Assembly: GCA_900473795.1 (NCBI GenBank)
Contig: UCMT01000024.1
Span: 1-64,000 of the forward strand
Origin: Hyphomicrobiales bacterium
GTDB taxonomy: Bacteria > Pseudomonadota > Alphaproteobacteria > Rhizobiales > Rhizobiaceae
Direction of reading: 5' to 3'
Length of the DNA: 64,000 nt
Shown: one piece after another, positions 1-64,000 of the stretch
Layout: the number at the start of each line of letters is the position of its first letter
Position numbering within the stretch: position 1 is the first letter of the stretch
Translations under genes and position numbers: made by a program
The notes under the pieces: generated by a model
Databases searched by the model: none
What the model was told of the DNA's origin: nothing
Seen by the model: the letters and a program-made list of their open reading frames with translations, nothing else

Positions 1-20
1 GAGCATGCTCGGCACACAAC

Positions 21-51
21 GAAAAAGCCGCGCCCCTTGCGGGGTGCGGCT
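21..51 (-). terminator. Rho-independent terminator of the first flagellin gene
   Basis: Read leftward, a GC-rich stem of about ten pairs (27-36 with 41-50) around a TTGC/GCAA loop is followed by five T. It lies about 70 bases past the flagellin stop codon. Confidence 0.8.
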
Positions 52-118
52 TCGTTGGATGACCGGCGGGATCGGTGTTGAAATCCGCCCGCCGGCGCGA
101 TTGTCTTGCCTGTTCCGA

Positions 119-1084
119 TTAGCGGAAGAGCGACAGGATGTTTTCCGAGTTGGAGTTGGCGATCGAGAGTGCCTGGATGCCGAGCTGCTGCTGTGTCTGC
201 AGGGCCTTGAGACGCGTCGACTCTTCGTTCATGTCGGCATCGACGAGGCGGCCGACACCCTTGTCGATCACATCCATCAGGTCGGCCATGAAGTCGTCCT
301 GCATCGAGATGCGGGTGTTGGTGGCGCCGAGGGTGGCAGCAGCGTCGGTCGCATCGCCAAGCATTGCGTCGACGACGCGGATCATCGCTTCAATATCCGC
401 ATCGACAGTCGTGCCGGTCAATTCGACTACCGAGCCTGTTGCAGCGGTCGACGAGGAAGCATCGATCAGGTAGAAGTTCTGCGTGGTGCCGGTCGGTGTT
501 GCCAGTTCAGCGTCCGCATCATAGTCCTTCGTCAGAAGGCCGAGACCTGCATCATCGGTGTCGATCAGAACAGATGTGGAGGCATCGAACTGAAGAACGC
601 CGACCGAAACGTTGCCGCTGGAGTTTCTGGTGAACGAGCCGACCATTTCCTTGATGCTGAGGGGGGTCGTCGAGTCGTTGTAGAGCCAGTTTTCACCCGA
701 GAAGGAAGCCGACTGAGCGGTCGAAACCAGCTGGTTCTTCAGTTCGGTGATTTCCTTGTTGATCTTCAGCTGGTCAACGCCCGGTTCGCGGGCAGCAACC
801 AGCTTGGCCTTGATTTCGGAAATGACGTCGATGGCATTGTCGAGACCGGTATAAGCCGTGTCCGTCTTGGCAGCGCCGAGACCGAGAGCGTCCTGAACGG
901 TGGAGAGAGCCTTGTTGTCCGAACGCATGGTCGTTGCGATCGACCAGTAAGCGGCGTTGTCTGCCGCGTCCTCAACGCGCAAACCAGAGGAAACGCGACC
1001 TTGAGTTGTTTCCATGCCGTCATTGATCGAACGCAGGGTGGAAAGTGCCGCCATCGCGGCTGAATTGGTGAGAATGCTCGTCAT
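119..1084 (-). CDS. fla: Flagellin (rhizobial FlaA/B/D type)
   Basis: Structural subunit of the flagellar filament, 321 residues, exported and polymerised outside the cell. The conserved N-terminal D0/D1 part starts MTSILTNSAAMAALSTLRSI and the C-terminal part ends SENILSLFR, the two ends that form the filament core. The length fits the short complex flagellins of rhizobia. The ATG at 1084 is preceded by AAAAGGGGC, a good ribosome site. A second flagellin of identical length follows upstream at 1357-2322; by hand count the two differ at about 36 of 321 positions. Each gene has its own terminator, so separate transcription is likely. Which of the flaA/B/D paralogs this is cannot be decided from the sequence. 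Confidence 0.95.
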   Translation of the reverse strand: MTSILTNSAAMAALSTLRSINDGMETTQGRVSSGLRVEDAADNAAYWSIATTMRSDNKALSTVQDALGLGAAKTDTAYTGLDNAIDVISEIKAKLVAAREPGVDQLKINKEITELKNQLVSTAQSASFSGENWLYNDSTTPLSIKEMVGSFTRNSSGNVSVGVLQFDASTSVLIDTDDAGLGLLTKDYDADAELATPTGTTQNFYLIDASSSTAATGSVVELTGTTVDADIEAMIRVVDAMLGDATDAAATLGATNTRISMQDDFMADLMDVIDKGVGRLVDADMNEESTRLKALQTQQQLGIQALSIANSNSENILSLFR

Positions 1085-1267
1085 AGTAAACTGCCCCTTT
1101 TGAACAGGTGAATGGAAGGGACATTCCGGACGTTACCGGAAAACAGCAGCCAGCTTCATGCCTGCTAACGCGTTAAATTTCTTGGTTAACCCGCTGTTTC
1201 GATGGCCATAGGAAACACCAACATGGTTAAAGAAAACCTAAAAGCCGGAAACTTTTTTAAGGGTAAT

Positions 1268-1299
1268 AAAAAAACCGCACCTCTTGCGAGATGCGGTCT
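1268..1299 (-). terminator. Rho-independent terminator of the second flagellin gene
   Basis: On the minus strand a GACCGCATCTC / GAGGTGCGGTT stem with a GCAA loop runs into seven T. It lies between the two flagellin genes and stops transcription of the upstream one. Confidence 0.85.
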
Positions 1300-1356
1300 T
1301 CTGTAGGTCGCTAACGGGCCGTTTGGGGGGGGATGGCCCGTCCGCGCCGTTTTCGA

Positions 1357-2322
1357 TTAGCGGAACAGCGAGAGGATGTTCTGCGAGTCCGAGTTGGCGA
1401 TCGAGAGCGCCTGGATGCCGAGCTGCTGCTGTGTCTGGAGCGCTTTAAGGCGCGTCGACTCTTCGTTCATGTCGGCATCGACGAGCCGGCCGACACCCTT
1501 GTCGATCACATCCATCAGGTCGGCCATGAATTCGTCCTGCATCGAGATGCGGGTATTGGTGGCGCCGAGGGTGGCGGCAGCATCGGTCGCATCGCCGAGT
1601 ATCGCATCAACGACGCGGATCATGGCTTCAATGTCCGCATCGGCGGTCGTCGAGTCCAAAGTGATTTCCGAGCCCGAGGCAGTGGTCGTCGAGGAGGCAT
1701 CGATGAGGTAGAAGTTCTGCGTGGTGCCGGTCGGCGTTGCCAGTTCGGCGTCTGCATCATAGTCCTTCGTCAGAAGGCCGAGACCTGCATCATTGGTGTC
1801 GACTAGAACCGACGTCGAAGCGTCGAATTCCAGAACGCCAACCGAGACGTTGCCGGACGAGTCGCGCGTGAACGAGCCAACCATTTCCTTCGTACCGACG
1901 GTGTTCGTCGTGTCGTTGTAGAGCCAGTTTTCACCGGAGAACGAAGCCGACTGAGCGGTCGAAACGAGCTGGTTCTTGAGCTCGGTGATTTCCTTGTTGA
2001 TCTTGTCCTTGTCGACGCCCGGTTCGCGGGCAGCGACCAGCTTGGCCTTGATTTCGGAGACGACGTCGATGGCGCTCTCGAGGCCCGTATAGGCGGTGTC
2101 CGTCTTGGCAGCGCCGAGACCGAGAGCGTCCTGAACGGTCGAGAGAGCCTTGTTGTCCGAACGCATCGTGGTTGCGATCGACCAGTAAGCGGAGTTGTCC
2201 GCCGCGGACTCGACGCGCAGACCGGAAGAGATACGGCCCTGGGTCGTTTCCAGGTCAGAGCTGATGGAGCGCAGTGTCGAGAGCGCTGCCATTGCAGAAG
2301 AGTTCGTCAGGATGCTTGTCAT
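1357..2322 (-). CDS. fla: Flagellin, second paralog
   Basis: Filament subunit of 321 residues, nearly the same as the neighbouring flagellin at 119-1084. The conserved ends are present (MTSILTNSSAMAALSTLRSI at the N-terminus, QNILSLFR at the C-terminus). The differences from its paralog concentrate at residues 138-144 and 211-228, the part expected to face the filament surface. The frame is open 14 codons further upstream, but the ATG at 2322 was chosen because it matches the paralog and has AGAGGGACAACCCCA just before it. Rhizobia normally build the filament from several such subunits, so co-assembly is likely. Exact paralog name not assigned. Confidence 0.95.
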   Translation of the reverse strand: MTSILTNSSAMAALSTLRSISSDLETTQGRISSGLRVESAADNSAYWSIATTMRSDNKALSTVQDALGLGAAKTDTAYTGLESAIDVVSEIKAKLVAAREPGVDKDKINKEITELKNQLVSTAQSASFSGENWLYNDTTNTVGTKEMVGSFTRDSSGNVSVGVLEFDASTSVLVDTNDAGLGLLTKDYDADAELATPTGTTQNFYLIDASSTTTASGSEITLDSTTADADIEAMIRVVDAILGDATDAAATLGATNTRISMQDEFMADLMDVIDKGVGRLVDADMNEESTRLKALQTQQQLGIQALSIANSDSQNILSLFR

Positions 2323-2643
2323 TGGGGTTGTCCCTCTAGATACAAAATACAAGATTGGGGACATACCGGACTGTAAATACTTACCGGTGATGACGGCTCG
2401 GCATCATGCCCCTCGGCCCCTGTTCGTCAGGCGGTCCAAATCCGTCATGTGAGGGTAATGTCGCAGGCAAACATTGCAATTTGTTTAAACGCGGCCCGAA
2501 TATCGGCTCTCCTTAATTGTAAAGGGAGCACGGACGACGGCAAATCGAATTTCAATTTATTGATATGAATCAAATACATGATTTATTCCACCCAAGCGCA
2601 TGCCTGGCGGAAAATTGACCGTCCGTTAACCACGCCAACGAGA
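2323..2643. other. Intergenic region upstream of the flagellin gene
   Basis: About 320 bases without a convincing gene. It must hold the promoter of the flagellin at 1357-2322 and the 3' end of the fliP transcript. An AT-rich tract lies near 2500-2600. I could not pick out a sigma consensus or a clear fliP terminator with confidence. Confidence 0.4.
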
Positions 2644-3381
2644 TCAGTTGAAAGACCGGACGAGACTGCCGACGAGCAGGTTCCAGCCGTCGATCAGGAC
2701 GAAGAAAAGGATTTTGAAGGGCAACGAGATCGACGTGGGCGGCAGCATCATCATGCCCATCGCCATGGTGATGGTCGCGACGATCAGGTCGATCACCAGG
2801 AACGGCAGCATGATCAGGAAGCCGATCTCGAAACCGCGTCTGATCTCCGAAATCATGAAGGCCGGTACGACGGCGCGAAGATCCACCTTGTTGTCGACAA
2901 CGACGTTCTGGCCCTTTTCCCGGGCGATATCGATGAAGAGCTGCAGGTCCTTGTCACGCGTATTGGCGAGCATGAAGTCCCGGAAGGGTTCCGAGATGCG
3001 CGTCATCGCCTCGGTTTCATTGATCTGGTTCTGCAACAGCGGATTGATGCCGTTCTGCCAGGCACGATCGAATGTCGGCGCCATGACGTAGAAGGTCATG
3101 AACAGGGCGAGGCTCACCATGATCATGTTCGAGGGGGTCGTGGCGAGACCCATGCCGGAACGCAGGATGGCAAAGGCAATGACGAAGCGCGGAAAGCTCG
3201 TCACCATGATCAGGATGCCCGGTGCGACCGACAGGACAGTCAGAAGGCCGAACGTGCGGATGATCCAGGACGCGACAGAACCGTCGACAGGTGTCCTCAG
3301 GATGTCGGCAGGAAAGCCCTGCGCGCCCGCGATACCCGACATCGCCATCATGGCGGCTATGAATGCGATGGTGCGAATCAT
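2644..3381 (-). CDS. fliP: Flagellar export-gate protein FliP
   Basis: Core inner-membrane subunit of the flagellar type III export gate, 245 residues. An N-terminal signal-like hydrophobic segment (residues 1-20) precedes the family's conserved block PGILIMVTSFPRFVIAFAIL and further membrane segments, with SEIRRGFEIGFLIMLPFLVI in the C-terminal half. Length matches the family. It is the last gene of the leftward series that begins at flgB, and its start codon overlaps the fliL stop (ATGA), so the two are translationally coupled. The other gate partners FliQ, FliR and FlhA are not in this window. Confidence 0.97.
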   Translation of the reverse strand: MIRTIAFIAAMMAMSGIAGAQGFPADILRTPVDGSVASWIIRTFGLLTVLSVAPGILIMVTSFPRFVIAFAILRSGMGLATTPSNMIMVSLALFMTFYVMAPTFDRAWQNGINPLLQNQINETEAMTRISEPFRDFMLANTRDKDLQLFIDIAREKGQNVVVDNKVDLRAVVPAFMISEIRRGFEIGFLIMLPFLVIDLIVATITMAMGMMMLPPTSISLPFKILFFVLIDGWNLLVGSLVRSFN

Positions 3382-3941
3382 TGAATGACGAATGTCCTGA
3401 AGATGACATTGGTTACGCGCCCTTCGGAGCGAAGGTCAACCCGTTCTTCTATGTCATCCTTCAGATACTGAAATCCGCGCGGCCCCTGGATCTGCTGCAG
3501 CGACACCGTCTTCATGTATGCGGCGATATCCTGATGGATCTGTTCGGCCATGGCGACGTCCGGCTCGCCCTTGAAAAGCAGCGCAACTTCGAGCCGGATC
3601 CAGTTTTCGGTGGGATAAGCGAGATTGGTGGTGATCGCGTCAAGCTGGACGACGCCATTGGCCTCGGTCGCTATTCGCGGCAAGCCCTCGTCCTTCTTGT
3701 TGCTCTCTTCACCCCCCTCGCCTGCCTCCTTGGCTTTCTTGTGGGCAACGGCGGCTTTTGCCTCCTCGACTATCTTGGCCTCTTCCACGCTCAGCGGTTT
3801 TGGAGCGAGGACGCCGCCGACCAGCCAGCCGCCACCGCCTGCCAGCAGCGTCAGAACGACCAGAGCAACGAGGGTGATCATCGTCGATGACCCCTTGGCC
3901 GCGGGCGAAGCCGTATCGAGATCTTCCATGTTCAAATCCAT
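3378..3941 (-). CDS. fliL: Flagellar basal-body-associated protein FliL
   Basis: Single-pass inner-membrane protein that sits near the stator and supports motor output. 187 residues: a short cytoplasmic N-terminus, one membrane helix at about residues 21-43 (MITLVALVVLTLLAGGGGWL), a charged alanine-rich linker (about 50-85), then the periplasmic FliL domain ending in VTNVIFRTFVIQ. The linker is longer and more acidic/basic than in enteric FliL. It lies between flgH and fliP and overlaps fliP by four bases. Confidence 0.93.
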   Translation of the reverse strand: MDLNMEDLDTASPAAKGSSTMITLVALVVLTLLAGGGGWLVGGVLAPKPLSVEEAKIVEEAKAAVAHKKAKEAGEGGEESNKKDEGLPRIATEANGVVQLDAITTNLAYPTENWIRLEVALLFKGEPDVAMAEQIHQDIAAYMKTVSLQQIQGPRGFQYLKDDIEERVDLRSEGRVTNVIFRTFVIQ

Positions 3942-3977
3942 CTCGTGTTGTGCCGCGTGGACGCGGCGAGCCCGCCG

Positions 3978-4688
3978 TCAGATCGGCGAGACGATGTCCA
4001 TGACCTGTTGTCCCCATGGCGGCTGCTGTACTTCGCTCAGACGGCCGCGGCCGCCATAGGAAATGCGCGCCTCGGCGATCTTGTCGTAGGAGATCATGTT
4101 CTTCGCATCGACGTCGTACGGCCGGACGATACCGGCGACATTGAGGATGCGGATTTCGTGGTTGACGCGCACTTCCTGCGAACCGCTGATCAACAGGTTG
4201 CCGTTTTCCAGCACACCGGTCACGACGGCGGCAACGAGCAGAGCCAGCTTTTCAGACCGTTCCGTCGTACCCTCGCCCTTCGTGCTGGTGTTCGAGCCGT
4301 AGTCGAGGCCGCCCTTCCAGCCGAAATCACTCGATTCGGACTGGCCGTTGGCGCCGATGTTGAAGCCGCTGTCATTGGTGCGGCTGCGATCGGTCTTGTT
4401 GTCGAACGAAGCCTTGTCGTCGATACGGATATCGACGGTCAGGATGTCGCCGACCTTGAGAGCGCGGGCGTCCTTGAACAGCGCCGCCTGATTGTCGCTC
4501 CAGAGCGAAAAACCGTTGGCAACGTGACGCGGCTCCTTCGGATACATCGCCATCTGCGGCGTCTGCGCATATTGCAGGCCGCTGCCGATCGGGCTCATCG
4601 AAGGTGCCCTGCCTATTTCGTTGATGGTCTGGTTCTGGCATCCCGACAGCAGGCTGGCAGCGAGAAGGACCGAAAGCGGATATCTCAT
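3978..4688 (-). CDS. flgH: Flagellar L-ring lipoprotein FlgH
   Basis: Outer-membrane L-ring subunit of the basal body, 236 residues. A lipoprotein signal with lipobox LLSGC places the acylated cysteine at residue 17. The mature protein contains the FlgH signatures GDILTVDIRIDD and LLISGSQEVRVNHE and ends WGQQVMDIVSPI. Its start overlaps the stop of motE by four bases, so it is part of the same transcript and probably coupled in translation. Confidence 0.96.
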   Translation of the reverse strand: MRYPLSVLLAASLLSGCQNQTINEIGRAPSMSPIGSGLQYAQTPQMAMYPKEPRHVANGFSLWSDNQAALFKDARALKVGDILTVDIRIDDKASFDNKTDRSRTNDSGFNIGANGQSESSDFGWKGGLDYGSNTSTKGEGTTERSEKLALLVAAVVTGVLENGNLLISGSQEVRVNHEIRILNVAGIVRPYDVDAKNMISYDKIAEARISYGGRGRLSEVQQPPWGQQVMDIVSPI

Positions 4689-5230
4689 GACGGTTCCTTC
4701 GACGTTGTTGAATCGCTGGCGCTGGAGATGATGTTGGTGAGGACGGCCGCCTTGTCGCTGCTCATCTCGCTGAGGATGAGGCTCGACTGGCGGGGGGGCA
4801 GTTTCATGACGATCGCCGCGGCAATGGCGGGATTGACCAGCTCGAGTTGTCCGGCCGCCGCATCCGCCTTCATGGTCTTGTAGATATCGACGAGACCAAG
4901 CTCGGCCTGTTTCAGGAAATCGTTACGGCGTTTCAGCCAGTCCTCGTATTCGGCCCGGCGCTCCTCGAGCTTGGCGATGCGCGCATCGACCTCGGCCTGG
5001 AGCTTCTCCAGATCCTTCTTCTGCAGGAGGTAGCGCTGATCGCGTGCAGCATCGGCAATATTGGTGCAGAACTGCTGGATTTCGTCGCCGTTTGCCGGAA
5101 GGGCTGTGGCGGGCGCTGCGACTTCCTGCGCGAAGGCGCCGGGCATGGCGAGCATCGTGCAACCGGCCGCCAGCAGCATCAGGCGGCGGCGCAGACTGTT
5201 CGGCTGGGCAGAAAGAGTAGATGCGGTCAT
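4685..5230 (-). CDS. motE: MotE-like periplasmic motility protein
   Basis: 181 residues with a signal peptide (about 1-35, ending AMPGAFA), a strongly charged coiled-coil segment (about 65-120) and a C-terminal MgtE-N-like helical domain carrying AIVMKLPPRQSSLILSEM. In Sinorhizobium MotE is a periplasmic protein encoded between flgI and flgH that helps fold the motor protein MotC. Position, size and domain order here agree, so I give the same name; the chaperone role is inferred. The gene overlaps both flgI and flgH by four bases. MotB and MotC are not in the window. Confidence 0.88.
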   Translation of the reverse strand: MTASTLSAQPNSLRRRLMLLAAGCTMLAMPGAFAQEVAAPATALPANGDEIQQFCTNIADAARDQRYLLQKKDLEKLQAEVDARIAKLEERRAEYEDWLKRRNDFLKQAELGLVDIYKTMKADAAAGQLELVNPAIAAAIVMKLPPRQSSLILSEMSSDKAAVLTNIISSASDSTTSKEPS

Positions 5231-6342
5231 TGCAATACGAGCTCCGCCTGGAGGGCACCGGCCGTCTTGATGCCCTGGAGAATGGAAATGATGCCGTCCG
5301 GCTTCACGCCGATGCTGTTGAGCCCGGCGACCAGCGAACGCAGATTCGAACCGTCGAGAATGGCGACCGTGCCGCCGTCCTGCGCCGCGTCGATGGTCGT
5401 GTTCGGCTCGACAGCCGTTTCGCCGCGCGAAAAAGGCTCCGGCTGCACGACGGTCGGCGTCTCGCTCACCTGAACCGTCAACGTGCCGTAGCTGACGGCA
5501 ACTTTGTTGATCCGCACGTCCTGTCCGATCACGATCGTCCCGGTACGCTCGTTGATGACGACGCGCGCGGGCACGTCGGTCTCGATAACGAGGTTTTCGA
5601 TATCGGCCATCAGGCGGGAGAGATCAGCCATCTTCGGCTTGTCGATGACGACCGTCTGGGAATCCTGCGCTTCAGCGATGTTGCCGCCAAACTGGCTCTT
5701 GCTGTAGCGGTTGATCGCCGCAGCCATGCCGACCGCGGTGGAGAAATCGGGGTTTCTCAGCTGAAGAACGAGATTGAATGCATCCTTGAACTTGGCCGGC
5801 AATTCACGCTCGATGATGGCGCCGTTTGGGACGCGGCCTGACGTGGTGACACCTTGCGTCACGGAGGCGGCATCGCCCTGCGCATTGAACCCCGTGACGA
5901 CGACCGACCCCTGCGCTACCGCATAGATCTGACCGTCGGCTCCGGAAAGTGAGGTCATCACCAGCGTACCGCCGCGAAGCGAGGTCGAATCGCCGAGTGA
6001 TCCGACGGTCACATCGATGCGGCTGCCGGCGCTCGCGAAAGGCGGCAGATTGGCCGTGACCAGAACCGCGGCAATATTCTTAGCGCGGGATTCGTCATCC
6101 TGTGTCGAAATGCCGAGGTTCTGCAGCATGGCGCGCAGCGATTGCGCGGTGAACGGCGAGGAACGCAAGCTGTCGCCCGTTCCCTGAAGGCCGACGACGA
6201 GGCCGTAGCCGATCAACTGGTTGTCGCGCCCTGACTGGACCGAGGCGACGTCCTTGATGCGCGAAGCAGCTTCAACCGGCGTGATCGCCGTTGCGAAGAC
6301 CGCGATAAACGCCAGGCACCATTTGCCGAAACGAAAGATCAT
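5227..6342 (-). CDS. flgI: Flagellar P-ring protein FlgI
   Basis: Periplasmic P-ring subunit, 371 residues, with a signal peptide (MIFRFGKWCLAFIAVFATAI) and the family's first mature motif RIKDVASVQSGRDNQLIGYG, then LVVGLQGTGDSLR. The C-terminus carries NSIGVKPDGIISILQGIKTA, as in other FlgI proteins. The frame stays open far upstream through flgA, but the ATG at 6342 gives the normal length and signal peptide and overlaps the flgA stop as ATGA. It needs FlgA, encoded immediately upstream, for ring assembly. Confidence 0.97.
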   Translation of the reverse strand: MIFRFGKWCLAFIAVFATAITPVEAASRIKDVASVQSGRDNQLIGYGLVVGLQGTGDSLRSSPFTAQSLRAMLQNLGISTQDDESRAKNIAAVLVTANLPPFASAGSRIDVTVGSLGDSTSLRGGTLVMTSLSGADGQIYAVAQGSVVVTGFNAQGDAASVTQGVTTSGRVPNGAIIERELPAKFKDAFNLVLQLRNPDFSTAVGMAAAINRYSKSQFGGNIAEAQDSQTVVIDKPKMADLSRLMADIENLVIETDVPARVVINERTGTIVIGQDVRINKVAVSYGTLTVQVSETPTVVQPEPFSRGETAVEPNTTIDAAQDGGTVAILDGSNLRSLVAGLNSIGVKPDGIISILQGIKTAGALQAELVLQ

Positions 6343-6869
6343 TTTGCCACCACATGAATTGTTCCGTCTTCCATCACCGTTCCGGAAACGATGACGCCGG
6401 AATCCGTGTTGCGCACCCGGATCAGGTCGCCGACTGCGGCATTCTCCAACGGGGCGCCACCGGCGGTTATGGTCAGAGGTCCGTTGGTAAAGACGATCCG
6501 CACGGCCTTGCCGCGCTCGACCGTATAAGGATCGCGCAGGCCCGACATGAGGATGACCCGCCCTGCGAGCAGCGTGCGGCTGGTGACCTTGCCGGTCACC
6601 TGCCCGGTCGACGTCGCATAGTCGCCCGTGAGCGCCGGGTTTGTCACCTCGACCTCTTCGAGACGGCTGGCATCGATGATTTCGCCGGGATAGATCGTCT
6701 GGGTGGGAATGACCGCCATGCGCTTTTCGGCGTGTGCCAGGCCCGGAGACATCGTCCAGACGCAAAGAGAACCTGTCACGGCCAGCGCCCGCAGAAGAAA
6801 TCCTCCGCGGGTGGCAGCAGCTGTCACGATCGATGCCTTGGCAGTCCGGCGAAACATCATGTTTGCCAT
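6339..6869 (-). CDS. flgA: P-ring assembly chaperone FlgA
   Basis: Periplasmic chaperone for FlgI, 176 residues. A long basic N-terminus leads into a hydrophobic export signal ending PGLAHA near residue 47. The SAF/ChapFlgA domain follows, with TIYPGEIIDASRLEEVEV and the C-terminal GDLIRVRNTDSGVIVSGTV. It lies between flgG and flgI; the four-base overlap with flgI fits their joint function. The N-terminal extension is longer than in enteric FlgA, so translation could begin at a later codon. Confidence 0.93.
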   Translation of the reverse strand: MANMMFRRTAKASIVTAAATRGGFLLRALAVTGSLCVWTMSPGLAHAEKRMAVIPTQTIYPGEIIDASRLEEVEVTNPALTGDYATSTGQVTGKVTSRTLLAGRVILMSGLRDPYTVERGKAVRIVFTNGPLTITAGGAPLENAAVGDLIRVRNTDSGVIVSGTVMEDGTIHVVAK

Positions 6870-6877
6870 TCCCTCTG

Positions 6878-7666
6878 TTATCTCAGGTTCTTGCTGACCG
6901 TCGCAGCCATTTCGTCGGCCGCCTGGATGATCTTCGAATTCATTTCGTAGGCGCGCTGGGCGGAGATCAGGTCGGTGATTTCCTTGACCGGATCGACGTT
7001 CGACGCTTCGAGGTATTTCTGCTTGATCTGCGCGTAGCCCGGGTCGGCCGGCGTGCCGATCACCGGCTCGCCGGAGGCCGGCGTCTGCTTGAAGAGATTG
7101 TCGCCCTGCGGCTCAAGACCCGCCTCGTTGACGAAGTTGGCGATCGTCAGCTGGCCGATTTCCTGCGGCACCGTGTCGTTGCCGACGCGGACCGTTACCT
7201 GGCCGGACGAACTGACGGTGATCTCGCTCGCGTTCTGCGGCACGGTGATTTCCGGAATCACCGTGTAGCCGTCAATCGTGACGAGCTGGCCGTCGGCATT
7301 GGTGTTGAAGGCGCCGGCTCGGGTGTAGGCCGTCTCGCCGTCCGGGGTCTCGATCTGGAACCAGCCGCGGCCGACCAGCGCCAGGTCGAGGTCGTTGCCG
7401 GTGCTGACCAGGCTGCCCTGCAGATGCAGATTGCGCACGGCAGATGTCTGGACGCCGAGACCGATGTTGGCGCCTTCGGGCACGATCGCCTGGTTGGCGC
7501 GGTTCGGTACGCCCTGGGCGCGCTCGGTCTGGTAGAGAAGGTCGGAGAACTCCGCCCGCGCGCGCTTGTAACCGGTGGTGTTGATGTTCGCGATGTTGTT
7601 TGCGATCACTTCCAGGTTCAGCTGCTGGGCGTTCATGCCGGTCGCGGCGATCGAGAGAGCCTTCAT
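6878..7666 (-). CDS. flgG: Flagellar distal rod protein FlgG
   Basis: Distal rod subunit, 262 residues, the normal FlgG length. The N-terminal rod motif is [20 protein letters not shown] followed by [14 protein letters not shown]; the C-terminus has [20 protein letters not shown], which pairs with the N-terminal helix in the rod. The start has AAGGAT nine bases upstream. FlgG is distinguished from FlgF (11082-11807) by length and by this C-terminal signature. It sits 12 bases after fliE. Confidence 0.97.
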
Positions 7667-7678
7667 TATTTTTATCCT

Positions 7679-8014
7679 TTAAATCGGCATGCGTGCGATT
7701 TCGAGATAGGCGCTGACCACCTTGTCGCGGATGGCGATGGCGGTTTGCAGCGACTGCTCGGCATTCATGACGGAATCAATGACTTCGCGCGTGTTGGCCT
7801 CGCCGCGGATGCCCTGGATCGAGGATACTTCCGACTGCCTGAGGCTGTTGGTCATCTCGGCCGCCATGCTGCCCATGACGTCGGCAAAGCTCTGCGAGGT
7901 GCCGGCCGTGGCCGCGCCGCCGAGGATGTTCTGTGCCGACGAGACGCTCGATGTGCTCGTGATATCCTTGACGGTCGAAATCGCCGCGCTGATGGTCTCA
8001 ATTGCATTGATCAT
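7679..8014 (-). CDS. fliE: Flagellar hook-basal body protein FliE
   Basis: Adapter between the MS ring and the rod, 111 residues. The C-terminal half carries the FliE pattern [20 protein letters not shown] and YLEIARMPI, the helical region that joins the rod. The start codon shares a base with the flgC stop codon, so the two genes are translated together. Length and position after flgB-flgC are standard. Confidence 0.95.
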
Positions 8015-8433
8015 TATTGCGAAGCCCTCAGGAGGTCGATTGTTGCGGAAATCAGGTCGCGCGCCTGCTTGGTGGTCTGGAGATTGGCTTCATAGGCGCG
8101 GTTCGCTTCCCGCATGTCGGCCATTTCGATCAGCACGTTGACGTTGGGCAACTTGACCATGCCCTTGTCGTCGGCAGCCGGATTGCCCGGATCGAACTCG
8201 ATGGTGAAATCGGAATCGTCCGTTCCAAGACGCTGGACCTCGACGGTGGAGGCGCCGCTGGCGCGATCGATTTCCGCTGCAAAACTGACGGTCTTGCGGC
8301 GATAAGGATCGGTTCCAGGCGCGTCGCCGGTCGAGCGGGCATTGGCGATGTTTTCCGATACGATGCGCAGCCGCGTCGATTCCGCTTCGAGACCGGAGGC
8401 TGAAACTTTGAGAGCTGAAACCAGAGGATCCAT
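8014..8433 (-). CDS. flgC: Proximal rod protein FlgC
   Basis: Rod subunit of 139 residues. The N-terminal rod motif is [20 protein letters not shown] with [11 protein letters not shown], and the C-terminal part has [20 protein letters not shown]. FlgC works with FlgB and FlgF to form the proximal rod. It starts five bases after flgB, and its stop overlaps the fliE start. Confidence 0.96.
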
Positions 8434-8438
8434 CGCGC

Positions 8439-8822
8439 TTATTTCCGTACCGTCATGAGCATCATCCGATGGAACGCCTTGACGAGCCCGGTGTTGAGCT
8501 CGTAGTCGCGCTTGACTTCACCGGTTTTCATCAGCTCCTGTTCCAGCTGGACGCTGTTGCCCGACTGCTGGACTTCCGCATCGCTGATCAAGCTGGTTTC
8601 CGTCACCTGGGCGGCGGTGCTTCCGTCAGTGAAATGGGCGGGATTGGTGGCTGCCATCTGAAAGCCGGTTTCCTGCAGCACGCTTTCGAACGGTTTGACG
8701 TCCTTGGCGGCGTAGTGCGGCGTATTGGCATTGGCGATGTTGCCGGCGACGACGTTCTGGCGGACCGCCAGCCATTGCGCCTGCCGCGACGCGAGATCAA
8801 AAAGCTGTATAGGTTGCATCAT
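8439..8822 (-). CDS. flgB: Proximal rod protein FlgB
   Basis: Rod subunit of 127 residues with the rod motif [18 protein letters not shown] and a C-terminal helix ending [12 protein letters not shown]. Two adjacent ATG codons (8822 and 8819) are possible starts; GGAG lies five to eight bases upstream of them. It is the first gene of the ten-gene leftward series flgB-flgC-fliE-flgG-flgA-flgI-motE-flgH-fliL-fliP. The 247 bases upstream (8823-9069) should hold the promoter of this series. Confidence 0.95.
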
Positions 8823-9069
8823 GCGACTCCATGCTTGTTGCTGGAGAACCTATGCAAGCAATCTTGCGTGGGACTGAATTGAGAGGCGATGCGATGCAAA
8901 TGCTCGCCGCCGCGTTTGCAGCGACGGCATCGTGCATGCGCGTCGCGCCGGTGGAAACGATGGAACGGGAATAGTTTGGTTCGGCGCGTTGCAACGCCTT
9001 TGTGCCGCAACCCGTTACCCGAGAGCGACAACATGCAGGCAGATGGCGGTGCGACGTCGATGCGTCGAA

Positions 9070-9609
9070 TCACTCAGCCTGCTGGATTTCGCCCTTGGAG
9101 GTGATCATCACCCAGCGCCCGTTGCGCTGCTCCAGTGTGGCAAGACGGCTGTTGTCCGGCAGGATCGAGCCGATCCGGACAATATACATGCCGCTACTGT
9201 CTTCGATCAGCGCGCGGCCATTGGCGACATGGACGAGCTTGAAACCCGCCGCTCCCGGGAACGGCTGCTCCACGCCATCTTCTGCAGTGCCCAGCTTCCT
9301 GCTCTCTCGTTCCGGAACCGTCGCTGTGGTCAGTTGATCGATCGCCGCCTGCGTGGCGGCATCACGGTCCGTCATGGCCAAAGGCGAGGAGACGCCGCCG
9401 GAGCCGGCGCGACCCGGCACGTCACGGGTGCTGCCTTGCCACAGCGACGGCATCGAGAACTCGTCCTGATGCAGGAAAGCATACCAGGGAAAGAATGTCG
9501 CAAGGCCCGCAAGGGCGATACCGGCCGCACCCAGCGCCTTGTCGATCAGCGGCGTGCGGTCGCTGCGCTTGCGCTGCGGCACGATCTCGTCGGCATCGTA
9601 CTCCATCAC
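9070..9609 (-). CDS. Conserved rhizobial flagellar-locus protein of unknown function
   Basis: 179 residues: a charged N-terminus (1-25), one hydrophobic segment at about residues 26-45 (ALGAAGIALAGLATFFPWYA), a linker rich in Ser/Ala/Asp, and a small C-terminal beta-rich domain with MYIVRIGSILPDNSRLATLE. The layout suggests a membrane-anchored protein with a globular domain outside the cytoplasm. It begins three bases after the fliI stop, so it is in the fliI transcript. I recognise it as a gene kept next to fliI in rhizobia but know no function. A second ATG lies one codon in. Confidence 0.75.
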   Translation of the reverse strand: MMEYDADEIVPQRKRSDRTPLIDKALGAAGIALAGLATFFPWYAFLHQDEFSMPSLWQGSTRDVPGRAGSGGVSSPLAMTDRDAATQAAIDQLTTATVPERESRKLGTAEDGVEQPFPGAAGFKLVHVANGRALIEDSSGMYIVRIGSILPDNSRLATLEQRNGRWVMITSKGEIQQAE

Positions 9610-9612
9610 CCC

Positions 9613-11010
9613 TTATCCCTTTCGCATGTTCTGCGCCTGGCCGCCACCGGTCGCCGCCGCCTTCAGCGCATTTGCAAGGTCGGTGAACGCATCGAAGGCC
9701 GGCCGCTCGCCCGGCGTCTGCTTCAAGATGTCGTAGATGACCGGAACCTGCTTGATCGCCATGTCGAGATCCGGGTCGCTGCCTGCCCGATAACCACCGA
9801 TCAGCCTGAGATCGCGGGTTTCCTCGAAGCGATGGATCAGCGATTTCAACCGCGCCACGAGCTTTTCCTGATCCGGCGTCCAGGCCTTGCGGGCGAGACG
9901 CGAGACCGAAGCAAGCGGATTGACCGGCGGATAGCGGCCTTCTTCAGCCAGGCTGCGATCCATGACGATATGGCCGTCGAGAATACCGCGGGTGGAGTCG
10001 GCGATCGGGTCATTGTGGTTGTCGCCGTCGACGAGAATGGAGATGATCGCAGTGATCGTGCCGGTCCCCTCTGCTCCCGGACCGGCGCGCTCGAGCAATC
10101 GCGGCAATTCGGTGAAAACGGAGGCCGGATAGCCGCGCGCGATCGGCGGTTCGCCGGAGGCCGTCGCGACCTCGCGGATGGCGTGAGCAAAACGGGTGAC
10201 GCTGTCGATAATCAAAAGGACGTTGTTGCCCTGGTCGCGGTAATGCTCGGCGATCGTTACGGCGGTCAGCGGCGCCATCTTGCGCAGCATCGGGCTTTCA
10301 TCGCTGGTCGCCACCACCGCGACCGACTTGGCGAGATTATCGCCAAGCGTATCCTCGATGAATTCGCGCACTTCACGGCCACGTTCACCGACCAGCGCGA
10401 TGACGACCTTGTCGAAAGCATCGGCGCGGGCCAGCATCGACAGAAGCGTCGACTTGCCGACGCCGGAACCGGCGAAGACGCCGAGACGCTGGCCGAGGCA
10501 GAGCGGAGAAAAGATGTCGATCGCCCGGACACCGGTGCGGAAGCCGTGCTCGACGCGCTTGCGGGTCATCGACGGCGGTGCCGTATTGGAAATCGACCGG
10601 CGGACATCGCCCTGCAGCAGCGGCCCCCGGCCATCGATCGGTTCACCCAGCGAATTGATCGTGCGGCCGCACCAGGATTCCGTCGGCGCAATGCGGAAGG
10701 CGCCCTTGCGGATCACCGTGTCATGAATACCGATCGGATCGCCGGGCTCGATCGGGCAGACGACGACCGTCTCCTGCTCGACCTTGACGACTTCGCCGAG
10801 ATGAATGCCCGTCGAACTTTTGTGGGCGACAAACTCACCGAGGCGAACATGCCGGGAAAGCCCGGTCACGGTATAATAACCGGCGGAAATCGTCTGGACG
10901 TGACCGCCCGGGGCGACCGAAAACTCCGGATTGGAATAGCGCCCGACAAGGCCAGCGAGCGCCGCGAGCGATGTCGAGGAATTGCGGATCTGGAGTTTTT
11001 CGTTCTGCAT
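9613..11010 (-). CDS. fliI: Flagellum-specific export ATPase FliI
   Basis: Cytoplasmic ATPase of the flagellar type III export apparatus, 465 residues. The Walker A loop GSGVGKST follows DIFSPLCLGQRLGVFA; Walker B lies in NNVLLIIDSVTRFAHA; ERGREVREF and the C-terminal domain follow. This is the F1-beta-like family, and the FliI assignment rests on its flagellar neighbours and length. It is the third gene of the DUF1217-flgF-fliI group. No fliH or fliJ homolog is visible beside it; the unknown gene downstream occupies the place where fliJ is found in other bacteria. Confidence 0.96.
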   Translation of the reverse strand: MQNEKLQIRNSSTSLAALAGLVGRYSNPEFSVAPGGHVQTISAGYYTVTGLSRHVRLGEFVAHKSSTGIHLGEVVKVEQETVVVCPIEPGDPIGIHDTVIRKGAFRIAPTESWCGRTINSLGEPIDGRGPLLQGDVRRSISNTAPPSMTRKRVEHGFRTGVRAIDIFSPLCLGQRLGVFAGSGVGKSTLLSMLARADAFDKVVIALVGERGREVREFIEDTLGDNLAKSVAVVATSDESPMLRKMAPLTAVTIAEHYRDQGNNVLLIIDSVTRFAHAIREVATASGEPPIARGYPASVFTELPRLLERAGPGAEGTGTITAIISILVDGDNHNDPIADSTRGILDGHIVMDRSLAEEGRYPPVNPLASVSRLARKAWTPDQEKLVARLKSLIHRFEETRDLRLIGGYRAGSDPDLDMAIKQVPVIYDILKQTPGERPAFDAFTDLANALKAAATGGGQAQNMRKG

Positions 11011-11081
11011 TCCGGTTCCTGCCGTCTAAGCTTTCCTGCTCTACCGAGCGGGCCTGGCTTGCGCCGTTTGAAAAATCAGGC

Positions 11082-11807
11082 CTACTTGCTGCCGCCGAGC
11101 GTCTTGATCGCCTCGTCGAGCGAACCTTCACTGTCGCGCATCAGCGAAGTGATGTTTTCGAAGGCGCGCGACACCATGATCAGCTGCGACATTTCCTGAA
11201 CCGGATTGACGTTCGATTCCTCGACATAACCCTGCATCACGCCGACATCGGAACGGTCGACGACGGGCTCGGCGGCCGAGTTCGGGATCACCGCGCTGTT
11301 GTCGTGTCGGGAAAAGCCATTGGCGAAATTGGCTTCATAAAGCCCCAGGGCGGCAACCTGCGCTCCATTCTGCTGGATGGCGCCGTCTGCGCCCACCTTG
11401 ACTTCGCCCGCCTGGGCGTTGAGCCGGATCGGTGCGCCACCGGCGTCGAGCACCGGATATCCGCGCAGGGTCACCAGATCGCCTGTTTCCGTCAGCGTGA
11501 AGCGGCCGTCCCGGGTCAAGGCGGAACCGGTAGGCGTGTCGATCTGGAACCAGGCATCGCCCTTGATGGCGAAATCCAGTTGGTTGCCGGTCCGGTTCAG
11601 GCCGCCATTGTTGGTGTTGAGGAATTCCTGCCCTTCGGAGACGAACGACACCTTGGTCGGCCGCGTATCGCCAAGCAGCTGGTTGAACTTCACCTCCGTC
11701 GAACGGAATCCGACCGTGGTTGAATTGGCGACGTTGTCGGCCAGCGTGTTCATGCGTTTTTCAAGCGCTATCTGGGACGAGACGGCAACGTAGAGACCGG
11801 TTTGCAT
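11082..11807 (-). CDS. flgF: Flagellar basal-body rod protein FlgF
   Basis: Rod protein of 241 residues. The N-terminal rod motif is MQTGLYVAVSSQIALEKRMN with LADNVANSTTVGFRS, and the C-terminal signature is YVEESNVNPVQEMSQLIMVS. It is shorter than FlgG, and the leading tyrosine-containing N-terminus is typical of FlgF. It starts one base after the stop of the DUF1217 gene, so they are one transcript. Confidence 0.95.
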   Translation of the reverse strand: MQTGLYVAVSSQIALEKRMNTLADNVANSTTVGFRSTEVKFNQLLGDTRPTKVSFVSEGQEFLNTNNGGLNRTGNQLDFAIKGDAWFQIDTPTGSALTRDGRFTLTETGDLVTLRGYPVLDAGGAPIRLNAQAGEVKVGADGAIQQNGAQVAALGLYEANFANGFSRHDNSAVIPNSAAEPVVDRSDVGVMQGYVEESNVNPVQEMSQLIMVSRAFENITSLMRDSEGSLDEAIKTLGGSK

Positions 11808-11808
11808 A

Positions 11809-12588
11809 TCAGCGTCCCCCGAGTTTCAGCGTATTGATGGAAAGGAGAAGATCGGAGGAGATTCCGTAGCCGCTGGCGGAACCGAAGACGGCGAGCGGAT
11901 CGTAGGGGTCCGAGGAATTGTTGACTTCCCAAAGTGTCGTGAACCGATCGAGCATCTCCGACAGCTTGGTCGGATTCTGGAAATCCTTGATGTCGATAGC
12001 GCCTTCGATCGCAGCCGCCTGCTTGTCGATGTCGGAAGCGGCAAACTCGTCGGGCATCTGCATCAGGGTGCGTGTCACCTGCGCCAATGCGTCATCGGCG
12101 AGCAGCCCATAGGCAGTGGTGATAGAGGGGGCCATGCGCTCGAAGTAGAGCGCCAGGCGAACGCCGGAATTTTCCTCGCCGGCATTCTGCTCCAGGGTCT
12201 GACGCGTATATTTGTCGACAACGCCCTTCTGTGCCTTGTCGAAAGACGTGGCGCCCGAGCCGTTGCGGGCGAAGTTCAGAGATTCGACAAGATCGGTGTA
12301 GCGGCTGTCGGTCAGCTGCTTGGCAAAGGCGTCATCGCTGTCGATGCCCTCGGTCAGCACCTTGCGCATGAAGGCCTTGGCATAGCCCATGTCTTCAAGA
12401 CCGTGCGCCTTGATCGCATAATTATAAAGCCGTGTGTCGGCGAAGAAATCGTCAATCGTTTTGACGTTGCCGATATTGGCCAGGTAATATTCGGTCTCCC
12501 GAGCAACATCGGGCTGCTCGGATACGCGTTCCAGCGATTTGGTGAGGTTGCCTGCTATCATCTGGTAGCTGGTGTAAGTCGTCGTCAC
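11809..12588 (-). CDS. DUF1217 flagellar-locus protein
   Basis: 259 residues of the DUF1217 family, mostly helical and lacking a signal peptide or membrane segment. It begins TTTYTSYQMIAGNLTKSLER after a GTG start and ends LSINTLKLGGR. The GTG at 12588 was preferred because GGGGA lies about six bases upstream; an ATG seven codons earlier (12609) is the alternative. The family is confined to alphaproteobacterial flagellar loci and has no settled role. Here it leads the flgF-fliI transcript and faces motA across 165-190 bases of shared promoter region. The open frame extends upstream antisense to motA, which is an artefact. Confidence 0.85.
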   Translation of the reverse strand: MTTTYTSYQMIAGNLTKSLERVSEQPDVARETEYYLANIGNVKTIDDFFADTRLYNYAIKAHGLEDMGYAKAFMRKVLTEGIDSDDAFAKQLTDSRYTDLVESLNFARNGSGATSFDKAQKGVVDKYTRQTLEQNAGEENSGVRLALYFERMAPSITTAYGLLADDALAQVTRTLMQMPDEFAASDIDKQAAAIEGAIDIKDFQNPTKLSEMLDRFTTLWEVNNSSDPYDPLAVFGSASGYGISSDLLLSINTLKLGGR

Positions 12589-12774
12589 GACATTTCCCCG
12601 TTCATCCATGAGACATGGCGCAGTTCGCGCCGATTGGGCGGAAAACTGCCGGAGCTTGCTTGCGCGAACCTGTTTGCGCGGAAGCCCCTCGAGAAGGAGG
12701 CCGACAGCCAGCCTCACGCAAGGCTGAAGGCATAACGATACGGTCGAAAATCCACCTTTGCGGCAGGTATCGAA

Positions 12775-13653
12775 ATGAACATCATCATCGGGCTCGTCTT
12801 GACGATTGGCTGTATCCTTGGCGGCTTCATTGCCATGGGTGGCCACATGGAAGTCCTGAACCAGCCCTTCGAGCTTGTCATCATCGGCGGCGCCGGTCTC
12901 GGCGGCTACGTGATGGCCAATTCGATGAAGGTGCTGAAGGACACCGGCAAGGCGCTCGGCGAAGCCTTCGCCCACAAGGTGCCGAAGGAGCGTAATTATC
13001 TCGATACTCTGGGCGTTCTCTACAGCCTGATGCGCGACCTGCGCACGAAATCGCGCAACGAGATCGAAAGCCACATCGACAACCCCGACGAATCCTCGAT
13101 CTTCCAGTCCGCGCCAACGGTCTTGAAAAACAAGGAACTGACCGCCTTCATTTGCGATTATGTACGCCTGATTATCATCGGCAATGCGCGCTCCCACGAG
13201 ATCGAGGCGCTGATGGACGAAGAGATCAATACCATCACGCACGACAAGATGAAGGTCTTTCACGCGCTGACCACGATGAGCGACGCCTTCCCGGCGATCG
13301 GCATCGTCGCGGCCGTTCTCGGCGTCATCAAGGCGATGGGCGCGATCAGCGAGGCGCCCGAGGTCCTCGGCGCCAAGATCGCCGCCGCCCTCGTCGGCAC
13401 CATGCTCGGCATCTTCCTGTCCTACTGCATCGCCAGCCCGGTGATCGCCAACATCAAGGCTGTCCGCGACAAGCAGAACCGTCTCTACATCATCGTCAAG
13501 CAGACGCTGCTTGCCTACATGAACGGTTCGGTGCCCCAGGTAGCGCTCGAATACGGCCGCAAGACCATCTCCGCCTACGAGCGTCCGTCGATCGACGCCG
13601 TCGAGCAGGAAATGATGAACCCCGGCGGCGGCGGCGAAAGCAAGGCGGCTTGA
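12775..13653 (+). CDS. motA: Flagellar motor stator protein MotA
   Basis: Proton-channel stator subunit, 292 residues, four membrane helices. N-terminal helices are in [20 protein letters not shown] and [16 protein letters not shown]; a cytoplasmic loop (about 65-195) follows; the second pair is at [17 protein letters not shown] and [16 protein letters not shown]. The loop carries the charged residues that touch FliG. The C-terminal tail is Gly-rich. An AGGT lies just upstream of the ATG. MotA is the first gene of motA-fliM-fliN-fliG; MotB, its partner, is elsewhere, as in Sinorhizobium. Confidence 0.97.
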
Positions 13654-13657
13654 TCCC

Positions 13658-14605
13658 ATGACGGCAGCATCGAAAAACAACGTCTACACCTTCGACCGCA
13701 AGCTGCTCGCCCGCATGACCGGCGCGCTCGGCGATACCAAGACCATTGGCAAACTGTGCAGTGAAATCGGCCATGTCTTTGCCGAGTTCCTGCCGGACAT
13801 CTTCCAGAACGAGACCGGCCTCGATATCGAGATCGGCTATGCCGGCTTCGACACGGGGCTGAAGTCGGAGCTGATCGCCAGGCTCGGCAACGGCGTGGCG
13901 CTGTGCGACGCGTCCCTGCGCAACTGGTGCCCGGACATCGTTCTCAGTTGCGACAGCCCGGTGATCATCACCCTGATGGAAATCCTGCTCGGCGCGCCGC
14001 CGACCGCCATTGAAGAACCGAAGCCGCGGACGCTCTCCAATATCGAGCTCGACGTTGCCTCCATGGTGTTCGAAAAGATCGCCGATGTGCTGAAATCGGC
14101 CGTCAGCGCCGCCGGCGGCTTCGAGCCGTCCGTCGCACGGCCCCACAATGCCACCGAACGGCCGGCTGCGGATCCGGATGTCGAGGATGTCTTTGCCGCC
14201 TGCATCAACGTGACGATGGGGCTTGGTCCGGTTCTCTCGACTTTCTCGATCATCGTGCCGCAGCAGGTCTTGCTGAAGACCACCGTTGTCTTTCCAAAGG
14301 GCGTTGGACAGGCCCGCAAGGCCAAGGGCGCGTGGGGCGAACAGCTGGAGCAGCAGGTCCGCCGCTCGGCCGTCAACCTTGAAGCCCGCATCAAGCTCGA
14401 GAACCTGACCCTCGATACGATCAGCCGCCTGCAGCCGGGCGATGTCATTCCCTTCCAGGACGCCAAGGACGTGCGTGTCGAAATCAGCGCCAACGGCCGC
14501 GACCTCTATGTCTGCGAGCTCGGCCGGTCCGGCGCAAGGTATACGGTTCGGATCAAGGATACCCATGGTTCGGAGAGCGACATTCTCCACCATCTCATGA
14601 GTTAA
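13658..14605 (+). CDS. fliM: Flagellar C-ring switch protein FliM
   Basis: Middle part of the C-ring switch, 315 residues, between motA and fliN. The central CheC-like domain (about 40-225) contains DIVLSCDSPVIITLMEILLG, and a C-terminal SpoA domain (about 230-310) contains ENLTLDTISRLQPGDVIPF. The enteric CheY-binding N-terminal peptide (EIDALL type) is not seen; the protein instead begins TAASKNNVYTFDRKLLARM. Rhizobial motors turn in one direction and change speed, so a divergent phospho-CheY contact is plausible. It starts four bases after motA. Confidence 0.94.
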   Translation: MTAASKNNVYTFDRKLLARMTGALGDTKTIGKLCSEIGHVFAEFLPDIFQNETGLDIEIGYAGFDTGLKSELIARLGNGVALCDASLRNWCPDIVLSCDSPVIITLMEILLGAPPTAIEEPKPRTLSNIELDVASMVFEKIADVLKSAVSAAGGFEPSVARPHNATERPAADPDVEDVFAACINVTMGLGPVLSTFSIIVPQQVLLKTTVVFPKGVGQARKAKGAWGEQLEQQVRRSAVNLEARIKLENLTLDTISRLQPGDVIPFQDAKDVRVEISANGRDLYVCELGRSGARYTVRIKDTHGSESDILHHLMS

Positions 14606-14665
14606 AAACCCCCTGCCTTACCCGGCAACATGGTTGGGGCAAGTTTCAACTGGAATAGTTCGCAC

Positions 14666-15292
14666 ATGGCACCGAAAAAAGCACGAACTGAAGACAAGAC
14701 GATCCTGAGCGCCGGCGATGCCGAGCTCGATCAGGCCATCGACGATCTGCGTGGCGTCCTGCAGAGCAACGTTGCCGGCACTGCTCCGGCAACGGATTTT
14801 GGCATGGATTTCGCGGCCACGTCGGTTGGTGAAACATCGGATTTCGGCAGCACGTTCGGTGCGGCCGAGACCGACCTCAGCAGCTTCGGCGGCGATTTCG
14901 GCGGCAGCAGCAGCTTCGGCGACCTCGACCAGGGCGCAGGCGCCTCATCGTTTGAAGCCGGATCGTTCGGCGGCAGCGATTTCGGCGGTTCGAGCAGCTT
15001 CGAGGAAATGTCCTCCACCGAGCCGGGCAGCGGCATGACGGCTAATCTCGACCTGATCATGGACATCCCGATCGATGTTCAGATCGTTCTGGGCACCAGC
15101 CGCATGCAGGTCTCCGGCCTGATGAACCTGACGGAAGGCGCAACCATCGCGCTCGACCGCAAGATCGGCGAGCCGGTCGAAATCGTCGTCAACGGCCGCG
15201 TGATCGGCCGCGGCGAGATCACCGTGCTCGACGAGGACGAAACACGTTTCGGTGTTAAACTCATCGAGATCAAGGGTACCAGTAAAGTTTGA
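14666..15292 (+). CDS. fliN: Flagellar C-ring protein FliN with an FG-rich linker
   Basis: 208 residues, well above the roughly 80-140 usual for FliN. The C-terminal SpoA domain (about 125-205) is typical: [20 protein letters not shown] and [18 protein letters not shown]. The extra length is a low-complexity stretch at about residues 55-118 of Gly, Ser, Phe and Asp with repeated SSFG, DFGG and FGGS units. The ATG at 14666 was chosen over one twelve codons earlier because the protein then begins [10 protein letters not shown] with GGAATAG upstream. It is the third gene of motA-fliM-fliN-fliG. Confidence 0.93.
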
Positions 15293-15321
15293 ACCCGATC
15301 ACGGGTTATGAGGATCAATCC

Positions 15322-16353
15322 ATGATGGATTTCGACAATTTTGAAGCTTCGGCGCCGACGAGGCCTCTCAGTCAGATGGACAAGGCCGCAGCCGTTCTGC
15401 TTGCGATGGGCAAGCCGGTTGCCGGAAAATTGTTGAAATTCTTCACCCAGAGCGAACTGCAGGGCATCATCGCCTCGGCCCAGTCGCTTCGGTCGATCCC
15501 GCCCCACGAACTGGAAATCCTGGTCAACGAGTTCGAGGACCTGTTCACCGAAGGTGCCGGCCTGATGGACAATGCCAAGGCCATCGAAGGCATTCTCGAG
15601 GAGGGCCTGACACCCGACGAAGTGGACGGACTGCTCGGTCGCCGCGCAACTTTCGCCTCCTATGAAGCCAATATCTGGGATCGCCTGCAGGATTCCGATC
15701 CGGTCTACGTCGCTCAGCATCTCGGCAAGGAACACCCGCAGACGATCGCCTATGTGCTGTCGATGATGCCGTCGACCTTCGGCGCCAAGGTTCTGCTGCA
15801 GCTGCCGGAAAGCAGCCGCGCCGATATCATCAACCGCGCCGTCAACATGAAGAATGTCAGCCCAAAGGCCGCTCAAATCATCGAGACGCGCGTCGTGGAG
15901 CTGACGCGCGAGCTGGATGCAGACCGCAACTCCGCTGGATCCAACAAGATTGCAGAAGTGATGAACGAGCTCGAAAAGACCCAGGTCGATACGCTTCTCG
16001 CATCGCTGGCATCGATCAACACCGAAGCGGTCAAGAAGGTCCGCCCGAAGATCTTCCTCTTCGACGACGTCCTCACCATGCCGCAGCGCAGCCGCGTTCA
16101 GCTTTTCAACGACGTGTCCAGCGACATCATCACGATGGCGCTGCGCGGATCGAACATGGACCTGCGCGAAGCGGTGCTCGCAGCCATCGGCGCGCGCCAG
16201 CGCCGCATGATCGAATCGGATCTCGCAGCCGGCGATGCCGGCATCAACCCGCGCGATATCGCGATTGCCCGGCGCTCGATCACCCAGGAAGCCATTCGTC
16301 TCGCGTCCAGCGGCCAAATCGAACTCAAGGAACGGGACGCGGCCGCAGCCTGA
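15322..16353 (+). CDS. fliG: Flagellar motor switch protein FliG
   Basis: Top part of the C-ring that contacts MotA and the MS ring, 343 residues. The three FliG domains are visible: N-terminal MDKAAAVLLAMGKPVAGKLL, middle region with LGKEHPQTIAYVLSMM, and the C-terminal torque helix near FLFDDVLTMPQRSRVQLFND. The ATG at 15322 has GAGGA upstream; a TTG at 15289 overlapping the fliN stop is the weaker alternative. It ends the motA operon, followed by a strong terminator. Confidence 0.96.
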   Translation: MMDFDNFEASAPTRPLSQMDKAAAVLLAMGKPVAGKLLKFFTQSELQGIIASAQSLRSIPPHELEILVNEFEDLFTEGAGLMDNAKAIEGILEEGLTPDEVDGLLGRRATFASYEANIWDRLQDSDPVYVAQHLGKEHPQTIAYVLSMMPSTFGAKVLLQLPESSRADIINRAVNMKNVSPKAAQIIETRVVELTRELDADRNSAGSNKIAEVMNELEKTQVDTLLASLASINTEAVKKVRPKIFLFDDVLTMPQRSRVQLFNDVSSDIITMALRGSNMDLREAVLAAIGARQRRMIESDLAAGDAGINPRDIAIARRSITQEAIRLASSGQIELKERDAAAA

Positions 16354-16398
16354 CCCCATACGGCGCCTCCCTGGCTGCCCCTTGTCAGCAAAACTGCA

Positions 16399-16429
16399 AA
16401 GCCCTTGAACGCCAGTTCAGGGGCTTTTT
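16399..16429 (+). terminator. Rho-independent terminator after fliG
   Basis: A 13-pair stem (AAAGCCCTTGAAC with GTTCAGGGGCTTT, one G-T pair) around GCCA, followed by five T. It separates motA-fliM-fliN-fliG from flhB. Confidence 0.85.
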
Positions 16430-16556
16430 ACTGGCTCCATCTCTGTTTCTGTGAAGCATCGCGATTCCGCGCATAACTTTCTTGCATCCTCCGCGACCTC
16501 GGCCCACAACCGCTTAACGGCAGCGGCCGCCCTCAGGAGCAAGAGATCTTCATCCG

Positions 16557-17633
16557 ATGTCGGACGATCAGGACAAAGACAGTAAAACAGAATCGCCGTC
16601 TGAAAAGAAAATGAACGACGCCATAGAGAAGGGCAACACGCCCTTCTCGCGTGAGGTGACGATGTTCGCCTCGGTCGTCGCCACCTATATTTTCATCGTC
16701 TTCTTCCTCCCCCAGGGTTTCGCGACCGTCGCCGAATCGCTCAAGGACATTTTCGAGCAACCGGAGGCGTGGCGCATCGACACCGCGACGGATGTGGTGG
16801 CGCTTGTCTCGCATCTTCTCTGGAAGGCGAGCGCGCTGATGATTCCGTTCTTCACGCTGCTGATCGTGTTCGGCGTCGGCTCGTCCATCCTGCAGAATCT
16901 TCCGACGCCGGTGTTCGACCGGATCGCGCCGAAGCTGAACCGCATTTCGCCGATGGCCGGCATGAAGCGAATTTACGGCATCCAGGGCCTCGTCGAATTC
17001 GCCAAGGCGCTGTTCAAGATCCTGATCGTCTCGATCATCATCGTCCTGACGCTCTGGAACGACTACTACGCCACGCTCGATTCGATGTTTTCCGATCCGG
17101 TGACAATCCTCGCGACGATGTCCGGCGATCTCAACCAGATCATGATCGTCATCCTGATCTCGACCTGCATCATCGCTGCCGTGGATTTTTTCTGGACGCG
17201 GTACCACTGGTACACCGAGCTCAGGATGACCAAGCAAGAAGTCAAGGAAGAGCTGAAGCAGTCGCAGGGCGACCCGATCGTACGCGCCAGGCTGCGTTCG
17301 ATCGCCCGCGACCGCGCCCGCCGGCGCATGATCACCTCTGTTCCGCGTGCCACGCTCGTCATCGCAAACCCGACCCACTACGCCGTCGCGCTCCGCTACG
17401 TGCGCGAAGAAGGCGATGCGCCGGTCGTCGTTGCCAAGGGACAGGACCTTGTCGCACTGAAGATTCGCGAGATTGCGGAGGAAAACGGTATCCCCGTTTT
17501 TGAAGACCCGCCTCTCGCACGCTCAATGTTTGCGCAAGTCTCGGTGGATAGTGTGATTCCACCGGTGTTTTATAAGGCAGTTGCCGAACTCATCCACCGG
17601 ATCTATGCCACGCAGCCGAAACGGGTGACGTAA
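16557..17633 (+). CDS. flhB: Flagellar export switch protein FlhB
   Basis: Inner-membrane component of the export gate that switches substrate class, 358 residues. A hydrophilic start ([17 protein letters not shown]) leads into four membrane helices (about 30-205), then a cytoplasmic domain with the self-cleavage motif NPTH at residues 271-274 (in [14 protein letters not shown]). That motif is intact, so normal autocleavage is expected. The gene follows the fliG terminator by about 130 bases and so should have its own promoter. Confidence 0.97.
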
Positions 17634-17638
17634 AAGAC

Positions 17639-18079
17639 ATGAAAAAATGCGAATATTCCGAACAACGCGAAAAAATTGTAGCCGATGCTATTCGTCCTGT
17701 TGCGACCGAATTGCGTCTGATCGATGCGGCCGACTATATCGCGCTGCTTCGCTTTGAATCGCATGGCAGCCTCGCCGACCTGGTCTCCTCCGCGGCGGAG
17801 CTCTATTTTCTTCCCGGCACGGTCAACTTCGGTATCGGCGGCAACTACTCGCTGGACTGGGATACCGAGCCGGAAATCTCGCTCGATCTCGAGTTGAAGC
17901 CGGACGGGGTGACGGTCTATGCCCGGCTGGCGCTCGGCAAGGATACAGCCGGCCTCGAGATCAACCACATCGCCTTCAAGAGCCCGTCCAGCGATCCGGA
18001 CGAGAACACCGCGTTCCTGGCAAACAGCCTCAACGCTGCGAAATTCGTGAAATCCTATCCGACCGCCCTTGCGAGTTGA
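17639..18079 (+). CDS. Conserved unknown protein downstream of flhB
   Basis: 146 residues, soluble, no signal peptide or membrane segment. It starts MKKCEYSEQREKIVADAIRP and ends SLNAAKFVKSYPTALAS; the middle is beta-rich, with LYFLPGTVNFGIGGNYSLDW. I recognise no domain. It begins five bases after the flhB stop, is on the same strand and is followed by visR pointing the other way, so it should be in the flhB transcript. A role in export or flagellar assembly is only suggested by position. Confidence 0.7.
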   Translation: MKKCEYSEQREKIVADAIRPVATELRLIDAADYIALLRFESHGSLADLVSSAAELYFLPGTVNFGIGGNYSLDWDTEPEISLDLELKPDGVTVYARLALGKDTAGLEINHIAFKSPSSDPDENTAFLANSLNAAKFVKSYPTALAS

Positions 18080-18112
18080 GTCGCGATAACCGGCCATGAC
18101 GGCCAAAAACAA

Positions 18113-18859
18113 TCAACTGATATAACCGAGACGAATGGCCTTGGCGATCGCCTGGATTCTGTTGACCGAATCCAGCTTGGTCGTTGCTGCGCCGAGGTAA
18201 GCATTGACCGTATGGACCGACAGCCCCATCTTCTCGGCGATCTCTTCGCTGATATAGCCATCGCCGGCCATCTGCAGGCAGCCGATCTCGCGGTCGCTCA
18301 GCGATTCGGCCGGCAGCATGCGCCGCTCGTCGGCGGCAAGCAGATCGGTCATGATCTGGCAGCCGCGGCCGTGCAGATCGATGATGACCTCGCTCGTCAG
18401 GTCGATGTAGCTGCCGGTGAACACGACATAGCCATTGCCCTGCGCGCCGAGCCTGACCGGCAGGGCAATGCCGCAATAGGGCAAAAGGCGCGCCTCCAGG
18501 CGACGGGTGAAGCGACCGAAATCCGGCGCCTCCGCAGTCTGGTGCTCGCCCATGCCGTTCCACAGAAGCGGCAGCAGGGAGGCATCCAGATGCTGAAGCA
18601 TCTCGTCGCCATAGGCCGCCACCAGTTCGTGCGTCATGGTTTCGGAGCCGGCACCCCAGTTGTCGAGCACGCAGGTCAGCTTGCGTGACGCAGGCAGGCC
18701 GTTTCCGTTCAACCGCAGCACCGCGAAGTTCTTGGCGTTGATCTGCTTCTGCATGCCTTGCAGCCGGGTAACGAGCGTTGCCGCCCGAGACGCCCTGGCT
18801 TGCAGCCGTCCTCCCTTATGGTCATCTGCGGCGCGGGTATTCGAGAGGAAAAAGCTCAT
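18113..18859 (-). CDS. visR: Flagellar master regulator VisR (LuxR family)
   Basis: 248 residues: an N-terminal ligand-type domain and a C-terminal LuxR helix-turn-helix (about 185-245), with LSDREIGCLQMAGDGYISEE followed by IAEKMGLSVHTVNAYLGAAT. In Sinorhizobium VisN and VisR form a heteromeric activator at the top of the flagellar, motility and chemotaxis hierarchy. It lies ten bases after visN on the same strand, the standard pair. It ends in convergent orientation to the unknown gene after flhB. Confidence 0.94.
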   Translation of the reverse strand: MSFFLSNTRAADDHKGGRLQARASRAATLVTRLQGMQKQINAKNFAVLRLNGNGLPASRKLTCVLDNWGAGSETMTHELVAAYGDEMLQHLDASLLPLLWNGMGEHQTAEAPDFGRFTRRLEARLLPYCGIALPVRLGAQGNGYVVFTGSYIDLTSEVIIDLHGRGCQIMTDLLAADERRMLPAESLSDREIGCLQMAGDGYISEEIAEKMGLSVHTVNAYLGAATTKLDSVNRIQAIAKAIRLGYIS

Positions 18860-18869
18860 GGCCGCGTTC

Positions 18870-19610
18870 CTAGACGAGGTTGTTACGAACAGCGTAGGCG
18901 ATCGCCTCGGAGCGGGTCTTCGTCGCGGTCTTGCGCATCACGCTGGTGATGTAGTTGTTGATGGTGTTGCGCGAGATGCCAAGGATGACGGCAATCTCGT
19001 CGCTGGTCTTGCCCTCGGCAATCCAGAAAAGGCATTCCAGCTCGCGTTCCGTCAGTTCGAATTCCCGATCTGCGCGCGCGCCGTGCTCCTTGGTAAAGCT
19101 CGCGAAATATCCTGTCAGCAGGCCGATATCCCTCAGGCTTTCCTGCGAGAGAATGACATCCTGGGGGAAGAGCAGCATCAGCGACAGCCGAGCGCGACCG
19201 ACGTTGAAGGTGATGGCACAATATTCACGGCTGATGCCGCGGCTGACGTCGATGTCATCCGGCAGGCCCATGAAGACCGGCTGCATGACCGAAAGGCATT
19301 TCTCCATCTCGTTGGTTTTGGAATGGAGCTGCGACAGCACCTTGCCGAGCCGCTTGACCACGTCGAACGGCCAATCCGAGCACACGACGAAATCCAGACC
19401 GTCGTCCTGCGACAGATCATAGCGAGCCAGAAGATAGTGGGTGGCCCCGACATATTCCGTCAACGCGGCAAGCCCCTTGCTGAGGTTGCCGCGTTCCGCA
19501 AACTCGCCGAGCCTGCGGATCAGTTGTTCTTTCGAAAATCCTCGTCCGGCACCGCGCGCCGAAACGACCGGCACCGGCCAGATTGCGATCTCTGTCTGTA
19601 GAGCATCCAT
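18870..19610 (-). CDS. visN: Flagellar master regulator VisN (LuxR family)
   Basis: 246 residues, partner of VisR. The N-terminal sensor-like domain (about 20-165) is followed by a LuxR helix-turn-helix (about 175-240): LTERELECLFWIAEGKTSDE and AVILGISRNTINNYITSVMR. The ATG at 19610 has a run of five G about eight bases upstream; the frame is open 39 codons further, but no ribosome site supports an earlier start. First gene of visN-visR. The upstream leader is unusually long. Confidence 0.94.
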   Translation of the reverse strand: MDALQTEIAIWPVPVVSARGAGRGFSKEQLIRRLGEFAERGNLSKGLAALTEYVGATHYLLARYDLSQDDGLDFVVCSDWPFDVVKRLGKVLSQLHSKTNEMEKCLSVMQPVFMGLPDDIDVSRGISREYCAITFNVGRARLSLMLLFPQDVILSQESLRDIGLLTGYFASFTKEHGARADREFELTERELECLFWIAEGKTSDEIAVILGISRNTINNYITSVMRKTATKTRSEAIAYAVRNNLV

Positions 19611-20374
19611 GACATTACCCCCGTGATGGATTCGTCCGTGCTCATTCAAGCGCTGTTCGCCGCCGCCGACACCCGGATCAAGGCATTCCGCCTTCCTTAA
19701 CCCGACGCAAATTAGTACGCGAATCACTACACAAAATGTACATCGCTCCCCGCGAAAAACTACTACCCCCCTTCTCGTGATTTACTTTTGGCGGAATTCA
19801 TGAAGCGATTCGAAATTGGCCGCCCCGCAGCAAGCCGAAAAGGAATACCTAAAACAGCACACATCGTAATTATCTGAAACTTAAGGGATTTTCTTTTGCG
19901 TTTTCTTCCCTGGCGCATTTTTTGACACACTCGTTGGCGCAACATTGGCGCCAAGACCCGGAAAAACCCTCCGCAAACCAACCTTGACAAGCCAAATCGA
20001 ATTCGCCGATTCTTCCTTTTTCTTATTTGTTTTTCGGCATTGTTGCCGAATTGCATCATCGGCTTTGACGTCTATTTATCCACTTGGCCACGACATTATA
20101 AGTATAACTGTAAATATTATTTCTGTAATATTTCTACCCATGCGAATCTCTCCGGATTTCCGGAATCAATACATGGCGTGCGGCTGACAACATCTCAGAC
20201 CAAAGCCTCCCCCTTCCGGAGGAAATTAAGGATTTGTTAAATATAACGAATTCTGGCGCGTGGCGTTACGCTGACTTGCCGGCTCCCGATTCTTTCAGCG
20301 CGGCCAAAGACACCCGGCAATACAGGAAATAGGCAGGCGTCTATTTCCGGCAGGTGGGCGCTGCCGTTCGACAC
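19611..20374. other. Long intergenic leader upstream of visN
   Basis: About 760 bases with no gene I can support, up to the fliF terminator. It is AT-rich compared with its surroundings and contains a perfect TTGGCGCCAA palindrome (19945-19954), a perfect 8-base inverted repeat AAATATTA/TAATATTT (20112-20133) and a polypyrimidine tract near 20010-20035. It should hold the visNR promoter and regulator sites. Confidence 0.5.
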
Positions 20375-20399
20375 GAAAAACCCGCCTGAGCGGCGGGTT
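20375..20399 (-). terminator. Rho-independent terminator after fliF
   Basis: On the minus strand AACCCGCC and GGCGGGTT pair around a five-base loop and run into T residues, about 30 bases past the fliF stop. Confidence 0.8.
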
Positions 20400-20428
20400 G
20401 GTATTTCGAGGCGATGTCCGGATGAAGG

Positions 20429-22117
20429 CTACGCCGCCTTCTCTGCAACCCACTTGCGAAGGATCTTGGCGGCGCGTTCTTCGCTGATCTCCACCATACG
20501 GGAAAGCCTGCGTTCGGGGCCTTCCTTGACCCGGCGATTGAAGCCGCCTTCGCTGTCGTCGCCGAGGCTGAGCAGGTCGTCGGTGCTGTCGAAGCCGAAG
20601 TCGGAGCCGAAGCCTTCCATGAGTGCGCCGCCCGCAGCGCCCGGCGTGGCAGGCGAGAAGTCCGGCAGCTCGAGGCCAACGGCTTCGTTCTCGGCAAGCG
20701 CCGTGGCGCCGGTACCGATACCCATCGAGCGAGCCAGCGGACGCATGCCCATCCAGACGACCAGGAAGGCGACAGCGACGAAGGCAAGCGCGTTGATGAT
20801 GCCACCGAGATTGCGCGTCAGCGTCTCCATGATGCCCGGACCGGAGACCGGCTCGTCGAGGAGCTGCGTGTTGACGAAGTCCATGGCGGTCAGCGTGATC
20901 ACGTCGCCGCGGGCAGGATCGAGGCCGACAGCCGACGCGACGATCTTCTGCATGTCCTTGATATAGGCGTCGATCTTCGCCTGGTCGGCGCCTTCGCCGA
21001 CCATGGCGGCGACGCGGCCGCGGTTGACCACCACGGCGACGGAGAGTTTCTCGACCGAATAGCTGCTTTTGACGGTCGCCACCGTCTTCGAGTTGATTTC
21101 GTAGTTGGTCTGCTCTTCCTTCTTCTCGGTCTGGTCGTTCGACTGAGGTCCGGTCGTGCTGCCTTGCGGTGCTGCCTGTGGAACGTTCTGCTGTACGGTC
21201 GCCGCGTTGTCCGCCTGCTGTTGGCTGGATTTCTGTTCTTCCTTGGTGACACGGGTCGAGCGCTCGACGCGGGATTCCGGATCGAAGACCGTTTCCTGGA
21301 TCTGTTGGGTATCGGTGTTCAGCTGGGCGGTGACGCTGGCGCGGAAGTTGTCCATGCCGAGGAAAGGTGCGAGCGCCTTGTCGATATTGCTTTCGATCTC
21401 TTTCTGAACATTCTGGACGATGCCCAGCGACTGGTTCATGGCGCTGTTGGCCGGATCATCGCCGGAAGCCAGAAGCTGGCCGGCGGAATCGAGAATGGTG
21501 ACGTCATCGATGCTCAAGCCCGGAACCGACGAAGCCACCAGATGGCGGATGGATGCTGCAGCGTTGCGGCCGATATTGGCACTCGCTCGGATCATCACCG
21601 AGGCCGTCGGTTTCTGTTCCGTCTTTCGGAAGCTGCCCCGGTCGGCCATGACGATGTGGACACGGGCGGCGGCAATCCCGGAAATCTGCTGGATGGTGCG
21701 GGCGATTTCGCCTTCAAGCGCACGGACGCGGGTGACTTCCTGCATGAAGGAGGTAAGGCCCAGCGAACCCACATTGTCGAAGAGTTCGTAACCGGCGTTG
21801 GCGCTGTTGGGCAGGCCGCGCTCGGCGAGATAGAGCCGAGCCTTGCCCGTCATGCCGACCGGCACCTGCACACTCGACCCATCAGTTCCCACGGCAAAGT
21901 CGATGTTCGCTTCGGCGAGCGCGACGCTGACCTGATTGAGGTCGCTGCTTTCCAGCCCGACGTAGAGCGTTTCATAGGATGGCTTGTTGACGTAAAGGCC
22001 GGCAGCGAGAACGATCCCGACTGCGACGACGCCGGCTGCTATCAGCGCGATCACCTTGCCCTGCCCGAGACTTGCCAGGTTTTTCGTGACCGTCGAAAGT
22101 TGATCCAACAGATTCAT
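20429..22117 (-). CDS. fliF: Flagellar MS-ring protein FliF
   Basis: MS-ring subunit, 562 residues. Membrane helices lie at about 20-42 (VIALIAAGVVAVGIVLAAGL) and 455-475 (NALAFVAVAFLVVWMGM). Ring-building motifs between them include YVGLESSDLNQVSVALAEAN and ALEGEIARTIQQISGIAAAR. A Gln/Asn/Thr-rich stretch (about 330-365) is the usual variable region, and the C-terminal tail (EERAAKILRKWVAEKAA) binds FliG. The ATG at 22117 was chosen over an open extension of 37 codons. It is separate from the chemotaxis operon, with a likely terminator between. Confidence 0.96.
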   Translation of the reverse strand: MNLLDQLSTVTKNLASLGQGKVIALIAAGVVAVGIVLAAGLYVNKPSYETLYVGLESSDLNQVSVALAEANIDFAVGTDGSSVQVPVGMTGKARLYLAERGLPNSANAGYELFDNVGSLGLTSFMQEVTRVRALEGEIARTIQQISGIAAARVHIVMADRGSFRKTEQKPTASVMIRASANIGRNAAASIRHLVASSVPGLSIDDVTILDSAGQLLASGDDPANSAMNQSLGIVQNVQKEIESNIDKALAPFLGMDNFRASVTAQLNTDTQQIQETVFDPESRVERSTRVTKEEQKSSQQQADNAATVQQNVPQAAPQGSTTGPQSNDQTEKKEEQTNYEINSKTVATVKSSYSVEKLSVAVVVNRGRVAAMVGEGADQAKIDAYIKDMQKIVASAVGLDPARGDVITLTAMDFVNTQLLDEPVSGPGIMETLTRNLGGIINALAFVAVAFLVVWMGMRPLARSMGIGTGATALAENEAVGLELPDFSPATPGAAGGALMEGFGSDFGFDSTDDLLSLGDDSEGGFNRRVKEGPERRLSRMVEISEERAAKILRKWVAEKAA

Positions 22118-22344
22118 TCTGTTTCCGCACCCAGTGGCGCATGTTCCGTACCGGCAACATCGCCCGGGACATGCGCAGATCCAAACATTCGGGATTATCG
22201 GATCGATTCGGCCCGTGGCCTTCGTCAAATCACGCCAAATCTACCAACCCCGATTGGCACACTAGGAAACGAAACTTGCGCGAACTTGTCTTGAAGGCCT
22301 GCTTTTGACCGCAGTGCAAAAACCAATTTCGGGAAGGACGGCAC

Positions 22345-22386
22345 AAAACGCGACCGCCGCCTCGGTGCGGCGACCAGGCGGCGGTT
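22345..22386 (-). terminator. Probable terminator of the chemotaxis operon
   Basis: On the minus strand ACCGCCGCCT pairs with AGGCGGCGGT across a 13-base loop, followed by CGCGTTTT, about 30 bases past cheT. The loop is large and the T run short, so termination may be partial. Confidence 0.55.
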
Positions 22387-22414
22387 AGCGAATCAAAAGA
22401 GAATGCAATTGCAG

Positions 22415-22807
22415 CTAGAAGGCTTCGAAATCGCCGGCAGCTTCTGTCAGTGGCTGTGAATGACCATGCCGGAGCAAGCCGTTGCCAAGCGATTTCTGCA
22501 TGTCTGCCAGCTTGACCAGATTGAGGGCCGTCGTCACGTCCACCAGCCAGTGCTGCGGAATGGCTGCCGTCACGGTGTCGATGAATTCGGCAAGACCGCG
22601 TGTCTTCTGAACCGCGAGATCGATCCCCTGCAGAACCTTGATACGGTCGGCTGAATCCAGGACGGCTTCGCCGTGGATATCGCTCAGCATCGGTTCGATC
22701 CGCTCGATCAGATAAGCCACGTCATAGAGCTCGGAGACGATGCGCATCATCACATCCGGGAGCGCCTCGTCGACGTGAGGCATATGGCTCTTCAATTCAG
22801 TCCGCAT
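22415..22807 (-). CDS. cheT: Chemotaxis protein CheT
   Basis: 130 residues, soluble, helical, last gene of the operon. It begins MRTELKSHMPHVDEALPDVM and carries VSELYDVAYLIERIEPMLSD; the fold looks like a four-helix CheZ-like or phosphotransfer-like protein, without a clear active-site histidine. In Sinorhizobium the gene in this position is cheT and is needed for chemotaxis. The name rests mainly on position and size. It starts 111 bases after cheD, the largest gap in the downstream half of the operon. Confidence 0.8.
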   Translation of the reverse strand: MRTELKSHMPHVDEALPDVMMRIVSELYDVAYLIERIEPMLSDIHGEAVLDSADRIKVLQGIDLAVQKTRGLAEFIDTVTAAIPQHWLVDVTTALNLVKLADMQKSLGNGLLRHGHSQPLTEAAGDFEAF

Positions 22808-22918
22808 TACTCGCCCTCACGCTGGCAACAATTGCCGTCCCGGATTTCCCTGACAGCCACGCTATACAATTTGCCAAAGCCGCGCCCCGGACGGAAATCC
22901 GAGGCCGCCGCCCAAGCG

Positions 22919-23473
22919 CTAGAAAAACTCGATGGTGTTGTCGACCGGCTTCGGTGCAGGCCGGGGGCGCTGCTCCTGGGCCACGGCCTTCTGCGCTTCC
23001 ACGCCCGTCAACGCATATTGGCGGGCGCGGCCACTGAGGGGCCAATATTCGAGCTTGCGGCCATGATCGCCGCCGGTGCTCTCACCGACCACCTGGATTC
23101 CTTCGTCCATCAGGAACTGCCTTGCAAACAATGCATTCTGCTCGCCGACGTTTGAGAAGCGCGCGATCGTCTTCGCACCACCGAAAATCTTCGCTTCCAG
23201 CCGTTCTCGACGGGCGCCCTTCTTGAGGAGCCCGTTGATCAGCAGTTCCATCAGATGCACGCCATAGCGCGTTGCATCACCGCCCGAGGACATCGCCTCG
23301 GCCGAACCGGGCAGCAGGAAGTGGTTCATGCCACCGACACCCGCGACCGGATCACGCATGCACGCGGCCACGCAGGAGCCGAGGATGGTCGAAAGCACGA
23401 CATCCGGATCGCTGACCACCTTCCATTCGCCCTGAATGACATGCACACGTTTGGTCGCGGTATCCATGATCAT
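22919..23473 (-). CDS. cheD: Chemoreceptor glutamine deamidase CheD
   Basis: 184 residues. CheD deamidates glutamines in chemoreceptors to give methylatable glutamates. The catalytic cysteine is in [14 protein letters not shown] and the histidine in [13 protein letters not shown], both intact, with [10 protein letters not shown] in the core. A C-terminal tail of about 25 residues (rich in Arg and Pro) exceeds the minimal family. Start overlaps the cheY2 stop by four bases. Confidence 0.95.
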
Positions 23474-23859
23474 TTCAATGCCCCGAAAACAGCCTCGATC
23501 GCAGCCTTCATCTTTTCGATGGTGAAGGGCTTTGCCAGCACGTTGTTGGCGCCGAGCGCCGCTGCCTTGGTTACCAGTGCGCGGTCGCCCTGCGCGGTCA
23601 GGATAATGAAAGCCGCCTTCTTCGTCGCCGGATTGGCACGCACGGCCTGCAGGAGGCCGAGGCCGTCCATCTTCGGCATGTTGAAGTCCGAGATCACCAG
23701 GTGATGGGGCTGCTGGGCCATGATCTTCATGCCCTGTTCGCCATCGCCGGCGGCCGTGATCTGCTTGAAGCCGAGCTGCTGCAGCGCGTCACCGAGCAGC
23801 AGCCGACTGGTGACCTGATCGTCGACGATCAGAACTTTGATTTTTTCCGCGAGTGACAT
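23470..23859 (-). CDS. cheY2: Response regulator CheY2
   Basis: Single receiver domain, 129 residues. The phosphoacceptor is Asp58 ([12 protein letters not shown]), with the acidic pair in LIVDDQ, a Thr in ILTAQGD and the conserved lysine in LAKPF. In Sinorhizobium CheY2 is the regulator that acts on the motor, while CheY1 drains phosphate. Assignment as CheY2 comes from position between cheB and cheD and the close match of Asp58. It starts one base before the cheB region and overlaps cheD. Confidence 0.93.
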
Positions 23860-23860
23860 C

Positions 23861-24916
23861 TTATTCGCTTCCTTCTCTTCGGGCGGCGGTGCTTTTCAAT
23901 ACTTCTTCCCCGATTGAGCTGAGGGGTAGTTGGGTTTCGACGGCGCCCAGTTCATAGGCAACCCTCGGCATTCCATACACAACACAGGTTTTTTCATTCT
24001 GACCGAATGTGCGGGCACCTGCGTGGCGCATTTTCAAGAGACCGGATGCGCCGTCGCGGCCCATTCCGGTCAGGATCACACCGACTGCATTGCGGCCTGC
24101 GAGTTCCGCAACGGAATCGAACAGCACATCGACGGATGGGCGATGGCCATTCACCGGTTCGCGGTCCAGCAGACGGCAGCACGGTGAAGACGGATTGACG
24201 ACCTGCAGATGGCGTTCGCCACCCGGTGCCAGATAGATCTTTCCGATCTCGAGCCTTGCGCCATCCGTCGCTTCCTGCACCGTGGGGGCACAGAGACGGT
24301 TCAAGCGCTCGGAAAAGCTCTTGGTGAACGTGTGCGGCATGTGCTGCGTGATCACCGTCGGCGGGCAATTGGCCGGAAACTTCTGCAGAACTGCAATCAG
24401 CGCCTCGACACCACCGGTGGAGGAACCGATCGCTATGATCTTCCTGCCTGCCCTGTAATCCGAGCTCGCATTGGCGTTGGCGGCGCTTGGCACGGCAACC
24501 TTGTTGCCGGTGATGATGTACTTGCGCTGCGACCGTGCCGCCGCCTTCACCTTGTCGGCAAGATCGCTGAAAGGACGGGGATCGCCCGGCAGCGGCTTTC
24601 CGACGCAATCGAAGGCACCGATTTCCAATGCGGCAATCGTCGCTTCCGCACCCTTGTGCGTCAGCGTCGACACCATGATCACCGGCATCGGACGCAGCCG
24701 CATGATTTTATCCAGGAATTCCAGCCCGTTCATATTGGGCATCTCGATGTCGAGCGTGATGACGTCCGGGTCGAGATCCTTGATCGCCTGGCGCGCCTGC
24801 ATCGCGTCGGCGGCCTGACCGATAACCTCGACCTCGGGATCGCTGCTCAAGATACGCGTGATCAACCCGCGCATGGTGGCGGAGTCATCAACAACGAGAA
24901 CGCGTGCTGCACTCAT
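23861..24916 (-). CDS. cheB: Chemotaxis methylesterase CheB
   Basis: 351 residues: receiver domain (1-120, phosphoacceptor Asp56 in [12 protein letters not shown]), linker, and methylesterase domain (about 160-345). The catalytic triad is visible: serine in [11 protein letters not shown], histidine in [13 protein letters not shown], aspartate in GMGRDGASG. It removes methyl groups from chemoreceptors, opposing CheR. The ATG at 24916 overlaps the cheR stop as ATGA; the frame extends over cheR but that part is antisense-like noise. Confidence 0.96.
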
Positions 24917-25818
24917 GAGCGTCCTCCCAGTGCCTTGCCGGTATAGCGGTAGGTGGTGATGCCGATATTGTCGAAGACCGACTTTGCGTCGCCGGAAACA
25001 CGCTCGGAATGACCGATATAAAGGTGTCCCTGGGGCGCGAGCATGCCGGCAAAGCGCGACCAGATTTTCATCTGGGTCGGCTCGTCGAAATAGATGACGA
25101 CGTTGCGGCAGAAAATGACGTCGAACGGCCCCTTGAACGGCCACTGGGCCATCAGGTTCAGTTCGTTGAAGGTGATGAGCCGCTTGACGCGATCGTCGAC
25201 CTGCCACTTCTGGCGGCCGTTGACCGTCGTTTCCGAGAACCACTGCTTGCGCATCGCCGGACTGACTGTCTCGAGCGCCGTCGCGTCATAGGCACCGGCC
25301 CGGGCGAGTGCCAGGATCTTCGGATCGATGTCGGTCGCCAGAATACGGAAATCGTAGTCCGCCGCATTCGGCATCATCGACAGAACGGTGAGCGCTATCG
25401 AATAGGGCTCCTGCCCATCGGAGCAGGCAGCAGACCAGATGCGCACCCGGCCGCCATTCTTGGCGCGGTTCAGCAGGTCCGGCAGAACATCCGACTTCAG
25501 GTGGTCGAAATGATGGTTCTCACGGAAGAAGCGGGTGAAGTTGGTGGTCAGGTGCGAGAGCATGTCGCGCCGCTCGGCGGCACCGGCCGGCGAGGAGACG
25601 AGCTGACAATATTCCCGGAACCCCTTCAGCCCGAGATTGCGGATGTGCTTCGACAGGCGCGAATAGACGAGCGAAGCCTTGGATTCATTCAGGTAGATGC
25701 CGGCGTCGGCATAGATCATCGCAGCGATCTCGGCGAGGTCGCGGCGCGTCAGCGGATATTCGCCACTCGCCAGGCACTCGTCCGGAGACAATCTGGTATC
25801 AAAGGCCGGCATGCTCAT
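24913..25818 (-). CDS. cheR: Chemotaxis methyltransferase CheR
   Basis: 301 residues, SAM-dependent methyltransferase for chemoreceptor glutamates. The small N-terminal helical domain (20-85) precedes the catalytic domain with [18 protein letters not shown] as the SAM-binding motif and [20 protein letters not shown], the conserved RNV segment. A second in-frame ATG lies two codons in. It overlaps both cheW and cheB by four bases, so methylation genes are coupled. Confidence 0.96.
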
Positions 25819-26282
25819 GCTGCTTCACTTTCTGTCTGGGGGAAGACGGCTTCCAATTCGATCAGGCAGATCATCCGCTTTTCAATCGCAAGCACGCCAC
25901 GGGCGAAGGTCCGCTCGAACTCGGACGTCATGTCCGGGGTCGGCTGGATGTCCTCGTCCCTGATCGTCAGGATATCGGAGACCGCCTCGACGAGGAGACC
26001 CACGATCTTGTTCTTGACCTGCGTCACGATGATGACATGGCGCACGGTCGGTTCGGCAGGCTTCATTCCAAGCCGCGCCGACAGATCGATGATCGGCAGC
26101 ACCGCACCGCGCAGGTTGATGACACCGAGCACATAGGACGGCGCATGCGGCATGGGTGTCGCCGGTGTCCAGCCGCGGATTTCCCGCACGGACATGATGT
26201 TGACGCAGAATTCCTGATCTCCGATGCGAAACGCAATCAGCTCGCGCGCCCCGCTCGTCAGATTTTTTGCGAGATAGCTCAT
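25815..26282 (-). CDS. cheW: Chemotaxis coupling protein CheW
   Basis: 155 residues, one CheW SH3-like domain with LIAFRIGDQEFCVNIMSVRE and YVLGVINLRGAVLPIIDLSA. It links receptors to CheA in the signalling array. It lies five bases after cheA and overlaps cheR. A short hydrophilic N-terminus precedes the domain, as in rhizobial CheW. Confidence 0.95.
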   Translation of the reverse strand: MSYLAKNLTSGARELIAFRIGDQEFCVNIMSVREIRGWTPATPMPHAPSYVLGVINLRGAVLPIIDLSARLGMKPAEPTVRHVIIVTQVKNKIVGLLVEAVSDILTIRDEDIQPTPDMTSEFERTFARGVLAIEKRMICLIELEAVFPQTESEAA

Positions 26283-26287
26283 GGTCC

Positions 26288-28588
26288 TTACCCGGCAGCA
26301 GCAAGCGACGTTTCGAGGTGGAGGGGCTGGCCACGCGATGCCGCGACGACGGCATCGACGTCCAGAATGAGAGCGACGCGGCCGTCACCGAGAATGGTGG
26401 CAGCAGCAATGCCCGGTACATGCGTGTAATTGGCTTCCAGGCTCTTGATGACGACCTGGCGCTGGCCCTGGATGGCATCGACCATCAGAGCGCGCTGGCC
26501 GCCGCCTTCGGATTCCACCAGAAGGGCGACGCCTTCCACCGGATTGGCCTGGGTCGCACGGAAATTGAGGATCCGACCGACGTCAACCAGCGGGCAGAAC
26601 GAGTTGCGGATCGAGATCAGCCGCTGCGTCGCACCGAAGGAGTGGATTGCCGCAGCATCCGGCTGCAACGTCTCGACGATCGCCGTCAGCGGCACGACCA
26701 GCGTCTGGCCGGCGACCGTGACGACCATGCCGTCGAGGACGGCCAGCGTCAGCGGCAGGCTCATGGTGAAGACGGAGCCCTGCCCCGGCTTCGACGAGAT
26801 GTTGATGCGACCGCCAAGCGCCTGGATCGACCGCTTGACCACGTCCATGCCGACGCCGCGGCCTGAAAGGTCGGAAACCTTGTCGGCGGTCGAGAAGCCT
26901 GCGTGGAAGATCAGATTGTCGATTTCCTCGTCGGACAGGTTGGCGTCCGCCGCGATCAGGTCGTTGTCGATCGCCTTCTGGCGCACTTTCTCGCGGTTGA
27001 TGCCGGCACCGTCGTCGGACAGTTCGATGACGATGCGGCCCGAGCGATGCTTGGCGGTGAGCTTCACCGTGCCTTCTGCGCTCTTGCCGGCCGCAAGGCG
27101 CTTTTCCGGCATTTCGAGGCCGTGGTCGACGGCGTTGCGGATCATATGGGTGAGCGGCTCGGCCAGCTTGTCGATGACCGTCTTGTCGACTTCGGTATTT
27201 TCACCTTCGGTGACGAGGCGAACCGACTTGCCGGTGATATCGGCGATTTCGCGGACCGTGCGGGCCATGCGCTGGAAGACCGGCTTCACCGGTTGCGCGC
27301 GGATCGCCATGACCGAGTCCTGGATTTCCCGCGTCAACTGCTGGAGTTCTTCGAGGCCCATATTGATCGAGGAGACGCCGTTGCTGTCATTCTCGATGAC
27401 GCTCTGCGACAGCATCGCCTGGTTGATGACGAGCTCTCCGACGAGGTTGATCAGGCGATCGACACGATCGAGATCGACGCGGATCGTCTGACCAGCGGCG
27501 GATGCCTGCTGGGCATTGTTCTGGGCGGCGGCAGCGGCGGCGGCCCCCTTGTCGGCAGCAGCGGCTCGCGATGCATTCCCAGCCATCTGGACGACATTGG
27601 ATGCGGTTTGGGCAGCCGTGACCGCTTCCTGAGCGGCGGCGATCTGCTCCTCTTCCTCGACGACGCCAAGCGGCGCATGCGGCTCTTCGTCGAGTGCTGA
27701 AAGGTCAAACGGGACCGGCTGCATCGGCAGTTCTTCGGACTCGCTGCTCGCGCCCTCGCCGGCGTCCACGGCAATCACTTCAAGCTCGCAATCCCATTCG
27801 GCAAATTCGAAGACGGTGCGAACCGCATCTTCCCCCTTGTCGGTCTTGATGGAGACCTTCCAGGAGAAGTAAGCGGCTTCCGGGTCCATCTGGTCGAGCG
27901 GTGGCAGGCTGTCCATGTTGCAGTGGATGCTCATCTCGCCGAGGCGGGAGAGATCGCGCAGGAGCAAGGTCGCTTCGTTACCCTTGGTGTAGAGTTCGGA
28001 TTTCGGCTTGAAGACCACCTCGTAGGCCGGGTGTTCGATCACGGCTTCTTCTTCGCCGCCGAAATCGTCAAAGGAGAAAGCAACGGGGAGAAAGCCCTCG
28101 TCATTGGGTGCTGCTGCCGCTGCGACAGGGGCAGGCTTTGGTGCCGGTGCCGCTTTGGGCGCAGCAGCGGCCTTTGGTGCGGGAGCCTCGGCAGCCGGCG
28201 GCGCCTCGCCCTTGGCAAGCGCCTCGAGCTCCCGGATCAGCTGTGCCGAGCGCGCCTGGTCGACGCTGCCGCCATCGCGGGCGACATTAGTCAGATCGGC
28301 CAGAACGTCGGCCGATTTCAACATGACCTTCAGGACTTCCTGTGTCGGTTCCAGCTTGTTGGAACGAACGCAATCAAGTGTGGTCTCGAACACATGCGCG
28401 AAGGAGACCAGATCATCCAGCGCGAAGGCGCCGGCGCCCCCCTTGATGGAGTGCACCGCGCGGAAGACCGCGTTTACCGTTTCCGGATCACGGTCGCCGT
28501 CGTTGAGCCGCAGGAGACCGGATTCCAGTTCGGCGAGCTGCTCCTCGCACTCCTGGAAGAAAATCTCTTTGATTTCGTTCATATCCAT
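26288..28588 (-). CDS. cheA: Chemotaxis histidine kinase CheA
   Basis: 766 residues with the full CheA order. Hpt domain with phosphorylated His46 in AVHSIKGGAGAF; an Ala/Pro/Lys-rich linker (about 140-165); a response-regulator docking region; dimerisation helices; GHKL kinase domain with N-box HMIRNAVDHGLEMPEKR, DDGAGINREK and GRGVGMDVVKR; and a C-terminal CheW-like domain. All catalytic boxes are intact. It phosphorylates CheY1, CheY2 and CheB and lies between cheY1 and cheW. Confidence 0.97.
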   Translation of the reverse strand: MDMNEIKEIFFQECEEQLAELESGLLRLNDGDRDPETVNAVFRAVHSIKGGAGAFALDDLVSFAHVFETTLDCVRSNKLEPTQEVLKVMLKSADVLADLTNVARDGGSVDQARSAQLIRELEALAKGEAPPAAEAPAPKAAAAPKAAPAPKPAPVAAAAAPNDEGFLPVAFSFDDFGGEEEAVIEHPAYEVVFKPKSELYTKGNEATLLLRDLSRLGEMSIHCNMDSLPPLDQMDPEAAYFSWKVSIKTDKGEDAVRTVFEFAEWDCELEVIAVDAGEGASSESEELPMQPVPFDLSALDEEPHAPLGVVEEEEQIAAAQEAVTAAQTASNVVQMAGNASRAAAADKGAAAAAAAQNNAQQASAAGQTIRVDLDRVDRLINLVGELVINQAMLSQSVIENDSNGVSSINMGLEELQQLTREIQDSVMAIRAQPVKPVFQRMARTVREIADITGKSVRLVTEGENTEVDKTVIDKLAEPLTHMIRNAVDHGLEMPEKRLAAGKSAEGTVKLTAKHRSGRIVIELSDDGAGINREKVRQKAIDNDLIAADANLSDEEIDNLIFHAGFSTADKVSDLSGRGVGMDVVKRSIQALGGRINISSKPGQGSVFTMSLPLTLAVLDGMVVTVAGQTLVVPLTAIVETLQPDAAAIHSFGATQRLISIRNSFCPLVDVGRILNFRATQANPVEGVALLVESEGGGQRALMVDAIQGQRQVVIKSLEANYTHVPGIAAATILGDGRVALILDVDAVVAASRGQPLHLETSLAAAG

Positions 28589-28604
28589 GGGTGGATTCCT
28601 GGCG

Positions 28605-28970
28605 TTAGGCTGTTACGCGCTCAATGGCATCGATCAGTTTGGTCGGATCGAACGGCTTTACGATCCAGCCGGTCGCGCCTGCCTGGCGGGCGCGGTTCTT
28701 CTTTTCCGCGTCGCTTTCCGTCGTCAGGACGAGGATCGGGATTGCCCGGTACTTCTCGTTCTTGCGCACGCCTTCGATGAAGCCGAAACCGTCGAGACGT
28801 GGCATGTTGATGTCGGTGACGATGACATCGGGATTGGCATCCTCGAGAACCTCAAGGCCCTCGACGCCGTCTTCCGCCTGGATGGTCTCGAAACCTGCAT
28901 TGTTCAGCGTGACCAAAAGCATGTTCCGGATGGTTCTGGAATCGTCGACCGTGAGAACTTTCTTTTTCAT
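28605..28970 (-). CDS. cheY1: Response regulator CheY1
   Basis: Single receiver domain of 121 residues, phosphoacceptor Asp53 (VIVTDINMPRLDG), acidic pair in LTVDDS and lysine in IVKPFD. In Sinorhizobium the equivalent works as a phosphate sink that takes phosphate back from CheA, with CheS speeding the drain. The role is inferred from the position between cheS and cheA. Confidence 0.93.
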   Translation of the reverse strand: MKKKVLTVDDSRTIRNMLLVTLNNAGFETIQAEDGVEGLEVLEDANPDVIVTDINMPRLDGFGFIEGVRKNEKYRAIPILVLTTESDAEKKNRARQAGATGWIVKPFDPTKLIDAIERVTA

Positions 28971-28973
28971 GTC

Positions 28974-29267
28974 TCAAATCTCCTTTGCCATCAGGTGATC
29001 AATGTTCACCCCGATGAGCTGCGTCGTTTTCGTGAATGCGTCCGACACCTTGGAGAAGGCGAAGGAATGCTTGTCCTCTTCCCAGCTTTTCGCGCCGGCC
29101 AATAGGACCTGAACGCAGAGCGCCCCGACGCGCTCCACTGCCGAAGCATCGATGACGAGGTTGTTGCCGCGCAAAGCCATCAGCTTGCCGTGCAGCGTGT
29201 TCGCCTCGTTCAAATCGAGAACGGGCGCGAGACTCAAACTTTTCTGAGCGGCCTTCCTGGTTGCCAT
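28974..29267 (-). CDS. cheS: CheS, STAS-domain chemotaxis protein
   Basis: 97 residues, STAS-like fold: LAPVLDLNEANTLHGKLMAL, then VIDASAVERVGALCVQVLLA, the usual STAS loop and helix. In Sinorhizobium CheS binds CheA and promotes phosphate drain through CheY1. Second gene of the operon, three bases from cheY1. Note the similarity in fold class, but not in context, to the STAS-like parts at 59847 and 63959. Confidence 0.85.
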   Translation of the reverse strand: MATRKAAQKSLSLAPVLDLNEANTLHGKLMALRGNNLVIDASAVERVGALCVQVLLAGAKSWEEDKHSFAFSKVSDAFTKTTQLIGVNIDHLMAKEI

Positions 29268-29394
29268 CTCTACTTTCCTTGCCTGACTGGGAGTAATTTA
29301 CATTGATGGTTCAACTGGTTTTCCGCCCGGCCCTGCACGCGCCGGAATTCGAAGATCGCCGCGACCGGCTGGCTGTGTTTCTGGCGGCTCATCA

Positions 29395-31014
29395 TCAGCG
29401 CCCCCATCCGGCAAGGCGGCCCTGGAGGCCGTAACCGTCATCGAAACTGTCGTCTGCCTCGCTGGCCTGTTCCTGCCGCGCAATCGCGAGAGGAACGGCA
29501 GACCGTGGCGGCGCCGCGTTCGGCGCCTGCCGCTGGACGTGGAACTGGCGGATCGTCTGGCCGAGTTCGAGGATCACCGTGTGAAGATCGTCGCACGTGT
29601 CCTTTGCGCCCGCGACCTGCCGCGCATTGACGCCGATTTCCGTGCCGATGCGGCCGAGCTCGGATGTCGCCGACTGTAGGCCGGTGACCTGTTCGGCCGT
29701 TTCGTCTGCGATACCTGCGATGGCGTCGTTGATGCCGCGAACCTGCTCGACGATGCTGCTGATCGCGTCCTGTGTGCGGCCGACCCGCTCGACGCCCGCC
29801 TCGACCTGCGATTTCGTATTCGAGACGAGCTGCTTGATTTCGCGAGCCGCGTCGCCGGAGCGCTGTGCCAAAGCACGAACTTCCTGGGCCACCACCGCAA
29901 AACCACGGCCGCTTTCGCCGGCGCGCGCCGCCTCGATGCCGGCGTTGAGAGCCAGAAGGTTGGTTTGGAAGGCGATCTCATCGATGACGCCGATGATCTG
30001 GCCGATCTTTTCGGCGGAAGCCTCGATATCAGCCATCGCGGAGATGGCCTGTCCGGCGATCTCGCCGCTGTGCTCAGCGGACTGCCGGGTCACCGCAACG
30101 CTTTTTTCCGCGATACGCGTCTGAGCGGCATTGTGCTTGACCCGATCGACGATGGCGGCAAGCGAGGCCACGGTGTCGCCGAGTGCTTCGGATTGCTCGT
30201 GCGCCTTTGCGGCGAAGTGGCCGGTCTGACCGGCAAGCGCCTGCGACGCGGTTTCCATCGTGGCCGCATGATCCGACAGTCCGATGACCTGTCGCTGCAG
30301 GACGTCGAGCGCGCCGTTCAGTTCCTGTACGAGCGGCTGGTAGGCGGCGGGAACCTCGGTCGGCGCGCGAACGGAAAGATCGCCCCGGCCGAGCGCCTGG
30401 GTCACATCGCTAAAGAGGGCGAGCGCTTCGGCCTCGCCCGCCTTGCGCTGCTCGGCGAGCTGGCGCTGGTGACTGTGGCGTTGCTCGTTGAAACGAAGGG
30501 AGACGGCAATCTCGGTGTCGACGAAGACGGTGCGCACCAGGGCAGCGACAAGGTCGTTCAGCTCCTGCTTGCGCGACTTGCCGAGCGGCAGCACGGATTT
30601 CGGCCACAGATCCTCGATCATCGAGCAGATCAGGCGCTCGAGAACGATCGCATGACCGGCGATCTGCCATCGCGGATCGAGCCCCATCTTGCTCTCGGCA
30701 TCGGATAAGACTTTGACGCGCTCGGCATAGAGGCTGTCGAAGCGGGCGTCAGTCAGCACGCTCCAGTGCGAGGATTGCAGATCATGCAGCCGTTCGATCT
30801 GGCGATCACTGGTAAAATTACGGGCAGCCTCGGGGAAAGTCTGCAGGCGCTGGAAAAGATCGCGCAACGCCAGTTCGACCTGGGCGCCCAACGACTGCCG
30901 GTTCCTGCGCAGAACATCGGTCTGGGTATCGTCGAGCCCGGCAAACCGCAGGCGCTCGAGCAGACTGCCTGCCTGAGCCTTCCTGGTCTGATCTGGCGAC
31001 GTATCCTGCCTCAC
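29395..31014 (-). CDS. icpA: Soluble globin-type chemoreceptor (IcpA-like)
   Basis: About 539 residues, no membrane segment. The N-terminal part (about 15-170) aligns with the globin-sensor domain of HemAT-type receptors, including [12 protein letters not shown] and GLDPRWQI. The position nine residues before the tryptophan, where the family has the haem-binding histidine, is Glu. A HAMP-like region and a receptor signalling domain with the hairpin tip [20 protein letters not shown] follow. GTG at 31014 was chosen because GGGGA precedes it by five bases; a GTG eight codons earlier has no ribosome site. First gene of the chemotaxis operon. The extended C-terminus lacks an evident CheR-binding pentapeptide. 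Confidence 0.88.
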
Positions 31015-31618
31015 GCTGTTCCCCGGTCCGGTGCGCACCTCTGGAAACCGGCGCGGCCTTCAGAGGGTATTTCCTAGAATTCGAACTATTGCAGCGCCTC
31101 GCGCATGCCTGACGGCGTGCGGTGCCTGTCGTGCCAACGGATAGACTGAAGGGGTGATGCCCATGCGCGCCGACTTGCAAGATGCGCGTGGAGACGGCAG
31201 CGACGCCATCCGGCCACGGCATTCGGCCGCTTCGTTCCCAAGAGATATCCGGTAAGTGCATACCGGATCGGAACCGGTTCGTCGGTACGGCATCATGCCT
31301 TGTCGGGAAGTAGAGTTTCCCACTCCGACGTGTACGACCATGTTTATGGTTAATTCCTTGCTTGAAGGTTAACGGTTGATATTCCCTTTCGGCTTTCGCT
31401 AAAATTAGCCTCGTGTTGCCGCAACCGACCCCAACCGCATGCCGCTCCGGGGTTTGCGCGCAATCAAGAAACAACAGGTTTTGAATGGTAAAACTTGAGA
31501 GTTGATCTTGCGGGCGTGGCTCGGTAACTACAGCCTATTCTGACCGGCGCAAGCCATGCACAAGCATAGCCGGTCACGGTGAAGCGGCATCATGACGATG
31601 ACGTAGAAGGAACGAGCA
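31015..31618. other. Intergenic region upstream of the chemotaxis operon
   Basis: About 600 bases without a supported gene. It should contain the leftward promoter of icpA-che and a rightward promoter for the small gene at 31619. The part around 31340-31420 is AT-rich with GGTTAA/GGTTAACGG repeats. I see no convincing larger reading frame on either strand. Confidence 0.45.
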
Positions 31619-31732
31619 ATGATTGTTCTGGGACTGAGTGCTACGCTGATTGCCACGCTGACGCTGGCCGCGATCTCCATGCTCCTCAATATCGAGGAAG
31701 ACCGCAAGTCTATGAATTCGCGGGTTTTTTAA
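31619..31732 (+). CDS. Small single-pass membrane protein, 37 residues
   Basis: Short gene starting MIVLGLSATLIATLTLAAIS and ending RKSMNSRVF. Residues 2-23 form one uninterrupted hydrophobic helix, then a charged segment NIEEDRKS. AGAAGG lies 8 bases upstream of the ATG, a strong ribosome site. No family recognised. It lies alone between the chemotaxis and rhamnose loci, on the opposite strand to both. Short length leaves some doubt, but ribosome site and helix together support it. Confidence 0.6.
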   Translation: MIVLGLSATLIATLTLAAISMLLNIEEDRKSMNSRVF

Positions 31733-31804
31733 GAACCTCTTCGAAATCTCCCGACACGCTGTAGTTTTCCTGCCTGACGTTGCTTCACGTCAAGCTGTTT
31801 GTTC

Positions 31805-33181
31805 TCACGCCGTTTCAGACCGCCCGGCTTCAGCCCGCCATTTTTCGGCATAAGCCCTGTAGTTCTCGGGCACATGACCGCCGAACTCCGCCGTATGAAC
31901 CTGTGCCCGACTGCCATCGGCAAGGCAGGCAGCGCCGAGGCTCGTTCCCGTCGCGCTCTGGCTACCGATCAGCACCGGTCTTCCTGTCGCCGCACTCAGC
32001 ATGCGCAGATATGTCGGGTTCGCCGCAAACGGCCCCTCGACGACGATCTCCCCCCGGGCGCCGATCAGATCGAGGCATGTCGCACTCATCATCGCCAGAT
32101 AGAAGGACACGACGGCGAAGCGCTCCGCGCCCGTCAGTGCATCCTCCTCGCAAGTCCACCTCGCCTTTGCCCGCGGAAAAGGGCCCGAGCCTTCCGGCAC
32201 AGCCGGCAGCAGCATGCATTGGCGAGCCGCCATTGCCGCTTCGGCGTCCTCGGAAACGGTGATCGCCGCGTCAGGGATCAGGGTTGCAAAGGCACGGCCG
32301 CCCATGAACCGCGCCGAAGGCACGGGGTCACCGAGCGCATTGACGTTAATCAGCGTATCACGCGCTTCGTCCAGAACCACCTTGTCCGCGCCCATCGCCA
32401 TGATCACCACCCAGGTTCCCGTGGAGACGACAGCGAAAGGTGCTGGCCGCGTCAGGACATGGGGCAGCAGCGAGGCGTTGGAATCGTGGATGCCGCAGAA
32501 GACCGGCAAGCCTGCCGGCAGGCCGCTTTCCTTTGCGGCCTGCGCGGTCAAACCACCCAGAAAGTCGCTTGCCCGACGCACCGGCGCAAACAGCGGCCGC
32601 CAGCCGCGGGCGTCGACCATCGTCGAGAAATCGCCGGCATAGGGATTCCAGAGATCGGTGTGGCAGCCGAGCGAGGTCAATTCGGTAGAGAGTACGCCGC
32701 TTAGCCGATACGACCAGTATTGCGCATAGGTGAGGATCGTTGCGACATTGGCAAACAGCTCCGGGAACGTCTGTTCCTGCCAGTAGATCTGCGCGCCGAT
32801 ATTCAGCCCCATCGGCAGCCGCGCGGCGCCGGTCTCAACGAAGGATGGCCGAACCCTGTCATAATCCGCTGCCAGCGTATCCGGTCCGGTAAATTCATAG
32901 TCGAGCAGCGGCAGCGCCAGGTGGCCGTTCTTGTCGAGGAGCACGGCCGTCGCACCGTGCGTGGTCACGGAGATCGCATCGATCGGCTTTTCCGCATTAA
33001 GCGCTGCGAGGCTTTCGACGATGAAGCGCCACAGCCGCTCCACGTCGAAATGCGGGTAGAGGCCATCGACCGTCACGCCATTGGCCGTCTTGCGCACGGC
33101 GATTTCCTCGAACCGATCGAGATCGACCAGCGCGACCTTGGCATTCGTCTTGCCGATGTCGATGACGGCGACGGTTTTCAT
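31805..33181 (-). CDS. rhaK: L-rhamnulose kinase RhaK (FGGY family)
   Basis: 458 residues of the FGGY sugar kinase family. N-terminal phosphate loop VAVIDIGKTNAKVALVDLD, substrate region AISVTTHGATAVLLD, and a C-terminal nucleotide site with VVEGPFAANPTYLRMLSAAT. It phosphorylates the sugar after isomerisation. The assignment to rhamnose comes from the surrounding rha genes and their order, which matches Rhizobium leguminosarum rhaRSTPQUK; in that species the kinase is also needed for transport. Last gene of the leftward operon, four bases after rhaU. Confidence 0.9.
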   Translation of the reverse strand: MKTVAVIDIGKTNAKVALVDLDRFEEIAVRKTANGVTVDGLYPHFDVERLWRFIVESLAALNAEKPIDAISVTTHGATAVLLDKNGHLALPLLDYEFTGPDTLAADYDRVRPSFVETGAARLPMGLNIGAQIYWQEQTFPELFANVATILTYAQYWSYRLSGVLSTELTSLGCHTDLWNPYAGDFSTMVDARGWRPLFAPVRRASDFLGGLTAQAAKESGLPAGLPVFCGIHDSNASLLPHVLTRPAPFAVVSTGTWVVIMAMGADKVVLDEARDTLINVNALGDPVPSARFMGGRAFATLIPDAAITVSEDAEAAMAARQCMLLPAVPEGSGPFPRAKARWTCEEDALTGAERFAVVSFYLAMMSATCLDLIGARGEIVVEGPFAANPTYLRMLSAATGRPVLIGSQSATGTSLGAACLADGSRAQVHTAEFGGHVPENYRAYAEKWRAEAGRSETA

Positions 33182-33185
33182 GGCA

Positions 33186-33500
33186 TCACTTCATGTGAAA
33201 GACGGTGACGAGCGGAACGGCGACAGGCTCGTTGTCCGCCTTCGTCTCCATGATGTCGGCCATATAGGTCCACCACTTCTGCATCACCGGATGCTTGGGC
33301 AGGTCGGCCATCGTGTGGTCGTTGCGCCGCCAGAGGACGCCGAACAGAAGGTTGGTCTCCTCATCGAGATGGATGGAGTAATCCGACACGCCGGCCGACG
33401 TCAGAAGTTCCGACAGTTCCGGCCAGATGGCGTCGTGGCGGGCCTTGTACTCCTCGGCCATGCCTGGATTGAGCCGCATGCGAAAGGCGTATTTTTCCAT
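33186..33500 (-). CDS. rhaU: L-rhamnose mutarotase RhaU
   Basis: 104 residues, the normal length of the RhaM/RhaU family. It begins [20 protein letters not shown] and has the proposed catalytic histidine in [11 protein letters not shown] and the paired [10 protein letters not shown] near the C-terminus. It interconverts alpha and beta L-rhamnose to feed the isomerase. Between rhaQ and rhaK, short gaps on both sides. Confidence 0.94.
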
Positions 33501-33509
33501 GGCTCGTCC

Positions 33510-34514
33510 TCAATGCGCGGCGCGGCGGCGGGCGCGAGCCCACAGGATCGGCAGGGCGATGACGGAAATCAACAGCACGCCGATGAAGATCGACATGACG
33601 ATGCCGGGCACGTTCAAGAGGCCGAAGCCGAAAGTGACCATGCCCATGATGAAGGCGGCGAGCACGACGCCCGGAATGGTGCCGGAGCCGCCGAGAATGC
33701 TGACCCCGCCGAGAACCACCATCGTTACGACTTCGAGTTCGACGCCAAGCGCGATCGACGGCCGGGTGGAACCGAGCCGCGAGGTGAGGCAGATCGAGGC
33801 GATGCCGGCCATCAGGCCCGTCAGTAGGAAGAGGATGAACTTGACACGGCCGACACGCACGCCGGAGAACAGCGCTGCCGTCTGATTGTTGCCGATCGCA
33901 TAGACCGCGCGGCCGAAATTCGTCTTGTGCAGCACGACGCTGTAGATCGCCGCGAAGACGGCGAAGAGAACGAACTCGAAGGAGAACACCCACCAGACAT
34001 AGCCCTGCCCGAAGTAAGCGAAGCTCGCAGGATAGCCGGTAAAGGCCTTGTCGCCGAGAATGATGAAAGACAGGCCGCGAAAGAGGCTCATCGTGCCGAT
34101 GGTGACGACGATCGACGGCAGGCCGAGACCGGTGATCAGCAAGCCGTTGATCATGCCGCAGACGAGGCCGGTGCCGAGACCGACGGCGACCAGGACCGGC
34201 GTGTCGAAACCGAAGCTGACGGCAAGCCCCATGACCGTCGAGGAGAGCGCAATGATCGAAGCAACCGACAGGTCGATCTCGCCGGCGATGATCACCAGCG
34301 CCATGGCAAAGGCGATCATCGCCTTCTCAGTGAAATTGAACGTCGCGTCGGACAGGTTCCACGGGTCGAGGAAATACGGCGAGGCGAAGGAGTTGATCGT
34401 GAAGATCAGCACGGCCACGACCAGAAGCAGGCTTTCCCAGCTTTTCAACAGCCGATTGCCGCGGCTTTGCAACCGGTCGGGAATGACCCGGGGTGAAAGA
34501 TTCAGCTCCGCCAT
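33510..34514 (-). CDS. rhaQ: Rhamnose ABC transporter permease RhaQ
   Basis: 334 residues, about eight to ten membrane helices, of the ribose/xylose-type permease family. The family signature GLGLPSIVVTIGTMSLFRGL and VVLGGVSILGGSGTIPGVVL are present. The ATG at 34514 overlaps the rhaP stop (TGATG). The open frame continues over rhaP but only this start gives the usual hydrophilic N-terminus (MAELNLSPRVIPDRLQ). Pairs with RhaP to form the membrane channel. Confidence 0.92.
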   Translation of the reverse strand: MAELNLSPRVIPDRLQSRGNRLLKSWESLLLVVAVLIFTINSFASPYFLDPWNLSDATFNFTEKAMIAFAMALVIIAGEIDLSVASIIALSSTVMGLAVSFGFDTPVLVAVGLGTGLVCGMINGLLITGLGLPSIVVTIGTMSLFRGLSFIILGDKAFTGYPASFAYFGQGYVWWVFSFEFVLFAVFAAIYSVVLHKTNFGRAVYAIGNNQTAALFSGVRVGRVKFILFLLTGLMAGIASICLTSRLGSTRPSIALGVELEVVTMVVLGGVSILGGSGTIPGVVLAAFIMGMVTFGFGLLNVPGIVMSIFIGVLLISVIALPILWARARRRAAH

Positions 34515-35490
34515 CAGACCGCCTCCGCTTTCTTCAGAATGACACGGCCCTTGCGCTTTTCTGCCCGGGCGTTGACGGCGACGGCGATGATGATGACCGT
34601 TCCGGAAATTGCGAGCTGCGCGAAGGGCGAGATGTTGACGACCGGCAATGCGTTCTTGATCACGCCGAGGAACAGGCTGCCAAGCACGGCACCGGGCACC
34701 GAACCGATGCCACCGGCGATCGAGATGCCGCCAATGACGCAGGCCGCAATGATATCGAGTTCGAAACCGGCGGCGATATCGACGTAGGCGACGGCATAGC
34801 GCGAAACCCACAGATAGCCGGACAGACCTGCCAGCGCGCCGGACAGGCAATAGGCAAGGAAGCGCGTGCGGCCGACATCGATGCCGGTATAGACAGCCGC
34901 ATGCGGATTGCCGCCGACGGCAAAGAAGGCGCGGCCGACCGGCGTGCGCGTCATCAGCAGATAGACGGCGGCGATAGCCAGAACCGAAAGCCACGAAAGG
35001 ACCGGCAAGCCGGCGAGCGGTGCCCGCGGCAGCGCCTTGAAGGCGTCGCTCATCTGATGGGCATTGATCCAGGCGCCATTGCTCAAAAGGAAGATGGTGC
35101 CACGATAGATGGTCAGCGTGCCGAGCGTCACGACGATCGGCGGAATGTCCAGCTTCCAGACAAGCAGCCCGTTGATCGAGCCGAGTACCGCCCCGAGGGC
35201 AACGACAGCGAGAATGACCAACGGAATCGGCACGCCGGGAAATGCGGCATTGATCATCGCCGCAACCATGCCGCAGAGCGCCAGGTTGGCCGCCATGGAC
35301 AGATCGATGCAACGCGTCAGGATGACGGCCATCTGCCCGAGCGCCAGGATGATCAGGATCGAGGTGTCATTATAAACCCGGGCCAGATTGGCGGGTGCGA
35401 CGAAGCCGGGGAAGCGCAGGGTGATCGCCATCAGCAACACAGCAATGGCAATGACGAGAAGGATTTCGCGGTGCTTCAGGATTTTGGCCA

Positions 35491-35491
<1 letters not shown>
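34514..35491 (-). CDS. rhaP: Rhamnose ABC transporter permease RhaP
   Basis: 325 residues, multi-pass permease of the same family as RhaQ: DIPPIVVTLGTLTIYRGTIF and CVIGGISIAGGIGSVPGAVL. The start MAKILKHREILLVIAIAVLL at 35491 overlaps the rhaT stop as TGATG, and its own stop overlaps rhaQ in the same way, so T, P and Q are tightly coupled. Order after rhaT identifies it as P rather than Q. Confidence 0.92.
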
Positions 35492-36987
<1,496 letters not shown>

Positions 36988-37083
36988 CCGCGTTGTGGTC
37001 GTTTCCTGCAACAAGAGGCAATCCACCGGTATGATTGAATTTGAAATAAGTGTGCGGAAGCGGTAGCGGCGGACTCGATCTAC

Positions 37084-37189
37084 CCCTCCCCCTTGTGGGG
37101 AGGGTTGGGGAGGGGATTTCCTTTTCAAGAAGAAAAAGAACCCCTCCCCTCCGCTTCGCTCCGACCCTCCCCACAAGGGGGAGGGTTAG
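37084..37189. repeat. Large C/G-rich palindromic intergenic element
   Basis: The sequence from 37084 forms a nested hairpin: an outer arm CCCTCCCCCTTGTGGGGAGG pairs with its complement ending at 37189, an inner GGGGAGGGG pairs with CCCCTCCCC near 37142, and even the centre (TTTCC... / ...AAAGAA) is roughly self-complementary. Elements of this kind occur in many copies in rhizobial genomes. Here it sits between rhaS and rhaT inside the operon. Confidence 0.8.
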
Positions 37190-37206
37190 TCCGAGCAAGC
37201 CTCGCC

Positions 37207-38196
37207 TCAGAAGATCTTGGCGAATTCCTCGACGTTCGACGCATCATAGACGAACGGGTCGGCCATCGCGCCTTCGTTGTTGTCGTCGAGCTTGACGGTA
37301 CCCATGCGGCCCATCTTCAGTTCGGCGCCCGGCTTGGCTTCCGCGCCGCCGATCAGGTCGTAGGCGATCATCGTTGCAGAATAGCCGAGGTCGATCGGGT
37401 TCCAGATCGCGAAGGACTTGGACGAACCGGCCTTCACGTGACCAGCCATTTCCGAGGGAAGACCGAGACCGGTGACGTTGATCTGACCGACCTTGCCGGC
37501 GTCTTCAACGGCTTGGGCTGCGGCAACGATACCGACCGAAGTCGGAGCGATGATCGCCTTCAGGTTCGGATAGGACTGAATGAGGCCCTGCGTTTCGCGA
37601 TAGGACTTGTCGGCAAGGTCGTCGCCATAGACAGTTGCTACGACATTGATGCCCTTGTAGTTGCCCTGCACCTTCTTCATTTCCTCGATCCAGGTGTTCT
37701 GGTTCGTGGCCGTAGCCGAGGCCGACAGGACGGCGACATCGCCGCCGTCAGGCAGCTGGTCTGCAGCAAGCTTGATGATCATGTTGCCGATCAGCGGATT
37801 GGACGACGGGTTGAGATGCATGGCCCGGCCTTCAGGCGCAACGCCGCTGTCCCAGGAGATGACCTTGATGCCGCGATCCATCGCCTTCTTCAGTGCGGGA
37901 ACCAGCGCGTCCTTGTCATTGGCCGAGATGGCAATGGCATCGACTTTCTGCGCCACCAGCGAATTGATCACCTCGATCTGGCCTTCGGCCGTCGTCGAGG
38001 TCGGACCGGTATAGATGATCTCGACGTCGCCGAGTTCCTTGGCTGCTTCCTGCGCGCCCTTGTTGGCGGCTTCGAAGAAGCCGATGCCGAGCGCCTTGAC
38101 GACGAGGGCGATCTTCTTGTTTTCCGCATGCGCGGCGTTTGCCATCAGCGCCAGCGACACCGCTGCCGTGACCATCAGTGTTTTCATAATCTTCAT
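37207..38196 (-). CDS. rhaS: Rhamnose-binding periplasmic protein RhaS
   Basis: 329 residues, periplasmic substrate-binding protein of the ribose-binding family. A signal peptide (MKIMKTLMVTAAVSLALMAN, cleavage after AHA) is followed by KKIALVVKALGIGFFEAANK and YTGPTSTTAEGQIEVINSLV. A very strong ribosome site (GGGAGGAG) precedes the ATG at 38196; an open upstream extension is ignored. Name from position in the rha operon. The hairpin downstream may keep its mRNA level above that of the transporter genes. Confidence 0.94.
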   Translation of the reverse strand: MKIMKTLMVTAAVSLALMANAAHAENKKIALVVKALGIGFFEAANKGAQEAAKELGDVEIIYTGPTSTTAEGQIEVINSLVAQKVDAIAISANDKDALVPALKKAMDRGIKVISWDSGVAPEGRAMHLNPSSNPLIGNMIIKLAADQLPDGGDVAVLSASATATNQNTWIEEMKKVQGNYKGINVVATVYGDDLADKSYRETQGLIQSYPNLKAIIAPTSVGIVAAAQAVEDAGKVGQINVTGLGLPSEMAGHVKAGSSKSFAIWNPIDLGYSATMIAYDLIGGAEAKPGAELKMGRMGTVKLDDNNEGAMADPFVYDASNVEEFAKIF

Positions 38197-38317
38197 TGAC
38201 GTTCTCCTCCCTGAAGCCGTGCGGTCACGATGACCGCGTTCATCCGGCTTTATGCCTTCAGTTTCTGCCGGACTGCCTTGCAGCCGGCGGTTTTCCACTC
38301 CCCTGCTCCCGCCAGCG

Positions 38318-39127
38318 TCATGCCGACGAGGAAGCATTCTCCTCAGTGCCGGATCTCGTATTGGCAACGACCAAATTGACGCCGGCATCTTCGAGCATAC
38401 GGACATGCCTGTCCTCGATGCCCGAATCCGTGATCACCGTGGTTATGCGCTTCAGCCCACAGAGAATGAGGCTGGAGCGCTTGTGAAATTTCGACGAGTC
38501 GATCAGCACGACGAGCTCGTCGGCCTGGTCGATCAGTTTCTGCTCCGCCTGGATGAGCAGCGGATCGCCCTCCATCAGGCCGAGGGGGCCGAGCCCCTGC
38601 GCACCCATGAACATGCGGCGCGCATAGAAATTGCGCGTGACGTCATTGTCGAACGGGCTGAGGATGATGTTCTGCTCGCGGTAGATCGTGCCACCCGACA
38701 GCATCACCGTATTCTTCGAATGCTTGAGCAGGTGTTCGGCGATCGGAAACGAATTGGTGAACACCTGCATGCGGCGGTTCGCCAGGAAATGCACCATCTG
38801 GAAGGTCGTCGTGCCGCCATTGATGATGATCGGCTCGCCGTCCTGGCAGAGCGCCACTGCCTCCTTGGCGATCGCCTGCTTCTGGCGGGCATGCAGACCT
38901 TCATTGACGCTGAAGGGGCGGCCGGCAAGCCCGACGAACTGCGGCGGATTGATCGCTTCTGCGCCGCCGCGCACTCGGCGAAGACGTTTCTGCACGTGCA
39001 GAGCGGCAATATCCCGGCGGATCGTCGCCTCGGAACTATCCGTCAATTCGACCAGTTCAGGCACGGTGATGACCGGCTTGTCCTGAACCGCCGACAGAAT
39101 AATCCTGTGTCGCTCTTTTTCGTGCAT
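38318..39127 (-). CDS. rhaR: Rhamnose operon regulator RhaR (DeoR family)
   Basis: 269 residues. N-terminal DeoR helix-turn-helix (about 5-55) with VPELVELTDSSEATIRRDIA and a C-terminal sugar-phosphate sensing domain with INGGTTTFQMVHFLA and LIDSSKFHKRSSLILC. The ATG at 39127 has GGAGG five bases upstream; a TTG four codons earlier is the alternative. As in Rhizobium leguminosarum it heads the leftward rha set and should repress both rha transcripts, with a rhamnose-derived phosphate as likely inducer. The divergent promoter region carries matching inverted repeats. Confidence 0.9.
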   Translation of the reverse strand: MHEKERHRIILSAVQDKPVITVPELVELTDSSEATIRRDIAALHVQKRLRRVRGGAEAINPPQFVGLAGRPFSVNEGLHARQKQAIAKEAVALCQDGEPIIINGGTTTFQMVHFLANRRMQVFTNSFPIAEHLLKHSKNTVMLSGGTIYREQNIILSPFDNDVTRNFYARRMFMGAQGLGPLGLMEGDPLLIQAEQKLIDQADELVVLIDSSKFHKRSSLILCGLKRITTVITDSGIEDRHVRMLEDAGVNLVVANTRSGTEENASSSA

Positions 39128-39170
39128 TCCATCCTCCAACGATGCCTATGCTTCCATCACGACCGTGCAT

Positions 39171-39243
39171 TGTCAATCACTTTCAATCATATTTTTTCAT
39201 TGTGCGCTGCAATATGATTGTTTTTGATCGTTTATGATTGACA
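39171..39243. promoter_or_regulatory. Nested inverted repeats, likely RhaR operator
   Basis: Two perfect inverted repeats share nearly the same centre: TGTCAATCA (39171) with TGATTGACA (39235), and CAATCATATT (39184) with AATATGATTG (39211). All four half-sites carry CAATCA or its complement. They lie between the divergent rhaR and rhaD starts, as expected for a DeoR-family operator. Confidence 0.7.
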
Positions 39244-39258
39244 TCGCGGCGATCTTTG

Positions 39259-39273
39259 TGTGATCTGATCACA
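39259..39273. promoter_or_regulatory. Perfect 15-base palindrome TGTGATCTGATCACA
   Basis: Fully symmetric around 39266, about 67 bases before the rhaD start. It resembles a CRP-type site (TGTGA and TCACA) but with a spacer of five rather than six, and also a GntR-type site. A second regulator input at rhaD is possible. Confidence 0.5.
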
Positions 39274-39339
39274 ACGAATGTGCTTGTGCCCCTCACAATG
39301 AAAAGGGGGCCGGCGCAGAATTGACCGGGAGGAATGACG

Positions 39340-41439
39340 ATGCTCGACAAGCAACAAGGCGCGCGCCTTGCCAATCTCTGGGATGACGGCAAGGCAGCCG
39401 GGATGAGCGAGCCGGAGCGGCTGCTCTATCGCTCCAACCTGCTCGGCTCCGACAAGCGCATCACCAATTACGGCGGCGGCAATACTTCGGCCAAGGTCAT
39501 CGAAAAGGACCCGCTCGGCGGCGGCGAGGTCGAGGTTCTCTGGGTCAAGGGTTCCGGCGGCGATGTCGGCACCATCAAGATGGACGGCTTTTCGACGCTC
39601 TACATGGACAAGCTGAACGCGCTGAAGGGCCTTTACCGCGGTCTTGAGCATGAAGACGAGATGGTCGGCTACCTGCCGCATTGCACTTTCAACCTCAACC
39701 CGCGCGCCGCATCCATCGACACCCCGCTGCATGCCTATGTGCCCAAGAAGCATGTCGACCACATGCATCCGGATGCAATCATCGCGATCGCCGCGTCGAA
39801 GAACAGCCGCGAACTGACGCAGAAGATTTTCGGAGACGATATCGGCTGGCTGCCATGGAAACGCCCCGGCTTCGAGCTCGGCCTGTGGCTTTCGAAATTC
39901 TGCGCTGAAAATCCGACTGCACGCGGGCTGATCCTTGAAAGCCATGGCCTGTTCACCTGGGGCGACACGGCCAAGGAGGCCTACGAGACCACGATCGAGA
40001 TCATCAACAAGGCGATTGCCTGGTTCGAGACGGAAAACACCGCCCCTGCTTTCGGCGGCGCAGTCAAGGCTGTTCTCCCGGCCGAGCAACGCCGCGCCGT
40101 CGCGCAAAAGCTGATGCCTGTCATTCGCGGCATGATCAGCGCAGACGAGCGCAAGCTCGGGCACTTTGACGACAGCCAGGCCGTGCTCGACTTCGTCACC
40201 TCCAAGAACCTCGAACCGCTGGCAGCGCTCGGCACCTCCTGCCCCGACCATTTCCTGCGCACCAAGATTTGCCCGCTGGTCGTCGATTTCGATCCGGCCA
40301 ATCCCGATATCGACAAGACGCTGGCCGGTCTTGAAGCGGCAATCGTCGAATACCGTGCCGGTTACGCCGCCTATTATGAGCGTTGCAAGCGCGACAACAG
40401 CCCGGCGATGCGCGATCCCAATGCGGTCGTCTATCTCGTGCCCGGCGTCGGCATGATCACCTTTGCCAAGGACAAGGCGACGGCCCGCATTTCCGGCGAG
40501 TTCTATGTCAATGCCATCAACGTCATGCGCGGCGCCTCCGGCGTTTCGACCTATGTCGGCCTGCCGGAACAGGAAGCCTTCGACATCGAATATTGGCTGC
40601 TTGAGGAAGCGAAACTCCAGCGCATGCCGAAACCGAAGATGCTCGCCGGCAAGATCGCGCTCGTTACCGGCGGCGCCGGCGGCATCGGCAAGGCAACGGC
40701 GAACCGCCTGATGCAGGAAGGCGCTTGTGTCGTTCTTGCCGATATCGATGAGACGGCTCTCGCAGCAGCGCATGGCGAACTGGGTGGGCGCTACGGCAAG
40801 GATTTCGTCCGCGCCGTGAACATGAACGTCACCGACGAAGCCGCGGTCGAGAAGAGCTTCGCCGATGCACTGCTCGAATTCGGCGGCCTCGATATTCTCG
40901 TCTCCAATGCCGGCCTCGCCTCCTCCGCCGCGATCGAAGACACGACGCTGGCGCTCTGGAACAAGAACGTCGATATCCTGGCGACGGGCTATTTCCTCGT
41001 CTCGCGCGAAGCCTTCCGTATCTTCCGTCAACAGAAGGCCGGCGGCAACGTCGTCTTCGTCGCCTCCAAGAACGGCCTTGCCGCCTCCCCCGGCGCATCG
41101 GCCTATTGCACGGCGAAGGCGGCCGAAATCCACCTTGCCCGTTGCCTGGCGCTCGAAGGCGCATCGGCGCAGATCCGCGTCAACGTCGTCAATCCGGATG
41201 CCGTTCTGCGCGGCTCGAAGATCTGGACGGGCGAGTGGAAGGAACAGCGCGCGGCGGCCTACAAGATGGATGTCGACGAACTGGAAGCCCACTATCGCGA
41301 TCGCTCCATGCTGAAGCTCAGCGTCTATCCGGAAGACATTGCGGAAGCGATCTATTTCCTCGCCTCCGACATGTCGGCCAAGTCCACCGGCAACATCATC
41401 AATGTCGACGCGGGCAATGCCCAGTCGTTCACGCGCTAG
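39340..41439 (+). CDS. rhaD: Bifunctional rhamnulose-1-phosphate aldolase / lactaldehyde dehydrogenase RhaD
   Basis: 699 residues in two parts. Residues 1 to about 430 are a class II aldolase region with metal-binding histidines in HAYVPKKHVDHMHPDA and SHGLFTWG. Residues about 440-699 are a short-chain dehydrogenase with VTGGAGGIGKA and the YxxxK pair in SAYCTAKAAE. It cleaves rhamnulose 1-phosphate and oxidises the lactaldehyde. The ATG at 39340 has GGGAGG eight bases upstream; an ATG two codons earlier is too close to that site. Divergent from rhaR, 13 bases before rhaI. Confidence 0.93.
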   Translation: MLDKQQGARLANLWDDGKAAGMSEPERLLYRSNLLGSDKRITNYGGGNTSAKVIEKDPLGGGEVEVLWVKGSGGDVGTIKMDGFSTLYMDKLNALKGLYRGLEHEDEMVGYLPHCTFNLNPRAASIDTPLHAYVPKKHVDHMHPDAIIAIAASKNSRELTQKIFGDDIGWLPWKRPGFELGLWLSKFCAENPTARGLILESHGLFTWGDTAKEAYETTIEIINKAIAWFETENTAPAFGGAVKAVLPAEQRRAVAQKLMPVIRGMISADERKLGHFDDSQAVLDFVTSKNLEPLAALGTSCPDHFLRTKICPLVVDFDPANPDIDKTLAGLEAAIVEYRAGYAAYYERCKRDNSPAMRDPNAVVYLVPGVGMITFAKDKATARISGEFYVNAINVMRGASGVSTYVGLPEQEAFDIEYWLLEEAKLQRMPKPKMLAGKIALVTGGAGGIGKATANRLMQEGACVVLADIDETALAAAHGELGGRYGKDFVRAVNMNVTDEAAVEKSFADALLEFGGLDILVSNAGLASSAAIEDTTLALWNKNVDILATGYFLVSREAFRIFRQQKAGGNVVFVASKNGLAASPGASAYCTAKAAEIHLARCLALEGASAQIRVNVVNPDAVLRGSKIWTGEWKEQRAAAYKMDVDELEAHYRDRSMLKLSVYPEDIAEAIYFLASDMSAKSTGNIINVDAGNAQSFTR

Positions 41440-41452
41440 ACCGGAGGGCGAC

Positions 41453-42745
41453 ATGACACTGATGATCAAAAAAGACGTCATCGATGCCGACAACGCGGCC
41501 CGCCTTGCCGATCTGAAAGCCGACTACGATTATCTCGGCACGCAACTGTCGCGCCGCGGCATCGACATCGGCGCGCTCAAAGAGAAAGTATCTGCTTACG
41601 GAGTTGCCGTCCCTTCCTGGGGCGTCGGCACCGGCGGCACGCGCTTTGCCCGCTTTCCCGGCACCGGCGAGCCGCGCAACATTTTCGACAAGATCGAGGA
41701 TTGCTCGGTCATCCAGCAGCTGACGAGAGCGACGCCGACCGTTTCCCTGCATATTCCGTGGGACAAGGTCGACGACCTCAGCGAAATGAAGGAAAAGGGC
41801 AACGCGCTCGGCCTCGGTTTCGACGCGATGAACTCCAACACCTTCTCCGACGCACCGGACCAGGCCCATTCCTACAAATTCGGCTCGCTGTCCCATGCCG
41901 ATGCCGCCACCCGCCAACAGGCCGTCGATCACAATCTCGAATGCATCGAGATCGGCAAGGCGCTCGGCTCCAAGGCGCTGACCGTCTGGATCGGCGACGG
42001 CTCAAACTTCCCCGGCCAAAGCAATTTCACCCGGAGTTTCGAGCGTTACCTCGAGGCGATGAAGGTCATCTACAGAGGCCTGCCGGATGACTGGCGCATC
42101 TTCACCGAACACAAGATGTTCGAACCGGCCTTCTACTCGACCGTCGTGCAGGACTGGGGCACCAATTACCTGATCGCCCAGGAACTCGGCCCCAAGGCCT
42201 ATTGCCTCGTCGATCTCGGCCACCATGCGCCGAACGTCAACATCGAGATGATCGTCGCCCGCCTCATCCAGTTCAAGAAACTCGGCGGCTTCCATTTCAA
42301 CGATTCGAAGTATGGCGACGACGATCTCGATACGGGTTCGATCGATCCCTACCGCCTGTTCCTCGTCTTCAATGAACTGGTGGATGCGGAAACGCGCAAC
42401 GCTGAAGGGTTTGCGCCGGCGCATATGCTCGACCAGAGCCACAATGTTACCGACCCGATCGAAAGCCTGATGAACTCGGCGATGGAAGTCAGTCGCGCCT
42501 ACGCCCAGGCGCTGCTCGTCGACCGCAAGGCGCTTGAGGGTTACCAAGATGGTAATGATGCACTGATGGCGACGGAAACACTGAAAGCCGCCTTCCGCAC
42601 CCATGTCGAGCCCATTCTTGCCATGGCACGGTACGAGGCTGGCGGCGCGATCGCACCGGTTGCGACCTATCGGGCGAGCGGATACCGCGCCAAGGTCTCG
42701 AGCGAGCGCCCGGCTTCGAAGAGCGGCGGCGGCGGCATCGTCTGA
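41453..42745 (+). CDS. rhaI: L-rhamnose isomerase RhaI
   Basis: 430 residues, TIM-barrel isomerase of the Pseudomonas/rhizobial type. Metal-ligand regions are visible: FTEHKMFEPAF, LVDLGHHAPN and HFNDSKYGDDDLDTGS. It converts L-rhamnose to L-rhamnulose. GGAGGG seven bases before the ATG supports the start at 41453, although the frame is open upstream inside rhaD. A clear terminator follows, ending the rhaD-rhaI transcript. Confidence 0.95.
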   Translation: MTLMIKKDVIDADNAARLADLKADYDYLGTQLSRRGIDIGALKEKVSAYGVAVPSWGVGTGGTRFARFPGTGEPRNIFDKIEDCSVIQQLTRATPTVSLHIPWDKVDDLSEMKEKGNALGLGFDAMNSNTFSDAPDQAHSYKFGSLSHADAATRQQAVDHNLECIEIGKALGSKALTVWIGDGSNFPGQSNFTRSFERYLEAMKVIYRGLPDDWRIFTEHKMFEPAFYSTVVQDWGTNYLIAQELGPKAYCLVDLGHHAPNVNIEMIVARLIQFKKLGGFHFNDSKYGDDDLDTGSIDPYRLFLVFNELVDAETRNAEGFAPAHMLDQSHNVTDPIESLMNSAMEVSRAYAQALLVDRKALEGYQDGNDALMATETLKAAFRTHVEPILAMARYEAGGAIAPVATYRASGYRAKVSSERPASKSGGGGIV

Positions 42746-42762
42746 GTCGCGACTGATTCGCG

Positions 42763-42795
42763 AAACGGCCCGGCGGTTGCCGGGCCGTTTTGTTT
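42763..42795 (+). terminator. Rho-independent terminator after rhaI
   Basis: AAACGGCCCGGC pairs with GCCGGGCCGTTT around a short GGTT loop, followed by a T-rich tract, about 18 bases past the stop. Confidence 0.88.
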
Positions 42796-42960
42796 GGGCA
42801 ACAAGCATGGATTTTGGCCCTTCCCGATCGGAAATCCGGCCTCCGTGCCGTCTTTCAACCTATTGAAAGCAAAAAAGCTTCGAAGATTCACTTTCCCCTC
42901 TGACGCGGTTGTCTTTTCGCTCTATCTTGCATCTGCGGATACAACGGAAAGGAACCATCC

Positions 42961-43215
42961 ATGGGTATCGAAAGCATCGTCGTTTTTCTGATCGTCGGCG
43001 CCATTGCCGGCTGGCTTGCAGGTTTGATCGTCTCGGGTTTCGGCTTCGGCCTGATCGGCAACATCGTTGTCGGGATCGTCGGCGCCTTCATCGCCGGGGC
43101 CCTCTTCCCCTATCTCGGCATCAGCATCGGCAGCGGCATCCTCGCTGCCATCATTCATTCGACGATCGGCGCCGTCATCCTTCTGGTATTGATCCGCATC
43201 GTCAAAAGCGCGTGA
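42961..43215 (+). CDS. GlsB/YeaQ/YmgE family membrane protein
   Basis: 84 residues, three hydrophobic helices with the glycine-rich pattern of this stress-associated family (IVGAIAGWLAGLIVSGFGFG, then GNIVVGIVGAFIAG). AAGGA precedes the ATG. Small inner-membrane protein; the family is induced by stress in many bacteria but its biochemical role is unclear. Single gene between the rhaI terminator and a hairpin. Confidence 0.9.
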   Translation: MGIESIVVFLIVGAIAGWLAGLIVSGFGFGLIGNIVVGIVGAFIAGALFPYLGISIGSGILAAIIHSTIGAVILLVLIRIVKSA

Positions 43216-43230
43216 CATATCAAAAGCGGA

Positions 43231-43260
43231 GTACCGGTTTTCCGCAAGGCGAACCGGTAC
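43231..43260. repeat. Short hairpin element
   Basis: GTACCGGTT and AACCGGTAC pair perfectly across a 12-base loop. It lies 15 bases past the GlsB-family stop and has no T run. Similar ACCGGTT/AACCGGT hairpins are common between rhizobial genes; it may be a transcript-end stabiliser or weak terminator. Confidence 0.5.
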
Positions 43261-43288
43261 AACCCGTCACTTGCAATTGGGAGTTACC

Positions 43289-43477
43289 ATGTCCGACCTA
43301 TACGATCCCCGGATCGAACAAGCACTTCAATCCTTCATTTCCGATCACCCGGGAATGGATACCCGCAACCAGGCCATCGCCGCCATCCTGGTCAACTGGT
43401 TCACCAGCCACGGGTACCTGCCGCACGATCAGGAAGGCATTCGTCCGGAAAATCTTGACGCATCGAACGACGACTGA
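43289..43477 (+). CDS. Small conserved unknown protein, 62 residues
   Basis: Begins MSDLYDPRIEQALQSFISDH and contains GMDTRNQAIAAILVNWFTSH. Soluble, probably helical; the NQAIAAILVNWF part looks like a short ribbon-helix-helix or amphipathic helix. TTGGGAG lies upstream of the ATG. No family assigned. Follows the hairpin at 43231 and precedes a YbaK-type gene. Confidence 0.65.
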   Translation: MSDLYDPRIEQALQSFISDHPGMDTRNQAIAAILVNWFTSHGYLPHDQEGIRPENLDASNDD

Positions 43478-43595
43478 AAGTATCGCCGGACAGCTCACGT
43501 GACGGTTGAGCGCCCGGAGCATTTACCGTCACTCCTCCTCATATCCGGATCGGCCGCGCGTGCGGCTTCGATCCGAGCAAACCTGTTGCAGCGCC

Positions 43596-44057
43596 ATGAG
43601 CCTTTCCTCCGTCAAGTCGTTCTTCGCCGAAAAAGCCCCCGACATCGACGTCATCGAGCTCCCGCAGAGCACGGCCACGGTCGCTCTGGCTGCCGAGGGG
43701 CATGGCGTCGAGCCGGCGCAGATCGCCAAGACACTGGCGCTACGGGTCGCCGACGAGGTTATCCTGATCGTGACGCGCGGCGATGCCCGCCTCGACAACA
43801 AGAAATACAAGGCCCTCTTCGCCACCAAGGCCCGCATGCTCGGCTTTGACGAGGTCGAGGAAGAGACGGGCCATCCCGTCGGTGGCGTCTGCCCCTTCGG
43901 CTTGGTGAAACCTCACAAGGTCTATTGCGACATTTCCCTGAAGGCGTTCGATGAAGTCGTGCCGGCTGCCGGTGCACCCCACGCGGCCGTCAAAATCAAT
44001 CCCCACCGTATGGCAGCCCTCTCTTCGGCGGAGTGGATCGACGTTTCGGATCTCTAA
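43596..44057 (+). CDS. YbaK/EbsC-type aminoacyl-tRNA deacylase
   Basis: 153 residues of the YbaK/prolyl-tRNA-editing family. Typical segments are STATVALAAEGHGVEPAQIA, the conserved lysine in IAKTLALRV, and GHPVGGVCPFGL. Members hydrolyse mischarged tRNA such as Cys-tRNA(Pro). The exact substrate cannot be told from sequence. The ATG at 43596 was chosen to match family length; the frame is open 30 codons further. Stands alone. Confidence 0.88.
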   Translation: MSLSSVKSFFAEKAPDIDVIELPQSTATVALAAEGHGVEPAQIAKTLALRVADEVILIVTRGDARLDNKKYKALFATKARMLGFDEVEEETGHPVGGVCPFGLVKPHKVYCDISLKAFDEVVPAAGAPHAAVKINPHRMAALSSAEWIDVSDL

Positions 44058-44182
44058 CACGTCGCCCCTGCCTTTGAATGAACACAAATGTTTCCTTCAA
44101 GTTAACGTCAGTATCCGCCTGCGCCCCCCGAAGCGCGTTTCGCGGGTTCCCTTTTCTGACTTGACGAAGGAGTATTTGCGCG

Positions 44183-44572
44183 ATGAACAGGCTTGTTTGC
44201 TTGGGCTTGCTGACCGCTGCCATGGCGACGCCGGCAGCAGCCATGGACCGGTCACTGGTCAAGCAGTTCAAGGAACTCGACCCGCAGACGCGCCTGGAGC
44301 AGCGATGCGACACGGAAGCGATGTGGGAGATCAATGCCGACAAGACATCGTTCAAGCCGGACAAGGTGATCGCTTATACGTTCGCAGACCCGATCGTCGA
44401 GAACAACAAGCTGCAGGCGCCGGGCGCGGTCTTTCGCAGCAAGGGGGAATGGTACAAACTGAAATACAATTGCAGCACCGGGCCTGACCATATCGAGGTG
44501 CTGTCGTTCAACTATACGATCGGCGACCTTATTCCCCATGATGAATGGGAGGCGCACTATCTTTATCCCTGA
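44183..44572 (+). CDS. DUF930 family exported protein
   Basis: 129 residues with a signal peptide (MNRLVCLGLLTAAMATPAAA) and the DUF930 pattern: LDPQTRLEQRCDTEAMWEIN, FKPDKVIAYTFADP and WYKLKYNCSTGPDH. The two cysteines (in EQRCD and YNCST) may form a disulfide. Periplasmic, function unknown. AAGGAG lies 9-14 bases upstream of the ATG. Confidence 0.85.
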   Translation: MNRLVCLGLLTAAMATPAAAMDRSLVKQFKELDPQTRLEQRCDTEAMWEINADKTSFKPDKVIAYTFADPIVENNKLQAPGAVFRSKGEWYKLKYNCSTGPDHIEVLSFNYTIGDLIPHDEWEAHYLYP

Positions 44573-44595
44573 GCCGAGCGGGCGCCGGCTTGCCG

Positions 44596-44691
44596 TTACA
44601 GGACGATGAACAGAACCATGAAGGCGCCGAGCGACAGCGCAGCCATGATGTTCAGAAGCGTCCTCATGATGTGATCAGCCATGCCGAACAT
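44596..44691 (-). CDS. Small membrane protein, 31 residues
   Basis: Encodes MFGMADHIMRTLLNIMAALS continuing to FMVLFIVL at the stop. About 20 residues form one hydrophobic helix. GGAGG lies eight bases before the ATG at 44691, a textbook ribosome site; a second ATG lies at 44682. It is convergent with the DUF930 gene. Too short for homology judgement by eye, but ribosome site and helix support expression. Confidence 0.55.
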   Translation of the reverse strand: MFGMADHIMRTLLNIMAALSLGAFMVLFIVL

Positions 44692-45086
44692 TCCCTTTAC
44701 CTCCGCAGGATCAACGTGAGACCGTATGGTTCCCGCCCTGCGGCGATCTTCGCCCGCCCCTGCAGCTTGGGCTGCCGAGACGCTGACCTCCTCTCGGACA
44801 ACGGATCAGCAGCGGTTTGATCCAGTCGAAAGGCGACTCTGCCTTAATTTGCGCCTGAACTGTTAAAATAGCGTCACATTCGCTTGAGCGGTTGGTATTT
44901 GTTAACCATATGCTTGCGATTGACGGTCGCAAAGCTCTCCGAGAGTCGAAGGATCAGGCTTTCAGGTGCTTTGGGGATGACGCTCAATCATCCAATCGTA
45001 TCACGCGGAATATCTTCAACGCGCAAACGCGGCGCTCTGCTGGAGCGGCATATTCGGGAATGGCAGTAGCTGGGCTCCCGTCCTGA
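44692..45086. other. Intergenic region without a recognised gene
   Basis: About 395 bases between the small membrane gene and the DUF2735 gene. Open frames on either strand here lack ribosome sites and protein-like composition. It should contain the promoter of the leftward small gene and the DUF2735 transcript end; no terminator stood out. Confidence 0.4.
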
Positions 45087-45278
45087 TCAGGACTTCGGCG
45101 CCTGCTCCTCGCGGAGCGCTTCTTCATGGTACCAGTTGCTATAATCGACCACCGGAAGCTGCTTGGCGCGAAAATCGGTAATCGTGCCCGCCTGCTCGAA
45201 GCGGCGCCCCCCCAATTTCCGGCCACCAGCGGGGAATTCGAAGATTGTGGCGGTCTCGCCTGTAGAAATCATTGCCAT
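45087..45278 (-). CDS. DUF2735 family protein
   Basis: 63 residues. Begins MAMISTGETATIFEFPAGGR and has the family's C-terminal block with VVDYSNWYHEEALREE. Soluble, function unknown, restricted to rhizobia and relatives. It is divergent from glnII with about 490 bases between the starts, so it may share regulatory sequence with it. Confidence 0.8.
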   Translation of the reverse strand: MAMISTGETATIFEFPAGGRKLGGRRFEQAGTITDFRAKQLPVVDYSNWYHEEALREEQAPKS

Positions 45279-45380
45279 GAATCGACTTTCTTTTATTTCG
45301 GAGCCTGTCCGGGGTCGAATTTCATGACCATAGCAGAGTTGCGCGGGTTTTGCGCGGATTGATTAAAAAAAATACACAAA

Positions 45381-45407
45381 GCCTAAAAAATAGGCTATTT
45401 TTTAGGC
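45381..45407. promoter_or_regulatory. Perfect 12-base inverted repeat
   Basis: GCCTAAAAAATA and TATTTTTTAGGC pair perfectly around GGC. It lies between the divergent DUF2735 and glnII genes. It could be an operator, or a terminator-like hairpin; the A/T-rich arms argue against a strong terminator. Confidence 0.5.
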
Positions 45408-45467
45408 ATCGAAATTTTCGCAAGGCTTTCGCGACAAATTTTAAGCGTTTGCACGCCAGTCAAATTG

Positions 45468-45504
45468 CCGCAGGTTTTGCGTAAATTTTGCGCAAACCCT
45501 GCGG
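45468..45504. promoter_or_regulatory. Inverted repeat upstream of glnII
   Basis: CCGCAGGTTTTGCG and CGCAAACCCTGCGG match with one mismatch across a 9-base spacer. It is 167-203 bases upstream of the sigma-54 promoter, a distance suited to an activator site. It does not match the usual NtrC consensus. Confidence 0.5.
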
Positions 45505-45670
45505 TTTTCTTTGAAACCGGGCTGCAAAATACGGGAAACCCATCTTCAATCGGCGGGAAAAGCCTAATTTTGCCAGTGATTTCGCATTTCCGAACGATAT
45601 CGGCCTTCCCGGAACCACTCGGCTCAGGATTTTTCCGTTTCAGCCGCCAGATCGGGCATCTCTCACAAAC

Positions 45671-45686
45671 TGGCACGCGCCGTGCA
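45671..45686 (+). promoter_or_regulatory. Sigma-54 promoter of glnII
   Basis: TGGCACGCGCCGTGCA has the GG and GC doublets separated by exactly ten bases, and agrees with TGGCACG-N4-TTGCA at all but one position. It lies about 80 bases before the glnII start. glnII is known to be transcribed from an NtrC-controlled sigma-54 promoter in rhizobia. Confidence 0.85.
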
Positions 45687-45766
45687 TGTATGTCGCCAGC
45701 CGTTGGCGGCGCAGCGCGGTACAGGCTTCCTGGTGCTGTGCATCATCAACCCATGAGAGGTTCGAA

Positions 45767-46807
45767 ATGACGAAATACAAGCTCGAGTACATCTGGCTCG
45801 ATGGTTACACACCGGTACCGAATCTTCGCGGTAAGACGCAGATCAAGGAATTTGAAACGTTCCCGACGCTCGAACAGCTTCCGCTGTGGGGCTTCGACGG
45901 TTCGTCGACCCAGCAGGCCGAAGGCCGCAGCTCGGATTGCGTACTGAAGCCGGTTGCGATCTATCCGGATCCGGCCCGCACCAACGGCGCGCTCGTCATG
46001 TGCGAAGTCATGATGCCGGATGGCGTCACGCCGCACGCGTCCAACAGCCGCGCAACGATCCTCGACGACGAAGACGCCTGGTTCGGCTTCGAGCAGGAAT
46101 ATTTCTTCTACGAAAACGGCCGTCCGCTCGGCTTCCCGGAAAGCGGCTACCCGGCTCCGCAGGGCCCGTACTATACCGGCGTCGGCTACTCCAACGTCGG
46201 CAGCGTCGCACGCGAGATCGTCGAAGAGCATCTCGACCTCTGCCTCGCAGCCGGCATCAACCACGAAGGCATCAACGCCGAAGTGGCCAAGGGCCAATGG
46301 GAATTCCAGATCTTCGGCAAGGGCTCCAAGAAGGCCGCCGACCAGATCTGGATGGCACGCTACCTGCTTCTGCGCCTCTGCGAAAAGTACGGCATCGACA
46401 TCGAGTTCCACTGCAAGCCGCTCGGCGACACCGACTGGAACGGTTCGGGCATGCATGCCAACTTCTCGACCAAGCATATGCGCGAAGTCGGCGGCAAGGA
46501 GTATTTCGAAGCCCTTATGGCGCAATTCGATAAGAACCTGCAGGCGCACATCGACGTCTACGGCCCGGACAACCATCTGCGTCTGACCGGCAAGCACGAG
46601 ACGGCTCCGTGGAACAAGTTCAGCTATGGCGTTGCCGACCGCGGCGCTTCGATCCGCGTGCCGCACTCCTTCGTCAACAACGGCTACAAGGGTTACCTGG
46701 AAGACCGCCGCCCGAACTCGCAGGGCTGCCCTTACCAGATCGCTTCCCAGATCCTGAAGACGATCTCGGAAGTGCCGCTCGAAGGCAACGTTTCGGCTGC
46801 TGCCTAA
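45767..46807 (+). CDS. glnII: Glutamine synthetase type II GlnII
   Basis: 346 residues, eukaryote-like GSII, cytoplasmic. It makes glutamine from glutamate and ammonium with ATP. Family segments include LEYIWLDGYTPVPNLRGKT, WGFDGSSTQQAEG, AWFGFEQEYFFYENG, GAGINHEGINAEV-like region (residues about 160-175) and SGMHANFSTKHMRE. GSII lacks the adenylylation loop of GlnA, so control is mainly transcriptional, matching the sigma-54 promoter upstream. The ATG at 45767 has GAGAGG before it. Single-gene transcript with a strong terminator. Confidence 0.97.
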   Translation: MTKYKLEYIWLDGYTPVPNLRGKTQIKEFETFPTLEQLPLWGFDGSSTQQAEGRSSDCVLKPVAIYPDPARTNGALVMCEVMMPDGVTPHASNSRATILDDEDAWFGFEQEYFFYENGRPLGFPESGYPAPQGPYYTGVGYSNVGSVAREIVEEHLDLCLAAGINHEGINAEVAKGQWEFQIFGKGSKKAADQIWMARYLLLRLCEKYGIDIEFHCKPLGDTDWNGSGMHANFSTKHMREVGGKEYFEALMAQFDKNLQAHIDVYGPDNHLRLTGKHETAPWNKFSYGVADRGASIRVPHSFVNNGYKGYLEDRRPNSQGCPYQIASQILKTISEVPLEGNVSAAA

Positions 46808-46816
46808 GCGATTTTT

Positions 46817-46856
46817 CGTGGCGCCGATCGAGCAATCGGCGCCACGATTCTGTTTA
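46817..46856 (+). terminator. Rho-independent terminator after glnII
   Basis: CGTGGCGCCGAT and ATCGGCGCCACG pair perfectly over a six-base loop, followed by ATTCTGTTTA. Starts ten bases after the stop codon. Confidence 0.82.
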
Positions 46857-47020
46857 TCGACGGGCATCGCGTCGACTGCCCGATCCTCACCGCGCCCTTT
46901 GCCGTTCACGAACGGCACCGCGGGCCAGCCTCCAAACACCTAAAGGCACATCCCACACTGGTATTCCGGTATCGCCGTGACTAAGTTTACAGTCCAGAGC
47001 GCCGACAATCATGACGGGGT

Positions 47021-48244
47021 ATGGTTATGCAAATTCCATCCAGCACGACTTCCGGCCTGCGTCCCGGGAGCGCAGGCTTGCTGCCGGGCGACAGCGCCGG
47101 CATCGTCGAATGGCTGATGACGGAGACGCGCGACGAGCGCTTCATCGACAATATCTTCGTGGAGATGTGCGACAAGCTCATCGAGGCCGGAGTGCCGGTC
47201 TCGCGCGGCACGCTGCATTTCCGCACACTTCACCCACAATGGCTCGGCGCCCGGATCCTGTGGCTGAAAGGCATGAAGGAAGCCGAGATCCGCACCTTCG
47301 GCTATGGCGTCGAGGACACCGCCCAATACCGCAACAGCCCGATCAACGACCTCAACAGCGGCGCGACCGTCGTGCGCCAGCACCTCGAGCCCGGCTTCGG
47401 TGACGCTCCGCTCTACCCGCTTTACGACGAACTGCGCGCAGAGGGGCACACCGACTATGTTGCCTGGCACCTGAAGCACACGCTGGGCAAACACCATATC
47501 ATCACGTTCTCCAGCGACAGGCCCGGCGGGTTCAGCGAGGGCGACATCGCGTTCCTGGCCGATCTGCTGCCCGCTTTTGCCCTTGTCAGCGAAATCCGCC
47601 TGAAAAACCGCCTGGCGCGCACGCTTCTCGAAACCTATGTCGGCCCGCATGCGAGCGAACAAATCCTTGCCGGCGCAACCACCCGCGGCAGCGGCGTGAC
47701 TGTGGGGGCGGCAATCCTCATCTGCGATCTGCGCGACTTTACCGCCATCTCCGACATGTGGCCGCGCGACGACGTGATAGAACTCCTGAACGGCTATTTT
47801 GATGCCATGGCGGAGCCGATCGAACGCCACGGCGGCGAAATCCTGAAATTCATGGGTGACGGCCTGCTGGCGATCTTCCCACTCAGCAGTGCCAGTGCGT
47901 GCCATGACCTGCTCAGCGCCATTCGCGAAGGTCAGGCCGCAATGGTGGCGCTGAACGAGGAGAACCTGAAGAAGGGCCATGCAGCCCTCGGCTATGGTAT
48001 CGGCGTCCATGTGGGCGACGTCATGTACGGCAATATCGGTTCGCGCAGCCGCCTCGACTTCACCGTCATCGGCCCGGCCGTCAACATCGCCTCGCGCCTG
48101 GAAAACCTGACCAAGGAACTCAAGCGCCCCGTCCTTCTGTCACGCGCCTTCGTCGATACGGCGGGATGCCAGGCACAGCTTGAGGATCTGGGCTTGCATG
48201 CGTTGCGCGGCCTTGGCGAGCCGATCGACGTGTTTGCATTTTGA
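47021..48244 (+). CDS. Class III adenylate cyclase with an N-terminal sensor-like domain
   Basis: 407 residues, no membrane segment. The C-terminal catalytic domain (about 225-400) has the first metal aspartate in LICDLRDFTAIS, the second in GGEILKFMGDGLLAIFP (with the purine-selecting Lys), then DFTVIGPAVNIASRLE with the Asn and Arg of the transition state. The Lys/Thr pair favours ATP over GTP, so cyclic AMP is the expected product. The N-terminal half (about 20-210) resembles the sensor region of other rhizobial cyclases; ligand unknown. A second ATG lies two codons in. Stands alone after glnII. Confidence 0.9.
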   Translation: MVMQIPSSTTSGLRPGSAGLLPGDSAGIVEWLMTETRDERFIDNIFVEMCDKLIEAGVPVSRGTLHFRTLHPQWLGARILWLKGMKEAEIRTFGYGVEDTAQYRNSPINDLNSGATVVRQHLEPGFGDAPLYPLYDELRAEGHTDYVAWHLKHTLGKHHIITFSSDRPGGFSEGDIAFLADLLPAFALVSEIRLKNRLARTLLETYVGPHASEQILAGATTRGSGVTVGAAILICDLRDFTAISDMWPRDDVIELLNGYFDAMAEPIERHGGEILKFMGDGLLAIFPLSSASACHDLLSAIREGQAAMVALNEENLKKGHAALGYGIGVHVGDVMYGNIGSRSRLDFTVIGPAVNIASRLENLTKELKRPVLLSRAFVDTAGCQAQLEDLGLHALRGLGEPIDVFAF

Positions 48245-48403
48245 GCGCACGCGATCGCTTTGGCAAATCAAAGCAAAGGCAAGCCGGGACGCGCGCAAAC
48301 GCACCGCAGCGCGACGAGTGGCAGCGACGTCCCCTGTTTTGGCTCTTCGCGGCAAATCCAATTCGATGCTAATATTAGCGTGGTAGCAATGGGGGAATCC
48401 GGA

Positions 48404-48805
48404 ATGCCACGCGTCGCTCAGCTTTATTTCAGAACAGCCATCATCTTCCTGATCATCGGGATTTCGATGGGCCTACACATGGCCATCGCAGGCGATCATA
48501 GTGCGATCGGCGCACATGCTCACGCGAACCTGCTCGGATGGGTCACCATGGCGATCTTCGGCGGATATCATGCCCTCAATCCTGCCAAGGCAGAACGCCG
48601 GCTCGCGATGATCCAATATGCCGTCTACACGGCGGGTGTCGCTTTGCTGGTGCCGGCGCTCTACCTAATGCTCACCGGAAACTCCTCGCTGGAGCCCGTT
48701 GTCGCGGTTGCATCGCTCATCATCTTTGCCGGCGTTTTGCTGTTCGCAGTGATCATTTTCAGCAGCGAGACGACCGTTGCGCGTCCGACGGCCATCGCCC
48801 GCTAG
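48404..48805 (+). CDS. Four-helix membrane protein resembling haem-copper oxidase subunit I fragment
   Basis: 133 residues, about four membrane helices (9-27, 40-58, 70-90, 96-118). Histidines cluster in SMGLHMAIAGDHS and AHAHANLLGWV, a layout like the first helices of cytochrome oxidase or NO reductase large subunits. Too short to be an oxidase; may bind haem or a metal. The ATG at 48404 has GGGGGA eight bases upstream; an ATG five codons earlier lacks one. First of several small membrane genes in this stretch. Confidence 0.7.
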   Translation: MPRVAQLYFRTAIIFLIIGISMGLHMAIAGDHSAIGAHAHANLLGWVTMAIFGGYHALNPAKAERRLAMIQYAVYTAGVALLVPALYLMLTGNSSLEPVVAVASLIIFAGVLLFAVIIFSSETTVARPTAIAR

Positions 48806-49075
48806 CCGGGATCGAATGCATGCTGCCTCAATGGTGGCATCGTCAACCGTCATTTTCTCACGCCCGGCTATACTGGCGAGCGTGTGGCATTTGGTTTGCG
48901 CCAACACTCGTGGTCCTCGAATAACACGGCGGAAGCTCAACGAAGTTCTCCGCCCGATTCCAATCTGTAAACGCGCGCAATCCAAGTCATGGACGTGCTT
49001 GCCCGTTTATCGAGGAATCGCGGCGGATTGGGAACCACTGCGAACGAAAACCGTTGCCCCATGGAGGAGCGAGTT

Positions 49076-49219
49076 ATGGTCCGCAACGGCAAACATGCAG
49101 TTATCGCCATTATTGCATTTTCCGCCTTGGCGGTGCTCCTCGTCTACCTTGCCAGCTTGCGTGTCACCGAGCCGGACGGCACGATTGATCCGAAAGAGAG
49201 CGTCGTTGATCCCTCGTAA
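49076..49219 (+). CDS. Small membrane protein, 47 residues
   Basis: Begins MVRNGKHAVIAIIAFSALAV, one hydrophobic helix (about 8-28), then a short acidic tail ending DPKESVVDPS, likely outside the membrane. GGAGCGAG lies upstream of the ATG; an ATG five codons earlier is possible. No family recognised. Confidence 0.55.
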   Translation: MVRNGKHAVIAIIAFSALAVLLVYLASLRVTEPDGTIDPKESVVDPS

Positions 49220-49302
49220 CACTGCTCCTCTTGCGGTCCCACAAGGCAGGACAGGAACTTTCAGCAAGCTCGATCAGTTATCAGTTCGAAGGGAGGTGCG
49301 AC

Positions 49303-49470
49303 ATGGACTACTCTACCTGGATGTTCGCCCTGCTCGTCGGCGCTACAATCATTGGTTCTGCGCTCGCTTACGGCATGTTCAGCAACCGGCGATGCAATTC
49401 CGAACTGAAATTGACCCAGCAGGATCGGATGGATGAAAGATCCTGGCGAAAGGAACTGCTCCGTGACTAG
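49303..49470 (+). CDS. Small membrane protein, 55 residues
   Basis: Begins MDYSTWMFALLVGATIIGSA, one helix (about 6-25), then a strongly charged cytoplasmic tail with two short repeats of Arg/Glu/Asp and ending WRKELLRD. GGGAGG seven bases before the ATG is a strong ribosome site. Function unknown; the layout resembles small oxidase subunits such as CcoQ, but no family motif confirms this. Confidence 0.6.
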   Translation: MDYSTWMFALLVGATIIGSALAYGMFSNRRCNSELKLTQQDRMDERSWRKELLRD

Positions 49471-49515
49471 GCCGCGCTCGTGCAAGTTTGGTGTATCGTC
49501 CGCCGGTGACTGGGA

Positions 49516-49650
49516 ATGACCGCGCGGGAGGTTCTGCTGGTCTTGACCGCAGCGTTCTTCGTCCTGGCGCTGCTGCTGATCTACAACGCCTATTACAATC
49601 CCGTTTCAACGAGCGGGGTAGTCCTGCCAGCGACGGTAGAGCCGCAATGA
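49516..49650 (+). CDS. Possible small membrane protein, 44 residues
   Basis: Encodes MTAREVLLVLTAAFFVLALL, a single helix (about 5-24), followed by NAYYNPVSTSGVV and a short tail. The ribosome site is poor (GGGA directly at the ATG). Included because its composition and position match the two small membrane genes just upstream. Confidence 0.35.
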   Translation: MTAREVLLVLTAAFFVLALLLIYNAYYNPVSTSGVVLPATVEPQ

Positions 49651-49754
49651 AAACCAGGCTCCCAGCGGATCGGAACCAACCCGAAGTGTCCAGTTTGAGT
49701 CCAACCTTTCAGGTCAGCTAGGATTAAAAATCAAAATCAACAGGAAACTTTAAA

Positions 49755-49830
49755 TGGTGCCCGGAGGCGGATTTGAACCACCGACACGCGGATTTTCAAT
49801 CCGCTGCTCTACCAACTGAGCTATCCGGGC
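49755..49830 (-). tRNA. tRNA-Phe (anticodon GAA)
   Basis: 76 bases including the encoded CCA. Acceptor GCCCGGA pairs with TCCGGGC; the D arm AGCTCAGTTGGTAGAGC, the anticodon loop TTGAAAA and the T arm GGTTCAAATCC are all present. Confidence 0.97.
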
Positions 49831-49931
49831 ATCCCTGCTTTTTCAGCAGTGGTTCCGCTTGAAGAACCGTGGGGCGGTTGGCTGCGCCCCGGAAGCGAGC
49901 GGGGTTATAACATCTTGTTCGGCGGTGTCCA

Positions 49932-49974
49932 GCACCAAATGACGTTTTTTCGACAGGAAAATGTCATTTGGTGC
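49932..49974. repeat. Perfect 12-base inverted repeat
   Basis: GCACCAAATGAC (49932) pairs perfectly with GTCATTTGGTGC (49963) across 19 bases that are themselves A/T-rich. It lies between the tRNA-Phe and yacG on the minus strand. It has no T run, so it is not an ordinary terminator. Confidence 0.6.
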
Positions 49975-50020
49975 AAATATCTGAAAAACAACGGATATCC
50001 GCGAAAATTTACGGAACCGC

Positions 50021-50227
50021 CTACTCCTCGTCGCCGGCTTTTGATTCATCGTCGGCGACCGGAATGGCGTAGGATCCGGTGAGCCAGCGGTTGAGATCGA
50101 CATTGCGGCAGCGGTCGGAGCAGAACGGGTAGTGTTCCCGGTGCGATGGGCGCCCGCATTCTGGACATGGCACTGTCTTGCGCAGCGGCGCAACATTCGA
50201 TGCGCCCTTGTTTCCCTCGGAACTCAT
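50021..50227 (-). CDS. yacG: DNA gyrase inhibitor YacG
   Basis: 68 residues. The zinc motif is intact: CPECGRPS and FCSDRCRNVDLNRW give the four cysteines. YacG binds GyrB and blocks DNA binding. The acidic C-terminal tail is typical. Four bases after maf; this order (infA, maf, yacG, tRNA-Phe) is common in alphaproteobacteria. Confidence 0.94.
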   Translation of the reverse strand: MSSEGNKGASNVAPLRKTVPCPECGRPSHREHYPFCSDRCRNVDLNRWLTGSYAIPVADDESKAGDEE

Positions 50228-50231
50228 GGCG

Positions 50232-50852
50232 TTAGCCCTTCATCCAGCTTTCATGCACGTCATAACCTTCGCCCATGAGCAGGCTCACGGTCTCATACAG
50301 CGGCAATCCGACGACATTGGTATACGAACCTACCAGCTTGACGACGAAGCTGCCGGCGATGCCCTGGATGCCATAGGCGCCAGCCTTGCCGCGCCACTGG
50401 CCGGATGCGAGGTAGCTGTCGATATCGTGGCTGGAGAGCCGCTTGAACCGCACCTTGGTGTCGATGACCTTCTGGCGCACGGTCTTGTCCGGCGTGATCA
50501 GGCAGACACCGGTATAGACGCGGTGGCTGCGGCCCGACAGAAGGTGCAGCGCGCTCGAGGCTTCGCTGACCAGTTCCGGCTTGCCGAGGATGCGGCGGCC
50601 GACCGAAACGACGGTATCGGCAGCAAGGATGTAGCTTCCCTCCCAGCCGGGCTCGCCCTTGACGGCTGCAAGCGCTGCACGCGCCTTCTCGGACGACAGC
50701 CGCCAGGCCAGCGAACGCGGATGCTCGGTACGCTTCGGCGTCTCGTCGAGATCCATCGGCATCAGGCGCGCCGGCTCGATGCCAGCCTGCGCGAGCAGTT
50801 CGACACGCCGCGGCGAACCGGAGGCCAGGATCAGCTTGTGTGTCAATGCCAT
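50232..50852 (-). CDS. maf: Maf-family nucleotide pyrophosphatase
   Basis: 206 residues, Maf/YhdE family. The signature [18 protein letters not shown] lies at the N-terminus, with [13 protein letters not shown] and [16 protein letters not shown] in the active-site region. These enzymes hydrolyse non-canonical NTPs to NMPs. The ATG at 50852 was preferred to an upstream in-frame ATG at 50891, which would add 13 residues ahead of the conserved core. Just before yacG. Confidence 0.92.
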
Positions 50853-50903
50853 CGCAACAGGGCCATCGATCTCGAGTTTTGCGGCAAACAAGCCGCGCCG
50901 CGC

Positions 50904-51122
50904 TTATTTGAAGCGATAGGTGATACGGCCCTTGCTCAGGTCGTAAGGGGTCATTTCGACAAGCACCTTGTCGCCCGCGAGAACCCGGATACGGTTTTTG
51001 CGCATGCGACCGGCCGTATGAGCGATGATCTCATGTTCATTTTCAAGCTTGACGCGGAACGTCGCATTGGGAAGCAATTCGGTGACTACGCCCGGGAATT
51101 CAAGGACTTCTTCTTTCGCCAT
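50904..51122 (-). CDS. infA: Translation initiation factor IF-1
   Basis: 72 residues, standard length. OB fold with [20 protein letters not shown] and [20 protein letters not shown]. Essential initiation factor on the 30S subunit. The ATG at 51122 matches the family; the open frame upstream is noise. Sits between the phosphatase gene and maf. Confidence 0.98.
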
Positions 51123-51247
51123 GTAGGGTATTTCTTTCTGTGCTTTTCTGCGGACGCGACCGGCGTCCTTCAAAATTTGGCGGAAACTACACAATCGCCG
51201 CGGTTTTGTGAACAGCAACGACCCGTCTTTTCCGGTTTCACCAAGGC

Positions 51248-51730
51248 CTATGCCATCTTGTCCGGCATTTGTCCAAGCAAACGATGCTTGAGCAGCGTGG
51301 CGATGTGATTTCGGACGTCACGATAGGCCGCGACGATCTGTTCGCGGGTTCCGGTCGCGACCGTCGGGTCCGGCGTCGGCCAATATACAACATCGATCGC
51401 CATCGACCGCGTCAATTCCAGCGCCGCATGGTGCGCCTCAGGTGCAAGCGTGACGATCAGGTCGAAATAATCATCCTCGAGTTCGTCCAGCGTATGCGGC
51501 TGATGCCGCCCGACCGTCAGCCCGATCTCCGCCAGCACCACATCGACGAAGGGATCGCGTTCTCCCGGCCTGACGCCGGCCGAGGCGATATAGGTTCCCG
51601 CCGGCAGCATCGCCTTCGCCAGCACTTCGGCCATCGGCGAGCGAATGGCATTCATGCCGCACATGAACAGCACCGACCTCGGCGCTTTCCCGGTCTGCTG
51701 CGTCAGAGTGGAGGAGGCAGCGACCGTCAC
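51248..51730 (-). CDS. Low-molecular-weight protein-tyrosine-phosphatase family protein
   Basis: 160 residues. The active-site loop is C24 to R30 ([14 protein letters not shown]), and the general-acid region WPTPDPT is present. Dephosphorylation of a tyrosine or small molecule is expected; the family is also related to arsenate reductase, but without its extra cysteines. It is always found between UPF0262 and infA in rhizobia, without a known link. Starts two bases after the UPF0262 stop. Confidence 0.88.
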
Positions 51731-51732
51731 GG

Positions 51733-52203
51733 CTACCCCCGCCAGTAAAGCACGCAGACAAGCGTGAACAGGCGCCGTGCCGTGTCGAAATCCAGCTTGA
51801 TCTTGCCCGACAGCCTGTCCATCAGCGTTTGCGAGCCTTCATTGTGAATGCCGCGCCGACCCATGTCGATCGCCTCGATCTGGCTCGGCGTCGAGGAGCG
51901 GATCGCCTCGTAATAGCTTTCGCAGATCATGAAATAGTCCTTCACGATCCGGCGGAAGGGCGTCAGCGACAGGATATGGGTTGCCACGCTGGCCCCTGCC
52001 TCGGTGGTGATCGCAAAGACGAGTTTCGAGTCGATCAGCGACAGGTTGAGCCGGTAGGGACCACCGGCGTGGCCTGCCGGCTCGAAAAAGTTCTCCTCGA
52101 TCAGGTCGAAGATCGCAACCGCCCGCTCGTGCTCCACGTCTGGCGTTGAGCGGCCGATGGTATGGTCGAGCACGACATCGCAGAGGCGGTGGCTGCCTGT
52201 CAT
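51733..52203 (-). CDS. UPF0262 family protein
   Basis: 156 residues. Recognised by segments [38 protein letters not shown] and [12 protein letters not shown] at the end. Conserved in alphaproteobacteria, soluble, role unknown. Overlaps the hisD stop by four bases, so it is coupled to histidine synthesis in translation. Confidence 0.9.
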
Positions 52204-53504
52204 CCTTCCTCCCCGAGATTGAGGCGGATGGCAACCGAGCGCGCGTGGGCTTCCAGGCCCTCGGCACGGGCAAGCGCGATCGCTGCCGGCCCAAGATCAC
52301 GCAACTGGTCGGAGCCGAGGCGCAGGATGGATGTGCGCTTCATATAGTCGAGCACGCCGAGGCCGGACGAGAACCGGGCCGAACGGGCCGTCGGCAGCAC
52401 ATGGTTGGAGCCGCCGACATAGTCGCCGATCACTTCCGGCGTATGGCGGCCGACGAAGATAGCGCCGGCATTGCGGATCTTCGGGATCATCGCGTCGGCA
52501 TCGGCAAGGGCGAGTTCCAGATGTTCGGCCGCGATGCGATTGGCGAGCGGCACTGCCACCTCCAGATCGGGCACGAGGATGACCGCGCCGAAATCGCGCC
52601 AGCTCGCGCTTGCGGTTTCGGCGCGCGGCAATGTGCGCAACTGGCGCTCGACGGCCGCCTCGACCGCCGCGGCAAAGGACGCGTCGTCGGTGATCAGGAT
52701 CGACTGGGCGCCGACGTCATGCTCGGCCTGGGCCAGAAGATCGGCAGCGATCCAGTCCGGATCGTTGTCGCGGTCGGCGATGACGAGCACTTCCGATGGG
52801 CCGGCGATCATGTCGATGCCGACGGTACCGAACACCTGGCGCTTGGCCGCGGCGACATAGGCATTGCCTGGTCCCATGATCTTGGCAACCGGCGCAATCG
52901 TCGCAGTGCCATAAGCCAAAGCCGCGATCGCCTGGGCGCCGCCGATGCGGTAGATTTCCTCGACGCCCGCCATGCGCGCAGCCGCAAGCACCGCCGGATT
53001 GATGACACCGCCATTGGCAGGCACCACCATGACGATGCGCTCGACACCCGCCACCTTCGCAGGGAGCGCATTCATCAGCACCGAGCTCGGATAGCTCGCC
53101 GTGCCGCCTGGCACATAGAGGCCGACGGCATCGATCGCGGTCCAGCGCGATCCGAGGCCGACGCCCATCGAATCCTCGTAGATATCGTCCTTTGGCCGCT
53201 GCCGCGCATGATGCGCCTCGATCCGGACCGCGGCGACCTTCAGCGCGCCGAGGACCTCGGAGGGAACCACCTCGATCGCCGCGTCGATCTCTTGCGGGGT
53301 CACGGCCATGCCGGTCACCGCAAAATCGAGGCCGTCGAATTTCCTCGTGTAATCGGCGAGCGCCGCATCGCCACGCATGCGCACCTCATCGATGATCGCC
53401 CGCACGGCCGCATTCACATCTTCCGAAACCTCCCGCTTGGTCGTCAGAAAGGCCGCGAACTGCTCTTCGAAGCTGGGCGTGAGATAGTCAAGGCGGATGG
53501 CCAA
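52200..53504 (-). CDS. hisD: Histidinol dehydrogenase HisD
   Basis: 434 residues, last two steps of histidine synthesis, zinc enzyme. Visible family blocks: [40 protein letters not shown], and the zinc region with [20 protein letters not shown]. All motif residues appear intact. Other his genes are not in the window. Follows DUF2948 by about 60 bases. Confidence 0.97.
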
Positions 53505-53567
53505 TGGAAAGGTCCTTATGCGTGGTCGACAGAAGCGCGCGGCCCTGGACGGCCGGCGGGCAGGAGA

Positions 53568-54008
53568 TCAGGCACCGGCGGGATGACGCGGCTTGAAACC
53601 GGTTTCCCATGCGCCACCGGTATCTGCAAGCTGTACCTCGATACATTCCACATCGAGCATGATTGAGGCATCGCCGGAAAGGACGAATTCGACGGTTCCA
53701 TCCGGCCCCTCGCCGTTCTGCTCGAACTGGATCGCCAGCAGCGACAGCACCTTTTCATCGTCGCTGCGGTCAAAGCCGATGGAGCGGACGGCATTGACGC
53801 GCTTGAAGATAAGCGCGCTGCGGCGCCGCTCGAAGGACTTGCCCCGCCCTTCCACCGTTTCCCAGACGAAGCGGTTGATCACCAGAGACAACTGGCGGGA
53901 GCGCGGCGCATAGGCGAGACCCGATACCTTGAAGATCGCGTCCTGCACATGGGCGGAAACGATCGCGAGGTCCTCCTGATCCAGTCCCATCAGCTTCAAT
54001 GCGTCCAT
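53568..54008 (-). CDS. DUF2948 family protein
   Basis: 146 residues, beginning MDALKLMGLDQEDLAIVSAH and including RFVWETVEGRGKSFERRRSA and DVECIEVQLADTGGAWETGF. Soluble, function unknown, conserved between murA and hisD in alphaproteobacteria. The ATG at 54008 has AAGGGATGG upstream and matches homologs; the open frame starts earlier. Confidence 0.88.
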   Translation of the reverse strand: MDALKLMGLDQEDLAIVSAHVQDAIFKVSGLAYAPRSRQLSLVINRFVWETVEGRGKSFERRRSALIFKRVNAVRSIGFDRSDDEKVLSLLAIQFEQNGEGPDGTVEFVLSGDASIMLDVECIEVQLADTGGAWETGFKPRHPAGA

Positions 54009-54113
54009 GCCCGTCCATCCCTTCATCTGCCGCCAAAGGCGGCGTCCGTCATGACAAAGGACATAGGATGCCGCCGTCGAATCCGCAACAGCAAGAACCA
54101 CGCGGGCAATGGA

Positions 54114-55406
54114 TCAGTCGCTCACGCGCTCCACCTTGGCACCGCAGCGATTGAGCTTTTCTTCCAGCCGTTCGAAACCGCGGTCGAGGTGATAGACGCG
54201 CGACACCATGGTCTCGCCTTCCGCCACCAGGCCGGCGATGACCAGGGACACCGAGGCGCGCAGATCGGTCGCCATCACGGGCGCACCCTTCAGGCGCGCG
54301 ACGCCCTCGATCTTGGCAGTCTGGCCCGACAGCGAGATTTTCGCGCCGAGGCGCGCCAGTTCCTGCACATGCATGAAACGGTTTTCGAAGATGGTCTCGG
54401 TGATGTGCGAAATACCGCTCGACCTGGTCATCAGGCCCATGAACTGCGCCTGCAGATCGGTGGGGAAGCCCGGGAAGGGATCGGTCACGACGTCCACGGG
54501 CTTGATGCCGCCGCCATTGCGCACGACACGAAGGCCCGTCTCCGTTTCGGAGATTTCGGCGCCGGCACGGCGGATGGCTTCAAGGGCTGTATCGAGCAGC
54601 GTGGCGTTCGTGCCCTCAAGCACGACATCGCCGCCGGTCATGGCAACGGCCATGGCATAGGTGCCGGTCTCGATGCGGTCCGGCAGCACCCGGTGGCGCG
54701 CGCCCGACAGCGAGGTGACACCTTCGATGGTGATCGTCGAAGTTCCCGCGCCGGTGATTTTCGCGCCCATCGCATTCAGGCAGCGGGCAAGATCGGCCAC
54801 TTCCGGCTCGCGCGCGGCATTGCCGATCGTGGTTGTGCCATTGGCAAGCGTCGCTGCCATCATCATCACGTGGGTGGCGCCGACAGAGACCTTCGGGAAC
54901 ACGTAGCGCGCGCCGATCAGGCCGCCCTTCGGCGCCGTCGCATTGATATAGCCGCTGTCGATCTCGATCGTGGCGCCCAGCGCCGCCAGGCCCTCGATGA
55001 ACAGATCGACCGGCCGCGTGCCGATGGCGCAGCCACCCGGCAGCGAGACGCGCGCCTTGCCTTCACGGGCCAGAAGCGGGCCGATCACCCAGAAGCTCGC
55101 CCGCATCTTCGACACCAGCTCATAAGGTGCGGTGGTATCGACGATGTTGCGGGAGGTGAAATGGATCGTGCGCGAATAGCCTTCGCTCTGGCGTTCGCGG
55201 CGGCCATTGACGGAGATGTCCGCACCGTGATTGCCGAGGATGCGGATCAGCTGCTCGACATCCGCAAGATGCGGGACATTCTCCAGCGTCAGCGTGTCAT
55301 CCGTCAAAAGCGAGGCGATCATCAACGGCAAAGCGGCGTTCTTGGCGCCGGAAATCGGGATGATCCCGCGAAGTTCATTGCCGCCGGTAATTCTGATGCG
55401 ATCCAT
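54114..55406 (-). CDS. murA: UDP-N-acetylglucosamine 1-carboxyvinyltransferase MurA
   Basis: 430 residues, first committed step of peptidoglycan synthesis. N-terminal [20 protein letters not shown]; the catalytic cysteine lies in [16 protein letters not shown], so the fosfomycin-sensitive form; the C-terminal region has [20 protein letters not shown]. All expected features intact. It heads the leftward set murA, DUF2948, hisD, UPF0262, phosphatase, infA, maf, yacG. Confidence 0.98.
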
Positions 55407-55664
55407 GAGGTACCTTACGGGCGCCGCCCGCCTTTCCTGACATTCCGTTCTTGAGAGATTGGCGCCTCCATAAAGGAAGTGCCGTCAAATGAGAAGCAAA
55501 TTGAAACGATGACGGCGAAGCACCCGAAGGGATGAAAACCGACATCTGCCACTGACGTGAAGTTGCCGCGGCGCCCCTCGATAGGACACGCCAAGCCTGA
55601 AACAATAACCCTGCCATCGCATGCGGATCCGCGTCCGATTCCGATCGATGGTGACAGCCGTCGA

Positions 55665-55898
55665 TTATTCCGCAGATTCGTCCGATTTTGCGGCAGGGAG
55701 CCCGGATGTTTCATCGGCATCGCCAGACCGCCGCGCCCGGCCCTGCTGCTTGCGCCGCAACAGGTTTTCCCGCAGCGTCTTTGCCGCCCGCTCGCGGCGC
55801 GCCTCCGCCTGCCGCCGCGCCTCCTGGCCGCGCTCACCCTCGCCGGCGCCCTGCAGCTTGGTCTCGTTCTTCCGTTTCTGATCGTTTTCGTCTTGCAT
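55665..55898 (-). CDS. Small charged protein of unknown function
   Basis: 77 residues, begins MQDENDQKRKNETKLQGAGE and consists largely of Arg, Glu, Ala and Lys in a long predicted helix (about 20-60). No fold recognised. Such a basic helical protein is found near murA in related rhizobia, as far as I recall. The ribosome site is weak. Composition bias leaves some doubt. Confidence 0.55.
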   Translation of the reverse strand: MQDENDQKRKNETKLQGAGEGERGQEARRQAEARRERAAKTLRENLLRRKQQGRARRSGDADETSGLPAAKSDESAE

Positions 55899-56055
55899 GA
55901 CCGCTGAAATACCGCAAATCCGCACAGTCGGGAAGCATTGCCGCCGTTTCCTCCCAACCTGTCCAACGAAATATGAGATTTGCGGCTTGCGCTTCGCAAC
56001 AAGCTATGGCAATAGGCCCTCGCTCGCGCCGGACAACACCGATCCGCCGCACGAT

Positions 56056-56130
56056 GCTGCTATAGCTCAGGGGTAGAGCACTCCCTTGGTAAGGGAGAGG
56101 CCGAGAGTTCAAATCTCTCTAGCAGCACCA
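56056..56130 (+). tRNA. tRNA-Thr (anticodon GGT)
   Basis: 75 bases including CCA. Acceptor GCTGCTA with TAGCAGC; anticodon stem CTCCC/GGGAG with loop TTGGTAA; T arm AGAGTTCAAATCTCT. It could serve as an integration site; no duplicated end was found downstream in the window. Confidence 0.97.
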
Positions 56131-56382
56131 GTTTTCTCTCAACTTTTCAATACGTTATGCGGAACCAGCGAAGAAGCCGACCCGCATGAGACGGCATGAA
56201 TGCGCGGAACATTCCATGAATTGCACGGCCTTGCACGGCTGAACCGTGCAAAAGCCGTGCACTTTGTTCTCATCTGTTCTCGTCGCGAGCCTGGCAAACA
56301 GTTGAACCTGATGGGACACGATCTCAATTTCTTAATGTGTCTCACTGTAGAGATTGCCCACAGTGCCCTGAGGGAACCTGCC

Positions 56383-56895
56383 GTGAAATTGTTCGACTGG
56401 CTGATAGGATATAAACCGGCGCCGAAGGGCGTGGGCCGCCAATCGACGGCAGCGCTTCGCAATGATCTCCTCGCCATCAATAGAAAGACTGCGCCGTTCA
56501 TCATTCGTGACGGCAAGCCGGAAGGCGTCGATCTCGTCGCGGAATGGAAGATCGTTGATGCCCGCTGGTACGAACTATTCGCCAAAGCCGGGCTGCAAAG
56601 GGTGTTCAAGGTGTTGATGAAATTCGATGCTGCCGATTGCGAAGTCCGCGCCGTCGATCAGGAATGGTCTGTCGAATGGCGCGCCGGCGTGCCCGCGCTT
56701 GCGTTGAGCGCTGATGCGTTTCGCGGTCGAAAGTGGGAAAAAAGCTTCGGCATGGCCTTCGCCTTCAAGGAGGATTTGTCCTACGGCAAGGTTTACGAAT
56801 ATCGCTTCAATACCGCCGAAATAAAGACGCCCCTAATTGACGCCGCTCATCGGGCCGGCTGGGGTTGGAGAAGCGTAGCGTTCGGGAAGTTGTGA
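56383..56895 (+). CDS. Conserved rhizobial unknown protein
   Basis: 170 residues, no signal peptide. Begins (GTG start) VKLFDWLIGYKPAPKGVGRQ and contains DARWYELFAKAGLQRVFKVL and WEKSFGMAFAFKEDLSYGKV. The GTG at 56383 has GAGGGA eight bases upstream; an earlier start would cover the tRNA-proximal leader. I recall similar proteins in other rhizobia but no function. Alone on its strand. Confidence 0.72.
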   Translation: MKLFDWLIGYKPAPKGVGRQSTAALRNDLLAINRKTAPFIIRDGKPEGVDLVAEWKIVDARWYELFAKAGLQRVFKVLMKFDAADCEVRAVDQEWSVEWRAGVPALALSADAFRGRKWEKSFGMAFAFKEDLSYGKVYEYRFNTAEIKTPLIDAAHRAGWGWRSVAFGKL

Positions 56896-56930
56896 GCCAG
56901 CGTCTAAACCGCGCCATCCCGGCCGTCCTC

Positions 56931-57002
56931 GATTCCGGCGAGGTCAGCTACAATGGCCGTGTCTCGAAGCGAGGCGGCAAGATGACAAGAACCTATCTGT
57001 GA
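56931..57002 (+). mobile_element. Remnant of an IS110-family transposase
   Basis: In one frame the sequence reads SGEVSYNGRVSKRGGKMTRT then YL and a stop, closely matching the conserved C-terminal block of IS110 transposases (SGE..-NGRISKRGD..-RTYL). No catalytic DEDD part and no terminal repeats are seen. It is a short decayed fragment. Confidence 0.65.
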
Positions 57003-57504
57003 ACGCAACAAGTTTTGCGCAACTGGTAAAACTACCAGTCGATCGTCAGGATTTTCTGAGCGTCCTGAGCGGGACCGGTTCGGTTTTGCGCACGCCGCCT
57101 CCCGCCTGCCTGCTTGACCGGCGAGAACCAGCAATGCCAGAGTAGTGATATCAATAAGTGGCGATCCAAGCAGAGGCGTATCCCTCGAATGTGCTTTCCT
57201 GCCTATAAGTCATCGATATCCTGCGTTGACCAATGTCTCAAAATTGCGTGCTTTGGTAGTAAATGGTAAAAGAATACGCGGCAAGCGCGGGGCGACTCGC
57301 CATCGCCCCTTGACCAAGTCGTTGATGACAGCGAGATTTCACGCACGTCTGCGTGGTCGAGCGGCATTGACGGTAACACTTTCCGCGATAGTTCTGAATT
57401 AACTGGCAGCTGGAATAACATGAGGCACCCAAATGTGATGCAATCTCAGGTAGATTCGTGCAAGTACTGCTTGGATGGTACACAACAGCAGGGAGAAGGC
57501 GAGA
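57003..57504. other. Intergenic stretch after the transposase remnant
   Basis: About 500 bases with stops in all frames and no convincing gene. It may hold further decayed insertion-sequence sequence that I could not align, and the promoter of the GGDEF-EAL gene. Confidence 0.4.
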
Positions 57505-59172
57505 ATGCGGGACGCTGATAGGACGTTGTCTGCTTCATCTTCGGTGGAACGTTATTCCTTCACGCAAAAAGACGAGCTCATCTCGCTCTACGACGAGAGC
57601 TTTCATCTGATCGATTGCTCGCCAAGGCACAGCAAAACATACATTATCGACTCTTTGGTCGACGCAACCCTGTGGCACGTCTATCCCGGGCTCCTGCCCC
57701 CCCAACCCAAGTCGGCTGTAGAACTCGTGCTTGCGAGCGGCGTGCCGCGGAACGTCGAAATTGCAGATGCAACAACCAGAGAGCGCCTCGCCCTGCTCAT
57801 CTTTCGCACGGCCCGCGGCATCGGGGTCGTTGAAATGGAGGGCAACGCGACCTACCGCAAGGCGTCAAGCGACAGCGACCGGGCGCTTCTCCTTCATCAG
57901 GCAACCCATGATGTTCTGACGGGATTGCCAAACCGCCGTCAATTCAGCGATCAGTTGCGGGGCACTCTGCCAGTGCCGAACGGGGCGAAGCTGGCCCTCA
58001 TGCAAATAGATCTTGATGATTTCAAACCGATCAATGACACGTTGGGCCATGGCGCGGGCGATGCCGTTCTCAAAATGGCGGCAGAGCGAATAAGGAACGT
58101 GCTTGGGGAGCGAGAAGTCGCCTACAGGCTGGCGGGCGACGAATTTGCCGTCATCCAGTGGAAAGTCGACCAGCCTGGAGAGGCGGAGCGCTTGGCTGAT
58201 GCGGTCGTCAAGGCCTTCAAGGAGCCGTTCACGGTCGAGGGCATCAATGTCTTCGTCGGCGCAAGCGTCGGCATTGCCGTCGCCCCTGGCGATGGAAACG
58301 AGATCGAGCAGTTGATGAAGGCCGCTGACATTGCGCTCTACGCGGCAAAGAAAGATGGGCGCGGTCTCGCGAGGACGTTCAGCCGCGCCATGCTGATCGT
58401 CCTGGAGCAGCGCGAAATGTTGCGCCGCAGCTTGCGGACTGCGCTGCAAGACGGGCAGTTCTTCGTTGAGTACCAGCCACTCGTGAGATTGCCCTCTTCG
58501 ATTGTAGGCTTTGAAGCGCTCTTGCGATGGCGTCATCCCATCGTGGGCCTGATCCCGCCGAGCGTCTTCATTCCCATGGCCGAGTCCGACGGCCTGATGA
58601 GCGAAATCGGGCAATGGGTGCTGGAGCAGGCCTGCCGAACGGCGACGACATGGCCCGCCCATTTCACGGTCGCCGTCAATCTTTCTTCGGCGGAGTTCTT
58701 GCGTGAAGGTTTGACGGATCGGGTCGCTCAGACACTCGATGCGGTCGGTCTGCGCGCCGATCGCCTCGAACTCGAAATCACCGAATCCGTGCTGCTGGAG
58801 CGAACGACGAACAATCTGGATAACCTCTATACGTTGAATGTACTCGGCGTTCAGATTTCACTCGATGATTTCGGAACCTATTATTCCTCTTTGAGCTACC
58901 TCAAGAATTTCCCTTTCGACACGATCAAGATCGACAAATATTTTATCAAGGATCTCGAGAGCGACGAGAAGAGCCAGACGATCGTCCGGTTTGTCATCGC
59001 ACTCGCCCATGGCCTGGGAATGCGTGTTACCGCCGAGGGCGTGGAGACGCGAGGCCAAATAACATGGCTCCAGAAGGAGGGATGCGACCAGTTGCAAGGG
59101 TATTTCCTGGGCGTCCCGATGCCCGCGGCAGCGATCGACGAATTCCTTCGCCAGTCTTCGTTAGCACTTTAG
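57505..59172 (+). CDS. GGDEF-EAL cyclic-di-GMP enzyme
   Basis: 555 residues, cytoplasmic, with an N-terminal PAS-like region (about 15-115), GGDEF domain (about 135-300) and EAL domain (about 315-550). The cyclase site reads RLAGDEFAVI, so AGDEF replaces GGDEF, a variant that often stays active. The EAL residues look complete: FEALLRWRHP, VNLSSAEF, LELEITES, DDFGT, IKIDKYF, AEGVET; the loop after DDFGT has YY instead of GY. Bifunctional synthesis and hydrolysis is possible. AGAAGG precedes the ATG. It ends 162 bases before the next operon and might be co-transcribed. Confidence 0.92.
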   Translation: MRDADRTLSASSSVERYSFTQKDELISLYDESFHLIDCSPRHSKTYIIDSLVDATLWHVYPGLLPPQPKSAVELVLASGVPRNVEIADATTRERLALLIFRTARGIGVVEMEGNATYRKASSDSDRALLLHQATHDVLTGLPNRRQFSDQLRGTLPVPNGAKLALMQIDLDDFKPINDTLGHGAGDAVLKMAAERIRNVLGEREVAYRLAGDEFAVIQWKVDQPGEAERLADAVVKAFKEPFTVEGINVFVGASVGIAVAPGDGNEIEQLMKAADIALYAAKKDGRGLARTFSRAMLIVLEQREMLRRSLRTALQDGQFFVEYQPLVRLPSSIVGFEALLRWRHPIVGLIPPSVFIPMAESDGLMSEIGQWVLEQACRTATTWPAHFTVAVNLSSAEFLREGLTDRVAQTLDAVGLRADRLELEITESVLLERTTNNLDNLYTLNVLGVQISLDDFGTYYSSLSYLKNFPFDTIKIDKYFIKDLESDEKSQTIVRFVIALAHGLGMRVTAEGVETRGQITWLQKEGCDQLQGYFLGVPMPAAAIDEFLRQSSLAL

Positions 59173-59334
59173 TAGCAGGACTTGCAGCACCCTGCCGTCT
59201 GTGCGAGATCCGAGACTGGAAAACGGAGCCGGTGCGGCGGGTTCATATCCTGGCCGCACCTCGAGCGGGTTAGAAACCGGCGTGAGGGTATTGAAACGCC
59301 GCGGCAGAGTTCGACTCGTGGAGAAGGAAACGGC

Positions 59335-59850
59335 ATGCATGTAGCCGAAAAAGAGCCGGAAGCAGCCTTCGAGCCCTTGCTTCAGCTTGAGATGGAGATG
59401 GGAACCTTTCTTTCGGATTGGCACCATTGCGATCAGTTGTCTACCTTCGTGGCCCGGATGATCAGTCACAACCGGACAGATCCTGTTCGCCATTCGAACT
59501 TCTTTTCATCGGCGCTCAACGAACTCCTGGAGGTCTTGTTTCGCGGTGGCTCTCCCGACGGTCAGATCGGCTGTGCAGTCTATCGGCACGGTCCGACGGA
59601 ACGGGTGAAACTGACGTTCCCATGCCCTCCGCGCCAGCGGCATTTTCTGAATGAAGCTGTGGCGAAAGCGCGCCGGGGGGACGCACTTGCGCGCTATCTC
59701 GATTCCATTTCGACCGACCAGGCACCAACCCGGGATGCCGTTCTCCTGGACCTCACGATCAACTTCGACGCTCTGATTCACCTGGAAGACAGCGCTCCCT
59801 CGTCGATAACGCTCGTTGTGGATTTGCCGCTTGAAGGAATTGTGACTTGA
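59335..59850 (+). CDS. Degenerate GHKL/RsbW-like protein
   Basis: 171 residues, soluble. It aligns by eye with the kinase at 63386: SNFFSSALNELLEVLFRGG matches the N-box region VGYLTNELIENAVKF, and HFLNEAVAKARRGDALARYL matches FQHLLSEITTGDPGDLLLER. The Asn that binds Mg-ATP is replaced (ELLEV), and the glycine-rich ATP lid seen at 143-150 of the kinase is missing, so catalysis is unlikely. A scaffold or decoy role is inferred. GAAGGAAACGGC precedes the ATG at 59335. The next gene overlaps by four bases. Confidence 0.75.
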   Translation: MHVAEKEPEAAFEPLLQLEMEMGTFLSDWHHCDQLSTFVARMISHNRTDPVRHSNFFSSALNELLEVLFRGGSPDGQIGCAVYRHGPTERVKLTFPCPPRQRHFLNEAVAKARRGDALARYLDSISTDQAPTRDAVLLDLTINFDALIHLEDSAPSSITLVVDLPLEGIVT

Positions 59851-61025
59851 GTTCGGTAAACCCTCCCGCTCCCTTCAGGGCAGAGTTCGACGCCAACAGC
59901 CAAGAGTTTTCTCTTGCCGGCGTGGTTCGACCGCGTTCGATCGACGAGATCGCAATGAGCATATCGATGCTGAAGGAGGCGATCGAAGAGGTGCGCGGCG
60001 TCCTCTACATCAATGTGAAGCGCCTCATTCAAATGAACAACACCGCTTTTCACGCCTTTGTGCGGGTGGTTCTCGATGCCTGCCGGGCGCGGTCGGATCT
60101 TCGCTTCGTGATCATCACCTCGAGCGTCGTCGGTTGGACCACACGGATGTTTGCACATCTGAACAAGCTCGAGCCGCAAATAACCGTCGAGGTCTACGAC
60201 TCCAAATTCTACCCTGGCCAGAACTTCGTGGAAAACACGAGCTTTATTCCCATACTGCGCACGCAAACCAAGATGACGTGGCGCCACGAGCGCACAATCC
60301 TTCCTCGTCACGGCATGCGCCCCGGAATCGTGATGGCGGACATCTGCTGCGGTATCGGTGATTTCGCCGTGCTCGTCCAAAAGGAGTTCCAGCCGGCGCG
60401 AATTGTGGCGCTCGATCATTCGAGGGCAAGTCTTGCTTATGCGCGCGACGTGGCAGCCGGTTTCGGTATCACCGATATCGAATATACCTATGGCGACGCA
60501 TCCGAGATGTTGCTCGAGGACAATCAGTTCGACTTGGTGAGCTGCCGTCATTCGCTGCAGATATTCAATCGGCCAGACGTGCTGCTCGGGGAGCTTTACA
60601 GGATTTGCAAGCCCGGCGGGCGGGTGTACGTAACCAACGAGAAAAACTCGCATTGTCTCGGCGAGCCTCGATCACAGAGCATTCAATGGACGTATAACGA
60701 GGTCGCGAAACTGTTCAGCCATTTCGAAATGGATGTGGAGCTAGGCCCCAAAAGCCGCCGGTATCTCGCCGACGCCGGCTTCGAAGACATCATCGTCGAG
60801 TCATTCATGGTCACCAATCTGGACGGCGACCCGCGGGACTTCGCCGACGTCATCATGGCCTGGGAAAATGTCTATGCCGGCGAAATGGCCGTGAAGCGTG
60901 GAGATGGTGCTGAATTCATTCAGCGCTTCCGCCAAGGTTTCCAGGACCATATCTTCGCTGCCCTCCATCCCAAAGGCTATGCCGGCTGGCCGATCTGGGT
61001 GGCGTCGGGACGTAAGCCTCAATGA
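59847..61025 (+). CDS. STAS-like domain fused to a SAM-dependent methyltransferase
   Basis: 392 residues from a TTG start, supported by GAAGGA eight bases upstream and by the TTGA overlap with the previous stop. Residues about 5-115 look like an anti-sigma-antagonist STAS-type domain: FDANSQEFSLAGVVRPRSID, then VLYINVKRLIQMNNTAFHAF, with a Thr where such proteins are phosphorylated. Residues about 150-390 are a class I methyltransferase with motif I at about 163 (ADICCGIGDFAVLV), the acidic residue in RIVALDHS, and RPDVLLGELYRICKPGGRVY typical of UbiE-type enzymes. The methyl acceptor is unknown. Its stop overlaps the next start (ATGA). Confidence 0.82.
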   Translation: MSSVNPPAPFRAEFDANSQEFSLAGVVRPRSIDEIAMSISMLKEAIEEVRGVLYINVKRLIQMNNTAFHAFVRVVLDACRARSDLRFVIITSSVVGWTTRMFAHLNKLEPQITVEVYDSKFYPGQNFVENTSFIPILRTQTKMTWRHERTILPRHGMRPGIVMADICCGIGDFAVLVQKEFQPARIVALDHSRASLAYARDVAAGFGITDIEYTYGDASEMLLEDNQFDLVSCRHSLQIFNRPDVLLGELYRICKPGGRVYVTNEKNSHCLGEPRSQSIQWTYNEVAKLFSHFEMDVELGPKSRRYLADAGFEDIIVESFMVTNLDGDPRDFADVIMAWENVYAGEMAVKRGDGAEFIQRFRQGFQDHIFAALHPKGYAGWPIWVASGRKPQ

Positions 61026-63382
61026 ACGCACCTCTGCACCACACCCCCCGTCTTGGCCTGCGCTCATTCCGCGCCAAGTTCGTCCTTGTCGTTGGCGGCG
61101 CCGTGCTGTTCGATCTGCTCGTCAGTGGCGGCCTTGCACTCTGGAACGTCCAGAGGCTCTCGCGCGATGCCACGGCGGAGGTGGGCCAAGGGTTGGAACG
61201 GGCCAACCAGGACTACATCCGCTCCTACGCGGAAACGACAGCGGCCCGCGTCAATCTGCTGCTGGCTCAGGTCCATTCCGATGTCGGCACTCTGGCCGGC
61301 GTCCTGCAGGCGCAGATCGACCATCCGGCAAGGGAGGCCCAGATCGGGGAAGCGATGGTCCGCGGCGCCCCCGAAGCGGTTAACGTCGTCTATGATGAGA
61401 AGGGGCGATGGGCGCAGAATCGACCTGGACCTCTCTCCGTTGTCAGCGTCTGGGGATATCTTCTCGATTCAAATCATAAGCCGCTTCCCAAAGTTCAGGC
61501 GGAGATCGAAAACAGCGCCGTCCTGGACCTCGTCGCGCCGAGCCTGCTGGCAAACGGTCAATCGAAGCTGCAGATGTATTATATAGGCCCGAGGGAACGG
61601 CCGATCTTCAGGACAGCGCCTTATACGAATCAGGCCCAGACGTTCGACAGGCTCTATCCGGGGCACAACGAGGCGGACTTCTGGACCTTCTTCTTCCCGG
61701 GTCTTTACGAGTCGTGGCAACAGTGGGCTCAGGATCCAGGCCTGCGCCCGGTAAGCAACGACATTACCCAAACGGCACCGTACACGGACGCGATCACCGG
61801 CAAGCTCATCGTCAGTTTCTTCCGGCCGCTGTGGACCGGCGATCGCAAGGGCGTGGCGGGTGCCGCCGGCGCGGATATTACGCTCGATCAGCTGGCCGAA
61901 ATCGTCGAGAATGTCAAAGTGGCCGATAACGGTTTCGGTTTCCTGACGATGTCCGACGGCAATGTCGTCGCCATCAACCCGGTCGGAGAGAAGGTGATCG
62001 GTCTTCGGTCATCGAGCGCCGCGAACAGCGAAGGCGTGACCGGTCTCGACCGCTCTCTGCGCAGGAGCGCACAGCCGCAGATCGCGCAATTGCCGTTGGA
62101 TCAGGACGGCTCATTGCAACACATAATGCTCGACGAAAACGGCGAGAAGGTACCCTACCTGGTCGTCTTGAAGCAGCTACAGCCGACAAACCTGTGGGGA
62201 TCCGGCCCTGTTGGGCGCGAAACCATGTCGCTTGGCATCGTCGTGCCCGAACGCGAAATCTATGCCTCCCTGTTTGCTGCGCAGGCGAAAATCTCAGAGG
62301 CCACGAACCGGATCCTGGTCTACCAGATCCTGGCGCTGCTCGTATCTCTGCTTTTCGTGATTAGCGCGGTGTTCGCGATATCCAAGCGGATTACCGGCGG
62401 CATCAGCGCGCTCGCCGGTGCAGCCAAGCGCATTCAGCTCAAGGACTATTCCGTCAGGGTTGATATACCGAGCCGCGACGAGGTCGGCGAGGCCGGCGCC
62501 GCCTTCAATCGCATGGCGGAGCAGATCAGTTTTCATACCGAGAATCTTGAACAGCTGGTGGAGGATCGCACGCGGGAGATCGAAGAGGCGAACCTGCAGA
62601 TCTCGGCATTGAACACGCAGTTGCGCAGCGAGAATTTGCGTCTCGGCGCGGAACTGGACGTCGCCCGCCGCATCCAGATGATGGTCCTGCCCAAGGCTGG
62701 CGAACTCCAGGAAATCAAGGACATGGAGATTGCAGCCTACATGCGGCCCGCCGATGAAGTCGGAGGCGACTACTATGATGTACTCAAAGATGGTGAGCGC
62801 CTGAAAATCGGCATCGGCGATGTCACCGGGCATGGCCTGGAGAGCGGCGTATTGATGTTGATGGTGCAGTCGGTTGCGCGGGCTCTGCAGGAAGCGGGCG
62901 ACATGGACCCGTCGCAATTCCTCAATTCCGTAAACCGTGCCATCTACAAGAATATTGTCAGAACCAACACCAACAAGCATCTGTCCCTCGCCTTCCTGGA
63001 CTATGAGGAAGGACGCCTGACGCTTTCCGGCCAGCACGAGGAGCTCATCGTGGTTCGGAAGTTCGGCCTGGTGGAGCGGATCGACACCCTTGATCTCGGT
63101 TTGCCGATTGGCCTGGAAGCGGATATCTCGGCATTCGTGGCCACTCGGGAAATCGCGTTCGGCCATGGTGATATGATCATTCTTCACACCGACGGTGTCA
63201 CGGAAGCAGAGAACCGGGACGGCGAGCTTTTTGGCATAGAGCGGTTGTGCGAGAGCGCGCGGCGGCGATACGGGCGAAGCGCCGAAGACGTCAAATTGGG
63301 AATCATCGAGGATCTGATGGCACATATCGGCACACATAAGATTCACGACGATATCACTCTCGTTGTCATGAGACACAGGTGA
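61022..63382 (+). CDS. Cache-HAMP-PP2C membrane phosphatase (SiaA/RsbU-like)
   Basis: 786 residues. First membrane helix at about 20-41, a large periplasmic double-Cache sensor (about 45-425), second helix at about 430-453, HAMP (about 452-506), a coiled coil (506-545) and a C-terminal SpoIIE/PP2C phosphatase (about 560-786). All metal ligands look intact: GGDYYD, GDVTGHG, HTDGVTEAEN and DDITLVVM. Such enzymes dephosphorylate STAS antagonists in response to an outside signal, as SiaA does. It is translationally coupled to the methyltransferase gene and four bases from the kinase gene. Confidence 0.93.
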   Translation: MNAPLHHTPRLGLRSFRAKFVLVVGGAVLFDLLVSGGLALWNVQRLSRDATAEVGQGLERANQDYIRSYAETTAARVNLLLAQVHSDVGTLAGVLQAQIDHPAREAQIGEAMVRGAPEAVNVVYDEKGRWAQNRPGPLSVVSVWGYLLDSNHKPLPKVQAEIENSAVLDLVAPSLLANGQSKLQMYYIGPRERPIFRTAPYTNQAQTFDRLYPGHNEADFWTFFFPGLYESWQQWAQDPGLRPVSNDITQTAPYTDAITGKLIVSFFRPLWTGDRKGVAGAAGADITLDQLAEIVENVKVADNGFGFLTMSDGNVVAINPVGEKVIGLRSSSAANSEGVTGLDRSLRRSAQPQIAQLPLDQDGSLQHIMLDENGEKVPYLVVLKQLQPTNLWGSGPVGRETMSLGIVVPEREIYASLFAAQAKISEATNRILVYQILALLVSLLFVISAVFAISKRITGGISALAGAAKRIQLKDYSVRVDIPSRDEVGEAGAAFNRMAEQISFHTENLEQLVEDRTREIEEANLQISALNTQLRSENLRLGAELDVARRIQMMVLPKAGELQEIKDMEIAAYMRPADEVGGDYYDVLKDGERLKIGIGDVTGHGLESGVLMLMVQSVARALQEAGDMDPSQFLNSVNRAIYKNIVRTNTNKHLSLAFLDYEEGRLTLSGQHEELIVVRKFGLVERIDTLDLGLPIGLEADISAFVATREIAFGHGDMIILHTDGVTEAENRDGELFGIERLCESARRRYGRSAEDVKLGIIEDLMAHIGTHKIHDDITLVVMRHR

Positions 63383-63385
63383 GCG

Positions 63386-63946
63386 ATGACGACCTTATAT
63401 GGATTGGCAGACCTGACGATCGAAACGGGCGAACATGTCACACGACTTCGCCTGTTCGAAGGACCACTGGATCTCAGCTTCAAACACTGCGCGATCACGT
63501 CGGATTTTGTCGCAGAGTTCGTCGCCTTGCGCTACCGGGCGTCCCGCAGTCTCTACAGAGAGGTGCGCCACAACGTTGGCTACCTGACCAACGAGCTGAT
63601 AGAAAATGCCGTGAAATTCCGTGTGGGCGGTGAAATTCTTGTGGAGGCCTCGATCGAGGCCAACACCTTTCGTACAAAGGTCTCCAATTTCATCGACAAG
63701 ACAGCGGCCCAGCAGTTCCAACATTTGCTTTCAGAAATCACGACCGGCGATCCCGGAGACCTTCTTTTAGAACGGATCGAAGCGAATGCAATGCATGTGA
63801 GCACGACCACTTCAGGGCTTGGACTTCTGACGCTCATGAGCGATTATGGTGCTCACTTTGCGTGGGTTTTTGGTTCCAGGGAACAGGACAGCAAAATCCC
63901 GCTGGAAACCTATGCGTCTATCACGGTCCCCGACATCTCGAACTGA
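63386..63946 (+). CDS. GHKL/RsbW-type serine kinase (slr1658-like)
   Basis: 186 residues. N-terminal beta-rich part (1-50), helix with the N-box NELIENAVKF (about 70-79), and a glycine-rich segment SGLGLLTLMSDYG (about 143-155). These are the boxes of anti-sigma-factor kinases. I recognise it as like the family named after Synechocystis slr1658, which is found next to slr1659-type STAS proteins. It should phosphorylate the STAS protein encoded just downstream; a sigma or other partner is unknown. AGGTGAGCG precedes the ATG. Confidence 0.82.
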   Translation: MTTLYGLADLTIETGEHVTRLRLFEGPLDLSFKHCAITSDFVAEFVALRYRASRSLYREVRHNVGYLTNELIENAVKFRVGGEILVEASIEANTFRTKVSNFIDKTAAQQFQHLLSEITTGDPGDLLLERIEANAMHVSTTTSGLGLLTLMSDYGAHFAWVFGSREQDSKIPLETYASITVPDISN

Positions 63947-63958
63947 TGGGCACACAAC

Positions 63959-64000
63959 ATGGAAATCAAGGACGAAGAATATCGCGTCTGGTCGGAAGAC
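63959..64000 (+). CDS. Start of a STAS-like antagonist (slr1659-like), cut by the window end
   Basis: Only 14 codons are visible, reading MEIKDEEYRVWSED. This matches the beginning of slr1659-type proteins, which are STAS-domain partners of slr1658-type kinases. It lies 12 bases after the kinase stop. The short piece is weak evidence alone, but the context makes it likely. Confidence 0.6.
   Translation, partial: MEIKDEEYRVWSED

Follow-up and report, generated by a model that had tools for sequence, protein, structure and literature searches.

A probable rhizobial bgrRSTUWV operon in which a degenerate kinase/STAS pair is joined to a putative methyltransferase

Partner switches of the RsbU/RsbW/RsbV and SpoIIAB/SpoIIAA kind work by the logic of a phosphatase, a kinase and a STAS antagonist. 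Among other described modules, SiaABCD of P. aeruginosa was published without a second kinase/STAS pair and without a methyltransferase; for slr1658/slr1659 of Synechocystis, the accessible text of PMC7555055 reports Pgr5 as the top overexpressed protein upon loss of slr1658, and no output of the pair was found in the parts of the literature examined. A further system is the bgrRSTUWV operon of S. meliloti (Baena et al. 2019, Environ Microbiol 21:3379, as cited in the accessible parts of PMC7647112, PMC8457831 and PMC8546604). As far as the accessible text of these sources goes, the phosphorylation of BgrV is under the control of BgrU and BgrW, which thereby act on the DGC BgrR in the synthesis of mixed-linkage glucan (MLG) (PMC7647112), and the partner switch BgrSTUWV modulates BgrR (PMC8457831).

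The window analysed here spans the initial 64 kb of a 250.7-kb contig from a 6.39-Mb genome, and the operon lies on the forward strand. The sequence-only reading had proposed an operon of five genes with overlaps or short gaps; all five are real, and gene calls together with Pfam and NCBIfam matches bore out their domains and spacing, but a sixth gene, the first of the operon, had been overlooked. It lies 162 bp upstream of the others on the same strand (nt 57475–59172) and encodes a GGDEF-EAL protein of 565 aa (Pfam GGDEF 148.7 bits, EAL 239 bits), the ortholog of BgrR, whose catalytic motifs AGDEF and EAL are intact; these two and a DDFGT motif are present in all 96 loci bearing the gene, this one included. 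It is followed by a BgrS-like pseudokinase, hereafter S (nt 59335–59850; 171 aa), with a GHKL fold of the SiaB/SpoIIAB/RsbW kind lacking the N-box Asn and the G2 loop, and by a BgrT-like STAS-methyltransferase fusion, T (nt 59847–61025; 392 aa), which starts with a TTG codon and comprises a STAS part (residues ≈10–116) and a class I SAM methyltransferase part (residues ≈140–392). The BgrU-like membrane phosphatase, U (nt 61022–63382; 786 aa), shows a dCache-like sensor part (dCache_1 35.8 bits, under the Pfam cut-off of 45), a HAMP domain at residues 453–502 (43.3 bits, cut-off 25) and a SpoIIE/PP2C domain at residues 591–785 (134.6 bits, cut-off 25), the four PP2C motif patterns being present in 97, 97, 96 and 97 of 97 loci. 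The last two genes encode a BgrW-like GHKL Ser/Thr kinase, W (nt 63386–63946; 186 aa), with N-box Asn74 and the SGLGLL loop intact, and a BgrV-like STAS protein, V (63959–64306 of the contig; 115 aa), carrying NSSG with Ser61; of the latter, only nt 63959–64000 (14 codons) fall in the window, the gene being complete on the contig (L001:9960-10307). The S/T junction (nt 59847–59850) and the T/U junction (nt 61022–61025) are both 4-bp overlaps, whereas gaps of 3 bp and 12 bp separate U from W and W from V, respectively. W was assigned to the slr1658 superfamily (NF047703, 167 bits) and V to the slr1659 superfamily (NF047705, 137.6 bits), both above the cut-off of 100. The earlier proposal of a partner-switching operon is supported. 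Searching the PDB sequences with the kinase profile gave no match below E 0.7.

The segment is almost certainly the rhizobial bgrRSTUWV operon. Across the window and the contig the genes follow the order DGC, S, T, PP2C, kinase and STAS, which is that of the letters R-S-T-U-W-V, and all six occur together in the same order on pSymB of S. meliloti 1021 with 76–87% identity, L136:8857-10524 being taken as bgrR. In S. meliloti 4H41 a single PF07228 (SpoIIE) gene was found at E 1e-5, counting only SpoIIE-type PP2C, and it is located in the operon, in keeping with BgrU as the operon's phosphatase of this type. We take bgrR to be SMb20447 and the bgr operon to be the one that has been termed hexacistronic. 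The equation with the published operon follows from the gene letters and from the accessible statements of PMC7647112 and PMC8457831. Hence the sequence-only reading, in which no described system of this layout was known, has to be corrected: the layout is that of bgr, and a c-di-GMP output has been reported in the accessible text of the same two papers. The likeness to S. meliloti extends to an MLG synthase ORF, also present in this genome, whereas lineage and flanks differ. Here a tRNA-Thr gene (GGT; nt 56056–56130, 1.3 kb upstream of the operon) and murA are found upstream, and a frame of >2,170 aa, which we read from its sequence as type I polyketide synthase-like (PKS), begins 1.2 kb downstream at contig position 65485. 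Among the best 80 named loci, murA and PKS at 96–100% occur only in L052, L053 and L078; Rhizobium giardinii H152 and R. herbae HU44, ranked in the scan as the nearest named relatives (T 96%), both share murA and the PKS. As a side observation, the BgrS ortholog of S. meliloti RCAM1750 (L137:9462-9980) bears the annotation 'ubiquinone biosynthesis methyltransferase UbiE', and no methyltransferase domain was found in S here; the label was probably carried over from the neighbouring T. A few genes away from the RCAM1750 operon there are also an AraC-type regulator and SDR/galE genes (L137:14094-21149), which we presume to be the cuxR/arabinose-polysaccharide region, likewise c-di-GMP-responsive.

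When compared with the other switches, U scored 133 bits against the SiaA equivalog, far from its cut-off of 700, and DUF1987, the family of SiaC, was not found at E 1 among the Pfam matches of two stand-alone STAS proteins; V is instead of the slr1659 type. W and V are members of the Synechocystis families, whereas S and the STAS part of T fall below their cut-offs. The Rsb and SpoIIA switches share with our locus the phosphatase, kinase and STAS antagonist logic and the fold of S, but here a c-di-GMP enzyme and a methyltransferase are added and the operon holds no sigma factor. Control of an alternative sigma factor, as by RsbU/RsbW/RsbV, would account for the same three kinds of protein; it is hardly credible given that none of the six genes encodes a sigma factor and that in S. 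meliloti the switch acts on the DGC BgrR, according to the accessible part of PMC7647112, and it was rejected.

The S and T pair is very probably a diverged duplicate of a W/V-type pair that has lost the parts needed for phosphorylation. S had no Pfam match at E ≤10 and only a weak slr1658 match (26.1 bits), and residues 10–113 of T matched slr1659 with 35.5 bits, both under the cut-off of 100, so that, judged from these profiles, S and T-STAS are diverged relatives of the two superfamilies and not members by cut-off. The N-box Asn is absent from S in 97 of 97 loci and kept in W in 97 of 97; W carries the SGLGLLT loop in 94 of 97 loci and V the NSSG motif in all 97. The phospho-Ser position of T is occupied by N, A or M in 94 of the 97 loci (Asn65 in the T studied here) and by Ser in the three others (L043, L098, L108), and a Thr adjacent to this position is present in many loci. 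Structure prediction gave a GHKL fold for S, closest to the anti-sigma-type STAS kinases SiaB, SpoIIAB and RsbW. For T, a STAS-like order of strands and helices was predicted over residues 10–116, with block mean pLDDT of 90–95 (residues 11–90) and 74–87 (residues 91–120), and the T profile aligned to stand-alone STAS proteins over 97 columns (E 1.6e-7). Since nearly all structural matches of T are to its methyltransferase part, the STAS fold rests on the profiles and on the predicted secondary structure, which agree with the STAS fold earlier proposed for residues 1–115. The earlier suggestion of two kinase/STAS pairs, the second altered and tied to a methyltransferase, is likewise upheld, the same two subfamilies being matched by both pairs and the phosphorylation residues being lost in S and T.

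T is probably an active methyltransferase. Pfam methyltransferase families exceed their cut-offs (e.g. Methyltransf_25, 63.8 bits, cut-off 27), methyltransferase motif I is present in 96 of 97 loci, with a Leu variant in the remaining one, and among ten partitions of the operon the methyltransferase shows the strongest conservation, with a mean pairwise identity of 0.84 over 70 loci. In the same loci the mean identities were 0.78 for PP2C, 0.77 for EAL, 0.72 for both Cache and GGDEF, 0.70 for V, 0.66 for W, 0.65 for T-STAS, 0.57 for S and 0.36 for the N-terminus of R. Two other identities of T were considered and rejected, namely UbiE/MenG (60.2 bits against a cut-off of 216 and 58.1 against 158.35) and a phage gene (four phage records, ≈30% identity across about one third of the protein). 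T was also found in 120 plasmid records, of which the 60 listed are 1.5–2.5 Mb replicons of Sinorhizobium and Ensifer.

T was searched in 199 family genomes (E ≤1e-10), of which 37 matched: 22, our genome included, carry the T fusion (in G131 split over two contig ends), and in the other 15 only part of some different methyltransferase aligned. When V and S were each searched in the 199 genomes, exactly the same 22 were retrieved, V never occurring without S and T. Twenty-three family loci were mapped, 20 complete and three cut by contig ends, and S-T-U-W-V stand in this order in all 20 complete ones. The five genes are equally in order in 80 of 80 named loci, these being the best 80 of 264 relatives and biased to close ones; the L121 phosphatase matched in two pieces, yet is one open frame. 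Outside the family, T occurs in three of 384 class genomes, all of a single genus, with the five genes in order and no adjacent GGDEF-EAL gene. Family, named and outside loci were all found through T, and the family and named sets overlap, 97 of the 104 analysed loci being distinct by the C-terminus of S. The co-occurrence expected by the sequence-only reading is thus observed in all 20 complete family loci and all 80 named ones, and the arrangement is no chance one. No experiment linking T to the switch was found in the parts of the literature examined, as would be expected were S and T remnants, with T a housekeeping enzyme and its STAS part a dimerisation module unconnected to the switch; such a view is very improbable given the presence of V in 22 of 199 family genomes, always with S and T, and the gene order kept in 20/20 family, 80/80 named and 3/3 outside loci, even if all of these were reached through T. 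Separately, a simpler slr1658/slr1659 set was seen in another class (L152:4488-8193), composed of a kinase, a STAS protein, a PBP-like solute-binding protein and a SpoIIE phosphatase with 46% identity to U over 307 residues; neither S nor T had a match on this 16-kb contig.

Taken as a whole, we are fairly confident that the operon is the known switch extended by a methyltransferase branch blind to phosphorylation. A signal, presumably perceived by the Cache domain of U, would control its PP2C domain; V would be dephosphorylated by U and phosphorylated by W, and its phosphorylation state would set the activity of the c-di-GMP enzyme R, as reported by others for S. meliloti. S and T-STAS, with the ATP-site residues and the phospho-Ser lost, would bind each other without phosphate exchange. 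S would most likely hold T through T-STAS, and free V, or W, might compete for this contact, a competition we propose only tentatively. One signal would thereby set c-di-GMP and gate a small-molecule methyltransferase. The connections among S, T, W and V, as well as the control of methylation by an outside signal, are what we infer from these features. Alternatively, T might be a fixed competitor of V for W, the unphosphorylatable T-STAS sitting on W when V is phosphorylated and S acting as a chaperone or expression partner. A permanent competitor would be expected to lack the phospho-Ser, as T-STAS does in 94 of the 97 loci, and the rate covariation of T-STAS is 0.32 with W and slightly less, 0.26, with S; together with the values for S/V (0.22) and W/V (0.18), it does not single out the S-T pair. 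This arrangement is nonetheless unlikely, in view of the presence of S in 22 of 22 T-bearing family genomes, of its 4-bp overlap with T in 90 of 104 loci (starts placed by script) and of its predicted STAS-kinase fold, unneeded for a mere expression partner.

The sensor and the C-terminal half of T have a history of their own. The tree of a mosaic stretch formed by the C-terminal half of T (nt 60387–61025) and the Cache part of U (nt 61022–62311) differs from those of both flanks. Over 78 loci, the trees of T 181–392 and U 1–430 conflict with each other in only 1/23 and 1/43 of the splits with SH-aLRT ≥90 and with the rest of the operon in 7/23 and 26/43, whereas the two operon flanks show fewer conflicts with each other (9/36 and 7/42). 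Two sets of Mesorhizobium loci (6 and 14, chosen from the Cache clusters), with two clearly different alleles, differ from each other by more than the variation within each set in the mosaic stretch only. The downstream border of the exchange is sharp and falls just before HAMP, and the crossovers on the upstream side scatter across T residues ≈200–320. Rate covariation over 70 loci was highest between the T methyltransferase and Cache (0.59, the next of the 45 pairs reaching 0.38). The plain reading of these sequences is homologous exchange of the sensor by recombination, with crossovers in the conserved T gene; a functional pairing of methyltransferase and sensor is possible as well. The shared history of T 181–392 and U 1–430 and their top covariation are also what one would see if the methyltransferase made or destroyed the ligand sensed by the Cache domain, S and T then forming a feedback loop and not an output. 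We deem such a loop improbable, because T and Cache are neighbours on the DNA, and crossovers spread over T ≈200–320 are the hitchhiking expected when Cache is exchanged.

As regards the outputs of the switch, 79 of the 80 named loci have a GGDEF-EAL gene immediately upstream and in the same orientation (in L073 it is on the opposite strand), and bgrR is seen at the locus in 15 of 20 complete family loci, i.e. in 15 of the 22 operon-bearing genomes. The candidate for BgsA, the MLG synthase, was the pSymB ORF L155:23372-25642, chosen not by annotation but by its place, by its HLHY stretch and by a Q..RW motif. The HLHY stretch has been reported for BgsA in the accessible part of PMC5567048. Our genome carries this candidate with 85% identity to the pSymB ORF (G000:C44:11872-13842). 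It occurs at ≥67% identity in nine of 199 family genomes, all nine having the operon and bgrR, other matches reaching 34–42%, and it is absent from 13 of the 22 operon-bearing genomes and from all 177 others (Fisher p 4e-10, uncorrected for kinship). Six of the 15 family genomes with bgrR do not have it, so that MLG would not be the only output.

bgrR is not found at the locus in seven family genomes (five complete loci and two cut by contig ends) and in the three outside ones, and none of these ten carries the BgsA candidate. A marker for the BgrR N-terminus, detected in five of six positive controls, was found in none of the ten, which suggests that bgrR is absent elsewhere in them too. In a quick tree search with T, a branch with SH-aLRT 100 separates the eight complete loci lacking bgrR from all the others; hence a single gain or loss of bgrR suffices. 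Nine of the ten genomes carry, upstream of the operon and divergent to it, a second SpoIIE-type phosphatase of 308–327 aa in the five with a listed frame (e.g. L044:10146-11126, L050:4941-5864 and L138:5616-6578); none was found at E 1e-4 in the tenth (G178, L048). With S, T and V confined to the same 22 of 199 genomes, bgrR present in 15 and BgsA in nine, the methyltransferase is the more constant output, and T would have a job of its own, independent of glucan and bgrR. We thus put forward, as a tentative model, that bgr is a two-output switch. Its constant and perhaps ancestral output would be a methyltransferase rather than c-di-GMP, and the phosphorylation-dead pair gating this enzyme would read out the live one through competition; the c-di-GMP enzyme would have been gained or lost once, and the sensor swapped among rhizobia, partly together with the C-terminal half of the methyltransferase.

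This kind of operon has already been described. What a specialist might not know is the degeneracy of the S-T pair, its constancy and the exchange of the sensor, of which no description was found in the literature searched, a body that excludes most subscription journals and the primary bgr paper. Many nitrogen-fixing rhizobia carry the operon, among them the genetically tractable S. meliloti. For the sister clade that lacks bgrR at the locus, the prediction is a phenotype independent of the c-di-GMP enzyme BgrR. Should S and T gate the methyltransferase, a description of the switch as a c-di-GMP/glucan regulator misses half of it, and the operon would offer a clear example of how a signalling pair can, after duplication, become a clamp that holds an enzyme without regard to phosphorylation.
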